DNA of 35,241 nt, from assembly GCA_020696395.1 (NCBI GenBank), contig JAEHCN010000005.1, positions 1-35,241 on the forward strand. The letters run 5' to 3'. The stretch's first letter is position 1. Each line of letters opens with the position of its first letter. The DNA is from Thermoplasmata archaeon. GTDB taxonomy: Archaea; Thermoplasmatota; Thermoplasmata; UBA10834. Shown piece by piece: positions 1 through 35,241 of this stretch. The notes below the pieces were generated by a model. That model saw only the letters and a list, made by a program, of their open reading frames with translations. It did not search any database and was not told the DNA's origin. Position numbers and translations under genes: made by a program.

Positions 1-1
1 G

Positions 2-967
2 GTGTCCGGCGCTCAGCTATGTGCGCTCAACACGGATGCGAAGCATCTGCTGGCCATACACGCGCCGAAGAAGATACTGATCGGTAAGAACGTGACGCGC
101 GGCCTCGGCGCCGGCGCCATTCCGCATGTTGGTGAGGCCGCTGCGAAGGAGAACGAGCGCGACATCCGCGACTTTCTAGAAGGGGCGAACATCGTGTTCA
201 TCACTGCGGGGATGGGCGGCGGCACCGGGACTGGGTCCGCGCACTTCGCCGCTCGACTCTCGAAGGATATGAGGGCTCTGACGATCGGGGTCGTCACATT
301 GCCCTTCAAGGCCGAGGGCGAGATGAGGATGGAGAATGCGATGGACGGCCTCGAGAAGCTGAGGCGGCTGTGCGACACGACGATCGTCATCCCGAACGAC
401 AAGCTGCTCGAACTCGTGCCGAAGCTGCCGGTCGAAGCGGCGTTCAAGGTGGCGGACGAGGTGCTCATGCAGACCATCAGAGGTCTGACGGAGATCATCA
501 CCAAGCCTGGGCTGGTCAATCTGGACTACAGCGACATCATGACCGTGATGAACGAGGGCGGCGTTGCCTTCGTCGGCATGGGTGAGTCCGACGACTCGGA
601 TGCCGAAGAGCGCATCCAAGAGGCCATCGACGAGGCCATGAGCTCCCCACTGCTCGGCGAGATCGACTTGAAGCAGGCCAAGGGTGCGCTGATCAGGGTG
701 GTTGGCGGACCGGACATGACCGTCTCAGAGGCGCAGAAGGCCGCAGAGGTCGTCGGCGAGAAGATAAGCAAGCACGCGCGGATCATTTGGGGATGCAGCG
801 TCGATCCTGACAACGAGGGACAGGTCAGGATATTGCTCATTGTCACGGGGGCGAGGGCCGAACTCCTGATGGGCAAGGACAACTCGCACAGCACCGTCGC
901 CGCAGCCGGAGGGAGTGCCTCGAGGTCATCCGCGTCAGATGACGATGGGATAGACTTCGTTCACTGA
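2..967 (+). CDS. ftsZ: Cell-division GTPase FtsZ (5' end outside window)
   Basis: This is the tubulin-like GTPase that polymerises into the cytokinetic ring at mid-cell. The window opens inside the gene: the first visible residues (SGAQLCALNTDAKHL) match the FtsZ stretch that normally follows the N-terminal glycine-rich loop, so roughly 40-50 residues are missing. The GTP-binding tubulin signature GGGTGTGS is at fragment residues 73-80. It is followed by the conserved region with MRMENAMDGLEKL and the IPNDKLLELV stretch. A low-complexity Ser/Asp linker ends in the short hydrophobic tail GIDFVH, the usual site for partner binding. The gene converges on the zinc-ribbon gene across a strong inverted repeat. 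Identity as FtsZ is secure. Which archaeal paralogue (FtsZ1 or FtsZ2) it is cannot be decided without an alignment. Confidence 0.97.
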   Translation: MSGAQLCALNTDAKHLLAIHAPKKILIGKNVTRGLGAGAIPHVGEAAAKENERDIRDFLEGANIVFITAGMGGGTGTGSAHFAARLSKDMRALTIGVVTLPFKAEGEMRMENAMDGLEKLRRLCDTTIVIPNDKLLELVPKLPVEAAFKVADEVLMQTIRGLTEIITKPGLVNLDYSDIMTVMNEGGVAFVGMGESDDSDAEERIQEAIDEAMSSPLLGEIDLKQAKGALIRVVGGPDMTVSEAQKAAEVVGEKISKHARIIWGCSVDPDNEGQVRILLIVTGARAELLMGKDNSHSTVAAAGGSASRSSASDDDGIDFVH

Positions 968-1011
968 AGACGGGAGCGACATCCGAGCGCAGAAACCTAT
1001 TAACATTCCAC

Positions 1012-1037
1012 GGCGGACACGTGTTTCCGTGTCCGCC
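1012..1037. terminator. Inverted repeat between convergent genes
   Basis: A perfect 10-bp stem (GGCGGACACG paired with CGTGTCCGCC) encloses a six-base loop. It lies 45 bases after the ftsZ stop and 6 bases beyond the stop of the minus-strand zinc-ribbon gene, so it could serve both transcripts. There is no long T-run on either side, so its role as a terminator or as a 3'-end stabilising hairpin is inferred from position and symmetry. Confidence 0.6.
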
Positions 1038-1042
1038 CCCCT

Positions 1043-2062
1043 TCAGCTCCTCACTCTTCTCTCGAGCTTCCCTTCCAGCGCCAGCTCGTCCGCGAACCTC
1101 GCGCCGCACTCGGGACAGAACTGGTCTTCGAGCTCTACGCTCGCGCCGCACTCGGAGCACTCCACCCCCGCGACTCTGTCCGCGAAGATCACCCCGCACT
1201 CGCACGTGAACGCATCCTTCGACACCCTCCTGCCACATGCTGGACATTCGCTTATCTCCTTGACGAACGAGTATCCGCAGATGGTGCATCTGAGTGAGGT
1301 CTCCGGTATCTCCGCGCCGCACTCCGGGCAGATCATGTTCCCCTCGCCGACCAGGAGCACGCCGCAATCGCACGTGCCGTCCTCATCGGAGACGATGCGA
1401 CCGCACTCGGGGCACTGGAACAGGTCCCCGGAGAACTCGGGTGAGAACACGACGCCGCATCTCCGGCAGAAGACATCCTCGTCCGAGAGCTTCGACCCGC
1501 ATTCGGGACACTGCAGCTCCCGCTGGTACATCGTGCAGTCGCAGGTCTCTCCGTCCAGCAACCTCCGGCCACAGATGTCACAGAACATCGCGGTGTCCGG
1601 CGCTTTGCTCACCTCGTCCCGCATGCCGAGATATGTCCTCTCGGTGATCTCCCCCAGGAGGAACCTCTCCTCCAGCAGGAACAGCTTGTCCTGCTTCGAG
1701 AGCCTTGCCGGCTTCACGGCAGGCATATCGGAGTCCACCACGTGCGGCCTCTGTTTGACGTACCCGAGCTCCTTGCCGCACGCCGGACATGCATTAGTAC
1801 GCATGGCGCACGAGTTGTGATATTGGTTCTCGCATCCGCAAAGCACGCTGGGCAGGTCCCTCTTTATCACGCCCAGGCAGATGCCGCACTTGGCCTGGCC
1901 CTTGATGCGTACGGCCTTCACCTGAGGCCGTGTGCGCACCTGCATCCTCCGGGCCGCTGCCCTGCGCATTCTCCCCTTGGGCACGGCGATCATGCGCGGC
2001 CTACTGGCCATCAGACCGCGACGGGACCAGGTCCGTCCAAGCAACCGACGGTTCTCCTTCAT
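1043..2062 (-). CDS. Multi-zinc-ribbon protein with RING-CH-like N-terminal cluster
   Basis: The function of this 339-residue soluble protein is unknown. After a basic N-terminus (many Arg/Lys in residues 1-55) comes an eight-ligand cluster ordered CxxC, CxC, HxxC, CxxC (CGIC, CGC, HNSC, CPAC). This order resembles RING-CH/RING-variant fingers. A SHOCT-like helix pair follows (FLLEERFLLGEITERTYL). Then come six zinc-ribbon-like modules, each a CxxC knuckle paired with CxxC or CxC (for example CDIC/CDC, CPEC/CRRC, CPEC/CDC, CPEC/CTIC, CPAC/CEC, CSEC/CPEC). The start at 2062 is chosen because GGGGAGG lies 9 bases upstream; an in-frame ATG at 2110 would overlap the divergent promoter. It could be a scaffold or nucleic-acid-binding protein. 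An E3-like role is only suggested by the cluster. Confidence 0.8.
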   Translation of the reverse strand: MKENRRLLGRTWSRRGLMASRPRMIAVPKGRMRRAAARRMQVRTRPQVKAVRIKGQAKCGICLGVIKRDLPSVLCGCENQYHNSCAMRTNACPACGKELGYVKQRPHVVDSDMPAVKPARLSKQDKLFLLEERFLLGEITERTYLGMRDEVSKAPDTAMFCDICGRRLLDGETCDCTMYQRELQCPECGSKLSDEDVFCRRCGVVFSPEFSGDLFQCPECGRIVSDEDGTCDCGVLLVGEGNMICPECGAEIPETSLRCTICGYSFVKEISECPACGRRVSKDAFTCECGVIFADRVAGVECSECGASVELEDQFCPECGARFADELALEGKLERRVRS

Positions 2063-2108
2063 GTGCCGCTTCCTCCCCGGAGAGGTTTCAGTAGATGGCC
2101 GGCATCTC

Positions 2109-2116
2109 ATATAAAT
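2109..2116. promoter_or_regulatory. Shared TATA box for two divergent genes
   Basis: The element ATATAAAT reads ATTTATAT on the other strand. On the plus strand it lies about 27 bases upstream of the ATG at 2140, the spacing of a leaderless archaeal transcript. On the minus strand transcription would start near 2086, leaving a leader of about 24 bases that contains the Shine-Dalgarno site of the zinc-ribbon gene. No other convincing TATA is visible in this short interval. Confidence 0.55.
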
Positions 2117-2139
2117 CCCCGGGAATCGATACGCGTGGC

Positions 2140-2673
2140 ATGTCTGTTAAGGACGCGGTGAATACTGTCGGCGGACTGATGGAGATATCCGCTCGGACGG
2201 CTCCCAAGGCCGCGGGGCAGGATTTCATAGAGGTCAAACTGGTCGACGAATCGGAGAGGGTGGCGCTCGGTACGGACATGATACAGGTGTCCAAGGAGCG
2301 CGCCATACCCGGGTTCGAACGTGACGGGCAGAACGTGCTGGATTCCGACGCAGTCCTGCTGATAGGTCTCCTGCCTCACAAGGGGATCGGCCTCGACTGC
2401 GGCGCCTGCGGCTTCGCAGGCTGCGAGGAGTTCAACAGCAGGTCACACAGCGGGGACTTCGAGGGACCGAGCTGTGCGATCCGGTTGCTGGACCTCGGGA
2501 TAGCGCTCGGGTCGGCGGCGAAGACGGCCATGGAGCACAACGTGGACAACCGCATAATGTACAGGATAGGCGTTTCCGCCAAGCGCCTCGGGATGGCCAA
2601 GTCCAGGCTCGTGCACGGCATTCCCCTATCGGTGAAGGGGAAGAACATATTCTTCGACCGCAGCAAGAAGTGA
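2140..2673 (+). CDS. DUF2148 ferredoxin-domain protein
   Basis: This 177-residue protein belongs to the DUF2148 family, which is widespread in archaea and anaerobic bacteria and has no assigned reaction. The family hallmark is present: a glycine- and cysteine-rich segment GLDCGACGFAGCEEF followed by a further cysteine in GPSCAIRLLDLG. These four cysteines are plausible ligands of an iron-sulfur cluster. The N-terminal half carries an alpha/beta segment with FIEVKLVDESE. The start at 2140 (MSVKDAVNTVGG) is preferred over 2095 because it sits at leaderless distance from the TATA box at 2109-2116; the earlier ATG would lie upstream of that box. The gene stands alone and converges on a phosphoesterase gene. 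Family membership is confident; role unknown. Confidence 0.85.
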   Translation: MSVKDAVNTVGGLMEISARTAPKAAGQDFIEVKLVDESERVALGTDMIQVSKERAIPGFERDGQNVLDSDAVLLIGLLPHKGIGLDCGACGFAGCEEFNSRSHSGDFEGPSCAIRLLDLGIALGSAAKTAMEHNVDNRIMYRIGVSAKRLGMAKSRLVHGIPLSVKGKNIFFDRSKK

Positions 2674-2687
2674 GAGGCTCCTCACTT
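2668..2687. terminator. Hairpin spanning two convergent stop codons
   Basis: AAGTGAG and CTCACTT form a perfect 7-bp stem around a six-base loop. The stem contains the TGA of the DUF2148 gene on the plus strand and the TGA of the phosphoesterase gene on the minus strand. The two coding regions are only 8 bases apart, so the hairpin sits at the 3' end of both transcripts. The terminator role is inferred from position. Confidence 0.45.
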
Positions 2688-3452
2688 CGCGCGAGCCGGC
2701 TTACGAACGACCGTCGGAGGGGTCCCGAGGTTCGTGCCGTCCATGAGATACGCCCGGGCCAACAGTGTATCGACCAGACCGTTCCGGAGGAGCGGGCCGA
2801 GCAGACCCCCTCCCGCATTGACCGGGCTCCCAGTTATGAGTGGGTTGAACGCGGGCACGATCACGAGTTCCTCCGGATGGCTGGAATACCGCCCGAGCAC
2901 CTTCTCCTTGACCAGCGGAGCCCTGTACCAGCACTTCTCGTTCATCCTGCCGCCCATCGAGTCCTCGAACAGCACCGACGGGTGCACATGCCCCATCACG
3001 AGCCTTCTACACGACATCGTTTTCTGCGAGGGCCACACATGACCATGGAATGCACCTGCCCCTTCTATCACAGTTCCCTGGGTGGCCGCCACTACGCATC
3101 CCTCCGGAACGACGTCCCTGAGCCCTCCGTCATGATTTCCGGGCGTGATCACGACTGCCTGGAAGACCCGCATCAGTTCCCGCATGACGTGCCTGATCTC
3201 GCGGTCCTCCCGCACGCTCGCGTGTGTTATCCTCTGCTTCACGTCTCCCAGTATCAGGAGTCTATCGGCGTGGGACGCGAGCGACTCCATCGTGGAGAGC
3301 ATTTTCGGCATCTGGTTGGGCACGTTGAACCCGGCCGCTCTCAGGGACGCCTCTATCCCTATGTGCAGGTCGGCTATGCATGCCCATCTTCGCTGGCCAG
3401 CGATGACGAGCGCTGGAATGTCGGGCAGAGGCTCCAGGTTCACGCCACGCAT
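2682..3452 (-). CDS. Metallophosphoesterase, COG1407 type
   Basis: This 256-residue protein is a predicted calcineurin-like phosphoesterase with a two-metal active site. The metal-binding motifs occur in the canonical order: ADLHIG near residue 28, LGDVK near 69, GNHDG near 106 and MGHVHPS near 153. The first motif and the overall length fit the archaeal COG1407 group, whose substrate is not established. The start has GTGGAG about 9 bases upstream. It follows the NnrDE/phosphoesterase pair on the same strand after 31 bases. That gap holds a short T-run (minus strand, around 3470-3475) which may end the upstream operon. Family is confident; substrate unknown. Confidence 0.85.
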   Translation of the reverse strand: MRGVNLEPLPDIPALVIAGQRRWACIADLHIGIEASLRAAGFNVPNQMPKMLSTMESLASHADRLLILGDVKQRITHASVREDREIRHVMRELMRVFQAVVITPGNHDGGLRDVVPEGCVVAATQGTVIEGAGAFHGHVWPSQKTMSCRRLVMGHVHPSVLFEDSMGGRMNEKCWYRAPLVKEKVLGRYSSHPEELVIVPAFNPLITGSPVNAGGGLLGPLLRNGLVDTLLARAYLMDGTNLGTPPTVVRKPARAK

Positions 3453-3483
3453 ACTGGTTGCTCCACGATAAAAAACTACTCCC

Positions 3484-4161
3484 CTATCTCCCGGCCGAAA
3501 GGCGAAGAGCCAGCATCATGGGCAGGCCGGCCCTCAGGATCGCCTCGGAAGCCTCCTCCACGGGATACTCCACCTTCATCAGCTGGCACGCCCGGGATTC
3601 GGTGTCGAGCAGCGCATAGCCCGCCCTAGGATCTCCGTCGCGCGGTTGCCCGACAGCCCCAGGGTTAATCACCATCCCAGCGGGGAAAGTCCGCGCGAAA
3701 GGGACATGGGTATGGCCCAGGATGACGAAAGCGCTCGAGCACCTGCGTAGGATCTCCGGGTCGACACTGTTCTCGTAGATGTACTCATCGCGGTTCGTGT
3801 CCGACCCGTGGTGCACGGATACCTGCTCTCGACCCGCATCGAAGCTTCCGAACGGCCTGAGCGACCCTAGGTATTTTCGGGAACTCTCGTCCAGCCGCTC
3901 GTTTGTCCAGAGCGCCGCGGCTGCGGCGTAGGGATTCATGCGGTACGTGTCTCTGGTCAGCGCGGCAGCGTCGTGGTTCCCCTCTATTGCGAGGTCAACC
4001 TCGTTGGAGATCCTCCTACAGCACTCGTTCGGGTGGGCCCCATACCCGACGATGTCTCCGGCGCAGACGATCGTGTCGGGCGCGAGGCCTGCGAACTCCT
4101 CGAGCACGACCTCCAACGCGAACAGGTTCGAGTGGATGTCGGAAACGACCCCTATCCTCAT
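3484..4161 (-). CDS. Metallophosphoesterase, YfcE/MJ0936-like
   Basis: This 225-residue predicted phosphodiesterase has SDIHSN at residues 7-12, then AGDIVGYG, EGNHD, and GHTHVPF, the ordered metal-ligand motifs of small calcineurin-like enzymes. NPGAVGQPRDGDPRAGYALLD near the C-terminus is typical of the YfcE/MJ0936 family, members of which hydrolyse phosphodiester model substrates in vitro. ATG at 4161 is chosen because it begins directly with the beta-strand MRIGVVSDIH. An in-frame GTG at 4170 is possible and would all but touch the nnrDE stop at 4172. Either way the gene is translationally close to nnrDE and probably shares its transcript. The true substrate is not evident from the sequence. 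Confidence 0.87.
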   Translation of the reverse strand: MRIGVVSDIHSNLFALEVVLEEFAGLAPDTIVCAGDIVGYGAHPNECCRRISNEVDLAIEGNHDAAALTRDTYRMNPYAAAAALWTNERLDESSRKYLGSLRPFGSFDAGREQVSVHHGSDTNRDEYIYENSVDPEILRRCSSAFVILGHTHVPFARTFPAGMVINPGAVGQPRDGDPRAGYALLDTESRACQLMKVEYPVEEASEAILRAGLPMMLALRLSAGR

Positions 4162-4171
4162 GCCACGCACT

Positions 4172-5629
4172 TCATTCGAGGTTGTCGTACTCGTATCTTC
4201 TGAGAACGATCGGTATCTTGTCGATCACGTCAGTGGCAACCAGGCCGTAGCTCTTCTCCTCGAAGGCAAGGTCCCCCGCGAGCCCCATCGCGAAGGCCCC
4301 GATCCTTGCGGCATGGAACGGCTTCGCCCCCTGCGCTATCATTCCAGCGACAAGGCCTGTGAGGACATCTCCCGTTCCCCCGACTGCGAGAGCGTTGTTG
4401 CCGGTTCTGTTCAGCTTGACCATCCCGCCGTCGCTGATCACATCCATCGGGCCCTTCAGCAGTATGACCGCCCTCAGCCTCGCCGCTGCCTCCTTGACCT
4501 TCTCGCCTCTCTTCGCAGGGTCGTCGGTCCCAAGAGCCTTGCCCGTGAGCCTCTTGAACTCGTTCGCGTGTGGTGTGATCACGACCTGTTTGTGCCTCAG
4601 CATCTGCGGCTTGGATCCGCACGCTGCGATGGCATCGGCGTCTATCACCATCGGTTTTGTGCACTTAGGGACGAACATCTGCACCGTCCTCAGCGTCTCA
4701 GGTGCGGAGCCGAGCCCTGGGCCGATCGCGACCACGTCGGCCTCCTTTGCCATCGAAAGCAGGTCCTGCACATGCCCCTCCTGCAGGATATCTCCTTCGA
4801 GTGAGCGTACGATCAGGTGTGGTGAGTGGACCGACACGGGGAGGGCCGCCGGCTCGGGCGTCGCGACGAACACGAGGTCAACGCCCGACCTCATGGCGGC
4901 CATGCCCGTGAAGGCAGGCGCTCCGGTGTACGGGCCGCCCCCTATCACCAGGACGCGCCCCGCATCCCCTTTGTGGGCGTCCGACTTCCTACGCGGCAGC
5001 AGCGAGAAGTCCCCGGGGCCGCAGTAGGTCTGCGCGTCCTCGGGAATGCCAATGTCCGCCACGATTATCTTGCCGGAGTTCTTCCGGTTCATCCCGGCCT
5101 TCGCTGCGTGGAAAGTCACGGTAGCCTGGGGGCGTACCTTCAGTTCCGAAGGCCAGCCCGACGGCACGTCGACGCTCACGACGGACTTCCTAGACCTGTT
5201 CAGCTTCCTGATGACCCCAGCGGCTGGTTCGCGCGGTTTGCCCTTCAGACCGATTCCGAACATCGCATCGATGACGACGTCGCATTCCCTGATGTCGAAA
5301 GCCTTGATCCCTGTGGCCAGCGGTCTCACCCTGTGAAGGTTCATCGAGGCGATGTCAGAGGACGCTCCGTCCTCCGGGTCCAGGAGATGTACGGTGACTG
5401 GCATCGTCCGTGTCAGGTGTCTCGCAGCGACAAAGCCGTCGCCGCCGTTGTTGCCTTTGCCGCATAGCACGGCGATCCTTGTCTTGGATGGGTAGCTGTC
5501 GGCCACATACCTGGCCACTGCTGCCCCAGCGTTCTCCATGAGCGTGATGGTCGTCACTCCGAGGTGCCGAGAGTTGATGTCGAGAACCTTGACTTCCTCT
5601 GAAGGAATGGGGCTTCTTTCCACGGCCAT
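4172..5629 (-). CDS. nnrDE: Bifunctional NAD(P)H-hydrate repair enzyme
   Basis: This enzyme repairs damaged NADH/NADPH hydrates: the N-terminal domain epimerises R- and S-NAD(P)HX and the C-terminal domain dehydrates the S form using ADP or ATP. The 485 residues match the usual fused length. The epimerase domain shows GKGNNGGDGF at residues 57-66 and SVDVPSGW near 152. The dehydratase domain begins near HKGDAGRVLVIGG (219-231). It contains the ribokinase-like signature NNALAVGGTGDVLTG (411-425), with Asp421 as probable catalytic base. A TATA box (TATTAAAT on the plus strand, 5648-5655) lies about 23 bases upstream of the ATG, so the mRNA is probably leaderless. The gene leads a minus-strand unit that continues into a phosphoesterase. 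Confidence 0.96.
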   Translation of the reverse strand: MAVERSPIPSEEVKVLDINSRHLGVTTITLMENAGAAVARYVADSYPSKTRIAVLCGKGNNGGDGFVAARHLTRTMPVTVHLLDPEDGASSDIASMNLHRVRPLATGIKAFDIRECDVVIDAMFGIGLKGKPREPAAGVIRKLNRSRKSVVSVDVPSGWPSELKVRPQATVTFHAAKAGMNRKNSGKIIVADIGIPEDAQTYCGPGDFSLLPRRKSDAHKGDAGRVLVIGGGPYTGAPAFTGMAAMRSGVDLVFVATPEPAALPVSVHSPHLIVRSLEGDILQEGHVQDLLSMAKEADVVAIGPGLGSAPETLRTVQMFVPKCTKPMVIDADAIAACGSKPQMLRHKQVVITPHANEFKRLTGKALGTDDPAKRGEKVKEAAARLRAVILLKGPMDVISDGGMVKLNRTGNNALAVGGTGDVLTGLVAGMIAQGAKPFHAARIGAFAMGLAGDLAFEEKSYGLVATDVIDKIPIVLRRYEYDNLE

Positions 5630-5647
5630 TCGGATGGGTCAATGGCG

Positions 5648-5655
5648 TATTAAAT
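5648..5655 (-). promoter_or_regulatory. TATA box of nnrDE
   Basis: On the minus strand the sequence reads ATTTAATA. It is centred about 22-23 bases upstream of the nnrDE start codon at 5629, close to the spacing expected for archaeal leaderless transcription. The assignment rests on sequence and distance only. Confidence 0.5.
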
Positions 5656-5722
5656 CTGCCGAGCCCAGACGGTCGTCCGGGGCGCGGTTCAAATAGCCCA
5701 GATGACGCGGCCCAGAAAAGAA

Positions 5723-5730
5723 CTAAATAT
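5723..5730 (+). promoter_or_regulatory. TATA-like box of the DUF211 gene
   Basis: CTAAATAT precedes the GTG start at 5774 by about 45 bases. Transcription would begin near 5752 and leave a short leader containing AGGGA about 8 bases before the start. Moderate match only. Confidence 0.4.
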
Positions 5731-5773
5731 GAAGACTTCGTAGTCCTCAGCGTCTTTGGCAGGGAATGCATAA

Positions 5774-6064
5774 GTGACTGAGATAAAGAGGTTAGTCCTC
5801 GATGTGCTCAAGCCCCACCATCCCACGATTATCGAGATGGCCCACAGGATAAGTGTTTTGAAAGGCGTCTCCGGAGTGAATTGCACCCTGGAGGAGGTCG
5901 ACAGGGAGACCGAGAGCGTGAAGATCACGATCGAAGGCTCGTCGATCGACTTCGACTGCATAGAAGAGACGATATCCGACTGCGGCGCAGTGATTCACTC
6001 GGTTGACAGCGTATCGGCGGGGAAGGAGCTCGTGGAAGAGGTGGAGACCCCACAGGACCGGTAG
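5774..6064 (+). CDS. DUF211 family protein
   Basis: This 96-residue protein of the archaeal DUF211 family is recognised by its N-terminal signature [21 protein letters not shown] and by [17 protein letters not shown]. Characterised family members (for example MTH889) form small alpha/beta, ferredoxin-like oligomers. The biological role is unknown. The start is a GTG with AGGGA about 8 bases upstream; the nearby ATG at 5766 is closed by an in-frame TGA after three codons and is not used. The gene lies between divergent nnrDE and convergent srp19 and appears monocistronic. The C-terminus is acidic and ends 7 bases from the srp19 stop. Confidence 0.9.
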
Positions 6065-6071
6065 GCGACGA

Positions 6072-6365
6072 TTACTGCTTGGGCAGCTCCTTGAGCTTAT
6101 GAGCCACCTTTGAGACCAGTTCGGCCTTCTTCAGCTTGGGCTCGACCAGGACCCTCCCTTCCTTCCTGTACCAGAACCGGGGGTAGGACTTCTCGAGCTC
6201 CAGTATGCAGTCCAGTTTGAGGGACCTCGCGGCGTCGTACAGCATCCTCGCGGACGGCGCTTCGACGGCATCCTTCTTCGGTATCTTCCGGCCGGAGGTT
6301 CGGCTGACGCGCGAGTCGAAGTACGACGGCCACAGGACAATGGCCTTCTCAGGGTCAACAGTCAT
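6072..6365 (-). CDS. srp19: Signal recognition particle protein SRP19
   Basis: SRP19 binds helices 6 and 8 of the 7S RNA and promotes SRP54 loading, so it works in co-translational targeting to the membrane. The 97-residue protein has the family pattern: IVLWPSYFDSRVSRTSGRKIPK at the N-terminus, then VEAPSARMLYDAARSL, and EKSYPRFWYRKEGRVLV before a Lys-rich tail. These include the Arg/Lys and Tyr residues that contact RNA in known structures. The length is normal for archaeal SRP19. A TATA-like AGTATTAGA lies around 6398-6408 on the minus strand, about 35 bases from the start. No 7S RNA gene was identified in this window. Confidence 0.96.
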   Translation of the reverse strand: MTVDPEKAIVLWPSYFDSRVSRTSGRKIPKKDAVEAPSARMLYDAARSLKLDCILELEKSYPRFWYRKEGRVLVEPKLKKAELVSKVAHKLKELPKQ

Positions 6366-6440
6366 CGGCTATCCGATTTGCCAACGTCCCTCCTGTATCT
6401 AATACTAACGGTCTGGGCATGATAATCCGGTCAGTTTGCA

Positions 6441-6449
6441 ACTTTTATC
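6441..6449 (+). promoter_or_regulatory. TATA box of the tldDE operon
   Basis: ACTTTTATC lies about 36 bases upstream of the tldD ATG. The predicted transcription start (around 6470) falls inside the palindrome at 6460-6473. Confidence 0.5.
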
Positions 6450-6459
6450 TACTGCGATA

Positions 6460-6473
6460 CGGTTCTAGAACCG
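6460..6473. promoter_or_regulatory. Perfect 14-bp palindrome at the tldD transcription start
   Basis: CGGTTCTAGAACCG is a perfect dyad with no spacer. It lies between the TATA box and the start codon of tldD, over the expected transcription start, where a dimeric repressor would block initiation. The operator role is inferred; no regulator gene adjoins it. Confidence 0.4.
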
Positions 6474-6480
6474 GGGAAGA

Positions 6481-7899
6481 ATGATGATTGACGAAGATGT
6501 CGCAGAGCACATGCTCGACCTGGCCACGGCGAAGGGGCCCCTTGTCCTTGCCGAGGTCCGCCTTGAGACGTCAGACCGCAGGAACATGACCGTCAAGCAG
6601 GGCGAAGTGCACAGCGTCAGCACATCCTCTGATGCCGGTATGAACGTCCGAATAGTGCTCGATACCGGGATAGGGTTCGCCAGCACGAACAGCATATCGA
6701 AGTCCTCGGGGGCGGTGCTGGTCCGCAAAGCGCTCGGCCTGGCCAAGGCCGGGAAGCGGAAACGCAAGGTCAAGCTGTCTCGTGAGAAAGCGGTCACCGC
6801 CGACTGGAAGGTTCCTCAGAAGCGCCCGCTACGCGACGTGTCCGACGAAGAACGCATGTCATACCTCAATAGCCTCGACGCAGCCGTCATGGACTCAGGG
6901 TCCAAGGTGCAGGGGAGGTACTTCGACATTGCAGACGGCGAGGTGGAGCGATTGCTGCTCAATTCTGAGGGTACGAGGGTGCGGTCCCAAGTGCCGATCA
7001 TTCGGATGTTCTCCTTCAACATGGTCTCGTCCAAGGGGCAAAGCGAGCAGTCTTTCAGGGAGTGGGGCTCCACGGGAGGCTGGGAGCGCATCGACGGATG
7101 GGGCGCAGCGCCCGCCCTATCCGAGGAGATACGCGTACTCAAGGACCTGATCGACCACGGCAAAGCCGTCAAGCCTGGCAGCTACGACCTGCTCTGCGGA
7201 CCCGAGGTGGCTGGAATTGCGGCACACGAGTCATGCGGTCACCCGATGGAGGCCGACAGGATACTCGGCCGGGAGATGTCCCAGGCGGGCAAGTCGTTCG
7301 TGAAGCCGGATATGCTGGGCGAAGTCATAGGGTCGAAGCACGCGACCGTCATCGACGACCCTACGGTCCCTGGTTCTTACGGCTACTACGAGTACGACCA
7401 GGAGGGCGTCCGCGCGAAGCCGAGGTTCCTGTACAGGAAGGGCGTCATCAACGAGTTCCTGCACAACCGCGAGACGGCTGGGGCGTTGGGGTCGAAGAGC
7501 AACGGCTCATCCAGGTCCGAGGTCTACTCGAAGGAACCGATCACTCGAATGGCCAACACGTTCGTGGCACCCGGCGACCAAGGCGAGGACGAGCTCGTTC
7601 AGTCCGTCCGCGACGGCGTGTACATGAAGTCGTTCACCGAGTGGAACATCGATGACAAGAGATACAACCAGAAGTACGTCTCCAGGGAGGCCTACTTCGT
7701 CAAGGGCGGCAGAATAGCTGGCCCCGCGAGAGGGTGCGTGCTCGAGATCACGACCCCGCGGTTCTGGAAGTCCCTCGACGGCGTGTCTGATAAGGTCGAG
7801 TTCGTTGCTGCGGAGTGCGGCAAGGGCGATCCCATACAGGGCATGGAGGTATTGACTGGCGGGCCGATGCTCCGGCTCAGGGGGGTGCATTTGAAATGA
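6481..7899 (+). CDS. tldD: TldD family metalloprotease subunit
   Basis: TldD is the catalytic half of the TldD/TldE protease. The bacterial pair degrades unfolded peptides and trims leader peptides of modified peptides; archaeal roles are less defined. The 472-residue protein carries the metal-binding HExxxH motif as HESCGH within GIAAHESCGHPMEADRI, and the family segments VIDDPTVPGSYGYYEYDQEG and ITRMANTFVAPGD. GGGGAAG lies just upstream of the tandem ATG codons at 6481 and 6484. The stop overlaps the tldE start by four bases (ATGA), so the two subunits are translationally coupled and should be made in equal amounts. Length and motifs are complete. Confidence 0.95.
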   Translation: MMIDEDVAEHMLDLATAKGPLVLAEVRLETSDRRNMTVKQGEVHSVSTSSDAGMNVRIVLDTGIGFASTNSISKSSGAVLVRKALGLAKAGKRKRKVKLSREKAVTADWKVPQKRPLRDVSDEERMSYLNSLDAAVMDSGSKVQGRYFDIADGEVERLLLNSEGTRVRSQVPIIRMFSFNMVSSKGQSEQSFREWGSTGGWERIDGWGAAPALSEEIRVLKDLIDHGKAVKPGSYDLLCGPEVAGIAAHESCGHPMEADRILGREMSQAGKSFVKPDMLGEVIGSKHATVIDDPTVPGSYGYYEYDQEGVRAKPRFLYRKGVINEFLHNRETAGALGSKSNGSSRSEVYSKEPITRMANTFVAPGDQGEDELVQSVRDGVYMKSFTEWNIDDKRYNQKYVSREAYFVKGGRIAGPARGCVLEITTPRFWKSLDGVSDKVEFVAAECGKGDPIQGMEVLTGGPMLRLRGVHLK

Positions 7900-9239
7900 G
7901 CAGGCTGAAGGAGACTGCCGAGAGACTCGTCGAGGTCGCCCGGGACGCAGGTGCCGACGACGCAATCGCCGAGGTGATCGACAGCTCTACCGACCAGATA
8001 AGATTCTCCAACTCGATGATAGATACCTCGAACTTCTGGAGAGAGGTCCACGCACACGTGTTCGTCGCCGTGGACGGCCGGACGATATCCTCGGACGTGA
8101 GAGACCTCAAGGGCGCGCCTAGCACCGTTCGCGAGCTCGTGCGCATGGCGAAGCTCACTCCCGTCAACGAGGGTTACAGGGGCATCGCGTCCGGCCGGTT
8201 CAAGTACAGGCGCACGAGGACAGACCCCAGGATGCTGTCTCTCAGGAACCCAGCGAGGTTCGTGCACGACGCCATCGGATCCGCGCTGGAGAACGGCGCC
8301 GTGGACGTCGGTGGAACGTTGTTCGTGAGAAGGGGGCGCTGGGGTATAGCGTCGTCCAAGGGCGCCCTTGCGGAGGATGGGAACGCCTCCATGGATCTAT
8401 CCGTGCGAGCGTTCACCCAGCCGGAGGCTTCCGGGCAGGCCGTGTGCGTCACTACGACGGTATCGAAGATGAAAGCGATGGACACGGGCGCGAGGGCAGC
8501 TGACCTGGCGGTCAAGGCGAAGGACCCAGTGCAGGGCGAAGAGGGCAAGGTGGACCTCGTGATGGAGCCGCTGATAATGGGCAGCATGACGGGCCATTCC
8601 GCGAGCATGGCGAGCGCCCTCGCCGTCGAGCTAGGCATGTCCATGTACGCGAAGAAGATTGGCAAGAGGGTCGCGTCGGAGGATGTGACGATCATAGACG
8701 ACCCGTCCATGGGCTCGATGACTCGTAGGACTTTTGATCACGAGGGAATGCCCACTAGGAAGAACATCGTGATTAAGGACGGCATGCTGAAGAGTTATCT
8801 GCACAACACGTCGACTGCTAGGAGATTCAAAACTAGGTCGACCGCCAACGCCGGCCCTATGATTGCCGGCCAGTTCACCACGCCGAACGAACCGGTCGTG
8901 TTCCACACGGTGCTCAAGCCCGGCGAGTGGAAGCTGGACGAGATCATCGAGGACACAAAGAACGGCCTGTACCTGAACAACACGTGGTACACGCGTTTTC
9001 AGAACTCCTCGACCGGAGACTTCTCAACCATTCCTCGGGACGCCCTCCTGCTGATTCGGAACGGCGAGATCGTAAGCTCGGTGAAGAACATCCGCGTGAG
9101 CGACAACATGCTGAGGTTCTGGAAGAGCGTGGACGCGGTCTCCAGGACCGTCGAGGAGGTATTCTGGTGGGGCGAGGCTGATCCCGGACACCTTCCAGCT
9201 GCGAGAGCCAGGAAGATCAACATAACGCGTTCGTCGTGA
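7896..9239 (+). CDS. tldE: TldE/PmbA family protease subunit
   Basis: This is the non-catalytic partner of TldD: same fold, but without the HExxxH metal site. In the equivalent position the sequence reads MTGHSASMASALAVELG. The family segments VTIIDDPSMGSMTRRTFDHEG and LYLNNTWYTRFQNSSTGDFS are present over 447 residues. The start at 7896 (MSRLKETAERLVEVARDAG) overlaps the tldD stop as ATGA, with GGGGGGTG about 8 bases upstream. An in-frame extension back to 7815 lies wholly inside tldD and is rejected. The pair forms a heterodimer in known systems, and the gene order here supports the same. Confidence 0.94.
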   Translation: MSRLKETAERLVEVARDAGADDAIAEVIDSSTDQIRFSNSMIDTSNFWREVHAHVFVAVDGRTISSDVRDLKGAPSTVRELVRMAKLTPVNEGYRGIASGRFKYRRTRTDPRMLSLRNPARFVHDAIGSALENGAVDVGGTLFVRRGRWGIASSKGALAEDGNASMDLSVRAFTQPEASGQAVCVTTTVSKMKAMDTGARAADLAVKAKDPVQGEEGKVDLVMEPLIMGSMTGHSASMASALAVELGMSMYAKKIGKRVASEDVTIIDDPSMGSMTRRTFDHEGMPTRKNIVIKDGMLKSYLHNTSTARRFKTRSTANAGPMIAGQFTTPNEPVVFHTVLKPGEWKLDEIIEDTKNGLYLNNTWYTRFQNSSTGDFSTIPRDALLLIRNGEIVSSVKNIRVSDNMLRFWKSVDAVSRTVEEVFWWGEADPGHLPAARARKINITRSS

Positions 9240-9301
9240 TTGCGCGGCAAGTTCGTTCTGACAAAGCCTGCGCTCTTGGAGGAATCGACAGATATGACGC
9301 C

Positions 9302-9691
9302 CTACTTCTCCGTCTGTACGAGCATGGCGTTCACCACTCCGTCCTGCCCGCACCGAGAGGTTATCACGGCCTCGCCTAGCTCGGTCATGACGGTCGCGCC
9401 CTTGGTCATGATGTTGCGCTGGACGTAGTTGGGGTTCGACGGGTTGCTCTTCACGGTTAGAATCTTGACCCTCTTGACCTCCTTGGTCTTTGGGTCGACG
9501 ACGTTGGCGGCATCGGCCAGCAGTATGCGCCCCTTCTGGTTCGAACCCTTGGTCCTGTACTGTTTGACCTTTGGGCTGCCCAGGCGCGTGAACTGCTTCT
9601 CGCGGCCTATCTCGAACTTGCGCTTCTTCCGAGACAGTCTTATCCTCCCGCCTGAAGCCTTCCTCTTCGGTCTGCCCTGCCAAATAGCCAT
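9302..9691 (-). CDS. rps8e: 30S ribosomal protein S8e
   Basis: This 129-residue protein is the archaeal/eukaryotic S8e of the small ribosomal subunit. The family start MAIWQGRPKRKASGGRIRLSRKKRKFEIGRE is followed by the typical RTKGSNQKGRILLADAANVVDPKTKEVKRVKILTVKSNPSNPNYVQRN pattern (seen in pieces through the protein), ending GVVNAMLVQTEK. Length is normal. A TATA box (TATTAAAA on the plus strand, 9725-9732) lies about 37 bases upstream and GAGG about 7 bases before the ATG. The gene converges on tldE and is followed on its own strand by no close partner, so it is probably a single-gene transcript. Confidence 0.97.
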   Translation of the reverse strand: MAIWQGRPKRKASGGRIRLSRKKRKFEIGREKQFTRLGSPKVKQYRTKGSNQKGRILLADAANVVDPKTKEVKRVKILTVKSNPSNPNYVQRNIMTKGATVMTELGEAVITSRCGQDGVVNAMLVQTEK

Positions 9692-9724
9692 CTGTCGCCT
9701 CAGTTGATGGGAAAGTGGGAGGGG

Positions 9725-9732
9725 TATTAAAA
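9725..9732 (-). promoter_or_regulatory. TATA box of rps8e
   Basis: Read on the minus strand the box is TTTTAATA, followed by a C-rich stretch. The start codon at 9691 lies about 37 bases downstream, giving a leader of about a dozen bases that holds the GAGG ribosome-binding site. The box sits just beyond the stop of the upstream phosphoesterase gene. Confidence 0.5.
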
Positions 9733-9743
9733 CGTTTTCGCGC

Positions 9744-10385
9744 TCAGGTTCTGCACATGCTCACTCTTATGCTCTGCTGGATGTGTATCTTGGTGTAGTA
9801 ACCTTCCTTGGCCGGCCCAGGGTTGACGAAGACAGTCCCACGGGACACGGTCTCGCCCCTAGCCTCGTGTATGTGTCCGGACAACGCTAGGCGCGGGCGT
9901 AGCTCCCCGGCCACGTCGAGGAGCGCCTTGGAGCCCATGTTGCACCCTCCCTTCGAGAGGTCGTTCATCCCCAAGGGAGGCGTGTGCGTCACCATCACAC
10001 CTCCGCGCACACCGACGGCTCTGATCTTCTCAGCCATCGTAGCCTCCTCGACCTCGAAGGGCATCCCGTACGGTGAGGGCGGGGCTCCGCCGAAGCCGAA
10101 GAATTTCAAACCCTTGATGTCGACAAGTCTTCCATGAACGCTCGCGCCCGCCTTGGCCAGCAGGTCGACGATCGTGTTCGTGTCGCAGTTGCCAGGCACG
10201 CCGAGGACCGGCACCCGGACCTGTGCGAGGAAGTCCTTCACATACTTCGGGGAACCGTTCGTCGTGAAATCCCCGCACACCACCACTGCATCGAAGGCGT
10301 CGTCCTCCAGAGCGTTCCTCAGCACGTTCAACGCCTTGTTGGAGCCGTGCAGGTCGGAGCATACGAGCAGATGTACGTCCGTCAT
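9744..10385 (-). CDS. Metallophosphoesterase, COG2129/Icc-like
   Basis: This predicted phosphoesterase of 213 residues belongs to the calcineurin-like superfamily. Its motifs are SDLHGS near residue 10, CGDFT near 37, PGNCD near 65, and late histidines in VTHTPPLG and SGHIHEA. GNCD replaces the more common GNHD, as is seen in the COG2129 group. The substrate is unknown. ATG at 10385 is chosen with GGTGA close upstream; an in-frame GTG at 10397 overlaps the preceding protease gene by 7 bases and is the alternative. The immediate junction with the presenilin-like protease indicates a shared transcript. Confidence 0.85.
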   Translation of the reverse strand: MTDVHLLVCSDLHGSNKALNVLRNALEDDAFDAVVVCGDFTTNGSPKYVKDFLAQVRVPVLGVPGNCDTNTIVDLLAKAGASVHGRLVDIKGLKFFGFGGAPPSPYGMPFEVEEATMAEKIRAVGVRGGVMVTHTPPLGMNDLSKGGCNMGSKALLDVAGELRPRLALSGHIHEARGETVSRGTVFVNPGPAKEGYYTKIHIQQSIRVSMCRT

Positions 10386-10390
10386 GTAAG

Positions 10391-11329
10391 TCACCACGGC
10401 ATCGTAATTCCGAGCGATGCGTCGCCGAACACCAGCAGATAGGCGACGACGTATCCAGCGACCACTCCTCCGTTCAGAAGGGGCAGCCCTGCCTGCGGGT
10501 TGCCCCGGAGCACGAACCTCATCAGAATCGCGAATCCTAGCAGGGCACCGGCCATCGCTCCCAGCGCCACGAGTAGGTTGCCAGGGAGTCCAGCCACCGC
10601 ATCATCGCTGAGACAGTAGAAGGCGGACGATATCAGCACGCCCGGGATGATCAGATCGCCGAGTCCCATGAACATCGCGTCCCTCTCCCGCTTCTCCTCT
10701 ATCTCCTCCCTCAGGGGACGCTGCTTCAAGTACGAGTAGCTGAGCTTCTTCGGGATGACGAGGAGGATCGGCAACTTCATCTGGGTCACTCCGTCCGCGA
10801 GCGCCACCATGTGTTTCGTGCCGTATACGGAGACCGCGTCATACACCGCGAGCGCGACGAGCAAAACCATGACGGGGAGGATCTGGAGGGAGATGCCGAG
10901 TATGCCGATCACCCCTATCGCCACGAGAAGCCCTGTCGCGTCTATGACATACCACTCCGGCTTCTTCACCAGATAGTATGTGAGTATGCCCGTGAGAACG
11001 AGCGCCCCGAAGAACGCGAGCGTTCCCTCTCCCATGCCGGCTGTGAACTCCTCCAGCACGAGCCAGAGCACCAGGAACATCGTGTACGCGACCGCTCCTA
11101 TGAATATGACTTTCACTAGGCTCTCCCTCTTCTTCTTTATTATGTACAGTACGAGGAACGTGAAGAGTACGATGGCCGCGAGGTAGTATATCGGTATCAT
11201 GGGGTCGTTGGGGTCCTCGAACGCTTGATACTCCTCGCCTAGGACCGTGCTGACCATGAGCAAGGCGCCTATCTGCGCGGCACAGAACATGATGCCCATG
11301 ACGATGACCGCCCTGGTCGACGACTGCAT
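10391..11329 (-). CDS. Presenilin-like A22 family intramembrane protease
   Basis: This 312-residue polytopic membrane protein is related to presenilin and signal peptide peptidase. The two catalytic aspartates are in the expected motifs: YD within LAVYDAVSVYG (Asp164) and GxGD within MGLGDLIIPG (Asp225). A PAL-like segment follows as QAGLPLLNGG (279-288). About nine hydrophobic helices are visible, with a charged loop (PLREEIEEKRERD) between the two catalytic helices. Such enzymes cut transmembrane segments; the natural substrates in archaea are unknown. A TATA-like tract lies near 11350-11360 on the minus strand. The stop overlaps or abuts the following phosphoesterase start. Family assignment is strong. 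Confidence 0.93.
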   Translation of the reverse strand: MQSSTRAVIVMGIMFCAAQIGALLMVSTVLGEEYQAFEDPNDPMIPIYYLAAIVLFTFLVLYIIKKKRESLVKVIFIGAVAYTMFLVLWLVLEEFTAGMGEGTLAFFGALVLTGILTYYLVKKPEWYVIDATGLLVAIGVIGILGISLQILPVMVLLVALAVYDAVSVYGTKHMVALADGVTQMKLPILLVIPKKLSYSYLKQRPLREEIEEKRERDAMFMGLGDLIIPGVLISSAFYCLSDDAVAGLPGNLLVALGAMAGALLGFAILMRFVLRGNPQAGLPLLNGGVVAGYVVAYLLVFGDASLGITMPW

Positions 11330-11391
11330 CGCCCCCGCTATTCAGGAGAGTTTTAGAAATAGTTTGTGTAGCTGATGCCAGCGGAAAAACA

Positions 11392-11400
11392 TCAAATATC
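11392..11400 (+). promoter_or_regulatory. TATA box of the PhzF-family gene
   Basis: TCAAATATC lies about 25 bases upstream of the GTG start at 11421, the spacing of a leaderless transcript. The bases between are pyrimidine-rich and offer no ribosome-binding site, which supports leaderless translation. Confidence 0.5.
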
Positions 11401-11420
11401 TACAACCGGGTCTCCCCCTT

Positions 11421-12320
11421 GTGCCCGACCTCGAGGTCCTGAAGGTAGACGCGTTCACCAGCGAGTCGCTGGCCGGAAACCCCGCGGCGGTCGTGCTCGA
11501 CGCGGACCAGCTGGACGAGATGCAGATGCAGCGCGTGGCCGTGGAGATGGCTCTCAAGTCCACAGCTTTCGTCATGAGGTCCAGGAAGGCCGATGTCGGG
11601 CTGCGGTACTTCACGCCGGTGTCCGAGGAGCCGATATGCGGCCATTCGACGATAGGCGCCCTCTTCGCACTGGCGGAGGCGGAGGCGTTCGGGAGTTCGC
11701 CAGGGGGTCGTCGCCGGCTCGAGACGACGCTGGGCATCCTCCCGTTCCATGTCGAGAGGGCGAGTGACGGGAGGGTCACGATATGGATGACGCAGAGGAA
11801 GCCCATGTTCGCTGGCGTCGACGAAGTCACAGAGGTGGCCAGCGCCCTCGGGGTCGACGTGGACAAGATGTTTCACGAGGAGTTCCCCCTCTGCAGGGCA
11901 TCCACCGGTATCCCCTGCCTGTTAGTGCCGGTCCGTTCACTGGACACGATGGAGCACTTGGAGCCGAAGCCGGCAGAGATCTTCGAACTTGCGAGAGAGC
12001 ACGAGGTGAACGCTGTGTACGCCTACACTTGGAACGTGCTCGATAGGGATTCCACGCTTCATGCGAGATGCTTCGCCGTCACTCCCGACTACCACGAGGA
12101 TCCAGGGTCTGCGATGCCCGCGGGCGCTCTGTGCTCCTACCTGGCACAACACGAGTTCATCCCCCGGGACAGACTGGACCGCGTGGTCGTCGAGCAGGGC
12201 ACATGGCTCGGGAGGCATTCGAAGATCTTAGCTAAGATAGAGAAACGTGGCTCCGCGATAAGAAAGGTCGAGGTCGGCGGCTCCGCCTTCGTGTCCCTGA
12301 GGGGGAAGCTGACAATCTGA
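11421..12320 (+). CDS. PhzF-family protein lacking the catalytic glutamate
   Basis: This 299-residue protein has the two-domain PhzF (diaminopimelate-epimerase-like) fold pattern: KVDAFTSESLAGNPAAVVLD at the start, LRYFTPVSEEPICGHSTIGAL near residues 61-81 and a diverged second-half motif PDYHEDPGSAMPAGAL. In PhzF itself Glu45 is the acid/base in isomerisation. The aligned position here is Ser47, within MALKSTAFV where relatives read SETAFV. The second-half motif also lacks the usual Thr-Gly before Ser-Ala. The protein may therefore be catalytically altered or use another residue. It starts with GTG, probably on a leaderless mRNA. Family membership is confident; the reaction is not known. Confidence 0.88.
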   Translation: MPDLEVLKVDAFTSESLAGNPAAVVLDADQLDEMQMQRVAVEMALKSTAFVMRSRKADVGLRYFTPVSEEPICGHSTIGALFALAEAEAFGSSPGGRRRLETTLGILPFHVERASDGRVTIWMTQRKPMFAGVDEVTEVASALGVDVDKMFHEEFPLCRASTGIPCLLVPVRSLDTMEHLEPKPAEIFELAREHEVNAVYAYTWNVLDRDSTLHARCFAVTPDYHEDPGSAMPAGALCSYLAQHEFIPRDRLDRVVVEQGTWLGRHSKILAKIEKRGSAIRKVEVGGSAFVSLRGKLTI

Positions 12321-12332
12321 CCTGTCGAAGAA

Positions 12333-12959
12333 TCACGAGACCCTGGTCCCGAACGCCATGCTCCCGGTGACCTTGTCTATCCTGGCCTTGATCTGGGTGC
12401 CCTTCGCGCTGCCAGGCACATAGATGATGAACCGCCCCTTCCTCGCGATCCCGTCCCCCTTCTTGCCGACATCCTCGATCATGAGGTCGTATGTCTCCCC
12501 CGCCTCGACGTCGTCCGCCTCCTGCTGCTTGACCTGCTTGCGCACATGCACAGGCCTGTGTGCGCCACACGTCTCGCATGTGAGGATGAGTACCCTCCCG
12601 TCCTTCACTATCTTCGTATCTGGACGGTCACACTCAGAGCACAGGACATATTCATCAACGTAACTCTCTATCCGTTCGGCGATCTGCGCCGTGCCGACCT
12701 TGCCCTTGAACACGACTCTCTGTCCCTCGATAGTCCCCGCCGTCCCAAGTTCTCTCAGCAGGTATCCGAACACGTGCTCAGGGTCTCTCCTGAGCTTCTC
12801 TGCTATGGCACCGAAGTTGCGTATGACCGTCGTCTTACCCTCGATCATGACATCTGGTTCGGGGATCTGGAACCTGTCATGCGCCTCGAGGGTCTGCGGC
12901 AGCTCCTTCTTGGCTCTGTCGAGCAGCGCTTCGTAGTCGAGGCTCTCGTCTGGTGCCAT
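12333..12959 (-). CDS. Translation initiation factor aIF2 beta with TRAM domain
   Basis: This is the beta subunit of the archaeal initiation factor that delivers initiator Met-tRNA to the 30S subunit with alpha and gamma. The core contains a segment binding the gamma subunit (DYEALLDRAKKELP), an alpha/beta domain (VIRNFGAIAEKLRRDPEHVFGYLLRELGTAG) and a C4 zinc ribbon (CSECDRPDT...CETCGAH). After the zinc ribbon, residues from about 140 form an added TRAM domain (GETYDLMIEDVGKKGDGIARKG and FIIYVPGSAKG), a small RNA-binding beta barrel. Similar fusions occur in other euryarchaea. Start 12959 is preferred; 12971 is an in-frame alternative. The TATA is at 12986-12993. Confidence 0.93.
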   Translation of the reverse strand: MAPDESLDYEALLDRAKKELPQTLEAHDRFQIPEPDVMIEGKTTVIRNFGAIAEKLRRDPEHVFGYLLRELGTAGTIEGQRVVFKGKVGTAQIAERIESYVDEYVLCSECDRPDTKIVKDGRVLILTCETCGAHRPVHVRKQVKQQEADDVEAGETYDLMIEDVGKKGDGIARKGRFIIYVPGSAKGTQIKARIDKVTGSMAFGTRVS

Positions 12960-12985
12960 ACCTGGCACCATAGCATGATTCCGTA

Positions 12986-12993
12986 GTTAAAAC
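12986..12993 (-). promoter_or_regulatory. TATA box of the aIF2 beta gene
   Basis: On the minus strand the sequence reads AGTTTTAA. It lies 27-34 bases before the ATG at 12959 and closer to the one at 12971, so transcription would start at or near the start codon. Confidence 0.45.
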
Positions 12994-13137
12994 TATTGCA
13001 GCCATAGCCGAACCGTGATGTCGCTCCAGTCGAAAGTGCGGTGTGCGGCCTCCATCATCATCCAGGAACGCCTACTTGCGCGAAACGTTTAAGGACGGCT
13101 CTGTACAATCGGGCCGTAGAGACTCTTCTCCCAGAGG

Positions 13138-16100
13138 GTGAATCTGACGAATCACCTGTCCCTCCCCGACAGGCCGAATGCCGGCAATATCCCCAGGCTG
13201 GGCGAGCACAGGTTCTCCCTTTTCGACCTTGTTCCTGACGACGTGTCCGTCGTCAGGGACGATCGCACGATCATCTTCCTGAACCATCGGATGAGGGAGC
13301 GGTACGGCGACCTTACAGGCAAGAAGTGCTTCGAAACATCGCTTTCATCTCCCGAAGTGTGCGGCGGCTGTCCACTACGTTCTGATGTTGGCTCCGTCCG
13401 ATACCCTCACAGTAGAACTGTCCACACCTCCGGAGGAAGAGCGCTGGACATCACGACGAACGGATATGAGGACATCGACGCCGGCTGCTCGTACTTGGTG
13501 TGCGTGATCCATGACGCCACCGAGCGCAGGGACGGCGAGATGCACACAGATAGGCTCGCATCGTCCCTGGACCACATGTCCGAGGCGATTGCCTTATTCG
13601 ACGTCGATGGAAGGGTCGTTTACACCAACCAGTCGTTCTCGATAATGATGGATATGGAGCCGAGAGATGCCCTAGGGAAGTCGCTGGGCGCTCTCACTGA
13701 AGGGTCGTCGACCGACCTTCCGGTCAGCAGGATATTGTCGTCCCGTGGGAACTCCGGATGGAGCGGTGAGACCTCCGGCGTCACAAAGGACGGCTTTGAA
13801 TCGTTCATCCACGTCGATGCGAAACCCGTTCACGACCGCGCAGGCAAGGTCATCGGGATTGTCGCCAACTTCAGAGATGTGACCCTGGATCGTCAGGAGA
13901 AAGCGGAGACCGAACGCTATCGCTCGCAGCTGGAAAAGAGGATGGAGCAGAGGACCACGGAGCTTGCACACAGGGTCAACCAGCTGACGATGATTAACAA
14001 GATCGGCCGCGTGGTCACGTCGATCTTCGACCTCGAGGACTTGATGAAGGAATTCGCAAGGTCTCTATCCTCCGGGTTCGACTATCCGATAGTGGCGATC
14101 CTTCTCTGGGACAGGGACAAGGGAGAGCTGCGCTACAGGGCAGGTGGCGGGAGCGATGTCGATAGCTTTTTGGGCCATCGGGGGCAGAAGATGAAGGAAG
14201 GCTTGATCGGTCACGCAGCCTACTTCTCCGAGACGCTCGTCACTGGTGATGTCGATGCGGACCCCCGGTTCCTACGGGGATACGTGGCCGACACGAAATC
14301 CGAGGCCGCCGTCCCTCTCACCTACAGAGGTGAACTGATAGGTGTGCTAGACATCCAGAGCGACCAGAAGGACGCCTTCACGAGAAGCGATGTTACGGTC
14401 CTGGAGATGCTCGCGGACATACTCTCGACCGCGATGATCAACGCTCGTACGGTAAGCGAACTCAAGGAGCGGGAGAACGCCTTGTCCGTCTTGGACCGGA
14501 TCAGCAAGCAGATATCGATGCGGCTGGAGCCGAAGATCATACTGGATCAGATTGCGAAGGACGCGGCGTCGTTGCTGAACGCGGAGAAGGCCCTCGTGGG
14601 ACTTCTGGACCCCGACAGAGACTACATGAACTGGGTGGCGTTGCACAACATAGACGCCGCCACGATGGAGGAGTTGCGGCATTCGGTCGAGAACGGCGTG
14701 ACCGGAAGAGTCCTGAGGCGCGGCGTGGTCGAGATCGTGAACGAGTACGCTATCGACCCGGACGCAATTCCGAGAGCTGCCAATCTGATGGACATCAGGT
14801 CGTTGATATCCGCGCCTCTGATGGGAGGAGGCAGGCCGATTGGAGTCATCAACGTATATAACAGGCGTGACAGCGGGGGATTCAGGAAGAGCGATGCAGC
14901 CCTTCTCTCCTCTCTTGCGGACCACGTCGCAATCGCGCTTGAGAACGCCAACCTGCTAACGGACCTCAACACGAGGATTCGCTCGCAGCTGACCCTTCTG
15001 GACACGGCCGTATCGCTCCAGCGCGGAATCGACTCGGGCAGTATCTATCAGACGGTCGCGGAGAAGCTCGGAGAGGTCGTTTGGTACGACAGCTTGAGCG
15101 TCTACAAGGTTGATTACGAGAACAAGATGATGAGACCCGTCGTCGCCATAGGACGGAACTCATCCGAGGTTATGGCTGACGTCTTTCCCGTGAGCGAAGG
15201 CGTATCGGGCAAAGTTGCACAGACTGGCGTCGCAGAGATTGTCAACGACACCTCTGTTGATGACCGGGCGGTGCTGGTGAGCGGCACGAAGGACGACGTC
15301 GAGGAGGAGGCGCTCATGGCCGTTCCGTTGAGGGGCAGCAACCGCGTCTTGGCGGTCCTGACCATGTACAGGGAGACTGGGACCGGTTTCTCGACTGCCG
15401 AGAGGGACATAGCCTTGCTGTTCGCCAACCAGGCGGCGGTTGCGATGGAAAACTTCGAGCTCAGCGGCACGAGGGAACGATTGTTGGAGGAGACCCAGAT
15501 CAAGATACTCCAGATGACGAAGGTGCTCGAGGTGACGACGTCCATCATGTACATGGATGACATCGATTCCGTTCTGCAGCGCGTCTCCGAAGCGGTGGTC
15601 GAATCGTTCGGTTTCAAGAGGGCGGAAGTACTGATGCTCGATGAAACTACGGGCGAGTTCATCATTTCGGGGTTATCAGGATTCCCGGAATGGATTCAGA
15701 GAGGAACCGTATCCGAAATGGATGTGGCAGTCGAGGGATTGAGACCCGAGTTTAAGATCAGCGAGACGGCGCACTACATGCCGTACGAGCGCCAGCAGTT
15801 CGATGTCGACCGGTTCTACTTCCTCGCCAATCCGGGGCTGGCCGACCGCCCGAGGGAGTCGCCCGACGCGTGGCACGAGCGGGACCTGCTCGTGTTCGCC
15901 ATGAAGGACCGCAGCAACCAGCTGATCGGGTACATGCTCGTCGACGAGCCGACCGACCTCAAGGTGCCGAAGAAGGAACAGCTCGAGGTACTTGAGATAC
16001 TCGCCTGCATGGCATCGATCGCGGTCGTCAACTTCCGCCTATTCGAGGATCAGGTGGATGCGGTCAACGAGATAGCACTGCTCAACGATCTGATGACGCA

Positions 16101-16770
16101 CGACATCAACAACTTCAACCAGGGCATCATGGGCTATCTTGAGCTACTACTCGAGGACGCGCATCTGCAGGAGAACCAGAGGAAGTACGCCGAGAGGGCG
16201 CTCGTTCAAGTCAGGAACAACGCCATGCTGATAGACAACATGCGCACCCTCGCCAAGGTGAGGGCGATGGACGAAGAAGAATACTCGTCCCAGAAACTCG
16301 GCCCAGCAGTGAATGACGCCATCACCATCGTGGAGAAGATGTATCACGACAAGCGCGTCACCATCATGTCAATGATACATCCCGAGGAGGAGTGTTTCGT
16401 GAGGGCCAACGCGTTCCTCAGGGAGCTCTTCGTCAACGTGCTGTCCAACGCCGTCAAGTTCGACCAGTCTAAGCAGGTGAAGGTGGAGGTCTCGACTGAG
16501 CAGAAGAGCGCTGATGACGGCGAGTACTGGCTCGTGTCGATAGCCGATCGCGGCCGTGGTATCTCCGACGACCGGAAGAAGACCGTGTTCGAACGGTTCG
16601 CCACGGGTGTGACCGGCGTCAAGGGGTTCGGGCTCGGCCTGTCCATCGTGAGCACGATCGTGGGTAGATTCGGCGGGAAGATATGGGTCGAGGATCGGGT
16701 TCCAGGGGACCACGTAAAGGGAGCGGTCTTCAAGATTCTACTCCCCAAGGCGGAAGCGGTCGAGGAGTGA
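13138..16770 (+). CDS. Soluble sensor histidine kinase with PAS and GAF domains
   Basis: This 1210-residue kinase has no membrane segment, so it probably senses cytoplasmic signals. Domains in order: PAS at about 25-130, carrying a cysteine cluster (KKCFETS, then EVCGGCPLR); a second PAS at about 140-250; a short coiled coil to 283; four GAF domains at about 285-438, 447-604, 619-774 and 793-971; a dimerisation/phosphoacceptor segment LMTHDINNFNQG with His988; and an HATPase domain at about 1085-1205. The HATPase N box is NVLSNAVKF, followed by DRGRGIS, FERFA and GFGLGLSIV. The start is GTG, with a TATA-like CGTTTAAGG around 13086-13094. No response regulator adjoins it, so its partner is encoded elsewhere. 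The signal is unknown. Confidence 0.92.
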   Translation: MNLTNHLSLPDRPNAGNIPRLGEHRFSLFDLVPDDVSVVRDDRTIIFLNHRMRERYGDLTGKKCFETSLSSPEVCGGCPLRSDVGSVRYPHSRTVHTSGGRALDITTNGYEDIDAGCSYLVCVIHDATERRDGEMHTDRLASSLDHMSEAIALFDVDGRVVYTNQSFSIMMDMEPRDALGKSLGALTEGSSTDLPVSRILSSRGNSGWSGETSGVTKDGFESFIHVDAKPVHDRAGKVIGIVANFRDVTLDRQEKAETERYRSQLEKRMEQRTTELAHRVNQLTMINKIGRVVTSIFDLEDLMKEFARSLSSGFDYPIVAILLWDRDKGELRYRAGGGSDVDSFLGHRGQKMKEGLIGHAAYFSETLVTGDVDADPRFLRGYVADTKSEAAVPLTYRGELIGVLDIQSDQKDAFTRSDVTVLEMLADILSTAMINARTVSELKERENALSVLDRISKQISMRLEPKIILDQIAKDAASLLNAEKALVGLLDPDRDYMNWVALHNIDAATMEELRHSVENGVTGRVLRRGVVEIVNEYAIDPDAIPRAANLMDIRSLISAPLMGGGRPIGVINVYNRRDSGGFRKSDAALLSSLADHVAIALENANLLTDLNTRIRSQLTLLDTAVSLQRGIDSGSIYQTVAEKLGEVVWYDSLSVYKVDYENKMMRPVVAIGRNSSEVMADVFPVSEGVSGKVAQTGVAEIVNDTSVDDRAVLVSGTKDDVEEEALMAVPLRGSNRVLAVLTMYRETGTGFSTAERDIALLFANQAAVAMENFELSGTRERLLEETQIKILQMTKVLEVTTSIMYMDDIDSVLQRVSEAVVESFGFKRAEVLMLDETTGEFIISGLSGFPEWIQRGTVSEMDVAVEGLRPEFKISETAHYMPYERQQFDVDRFYFLANPGLADRPRESPDAWHERDLLVFAMKDRSNQLIGYMLVDEPTDLKVPKKEQLEVLEILACMASIAVVNFRLFEDQVDAVNEIALLNDLMTHDINNFNQGIMGYLELLLEDAHLQENQRKYAERALVQVRNNAMLIDNMRTLAKVRAMDEEEYSSQKLGPAVNDAITIVEKMYHDKRVTIMSMIHPEEECFVRANAFLRELFVNVLSNAVKFDQSKQVKVEVSTEQKSADDGEYWLVSIADRGRGISDDRKKTVFERFATGVTGVKGFGLGLSIVSTIVGRFGGKIWVEDRVPGDHVKGAVFKILLPKAEAVEE

Positions 16771-16786
16771 GCTGCAGGCCCGTAGT

Positions 16787-18400
16787 TCACGCCTTCTTGC
16801 GCTTCTTCGAGAATTCCAGAGCCGCTTTGACCAGGCCGTAGTGCATCGGTGCTGGCTTCTGTGGCCTCGATTTGAACTCCGGGTGAAACTGGGACCCCAT
16901 GAAGAACGGATGGCCTTCCAGCTCGGCGATCTCCATCTTCCTTCCGTCCGGAGACCTACCTGTGAACTTCAGCCCCTTCTCCTGTATCCTGTCTATGTAG
17001 TGTGGGTTGACCTCGAACCTGTGTCGGTGCCTCTCGCTGACCGTCGTCGCACCGTACAGCTTGTGCGCGATCGTCCCCTTCTCCACCTCGATGTCCTGTG
17101 CCCCTAACCTCATGGTCGCGCCCTTCTTGGTCACGTTCTTCTGCTCGGGCAGCAGGTCGACGACCGGGTGCGACGTATGCGGTTCGAACTCCGTGGAGTT
17201 GGCATCGTGGAACATCAGCACATTCTTCGAGAACTCTACGACCGCCAGCTGGAAACCGAGGCACACGCCCAGGAAGGGCACGCCGTTCTCGCGGGCGTAC
17301 TTGATCGCCTCGATCTTGCCGTCGGTTCCGCGCGAGCCGAACCCTCCTGGTATCAGTATCCCATCGGCCTCCTTCAGGAGCAGAAGGCTCTCCTCGTTCG
17401 TGATGTCCTCCGCCTCCACCCGGAGGAATGTGACTTTCGCGTTCAACTCGGCCCCCGCATGGGTGAGCGCCTCGTAGTGGCTCATGTACGAATCGCGCTG
17501 CTCCATGTACTTCCCGACAAGGAGTATCTTCGTCTCCTTCTTCGGGTTCATCACCTTGTCCAGGAATTTTTTCCAGTCCGCAAGGCCGTTCTCAGGGACG
17601 TCCAACATCATCCTGTTCAGCAGATAGTCCGTCAGCTTCTGCTCCTCTAGGAACAGTGGTACCTGGTAGATCGACTTGGCGTCGGGCGCGCTTATCACCG
17701 CGTTCAACGGGACATCGCAGAACAGCGCGATCTTCCTGCGAGCGCCGTCCTCGAGCGGATTCTCGGACCGCGCGACGATTATGTCAGGCTGAATGCCGAT
17801 GGCCCTCATCTCCTTCACTGAGTGCTGAGTGGGCTTCGTCTTCTGTTCCTTGAGTGTCCCAAGGCTCGGGACGAGCGTCGTGTGGACGAACACGTAGTTC
17901 TCGTGCCCCATCTCAGAGTGCATCTGTCTCATGGCCTCCAGGAACGGCATCGACTCGATGTCTCCCACCGTTCCCCCGAGCTCGACTATGACGACGTCCG
18001 CGCCGGACTTCCTGCCGACCTCTGATATCATCGACTTGATCTCGTTGGTGATATGCGGTATGATCTGGACTGTCTTTCCGAGGAAGTTCCCCTCCCTCTC
18101 CTTCTCGATGACGCTGTTGTAGACCTTCCCGGTGGTCATGACGTGGTCGCTTGTCAGGCTCGTATCGAGGTATCTCTCGTAGTTGCCCAGGTCGAGGTCC
18201 GCCTCCCCCCCGTCGTCCAGCACGAACACCTCTCCGTGCTCGAACGGGTTGAGGGTGCCAGCATCGGAATTGAGATAGGGGTCTATCTTCATCGCCGTGA
18301 CCTTGATACCCCTGGCCTTGAGGACACATCCGATCGAGGACGCCGTGATGCCCTTCCCGAGGCCGGATAAAACACCTCCCGTGACAATGATACACTTCAT
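16787..18400 (-). CDS. pyrG: CTP synthase
   Basis: CTP synthase converts UTP to CTP using ATP and glutamine, the last step of cytidine nucleotide synthesis. The 537-residue length is standard. The N-terminal synthetase domain opens with [21 protein letters not shown] (P-loop) and includes the [19 protein letters not shown] and [14 protein letters not shown] segments. The class I glutamine amidotransferase domain has PGGFGSRG, the nucleophile in FLGVCLGFQ and the catalytic His-Glu pair in [13 protein letters not shown] at 18400 begins exactly at the conserved N-terminus with GAGGAT 3 bases upstream; an in-frame extension to 18487 is not supported. It converges on the kinase gene with a 16-base gap. 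Confidence 0.97.
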
Positions 18401-18483
18401 CTTATCCTCACGGGATTTGGAGAATGGGGTAGCCCGACATAAAGATTTGCAGTCGCTGACCGGCCGCTTACCGGCGCGCCGGG

Positions 18484-18999
18484 TCATCCGTTCCTTTCGC
18501 GCATAAGGCGCGACAGGGCCGCCTCGACCGCTGCGACCGCCCTTCCTACCTCTTCGGACATATCGGCTCTGAACTCAAGGCACTTCGGCTGTATCGCAAC
18601 GATGGCGACCCTCTTGCCACTCCTCTCGAGGATGGCCGCCATGAGCGCCACCGGTACCCTGTGCGTGGATATCTCCGTGTCCTTTATCTGGTCTCGTGCG
18701 ACGATCTCTATTGTCCCCGGCGACGCCTTGAGGTCTCCCGCGTCGACGAAGAGAACGACCCCGGGGCCGCTCCTCCCCGAGATGTCCATCACGACGCCTT
18801 CGACACCGTCGTGCTCCGAAAATGAATGATCGGGAAAGGTCTTCTTCAAGGTGTTTGCCACGAGCACTCCCGCACCATCGTCGGCCTTGTCGACGTATCC
18901 GAGGCCCAAGACGTACACGGGTCCCGGACCTGACACGGCCTCGATGGACTCGGTTAGAGCCTCTTCAGGGTCACCAGGTGTGTGGCGCAGCTTATGCAT
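18484..18999 (-). CDS. [NiFe] hydrogenase maturation protease
   Basis: This endopeptidase removes the short C-terminal tail of the hydrogenase large subunit after nickel insertion. The 171-residue protein has the family signature [16 protein letters not shown] near residues 27-42, with metal-sensing acidic residues, and the second conserved acidic site in VLFVDAGDL. The first ATG at 18999 has GAGGG about 10 bases upstream and overlaps the large-subunit gene by 46 bases. An in-frame GTG at 18936, just past the large-subunit stop, would remove the overlap and begins close to the conserved core, so it is a real alternative. It is the last gene of the hydrogenase operon, placing the processing enzyme with its substrate. 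Confidence 0.9.
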
Positions 19000-20240
19000 G
19001 GGTCGTACGCCCTCGCAATCATCTCGAGCGCCAGTAGCACCTCGGCGTCCTTCTTGTCGTCCGCCAGCATCCTCTCGGCGCAGAGCTTCATGTGCATCTC
19101 GATGTCGTCTAGGTTCTGCGCGGTCGGCGTGATGATGTCCGCGGTCTCGACCAGGCCGTCCTTGATGTCGTAGTGGTGGTAAAGTATGCCTCTCGGAGCC
19201 TCGACCGCCCCTGTGCCCGACCCTGTCAGCCTGGTAGGCTCGGCCCTCTTCGGGTCGTCCATGGACGCGACTAGCTCGGTCGTCTCCGGCATCTGCTCCA
19301 ACGCCCACAACATCTCTATCGCCTGGGCGAGGTTGTTCAGCAGCGGGTTCCTAAGCCAGCGCTCGCTGTAATGCTCCTTGAAGAAGTCGCCTGCCCGCCC
19401 GCCGACCCGCTTTCCCATGTTAATCATCCTGGCGTTGGCGCCAACGGCGAATGTCTTGTCCTCGTACAGGGAGCGCTTGGCGAACGAGTGCGGTACGACC
19501 CTCTCGGACGTGAGCTTCTTGTAGTCGTCCGCATCCGTCTCCTTGCCGTTCGATATCAGGATGGAGTCGCCCGCGAGCCCGAACTTCTTCGCCGGGGCGT
19601 TGACGGACATGAATGTCGTCTCCGCCTCCGGGTACTCGGGATACTCAAGCGATCCGAAGAGCTCCACTGCCCGGACCGCGTCAGGGATGAGCTCCTTCGA
19701 CTTCAGCGCGATCTCGGTCAGCTGGTTCTTCGTCGGATACTTCCCGAAACCTCCGAGACCCGGGTTCTCCCCGTGCACTATCCGCCCGCTCGTGATCTGC
19801 ATCACGCGGTTGCCGAACTTCTTCAACCTGAGAGCCCTCTTCACATCGTCGCCGTAGTCGTCGAGCATCGCGATGGCGGACGGGTACCCTAGGAAGTCTG
19901 GCAGTGCCAGCAGGAACGTGTGAAGCGAGTTGCTCTCGACGTTCTCGCCGAGCATCATCAGGTCGCGCATCACCTGCGCCTTCTCGGGCGGGTCGATGCC
20001 GAGGGCGTTCTCGAGCCCGCGTATCGCCGCGTACTTGTGCGAGAGCGTGCATATGGCGCATATCCTCGGCACCACGTTCAAGTCGTCCTCGGGCGTCATC
20101 CCAACGACCAACTGCTCGATGAGCCTCGGACCCTCGTGGACGTCGAGGGTCACGCTCCTGACCTTCTTGCCGTCGAGGGTGACCTTGATGCCACCGTCTC
20201 CCTCGACCCTCGTGAGCGGAACCACCTCGAGCGTCTTCAT
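18954..20240 (-). CDS. hydA: [NiFe] hydrogenase large (alpha) subunit, group 3b type
   Basis: This subunit holds the NiFe active site of a cytoplasmic hydrogenase. The 428 residues carry the four cysteine ligands in two pairs: RICAIC (Cys61, Cys64) and DPCISCATH (Cys415, Cys418). A seven-residue tail after His421 (LVTLKRL) is the expected substrate of the downstream protease. RICAIC, the length and the four-gene order beta-gamma-delta-alpha match archaeal group 3b enzymes (sulfhydrogenase I/II of Pyrococcus). Those couple H2 to NADP(H) and can reduce sulfur or polysulfide. AAGGAGG is placed 7 bases before the ATG, which overlaps the delta-subunit stop as ATGA. Whether it mainly consumes or evolves H2 cannot be read from sequence. 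Confidence 0.95.
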   Translation of the reverse strand: MKTLEVVPLTRVEGDGGIKVTLDGKKVRSVTLDVHEGPRLIEQLVVGMTPEDDLNVVPRICAICTLSHKYAAIRGLENALGIDPPEKAQVMRDLMMLGENVESNSLHTFLLALPDFLGYPSAIAMLDDYGDDVKRALRLKKFGNRVMQITSGRIVHGENPGLGGFGKYPTKNQLTEIALKSKELIPDAVRAVELFGSLEYPEYPEAETTFMSVNAPAKKFGLAGDSILISNGKETDADDYKKLTSERVVPHSFAKRSLYEDKTFAVGANARMINMGKRVGGRAGDFFKEHYSERWLRNPLLNNLAQAIEMLWALEQMPETTELVASMDDPKRAEPTRLTGSGTGAVEAPRGILYHHYDIKDGLVETADIITPTAQNLDDIEMHMKLCAERMLADDKKDAEVLLALEMIARAYDPCISCATHLVTLKRL

Positions 20241-21022
20241 TTCTTGGCCTCCTTCTTGGCCGAGAGCTCCTTGACCATCTTGGCGACGCCGGCACCGCCG
20301 AACTTCTTGATCTTCTTGACGATCTCATCGACGTCGTAACCCTTCTCCCTGAGGAGGTTGTACTCCGCGCTGACGTTGAGGTCGTCTGTCGGGCCCCAGC
20401 ATCCGACGCACGGTATGTTGTGCGACGGGCACACGGCGCCGCAGCCCGCCTTCGTCAGCGGGCCAGCGCAGAACTTGCCCTCGGTCAGGATGCACGGGTT
20501 CTCCTTCCACTTGCACTCAGTGCACACTGGGAACTTGTAGAGGTACGGATGTCTCCCAGCGACGACCTTCGTGACCGCGGACAGGAACTCAGTCTTGTCT
20601 ATCGGGCAGCCGGGAATCTTCATCTCGACCTTCACGAACGCATCGACGGGCTGCGCCTCGAAGGCCTTCGACAACTCGATACTCGCGTTGCCGTAGACCT
20701 TCTTGTACCTCTCCTCGTAGCCGCCCTCCTCGAGCTTCATCGCCTGCGGGCCTCCCCAGCAGGCGCATGTCCCGATCGCGACGAGCATCTTCGACCGCTT
20801 CCTGATGTCTTTCAGGTGCTCGAGCTGCTCCTCGGTGGATATGGACCCTTCGACGAACGCGACATCCAGCTCGCCGTCGTGGTTATCGCTCTTCGCCATG
20901 GCAAACGAGAGTATCTCGGTGGCGCCGAACAGGTCCACGAGCCGGTCCTCGCAGTTGAGTACCATGAGTTGATCACCAGCACACCCTGTGAAGCCGTAGA
21001 ATCCCACCTTAGGCGATGACAT
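20237..21022 (-). CDS. hydD: [NiFe] hydrogenase small (delta) subunit
   Basis: This 261-residue electron-transfer subunit carries iron-sulfur clusters between the NiFe site and the flavin subunit. The proximal-cluster ligands are in FTGCAGD near residue 14, GTCACWGG near 90 and IPGCPI near 138. Additional cysteines (CTECKW, NPCILTEGKFCAGPLTKAGCGAVCP, IPCVGCWGP) can hold two further clusters, as in the group 3b small subunit. There is no Tat signal, which agrees with a cytoplasmic enzyme. GGGGTGA lies about 6 bases before the ATG, and the gene overlaps the gamma-subunit gene by 14 bases. A Lys/Glu-rich C-terminal helix (AKMVKELSAKKEAKK) precedes the coupled large-subunit start. Confidence 0.94.
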   Translation of the reverse strand: MSSPKVGFYGFTGCAGDQLMVLNCEDRLVDLFGATEILSFAMAKSDNHDGELDVAFVEGSISTEEQLEHLKDIRKRSKMLVAIGTCACWGGPQAMKLEEGGYEERYKKVYGNASIELSKAFEAQPVDAFVKVEMKIPGCPIDKTEFLSAVTKVVAGRHPYLYKFPVCTECKWKENPCILTEGKFCAGPLTKAGCGAVCPSHNIPCVGCWGPTDDLNVSAEYNLLREKGYDVDEIVKKIKKFGGAGVAKMVKELSAKKEAKK

Positions 21023-21911
21023 TGTCGCTCACCCCCTTTCCGATGATCTCCTTCATATGCAGGACGTCCCAATAGGTGAACACGGGGCCGTCCATGCAAG
21101 TGTACAGGTACTCTATCGCGCAGTGTCCGCACTTGCCGACACCGCACTTCATGCGCCTCTCGAGCGTCATCAGTATCTGGTGCTTCGGTATGTTCAGCCC
21201 GACCAGCTGCTGGATGACGTACTTGTACATCACAGGCGGGCCGCAGACGGCGACGTAGGTGTTCTTAGCGTCGACCGGTCCGAGCTCTTTGAACAGATTC
21301 GTAACGACGCCCTCCCGCTCGGTCCACTGGCCGGTGTCGTCCTTGTCAACCGTCAGGAGGCAGTTGAGGTCGTCCCTCTCCTTCAGCTGCATGAACTCCT
21401 CCCGGAACAGCATCTCCCCAGGGGTTCTTGCGCCGTGGAGGTAGACGAGGTTGCCGAACTTGTCCCTGTTGTCCAAGACATAGAGCAGCAGCGACCTCAG
21501 AGACGCCACGCCCAGTCCTCCGGCGATGATCATTATGTCCTTGCCCTCCATCTTCTCGATGGGGAAGCCGTTGCCGTAGGGGCCACGGAGGCCAATTGTC
21601 TGGTTCTCCTTGAGGCCGAACAGCGACTCCGTGAGGGTGCCGACCTTCCGTATACAGAACTCCATGAGTCCTGGCCTGGAAGGCGTAGAGGATATCGAGA
21701 ACGGCGCCTCGCCCTCTCCCAGAACCGAGCCCATTATGAACTGGCCTGGGCGGTAGTCCATCTTGAGCAAGTCGTCCACATCGACGGCCCTCATCTGGAA
21801 GAAATTGACGTCGCTCGTCAGAGGATACCTCCGCACGATCCTCCACATCTCAGGCTTGTACGGGTTCTCCTCGACCTCTCGGTCGTCGACGACCACGCAG
21901 AGTCTCTTCAC
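21009..21911 (-). CDS. hydG: Hydrogenase gamma subunit, FAD/NAD(P)H oxidoreductase
   Basis: This 300-residue flavoprotein of the ferredoxin-NADP reductase family connects the hydrogenase clusters to NAD(P)(H). The FAD-binding motif is APFSISSTPSRP, the nucleotide-binding motif IIAGGLGVASLRSLL, and CGPPVMYKYV is the nicotinamide-side motif. The C-terminal cysteines CGVGKCGHC followed by a further Cys in YTCMDGP fit a [2Fe-2S] cluster, as in the Pyrococcus gamma subunit. The start is a GTG at 21911 that overlaps the beta-subunit stop (GTGA), with GGAGGTG about 6 bases upstream. Upstream in-frame ATG codons lie inside hydB and are rejected. Preference for NADP over NAD is inferred from the family. 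Confidence 0.93.
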   Translation of the reverse strand: MKRLCVVVDDREVEENPYKPEMWRIVRRYPLTSDVNFFQMRAVDVDDLLKMDYRPGQFIMGSVLGEGEAPFSISSTPSRPGLMEFCIRKVGTLTESLFGLKENQTIGLRGPYGNGFPIEKMEGKDIMIIAGGLGVASLRSLLLYVLDNRDKFGNLVYLHGARTPGEMLFREEFMQLKERDDLNCLLTVDKDDTGQWTEREGVVTNLFKELGPVDAKNTYVAVCGPPVMYKYVIQQLVGLNIPKHQILMTLERRMKCGVGKCGHCAIEYLYTCMDGPVFTYWDVLHMKEIIGKGVSDNVIA

Positions 21912-22930
21912 TTGCCCACCTCCTGCTCCTTGAGGGCCTTCGATACCGACACGACGTTTATGTCGACCGGGCATGTGGCGACGCATCTACCGCAGCCGAC
22001 GCATGCGGGCTCCCCGAACTCGCCTATGTACGCCTGGAGCTTGTGCGTGTACCACAGCTTCAGCCGGTCCGCCCTTCGGTCCCTGAAGTTGTGCCCTCCA
22101 GCGACGACCGAGTACTCGCGGAACATGCAGCTGTCCCAGAAGCGGTCCCTCGTGCCGTCGATCGTGCCGAGTTCGACCTCATCGACCACGTTGTAGCAGT
22201 TGCAGGTCGGGCACACCATGGTGCACTGCCCACATGACAGGCACTTCTCGGCTAGCTCGTCCCACACAGGGCTGTTGTAGCCCAGCTCAAATATATCCGG
22301 CATGCCGGTGAAGTCCACCTTCGACGTGAACTGCGAGGACTTCCAGCTCCTGTATTCAGTGTAGTTGATGATGTCGTCCTTGCCGATGTCCCTGTTGAAC
22401 AGCTCTGGCCTCATCTGCACGAGGTCGTGCCCCCTGCTCGAGCCGACCCAAACCAGGTAGAACATCTTCAGGTCCGTGAAGAATAGGTCGAATCCCTCGG
22501 CGATGAACTCCGTGTCCGTCGCGGAGCACATGCACTTCTCGTCGGGTATACAGCTGTGTCCGAGCAGGAGCGTCTTCTCTCTCCTCTCCGCGTAATAGGG
22601 GTCCTTGTACTCCTCGAGGAACATCTTGTCCATCGTCTGAATGCCGTGCGTGTCGCACGGGTGTATGCCGAAGAGTATCCTGTTAGGGACCTCTCCTGTC
22701 CTCTCGACGTATCCTCCGTCGTCGAAGTCGAACATTGTGAACCGTGGCGGGTAGAGGAACTTCTTGGGCGGGATGATCGTCCTCGTCGCCTTCAGGTCCA
22801 TCTGCGAGAGTGCATCGACCTTCTCGAAGGCAACCTTGTCGCCCTTCCTCGTGGGACCCCACAGCTCTCCCCATTCCTTCGCGGATTCGAGGAATGCGGA
22901 CAGGTCCTCCTTCTTCATCTTCAGAATCAT
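21908..22930 (-). CDS. hydB: Hydrogenase beta subunit, 4Fe-4S electron transfer
   Basis: The first gene of the operon encodes a 340-residue subunit of the HydB/anaerobic sulfite reductase A family. Two ferredoxin-type clusters near the C-terminus are seen as CLSCGQCTMVCPTCNC and CVGCGRCVATCPVDI, ready to bind two [4Fe-4S] centres. The N-terminal two thirds contain the family segments FGIHPCDTHGIQTMDKMF and LLLGHSCIPDEKCMC. The start at 22930 (MILKMKKEDLS) is chosen because it begins at the conserved domain; an in-frame extension to 23134 would cross the promoter. Its stop overlaps the gamma-subunit start. Together with the next three genes it makes a complete heterotetramer. Confidence 0.92.
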   Translation of the reverse strand: MILKMKKEDLSAFLESAKEWGELWGPTRKGDKVAFEKVDALSQMDLKATRTIIPPKKFLYPPRFTMFDFDDGGYVERTGEVPNRILFGIHPCDTHGIQTMDKMFLEEYKDPYYAERREKTLLLGHSCIPDEKCMCSATDTEFIAEGFDLFFTDLKMFYLVWVGSSRGHDLVQMRPELFNRDIGKDDIINYTEYRSWKSSQFTSKVDFTGMPDIFELGYNSPVWDELAEKCLSCGQCTMVCPTCNCYNVVDEVELGTIDGTRDRFWDSCMFREYSVVAGGHNFRDRRADRLKLWYTHKLQAYIGEFGEPACVGCGRCVATCPVDINVVSVSKALKEQEVGK

Positions 22931-23040
22931 CACGTTATCTCGTCCTTTCCTTCTAGTCTCACCCGTCGTCACTCTGGGCTCTCGGCAAAACGTCGCCAGA
23001 CCCGCCGTTGAGCCCCGCGAAGAAGAGTATCGAGCGGGGG

Positions 23041-23049
23041 TATAAAAAC
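23041..23049 (-). promoter_or_regulatory. hydB: TATA box of the hydrogenase operon
   Basis: On the minus strand it reads GTTTTTATA. The first gene starts at 22930, so the transcript would have a leader of about 85 bases, longer than most promoters in this window. The same bases read TATAAAAAC on the plus strand, so a plus-strand transcript into the intergenic region is also possible. Confidence 0.55.
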
Positions 23050-23062
23050 ATTCGGAACGCTG

Positions 23063-23075
23063 ACCGAAAATCGGT
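23063..23075. promoter_or_regulatory. Dyad next to the hydrogenase TATA box
   Basis: ACCGA and TCGGT are perfect inverted arms around a three-base AAA spacer. The dyad lies 14 bases upstream of the hydrogenase TATA box, adjoining the position of the TFB recognition element, where an activator or repressor could act. Regulator unknown. Confidence 0.35.
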
Positions 23076-23214
23076 TGGAAAACGTACGAGGTCCTTGATG
23101 CCTGTGCTTCATATCCTGCTTGAAACCGACTCATTTGCGATCTTAACCAGTCAGCCGCTTGATGGCGCAGCGCCGTCCGCGCGAGAGTGCCGGATTCGAG
23201 TGTAGCCCAAGGGC

Positions 23215-23260
23215 CCGTGCGGTGAACCAGGCAGCATGCAGGTGGCTGGTCAACGTACGG
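23215..23260. other. Long imperfect hairpin, possible structured RNA
   Basis: CCGTGC plus GTGAACCAG (with one bulged G at 23221) can pair with CTGGTCAAC plus GTACGG. This gives 13 pairs including one G-U, with two tandem mismatches. The apical part contains the palindrome GCATGC. The element belongs to no gene. Which strand would be transcribed is unclear because TATA-like boxes are present on both sides. Confidence 0.35.
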
Positions 23261-23311
23261 CTCTGTCTAGATGCTCCCCCTTTACGTCCGACACGTGGTC
23301 GCTCAGAGGAC

Positions 23312-23318
23312 TTTTATC
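23312..23318 (+). promoter_or_regulatory. TATA box of the Kelch-like gene, inside an inverted repeat
   Basis: TTTTATC lies within GAGGA-CTTTTA-TCCTC (23306-23321), so the box is framed by 5-bp inverted arms. Transcription would begin near 23340, leaving a leader of about 45-65 bases depending on the start codon used. The arms could bind a repressor; this is inferred. Confidence 0.4.
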
Positions 23319-23402
23319 CTCCCGTGTTGATAGCTTAGACAATTCGGCTGGTTCAGTGTTTACCGGTCGTTAAGCTGAAATGGTGTGATTGAAGTGGACG
23401 AA

Positions 23403-25028
23403 ATGATGGCGAGGAAGAGAGTTGTCAGCGGGCTTGCTCTGGGTTTTGCGGTCTCACTGGCATTGTGTGCCCTGATGTGTGTTTCTCCCCCGGCGAGTGG
23501 TGCTCTCTCCGCAGACTGGCAGGTCGAGGATGCGATGAGTGGCAACCGGACGCAGGCAGTGGTCCTGCAGGACGACGATGGGATCATCTACGTCATAGGT
23601 GGAGTCAGAAGCACGTCTGGCGGCTACGGACCGGAGGTAGGCGATGTCGAGTCGTTCAACCCCAGCACGGGGGAATGGACCGATTTGGCTCAGATGCCGC
23701 GTGGCGTCAGAGGGGCTGCGGGCGCCCTGGGAGGTGATGGAAGGATCTATGTTTTCGGCGGGGTGAACTCTAGTGTCATCGGCTCCAACATGACCCAGAT
23801 CTACGACCCTGCGGCAGATGTCTGGACCTCTGGGGCCGCTGTTCCACTGGGCGTTTGGGAGGCCAAGGCCGCCAGTTTCGGACTTGACAAGTTGATCGTT
23901 GTTGGCGGGGAGGGCGCATACACCAACACCCAGATATACGATATCGCCGAAGACAGCTGGTCTGCCGGAGGCAGTCTTCCCGGCGGCGTATTTGCTGGAG
24001 TCCTTCTGGAGATAGATTACTACTGCTTATACATCGGCGGTTCGGACCCTGGATACACAGCCTTGGATACCGTTTATCGGTATGACAAATATTACGACAT
24101 CTGGAACGCGGGTGACCCGATGCCCGTTCCGACGGCGGCCCACGCTGCCGTCATCGGCCCCGACGGCTTGATATACGTTGTTGGTGGCGCCGACTCCGCA
24201 ATGAACGTCGGGTTGGGGTACAACACGTCATACTGTCTCAATCCCTCAACGGGTGATTGGACCCAACTGGACGATATTCCGGTCGGCGTGAGATACCTGG
24301 GTGCGGCAACCTCGGCGGACGGAATGATTTACGCCTTCGGAGGGAATGATGACACAGACGCGCACCCCCAGGTTCTCTCGTTACATGTGATGGAGTTGAC
24401 GTCATCACTTTCGGAGTCTGAGGCACGTGCCGGCGACAGTATCACAGTCACATTGACCGTCGAGTTCGCCAACAGGGGAACGGTGACGGGTTCGGACTAC
24501 TCCGCGTATTTCGTCACTCCGGAGGGGATTCCGACCAATCCAGTGTATGCTTGGATATCCGCACCCTACCCGGCCATTGCGATTGAGCTGGATGTGCCTG
24601 GGACCGCCGAGCCAGGGACATACAGCGTTGTTGTGCATTGGTACACAAGTACGACCTCAGGCGGCGTGGAACTGCCGGTTCAGGAGCTGTCGTTGACCGT
24701 GGTGGACGCCCCCACACTGGAGGAACAGCTGTCCGAAGTCCTAGCGCAGTTGGATGCCATGGGTTCCGACATAAATGCGACGGAGGCAGCCCTCCTGGAG
24801 GAGGTTGGAGCGCTTGAGAGCGAGTTGAACGCTCTTCAGTCTCAACTGGACGCCCTTGAGTCGGCAATGGCGGAGGCTGACGACGACATACAGACCTCCT
24901 TGGACTCTAAAGCGGAGAATTCGATACTCTACGCTGTCATCGGGCTGTTGGTCGTCGTGATCGTCCTGCTCATCGTCATGATGATGATGAGCCGGAAGCG
25001 CCTCGAATCACCACCGCCATCGGCGTGA
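23403..25028 (+). CDS. Secreted Kelch-like repeat protein with C-terminal anchor
   Basis: This 541-residue predicted surface protein begins with a signal peptide (MMARKRVVSG, then a hydrophobic run to about residue 35 ending PPASGA). At least six Kelch-like beta-propeller blades follow to about residue 330, each with a YVIGG/YVFGG-type strand and a Trp-containing strand (for example IIYVIGGVRS, RIYVFGGVNS, LIYVVGGADS, MIYAFGGNDD). Next comes an Ig-like/CARDB-like domain (about 335-435, with SITVTLTVEFANRG), a coiled coil rich in Leu/Glu/Ala (about 440-505) and a transmembrane helix before a basic tail (MSRKRLESPP). In-frame starts at 23385, 23394 and 23403 cannot be separated. Binding partner unknown; the propeller most likely sits outside the cell. 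Confidence 0.8.
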   Translation: MMARKRVVSGLALGFAVSLALCALMCVSPPASGALSADWQVEDAMSGNRTQAVVLQDDDGIIYVIGGVRSTSGGYGPEVGDVESFNPSTGEWTDLAQMPRGVRGAAGALGGDGRIYVFGGVNSSVIGSNMTQIYDPAADVWTSGAAVPLGVWEAKAASFGLDKLIVVGGEGAYTNTQIYDIAEDSWSAGGSLPGGVFAGVLLEIDYYCLYIGGSDPGYTALDTVYRYDKYYDIWNAGDPMPVPTAAHAAVIGPDGLIYVVGGADSAMNVGLGYNTSYCLNPSTGDWTQLDDIPVGVRYLGAATSADGMIYAFGGNDDTDAHPQVLSLHVMELTSSLSESEARAGDSITVTLTVEFANRGTVTGSDYSAYFVTPEGIPTNPVYAWISAPYPAIAIELDVPGTAEPGTYSVVVHWYTSTTSGGVELPVQELSLTVVDAPTLEEQLSEVLAQLDAMGSDINATEAALLEEVGALESELNALQSQLDALESAMAEADDDIQTSLDSKAENSILYAVIGLLVVVIVLLIVMMMMSRKRLESPPPSA

Positions 25029-25148
25029 GATGAGCGCTGAACACGACTTAGGTCGAAACCCTTTTCAAAACATCTTTCTTGTTTCCCTGAATGTTTCGTG
25101 CGTATTTTGGTTCAAATGGACAGTGCCGCCGCTAGGACTGCCAAGAAT

Positions 25149-25156
25149 AAAAAAAA
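25149..25156 (-). terminator. T-run downstream of 16S rRNA
   Basis: Eight consecutive T residues on the minus strand, about 80 bases after the 16S 3' end, match the oligo-T signal at which archaeal RNA polymerase terminates. It is the first such tract after the gene, so the primary 16S transcript probably ends here without a linked 23S gene. Confidence 0.6.
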
Positions 25157-25208
25157 GACGGTCGTTCGATGACGGATATGGTGGTCGAAACGCTCACCAA
25201 CGGTTTGG

Positions 25209-25229
25209 CGGAGGGGTAGTGCCCCTCCG
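25209..25229 (-). other. Hairpin in the 16S 3' trailer
   Basis: CGGAGGGG and CCCCTCCG form a perfect 8-bp stem around a five-base loop, 9 bases beyond the mature 16S 3' end. It may protect the 3' end, guide processing, or help termination together with the T-run at 25149-25156. Confidence 0.5.
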
Positions 25230-25238
25230 TTGTTGCGT

Positions 25239-26689
<1,451 letters not shown>

Positions 26690-26707
<18 letters not shown>

Positions 26708-26776
26708 TGATCTGTCGTCTCATTTCATTACTACTAGCGGTCGCTCGATCGTACACTTAACTAACTGGCAGGATCA
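26690..26776. repeat. 16S 5'-end sequence repeated in its own leader
   Basis: The 10-mer GGCAGGATCA (plus strand) occurs at 26690-26699, inside the 16S 5' end, and again at 26767-26776 in the leader. The leader copy is also the 3' arm of an inverted pair with TGATCCCTGC at 26794-26803, which therefore could pair with either copy. Confidence 0.6.
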
Positions 26777-27012
26777 CCAATACTCACCGACTATGATCCC
26801 TGCATGTCGCGGCGTTCGGAAACGCCGCTGCATTTTCGTTTGCACGAAACCTCTATCTGTCATCGAACGTCAGAATCAAGAGTTCACGACAGAGCCGGAG
26901 ATCTTGATCCTCCATCATGTCTGCGACAGATGGATTAAGGGTTGATCATCAGATCAGGCGAAAAACGCCTCCCTCCCAACCACCGCCGCTGTCGCAGCCA
27001 ATTGGTTTGGGT
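26708..27012 (-). other. 16S rRNA leader region
   Basis: This is the probable transcribed leader between the predicted start near 27012 and the mature 16S 5' end; no protein gene is supported. It contains several foldable elements: a small GGCG/CGCC hairpin near 26956-26968, the strong hairpin at 26809-26828, and the inverted pair at 26767-26803 that includes the 16S 5'-end copy. The long bulge-helix-bulge processing stem expected for archaeal pre-16S could not be traced with certainty by eye. Confidence 0.5.
26809..26828 (-). other. Strong hairpin in the 16S leader
   Basis: GCGGCGTT and AACGCCGC form a perfect 8-bp stem around a TCCG loop on the minus strand. With a small bulge the outer bases GCA and TGC can extend it. 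It lies about 100 bases upstream of mature 16S and is likely a leader folding or processing element. Confidence 0.5.
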
Positions 27013-27033
27013 AGTCCCGCTAAGCCCGATGCC

Positions 27034-27043
27034 GTATTTATGC
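27034..27043 (-). promoter_or_regulatory. rrs: Probable 16S rRNA promoter
   Basis: On the minus strand CGAAACGCATAAATACGG combines a purine-rich TFB recognition element with a good TATA box. Transcription would start near 27012, giving a leader of about 300 bases. A weaker AT-rich tract near 27118-27130 could be a second start. Confidence 0.55.
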
Positions 27044-27073
27044 GTTTCGAACTGTGTCGTATCCGAAGCATAG

Positions 27074-27251
27074 GCGCTTCAGATGTGGGAATACGAGCTA
27101 TACGTTGAACTCCGAGATATTTGATAATTTCTATTGGGAGCTTGCCAAACAGCAACTGCGATGTCCCTGCCGCTCAACTGGAACGTAGCGCGATCGCGGC
27201 GACAAACCTTTAAGAAAGTGCCTAGCATTATGCGCTTCAGATGCGGGGATA
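27074..27251. repeat. Direct repeat including the tRNA 5' end
   Basis: GCGCTTCAGATGYGGGRATA occurs at 27074-27093 and 27232-27251 with 18 of 20 bases identical. The second copy contains the first nine bases of tRNA-Ser; the first copy is not followed by a tRNA. Origin unknown. Confidence 0.6.
27207..27214 (+). promoter_or_regulatory. TATA box of tRNA-Ser
   Basis: CCTTTAAG, preceded by ACAAA, lies about 32 bases upstream of the first tRNA base. That would start transcription a few bases before the mature 5' end, as usual for archaeal tRNA genes. Confidence 0.5.
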
Positions 27252-27357
27252 GCCCAGCCCGGTAAGGCGCTGGATTGCTATCTCCTTCTCTGAGATTCGG
27301 AAGGGGCAAACATCCAGTGCTCGAGAGAGCTCGGGGGTTCAAATCCCCCTCCCCGCG
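27243..27357 (+). tRNA. tRNA-Ser(GCU) with a 31-base intron
   Basis: The gene folds into a complete type II tRNA. The acceptor stem GCGGGGA pairs fully with TCCCCGC, with discriminator G at 27357 and no encoded CCA. The D-stem is GCC/GGC. The anticodon stem is CTGGA/TCCAG with anticodon GCT at 27277-27279. The long variable arm GCTC/GAGC is typical of tRNA-Ser, and the T-stem is GGGGG/CCCCC with loop TTCAAAT. Bases 27281-27311 are an intron at the canonical position after base 37. TTGC (27275-27278) can pair with GCAA (27306-27309) as the central helix of a bulge-helix-bulge, and CCTTC pairs with GAAGG inside the intron. Splicing would yield an 84-base tRNA decoding AGC/AGU. Confidence 0.9.
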
Positions 27358-27469
27358 CTTCCGAGAAGTTCCTTCGGCCCGCCACAGGTGTTTTGGTCAA
27401 CGGAATGGCGCGGAATGGCAGAGCGCGGACCAACCACCGAAGGCGTTCGTCACGGGTCATTTGGTTATT

Positions 27470-27477
27470 TTTATATA
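27470..27477 (+). promoter_or_regulatory. Strong TATA box of the PKD-transporter operon
   Basis: TTTATATA, preceded by GGTTATTT, is one of the best TATA boxes in the window. Transcription would begin near 27500, leaving a leader of about 75 bases before the TTG start at 27577. The 90-odd bases between the tRNA and this box contain GCGC-rich inverted repeats (TTGGTC near 27393 with GACCAA near 27428) but no gene. Confidence 0.6.
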
Positions 27478-27576
27478 GGGTCAAGGCATTGGCGTTCGCC
27501 GTGCCTTCGCTAGGCATGCCTGGGTACCATATCCAGTGCGCTATCGAGAACGCTTCCTTGAGGGGGGAAGAGAACA

Positions 27577-29631
27577 TTGAACATCGGTCGCGGTCTTAAC
27601 GAAGGACATTCACCTCCCAAACGTCCGCCCTCGTCTTCTTCCGATAAACGCGTTCTGGTCGTGTTTTCCCTTTTGCTGCTTCTCTTATCGTCCTTTGCAG
27701 GCGTCTTGTCAATCCCACAGGAAGCCGGCGAACTCGCGGCGCGGGACGACCCCATTCCCGCGAGATCGAATGCTATAAGCGGCGTGGAGTTCAAGGTCGT
27801 ACCCTCATGGGTCCATGTCGGGGAGTCTGTGACGTTCTATGCGAACGCGTCCACCGATGTGGGGTCGATGCTGAATTTCACGATCAAGTACGACAGCGAG
27901 CTTGCGGACGGCTCTCCGAACCCGAACAGCCCCGTGTCTGTCAACGTGACGGGAAGCTCCGGAAAGGTCGTGACGACATATACATACGATCACGAGGGCA
28001 ATCTGACGAATCCGCTCGTGCCCGATCCCTTCTTCAAAGTCACTCTTACAGTATTCGACGGCTACACCACGAACACTCAGACGAGGAACGTCTACGTCGT
28101 CGGAAACGTCGCGCCGGAGTTCAAGTTGTCGCTGGGCTCCCTCTATGACAACCCGGACATCGGCGTGGAGCAAGTCTACTCCATCAAACTCATCGACAAA
28201 GACGGAGATTCGTTGAACATCACCTGGGACTTCGGCGACGGGACCCCTATCGTCTACAACGAGACCGGTCCTGCCGGAACCGAGATCTTTGTGAACCAGA
28301 CCCATGTATGGGACCCGGTCGAGCCCGGGGCCGAGTTCTACGATGTGCTGTATTATCTGAATGTGACGGTCGACGACGGTCAAGGAAACATCATAGAGTC
28401 CACCTCCGAGGTCCTGTTCAGCATCGGCATGAACTTCGGCCCGGAAGGCACGTTGAAAGCGTCGGCAACATGGGTGGACCCGATGACGGTGGTCTGGTTC
28501 TATGCGAACGCGACCGACCGCGAGGGTGAGTCCATCACGTGGACTTTCATATTCGAGCTGGAGGGGGAGGACTATCTCACTGAAGTGTACAGGACCAATG
28601 CCACGGACCCGTACGAGGTAGTTTGGATGAACGTCTCGCAAGTGTTCTCGGTCGAGGGTAACTACACCGTGACCGTCTACGCAACTGATGCACTGCTCCC
28701 CGAACTGCAGGTGGGTTTCCATAATGCAACTCTGGGTTCTATCAGTGTGAGATCCGAGATCAACGTGGTGCCGTATGTCATGAGCACGATGACCGTGACG
28801 CCTTCTCCTCTCAAGGTGAATGCTACGAACCCTACCGTCATCGCCACCGTCTACACGGAGATAGCCGATTGGGATGGCGATGTGCTCACTGCGACTTGGG
28901 ATTTCGGTGACGGATCGGAGCAGGCGGTGAACGTCACCGCTGGTGGGAAGCCGATCTACGGCGTATCACAGCAGCACGAGTACGTTTCTGCAGGTTACTT
29001 CAATGTCACGCTAATGGTGACGGACGGCTGGTTCAATCACACGGTGACCAGGTGGAAGGTGGTCACCGTCACCTCGGATAACAAGGCACCCACCGTCGTC
29101 GGTATCGACGTCCTGCACACGAACGGCAGTTACAGCCTGCCAGGGAGCGTCGTCGGCTTCGTGATAAAGCTCAACGACTCCGAGAGGGACCCGATCGAGA
29201 TCACATGGGATTTCGGAGACAACACGACCAAGCTCCGAATGAACCTAACGGAGTTCGACGAGGATGGCGTGGTGACGTGCGAGGTCAACCACACCTACGT
29301 CTTGAGGGGGGAGTACAGGGCGCGCATCACTTTCACAGACCACATGTTCGACACGAAATACCACAACAGCTCCGTGAACGTGACCGTCCGAATCAGGTTC
29401 TATGAGCTCTCCCAGGCAGAGCCCTGGGATGTCTGGGATTCCGTTGGCCTCGGTCTGCTGTTCTGCCTCTTCGGCTCTTGTATAGCGTGGGTCGTGTACG
29501 CGCACATAAGACGTAGGAGAATCGACGAGTGGGGGATGACCTGGGACGAGTACAGGATTCGTAAGAAAGAGGTCAAGTTCGGCGATATGGGCGGCGAGGA
29601 CAAACGTGGTCCTGGGGGTGGAGACGCATGA
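27577..29631 (+). CDS. Membrane-anchored PKD-repeat surface protein
   Basis: This 684-residue extracellular protein has an N-terminal hydrophobic signal/anchor (residues about 25-44, VLVVFSLLLLLLSSFAGV) and a C-terminal transmembrane helix (about 618-640) followed by a charged cytoplasmic tail. About five PKD-type beta-sandwich repeats lie between, seen as TWDFGDGTP near 215, TWTFIFELEGE near 315, TWDFGDGSE near 440 and TWDFGDNTT near 540, with a diverged first copy near 85. Many N-x-S/T sequons suggest glycosylation. The start is TTG at 27577 with GAGGGGGG 9 bases upstream; no ATG occurs before the signal peptide. Its stop overlaps the DppB start as ATGA, so it is translationally coupled to the peptide transporter. 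No enzymatic motif is seen. Confidence 0.85.
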   Translation: MNIGRGLNEGHSPPKRPPSSSSDKRVLVVFSLLLLLLSSFAGVLSIPQEAGELAARDDPIPARSNAISGVEFKVVPSWVHVGESVTFYANASTDVGSMLNFTIKYDSELADGSPNPNSPVSVNVTGSSGKVVTTYTYDHEGNLTNPLVPDPFFKVTLTVFDGYTTNTQTRNVYVVGNVAPEFKLSLGSLYDNPDIGVEQVYSIKLIDKDGDSLNITWDFGDGTPIVYNETGPAGTEIFVNQTHVWDPVEPGAEFYDVLYYLNVTVDDGQGNIIESTSEVLFSIGMNFGPEGTLKASATWVDPMTVVWFYANATDREGESITWTFIFELEGEDYLTEVYRTNATDPYEVVWMNVSQVFSVEGNYTVTVYATDALLPELQVGFHNATLGSISVRSEINVVPYVMSTMTVTPSPLKVNATNPTVIATVYTEIADWDGDVLTATWDFGDGSEQAVNVTAGGKPIYGVSQQHEYVSAGYFNVTLMVTDGWFNHTVTRWKVVTVTSDNKAPTVVGIDVLHTNGSYSLPGSVVGFVIKLNDSERDPIEITWDFGDNTTKLRMNLTEFDEDGVVTCEVNHTYVLRGEYRARITFTDHMFDTKYHNSSVNVTVRIRFYELSQAEPWDVWDSVGLGLLFCLFGSCIAWVVYAHIRRRRIDEWGMTWDEYRIRKKEVKFGDMGGEDKRGPGGGDA

Positions 29632-30650
29632 GCTCTCCCCAGAAGCGGTCGTTGAGGAAGATGCTGGTGAAGCGCTCCATAAACGTCGTGGTAACGATAT
29701 TCGGCATAATGACTCTGAACTTCGCGTTGATACACCTGATGCCGGGTGACCCGATTCTCAATATGGTGCCCCGGGACCCTAAGCTGGATCCGGCGGTGAA
29801 GGAGTCGCTCATAGATAAATTCAACCTCGACGCGGGTCTTCTTGAGAGATATGTCACATACATGTGGAAGACGATTACGCTGGACTGGGGCACTTCGTAT
29901 TCGACGATGCGCCCCGTCTGGGATGTCATATCGTACGATATGCGCTGGACCATATTGCTGATTGGAACCGCCACCTTCTTCACGTTGATAATCGGCATGG
30001 CCATCGGAGCCATGGCAGCCTATCGACGGGGTGGCGCGTTCGATCTTGTGTCAACCGGTACGGGTCTGTTCTTCTACGGCATGCCGATCTTCTGGTTCGC
30101 CATGCTTCTGCAGGAGGCCTTCAATTCTCAGCTCTTCGGCATGAACTGGTGGCCGCAGCTACCTGGTGGGAGCTATTACGATATCGTCGAGTACGGTCCG
30201 GTGTTCGAATGGAAACTCGGGCTCGTTCTCAGCGTTCTCGAGCATCTCATACTGCCATCGCTCACGTTAGCGATTGCGTCGTTCGCCGGGGTCGCGTTGG
30301 TCATGCGGGGTTCCCTTGTCGACGTGATGACCGACGACTACATCCTGACAGCGAAGGCGAAGGGTCTCACGGACTACCAGATCCTCCGGCGTCACGCGCT
30401 GCCGAACGGAATGCCACCGATGGTCGCGCTGATAGCTATGAGCGTCGCGTTCATCATCGGCGGTGCTTATCAGATCGAGTACGTTTTCAACTATCCCGGG
30501 ATAGGATACAGGACGATAAATGCAATCTGGGACCTGGACTTTCCGATTCTCCAGTTTGTCGTAGTCGTGGGCGGCGTGGCCGTGGTCATTGCCAATCTAT
30601 TAGCCGATATCGTGCTGATCTACATCGACCCGAGGATCAACCTGGTGTGA
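29628..30650 (+). CDS. dppB: Peptide ABC transporter permease, DppB type
   Basis: This is a membrane permease of the dipeptide/oligopeptide/nickel importer family, 340 residues, with about six transmembrane helices. The N-terminus IFGIMTLNFALIHLMPGDP is the standard DppB opening. The cytoplasmic EAA loop is DDYILTAKAKGLTDYQILRRHALPN, which docks on the ATPase subunits, followed by VFNYPGIGY and a C-terminal YIDPRINLV. The ATG overlaps the preceding PKD gene stop (ATGA) with GGGGGTGGAG upstream. The substrate is probably peptides, judged from the operon and the family; nickel or sugars are not excluded. The ATP-binding subunits are not in the window and should lie downstream or elsewhere. Confidence 0.93.
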   Translation: MSSPQKRSLRKMLVKRSINVVVTIFGIMTLNFALIHLMPGDPILNMVPRDPKLDPAVKESLIDKFNLDAGLLERYVTYMWKTITLDWGTSYSTMRPVWDVISYDMRWTILLIGTATFFTLIIGMAIGAMAAYRRGGAFDLVSTGTGLFFYGMPIFWFAMLLQEAFNSQLFGMNWWPQLPGGSYYDIVEYGPVFEWKLGLVLSVLEHLILPSLTLAIASFAGVALVMRGSLVDVMTDDYILTAKAKGLTDYQILRRHALPNGMPPMVALIAMSVAFIIGGAYQIEYVFNYPGIGYRTINAIWDLDFPILQFVVVVGGVAVVIANLLADIVLIYIDPRINLV

Positions 30651-30662
30651 GGGAGTGAGCAG

Positions 30663-31601
30663 ATGACGCAACCAGACAACGGACAAAACAAGAGGGCTTC
30701 GGAGATACGGTCGGAAGTCCGCCGCGAGAAGCTTCGGTTGCTGATCTCAAGGTCGAAGCGCGTTACTAGAGATGTTCTGAAGAACCCCATGGGGTTGATC
30801 GGTACTGCCATCTTGATATTCTTCATGTTTATTGCGGTGTTCGGGACATACCTCGCTCCCTACAAGGTCGATGCGACCAAACCCGGACTGTTCGATTCGT
30901 ATCTGCCCTCGTCAAGCGAGCATTGGATGGGCACCGATGTCTTCGGCCACGACATATTCAGCAAGCTTCTCTACGGTGCTAGGACTTCGATAGTCGTCGG
31001 CACGTTCGCAGCTGTGATCGCCTCTGTAGTTGGAGCTACTGTGGGGTTGTTCTCTGGATATGCCGGGGGCTGGAAGGATGAAGTGCTGATGAGGATCAAC
31101 GACGTGATGCTCTCCATCCCGTGGCTCGTTCTCATGATACTCATTGCGGGGCTGATTGGGACGATCAGCCTTCTGATCATCATCCTCATAATCGGCCTCA
31201 CCGGCTGGTCTGCCACCGCCCGTCTTGTGCGTGCGCAGGTCCTATCACTCAGAGAACGTCAGTACATCGAGCGGGCGAAGGCGATAGGCGCGGGCGACTT
31301 ACACATCATCAAGACGCACATCCTGCCGAATTCGTTCCCTCTCGTGTTCGCCAACACGATACTCACGGTGGCGATATCCATCCTATCCGAGGCCACGCTG
31401 AGCTTCCTTCACATGCGGCCCTACGGTTCCGTTACTTGGGGTACGATGCTCTCGTACGCATACGAATGTAGCGCCTTCCAGCTCGGCCTGCACTATTGGA
31501 TAGTGATGCCAGGCCTTTGCATCGTATTCCTCGTCCTTGGATTCACACTGCTGGGATATGCTCTTGACGAGGTACTGAACCCGAGGCTGAGGAAGAGGTA
31601 G
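30663..31601 (+). CDS. dppC: Peptide ABC transporter permease, DppC type
   Basis: This is the second permease of the importer, 312 residues. It has a basic cytoplasmic N-terminus, then NPMGLIGTAILIFFMFIAVFG, the family signature SSEHWMGTDVFGHDIFSKLLYGARTS (seen in parts), and the EAA loop ERQYIERAKAIGAGDLHIIKTHILPN. It ends with ALDEVLNPRLRKR, typical of DppC. The start is 12 bases after the DppB stop with GAGGGAGTGA upstream, so the two permeases are co-transcribed and should form the heterodimeric channel. LHMRPYGSVTWGTMLSYA replaces the more usual GVQPPTPSWG stretch, a mild divergence common in archaeal relatives. Confidence 0.93.
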   Translation: MTQPDNGQNKRASEIRSEVRREKLRLLISRSKRVTRDVLKNPMGLIGTAILIFFMFIAVFGTYLAPYKVDATKPGLFDSYLPSSSEHWMGTDVFGHDIFSKLLYGARTSIVVGTFAAVIASVVGATVGLFSGYAGGWKDEVLMRINDVMLSIPWLVLMILIAGLIGTISLLIIILIIGLTGWSATARLVRAQVLSLRERQYIERAKAIGAGDLHIIKTHILPNSFPLVFANTILTVAISILSEATLSFLHMRPYGSVTWGTMLSYAYECSAFQLGLHYWIVMPGLCIVFLVLGFTLLGYALDEVLNPRLRKR

Positions 31602-31604
31602 GAT

Positions 31605-31769
31605 ATGTACGACGGAATTCCGGCTGGCTCGCGCGAAAGTGCTCTGTCCGGAGCCTTCTCCGAGACGAGGGAGTCCACCAATGTACAGGTTAGTCGCCTC
31701 GGGAATAGAAAGAGGTTTATAGCATTCATGGGTTACGAATCCTGTTCTTCTGCGGGGGCGTGGAGGTAA
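31605..31769 (+). CDS. Possible 54-residue small protein (doubtful)
   Basis: An open frame starts at the ATG 3 bases after the DppC stop, with AGGTAGGA immediately upstream, and ends at TAA. The predicted protein is hydrophilic with no known motif, signal or membrane segment. A TATA-like TTTATAG lies inside it. It could be a translated small protein or only a by-product of the DppC end. Conservation in related genomes would decide. Confidence 0.2.
   Translation: MYDGIPAGSRESALSGAFSETRESTNVQVSRLGNRKRFIAFMGYESCSSAGAWR
31716..31722 (+). promoter_or_regulatory. Possible TATA box upstream of the binding-protein gene
   Basis: TTTATAG, preceded by AAAGAGG, would start transcription near 31745 and give the binding-protein gene its own promoter with a leader of about 185 bases. 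The 327-base gap after dppC also contains a CCCTC/GAGGG hairpin around 31842-31855. Binding proteins often need more copies than permeases, which a separate promoter would allow. Confidence 0.35.
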
Positions 31770-31928
31770 CGGCGGGAATACTGCTGGCGTCGGTGGAACG
31801 AGTGATGTGTTGTTTCAGCGGTAGCGCCGCCCCGCACTTCCCTCCGGAGAGGGATTGGATGCGACAGAATCGTGACCTGTGAAATGTACAGGAAGATCCA
31901 GGAATACTGTATTCGGGGGTTTGGAATA

Positions 31929-34900
31929 ATGGAACACGCAAAGATGGTAATGACGAGGAGAACTGCTTTTGCAGCGCTATTCTTCGCAGCGCTGATGATC
32001 GGGGTGCCTTCGTTCTTCATGGGGGATTCGGCCCTGGAGGTGGCTTCCAGCGCTGAGGCCGGCGATGAAGTGACTAGAAATTTCGTTATGGGCATAGGGG
32101 CGCTTACTGTCTCTACACTGAATCCGAACACCTATACCATGGCTTCGGAAGGCTACATCATATTCCCAGCTTACAGCTTCTTGCTGCAATATGACGAGAA
32201 TACGCAAGTGATCGGCGACCTCGCATTGGATTGGGAGGTCTCCCCGGACGGTCTTGACTGGTACTTCAGACTCGTCGACAATGCATATTTCATAGATCCG
32301 AGGGATCCGACGAACAAGGACCATCCCGTAACAGCAGAGGATGTCGCATGGAGCTTCCTTACCCTTCAGGAAAACACGGAAAGCAGGTTGCACTTCTACT
32401 TCCCAAACGAGCTCACAGACGCTAAGATCCCGCTCATAGAGACCATTGCCTATCCGACCGATTATGACCTGTACATCAACCTTACGACTCCGTTCGCTTC
32501 GGTGTATGATTCCTGGACCGGAGCTCCCATCTTCCCGAAGTACTACTGGGAGGGCGAGGATTTCATCAATTTCGAGAACGACCCAGTAATCGGATCTGGC
32601 CCGTACTACGTCAAGTACATCGAGGAGGCGGCCGCTGTGCTTGCCAGGAATGATATGTGGTATCACACTGAAAACTACGGTTGGCAGATACACTTCGACG
32701 AGGTGACCATCCTTGAGGAGGTGAACGACGACCTCGCCATGGACATGCTCGTTCTCGGGGGCGTCGAGGATGGCCTCGACTGTCTAGTCAGGATACCTCC
32801 GGCGAAGTACCTGAACATTCTTCCGACGAAGCCGAATACGGTCGGATTCTCCACGAGCGCTGGTTTCGTGTACGAGTTCAATTTGAATCAGATGACCGAC
32901 GAGCTGCGCGCTGAACTCGGTGGGTCGATGACGGGAGGCAAGAACAACCAGTTACTGCTGGACGAGACCGTCAAGACCGCATTAACGATGTGCATCGACA
33001 AGGAGGCGTTCGTTGAGGAGGTCTGTTTCGGACTCGGATCCGTTGCCCATTCACTGGTGCCGGAGAGCAGCCCGTGGCTATACGAGATTCCTAACCCGAT
33101 AGAATCCAATACGGCTGCGGCAAGAGACCTGTTGAATTCCGAGGGATGGATATACAACAGCGCCAAACAGGTGGACACCGAAGCCACCCCGCTCTACAGG
33201 CTGGTTGACGGTGCGCTTGTGGACGAGCTGAAGTTCGATTTCATCACCCTGGATACCCAGACTGAGTGGCAGGTTGCTGCTCTGGAAATCGTAAATTGGA
33301 CCGCAGAGGCCGGCGTCGAGCTGGACCTCGATATCAAATCCGTCAGCTACATGAATTCGGCATGGTATGGCGCCGATTACGACATCTGGCTCTGGGACTG
33401 GATCTTCGGGGTCCTTCAGGAGGCCTCCGGTGTCCTGGAAGTTATGACGACCATGTCCATAGGGCAGAGCAGCGATGTCTACTGGTCGAATGCGACATTC
33501 GATGCGCTCTACAACGAGTCGCTCATCGAGATGGACCCCGTCGCAAGAGGAGAGTTGTACAACGAGATGCAGCAGATGGCGTATGACAACATGGGCTGTC
33601 AGCCGGTGGCCTACTCCAACGACAACTACGGTGTGAGCACGGTCGTATGGAACCCGTACAGCCTTGGAGACTGGAACAGCACGTACATGCTATTGCCAGA
33701 CGTGTCCTTCCAGTGGCTGGGGATGAGGGCCTACCCGAACGAGAACGAGGCTCCTGAGTTCGTCCTGGAATTCGAAGATAAGACAGACGAGCGGGTCGAC
33801 GTGCCAATATCCTTCCTCGCCACCGCTCTTGACGACGACGACACGACGCCCTTGTCGTTCAGATGGTTCTGGGGAGACGGCGATAAGACCGATTGGCGCC
33901 CCGGCGGCACCGGTTCTGTTTCAGACGCGCCCTCCCACACGTACACTGAAGACGGCATCTACACGGTATGGGTCGCCGTCAGGGAGGCCGGCGATTCGAT
34001 GGGATTCGATGACAACTTCACGACCGTATCGAGCTTCAAGGTGACCGTGAAGGACATGTCCAACGACCCGCCTGAGGACGTCGATTTCACTTGGGCGCCG
34101 CTGGACCCCGACGCAGGTGATGTCGTGACCTTCACCGGGTCCGCCACTGATCCTGAGGGCGACGAGCTGTACTACTCGTGGGACTTCGGAGGAGGCCATG
34201 TCCTGAGCGGACAGGTGGTGGATTTCCAGTTCGGTGCCGAGGACTACTACACAGTCACGCTGTACGTTGACGACAACCGCCTGGGTGCTGGAGAGAGACC
34301 CGCATACGAGTCTAAGTCGATGTATGTCGCACGCAACAACGCGCCTACACTCGTCGTTCCGACGTACAAGAACGTCGAACGCAGCGTGGCGACGACGTTC
34401 GACATCACAGCGCAGGACGACGAGGACGACATCGTGGTGACGTGGTTATGGGGTGACGGCGAAACGACCGTCACTGCTGGCCCGAGCGCGACTCACACGT
34501 ACTCCAATCTGGGCTACTACACTCTGACCGTGTGGGTCGACGACCTCACCGGTTTGGATGGCCACAACGTCTCGGGCAGCTGCGATGTGTTTGTCTACAA
34601 CCCAAGTCAGAACGTTCCGGCCGGAATCGAAGGGTTTACCGTCAACATCCCTGACCCGTACACGGGCCAGGAGGTAGAGTTCACGGCGACGGCGATCGAC
34701 GCCGATGGTGACCCGCTCGAGTTCACAATACAGTATGGCGACGGGTTATCCGAGGTGGTATCGTTCGACGCAAGCGCCCCGAACACGGTCAGGGAGCATG
34801 TGTTCACGAAGGAGTACGCGAGTGGTGGATCCTTCACGGCGTATCTGTATGTCGATGACGGCACTTCGACTACCACATCGGATGGTATCGGGATGACCGT

Positions 34901-35241
34901 CACAGCCAACTTCGAGCCGGACCTCGACCCGCTGGTGGACGTCTATGGCGACACTGGCGAGTCGATTGACTTCGAGGCGGTGGCGACCGATCTGGACGGA
35001 GACGATCTGACATACTACTGGGAATGGGACGACGGCGAGACCACAACGGTCTTGAACGATGGCCTCGCATCGCACGTCTACGAGGATTCTGGAGACTATG
35101 ACTACGGGGTCTGGGTCGATGACGGAAAGGGCCATAACGTGACCGATTCGGCGACGGTGTCCGTCAACTGGGTGCCTGTGTTGACCCCCCTGACGCCGTT
35201 CCCTACCGATACGGGTGTACCTTGTACCTTCACCGCGATAG
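31929..35241 (+). CDS. Peptide-binding protein fused to PKD-type repeats (3' end outside window)
   Basis: The reading frame is open from 31929 to the window edge (1104 codons so far). It begins with a signal peptide (RRTAFAALFFAALMIGVPSFF); no lipobox Cys is seen. Residues about 50-600 form a family 5 solute-binding domain of the Dpp/Opp class: an early segment with TLNPNTYTMASEGYIIFPAY, then TAEDVAWSFLTLQ, IGSGPYYVKYIEE, and ALTMCIDKEAFVEEVCFGLG. From about 607 onward at least five PKD-type repeats follow (WFWGDGDKTD, SWDFGGGHV, WLWGDGETT, IQYGDGLSE, WEWDDGETT), and a further one begins at the edge. An in-frame ATG at 31884 is a weaker start. It captures substrate for the DppBC permeases; the repeats probably span or bind the cell surface, with an anchor expected beyond the window. 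Confidence 0.88.
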   Translation, partial: MEHAKMVMTRRTAFAALFFAALMIGVPSFFMGDSALEVASSAEAGDEVTRNFVMGIGALTVSTLNPNTYTMASEGYIIFPAYSFLLQYDENTQVIGDLALDWEVSPDGLDWYFRLVDNAYFIDPRDPTNKDHPVTAEDVAWSFLTLQENTESRLHFYFPNELTDAKIPLIETIAYPTDYDLYINLTTPFASVYDSWTGAPIFPKYYWEGEDFINFENDPVIGSGPYYVKYIEEAAAVLARNDMWYHTENYGWQIHFDEVTILEEVNDDLAMDMLVLGGVEDGLDCLVRIPPAKYLNILPTKPNTVGFSTSAGFVYEFNLNQMTDELRAELGGSMTGGKNNQLLLDETVKTALTMCIDKEAFVEEVCFGLGSVAHSLVPESSPWLYEIPNPIESNTAAARDLLNSEGWIYNSAKQVDTEATPLYRLVDGALVDELKFDFITLDTQTEWQVAALEIVNWTAEAGVELDLDIKSVSYMNSAWYGADYDIWLWDWIFGVLQEASGVLEVMTTMSIGQSSDVYWSNATFDALYNESLIEMDPVARGELYNEMQQMAYDNMGCQPVAYSNDNYGVSTVVWNPYSLGDWNSTYMLLPDVSFQWLGMRAYPNENEAPEFVLEFEDKTDERVDVPISFLATALDDDDTTPLSFRWFWGDGDKTDWRPGGTGSVSDAPSHTYTEDGIYTVWVAVREAGDSMGFDDNFTTVSSFKVTVKDMSNDPPEDVDFTWAPLDPDAGDVVTFTGSATDPEGDELYYSWDFGGGHVLSGQVVDFQFGAEDYYTVTLYVDDNRLGAGERPAYESKSMYVARNNAPTLVVPTYKNVERSVATTFDITAQDDEDDIVVTWLWGDGETTVTAGPSATHTYSNLGYYTLTVWVDDLTGLDGHNVSGSCDVFVYNPSQNVPAGIEGFTVNIPDPYTGQEVEFTATAIDADGDPLEFTIQYGDGLSEVVSFDASAPNTVREHVFTKEYASGGSFTAYLYVDDGTSTTTSDGIGMTVTANFEPDLDPLVDVYGDTGESIDFEAVATDLDGDDLTYYWEWDDGETTTVLNDGLASHVYEDSGDYDYGVWVDDGKGHNVTDSATVSVNWVPVLTPLTPFPTDTGVPCTFTAI

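Follow-up and report, generated by a model that had tools for sequence, protein, structure and literature searches.

PKDP, a membrane-anchored protein with five PKD domains, is best explained as a dedicated accessory subunit of an Opp/Dpp-type ABC importer that would be sited by the permeases DppB and DppC; the probability of this reading is slightly better than even, about 0.55. Its gene lies in a window of 35,241 nucleotides, which is the entire contig C35 of a 1.71-Mb archaeal genome in 130 contigs (Table 1). Literature searches, covering open-access papers only, returned no description of a PKD subunit in an Opp/Dpp importer, and this conserved importer variant with a dedicated PKD accessory protein is apparently undescribed.

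Table 1. Features of the PKDP cassette in the window and domains of PKDP. Positions are window nucleotides unless given as residues of PKDP.
Feature	Position	Strand	Basis or remark
TATA-like TTTTTATATAGGG	27465..27480	+	about 100 nt 5' of the PKDP start; sequence read directly
PKDP, accessory protein	27577..29631	+	Pfam and AlphaFold2; TTG start at 27577, TGA stop at 29631
PKDP N-terminal hydrophobic helix	residues 22-44		
PKDP D1	residues 67-175		
PKDP D2	residues 181-283		
PKDP D3	residues 290-393		
PKDP D4	residues about 399-500		
PKDP D5, membrane-proximal	residues 506-606		
PKDP C-terminal membrane helix	residues 619-651		begins at W617-x-x-W620-D621
PKDP cytoplasmic helix	residues 656-669		
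ATGA overlap, PKDP stop and DppB start	29628..29631	+	
DppB-type permease, 340 aa	29628..30650	+	BPD_transp_1
DppC-type permease, 312 aa, without insertion	30663..31601	+	OppC_N and BPD_transp_1
Gap between DppC and binding protein genes, about 270-330 nt	31602..31871	+	TATA-like TTTATAG near 31716; sequence read directly
Family-5 solute-binding protein with PKD tail	31872..35241	+	SBP_bac_5; gene cut by contig end
Sequence shared with C84:1-137, another contig of the genome	35105..35241	+	137 nt, 136/137 identical, same reading frame

The 684-aa PKDP matches the Pfam families PKD (2.8e-23, 82 bits) and PKD_4 (60 bits), both above the Pfam cut-off, and its gene is coupled to DppB by the ATGA overlap recognized in the preliminary description. 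DppC follows DppB after 12 nt. The two permeases match BPD_transp_1 at 8.6e-40 and 5.1e-29, and the C subunit also matches OppC_N (9.9e-9). The binding protein, which starts at GTG 31872 or, more likely, at ATG 31929, matches SBP_bac_5 over residues 113-516 (3.2e-40) and carries five PKD_4 stretches within the window, in agreement with the minimum of five PKD domains first described. By family (SBP_bac_5, two BPD_transp_1 permeases, OppC_N) the system is an Opp/Dpp-type importer. The original name, peptide importer, holds at this family level and does not extend to the substrate, as no substrate-specific NCBIfam equivalog reaches its cut-off. PKDP and the permeases would share one mRNA, and TTTTTATATAGGG is a possible promoter of PKDP-DppB-DppC. 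The binding protein gene may have its own promoter, for which TTTATAG is a candidate.

Upstream of PKDP the window holds a tRNA gene of 115 nt (27243-27357, + strand), found by Rfam and missed by ARAGORN, whose length suggests that it probably contains an intron. A full-length archaeal 16S rRNA gene (25239-26707, - strand) lies a little further upstream, with no second rRNA match within positions 22000-35241. A Kelch-repeat surface protein with a hydrophobic segment at its C-terminus is encoded at 23385-25028.

The sequence beyond position 35241 was recovered through contig C84. The remainder of the binding protein is encoded by C84:2-2185 and adds seven PKD domains, a membrane helix and a short cytoplasmic tail. 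The joined product, of 1,805 aa (1078 + 727) if read from the GTG and 1,786 aa from the ATG, has 12 PKD domains in all ahead of its C-terminal membrane helix; the join is confirmed by uninterrupted orthologs of 1,782-1,785 aa that also have 12 PKD domains. Of the two things expected beyond the contig end, a C-terminal anchor and ATPase genes, the anchor is present and no ATPase gene is found, either in the cassette or downstream on C84. The host genome has five oligo_HPY ATPase genes (on C5, C72 and C124) for eight binding proteins, and the complete chromosome of one relative has four for 15 binding proteins, none of them near its PKDP cassettes. This scarcity makes it likely that ATPases are shared among importers, and DppD/DppF encoded elsewhere and common to other importers would energize the cassette. 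A DppD-DppF pair without adjoining permease genes on C72 of the host genome (G000; L059:9816-11890) provides candidate shared ATPases.

PKDP homologs were sought in several hundred Thermoplasmatota genomes (overlapping sets of 60, 300 and 390). Most members of one GTDB family have them, and distant homologs occur in one genus of a second family (f23). The named carriers are uncultured Thermoplasmata/Euryarchaeota MAGs, e.g., CP070732 (bin41), CP070736 (bin4), RBG_13_57_23 and JAOTTD. Nineteen loci of the first family, all from uncultured Thermoplasmata, have the order PKDP-DppB-DppC-(binding protein), with PKDP-DppB gaps of -7 to about +24 nt that are mostly 4-nt overlaps. One of them is a second full cassette in the same genome, on C6, whose PKDP is 38% identical over 613 aa; with this cassette and 17 more in relatives, the arrangement is not a chance feature of one contig. 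The distant f23 PKDP precedes DppB-DppC-DppD-DppF at a gap of about 115 nt, uncoupled, and the binding protein gene there is divergent. In the two families together, 21 of the 25 PKDP copies whose 3' end is covered are adjacent to DppB, so that homologs are not found mostly away from Dpp genes, the outcome that the preliminary description had named as contrary to its proposal. The other four copies (L075, L079, L080 and L082, all first-family) do not lie beside Dpp genes; D2-D5, or as much of it as is covered, is common to them and the linked copies, but they have one PKD domain more and end in a PEF-CTERM-like anchor of the x-IPE type. In four close relatives of the C6 cassette (L017:6006-6008, L064-L066) the DppB frame has no ATG, GTG or TTG at the expected start, and DppB probably starts at a CTG that overlaps the stop codon of PKDP (CTGA).

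The DppB genes of the 19 first-family cassettes form one clade (support 99/97) that adjoins second-family cassettes, both those with PKDP and plain ones, in which the binding protein directly precedes DppB. PKDP, DppB and binding-protein distances correlate (r 0.86-0.89), which together with the single DppB clade points to co-inheritance through several within-genome duplications. DppC is not used as evidence: its distances correlate with those of PKDP and DppB at only 0.23 in the larger set, although they reach 0.87 against the binding protein in the complete set, and the poor value is suspected to stem from insertions or a single aberrant sequence. Several DppC proteins (L070, L077, L083, L020) have extra N-terminal PKD domains ahead of OppC_N, those of the C6 type have a hydrophobic-looking insertion of 200-400 aa, and the DppC on C5 has an insertion with a PQQ_2 match. 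A conserved operon order may also stem from co-regulation and need not imply a complex. Cassettes without PKDP have similar permeases, and PKDP is thus not needed for import in general.

What distinguishes the permease-linked copies lies at the membrane. A W-x-x-W-D motif where the C-terminal membrane helix begins is present in 21/21 DppB-adjacent PKDPs and in 0/4 unlinked paralogs, which also lack the cytoplasmic tail found in the DppB-adjacent copies. Motif presence and DppB adjacency therefore coincide in 25/25 copies; as these copies are related and not phylogenetically independent, the match is a strong pattern and not a probability. Since the juxtamembrane motif tracks DppB adjacency and the PKD ectodomain does not, we infer that PKDP is held at DppB/DppC by its motif and membrane helix.

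For PKDP, AlphaFold2 (18 sequences, mean pLDDT 80.6) predicts five beta-sandwich domains between N- and C-terminal helices, and the low pTM (0.37) means that the mutual placement of the domains is not fixed by the model. A fold search against the PDB returned generic multi-Ig proteins only (mastigonemes, complement), with TM-scores of 0.25 or less. PKD domains are common on the surface proteins of the host genome, which has 58 PKD matches. PKDPs contain 13-38 N-x-S/T sequons each, where shuffles predict 5-10, and the sequon count is near chance in binding proteins from the same cassettes. An STT3 oligosaccharyltransferase domain is encoded in the genome (G000:C25:9529-10692, L147), and this and the sequon enrichment make heavy N-glycosylation of PKDP plausible. 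The STT3 match sits within a 2,197-codon open frame, which is long for an archaeal oligosaccharyltransferase.

These features would also suit a stalk glycoprotein that belongs to the cell surface in general, or associates with the S-layer, and has nothing but its operon in common with the importer. Sequon enrichment (24 vs. 6 expected) is similar in other PKD surface proteins of the genome, on C16 and C3, an STT3 domain is encoded, and stand-alone PKDP paralogs exist. A stalk of this kind is nevertheless unlikely, given that 21/25 copies are DppB-adjacent and were duplicated together with the cassette, that the motif and cytoplasmic tail occur in the DppB-adjacent copies alone, and that in sister cassettes the counterpart of D5 is the anchor domain of the binding protein. 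Least probable among the readings considered, and in our view a poor candidate, is a second receptor that captures substrate such as peptides, proteins or polysaccharide near the importer. PKD domains in some collagenases and chitinases, which are secreted hydrolases, help bind substrate, and polar and aromatic positions are conserved in D2-D4 of PKDP; however, its conservation is centered on the PKD core motifs and the juxtamembrane region, and searches of Pfam and NCBIfam identified no enzymatic or known ligand-binding domain in it.

The membrane-proximal domain suggests where PKDP came from. A D5 HMM matches the last domain of f23 binding proteins at 54-87 bits, and the reverse HMM, built from that last domain, matches D5 of every first-family PKDP, nearly always above the other PKD domains. 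In plain second-family cassettes the nearest relative of D5 in both directions is thus the final PKD domain of the binding protein, which adjoins its membrane helix. In the membrane-anchored binding proteins having at least two PKD domains, which are related sequences and not independent cases, the last PKD domain is the best D5 match in 14/16 from cassettes without PKDP (28-87 bits, one at 16) and in 0/7 with PKDP (0-6.6 bits). Each cassette thus usually contains a single module of D5 and membrane helix, encoded immediately ahead of DppB as part of the binding protein or of PKDP. PKDP is accordingly probably the anchor end of a former binding protein whose anchor and binding domain came to be encoded by two genes; the opposite direction, fusion of a PKDP-like anchor to a binding domain, is possible.

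If a separate subunit supplied the anchor on the permease side, the binding protein could lengthen its own PKD tail or lose its membrane anchor. The tail has 4-12 PKD domains in complete binding proteins of PKDP cassettes and 0-6 where PKDP is missing. Six binding proteins of PKDP-type cassettes lack a C-terminal membrane helix (L070:9540-13349, L071, L077, L083 and two in L179, which are PKDP-type by gene order only, as the contig ends before PKDP); they end in a domain of about 175 aa (GGGWVQVG...ASDI...GDGLWLYV) with no Pfam match. Anchorless binding proteins are not confined to PKDP cassettes, an association that was rejected because they also occur without PKDP in L158, L160, L162, L165, L168 and L174. 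A binding protein in a PKDP cassette of G006/CP070732 that seemed to be tail-less was discounted, as the record contains a run of N there.

The preliminary description proposed that PKDP is a fixed extracellular docking post, with PKD-PKD contacts holding the tail of the binding protein near the permeases, and reasoned that a binding protein usually stops at the end of its binding domain. The latter is untrue in this lineage, where most binding proteins are anchored in the membrane at the C-terminus and many have PKD domains. Docking would agree with the presence of at least four PKD domains in the tail of every PKDP cassette with a complete binding protein, and a docking partner would be most useful to the six anchorless binding proteins. 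Yet tails with six PKD domains exist in cassettes without PKDP (C102, C107, L087, L145, L146, L157, L173), and a PKD-PKD dock is therefore not required. PKDP stays at 4-5 domains although tails range from 4 to 12, tails with a membrane anchor need no docking, and the sequons, abundant in PKDP and not in the tail, would shield its faces. Since it is the W-x-x-W-D motif, and not the PKD ectodomain, that follows DppB adjacency, docking as stated is not supported, and we regard it as doubtful.

The accessory-subunit reading places PKDP beside DppB/DppC through its C-terminal membrane helix and W-x-x-W-D motif, with the five-PKD stalk, predicted to be heavily N-glycosylated, projecting next to the substrate entrance. 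There it may serve to mark, stabilize or fence a site for the returning binding protein; holding the binding protein, stabilizing the permease and spacing the surface layer are all conceivable roles of the stalk.

The MalF P2 domain and other extracellular permease insertions also offer the binding protein a possible contact platform next to the channel, but they are part of the permease itself, whereas PKDP is a separate subunit. Like other Opp/Dpp (PepT) importers, the system has a family-5 binding protein and DppB/DppC-type permeases; oligo_HPY ATPases are encoded elsewhere in its genome. E. coli DppABCDF has five subunits and no PKD protein (PMC12136057), whereas the cassette has a sixth, coupled PKD subunit, an anchored binding protein with 12 PKD domains, and no ATPase genes. 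Archaeal secreted proteins can be embedded by a C-terminal helix (PMC2910488). The binding proteins described here resemble archaeal C-terminally anchored ones in having such a helix in a monoderm cell, with the difference that the anchor end, D5 and helix, also exists as a separate protein. The Bas system of Sulfolobus likewise provides extra archaeal components for the surface placing of binding proteins (PMC2910488), but it is a type IV pilus-like assembly system, and PKDP is unlike any described Bas part. A possible functional analogy is offered by basigin-MCT and GLMP-MFSD1 (PMC2409183, PMC11252000), in which a single-pass glycoprotein is the ancillary subunit of a transporter and the basigin ectodomain is Ig-type; there is no homology, and their transporters are MFS-type eukaryotic carriers.

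A PKD subunit of the importer would bear on how monoderm archaea hold binding proteins near permeases across the surface layer. Descriptions of type I ABC importers give them a fixed set of components, to which a conserved, coupled extracellular subunit across an archaeal family would add one. The swap of D5 between binding protein and PKDP offers a testable evolutionary route.
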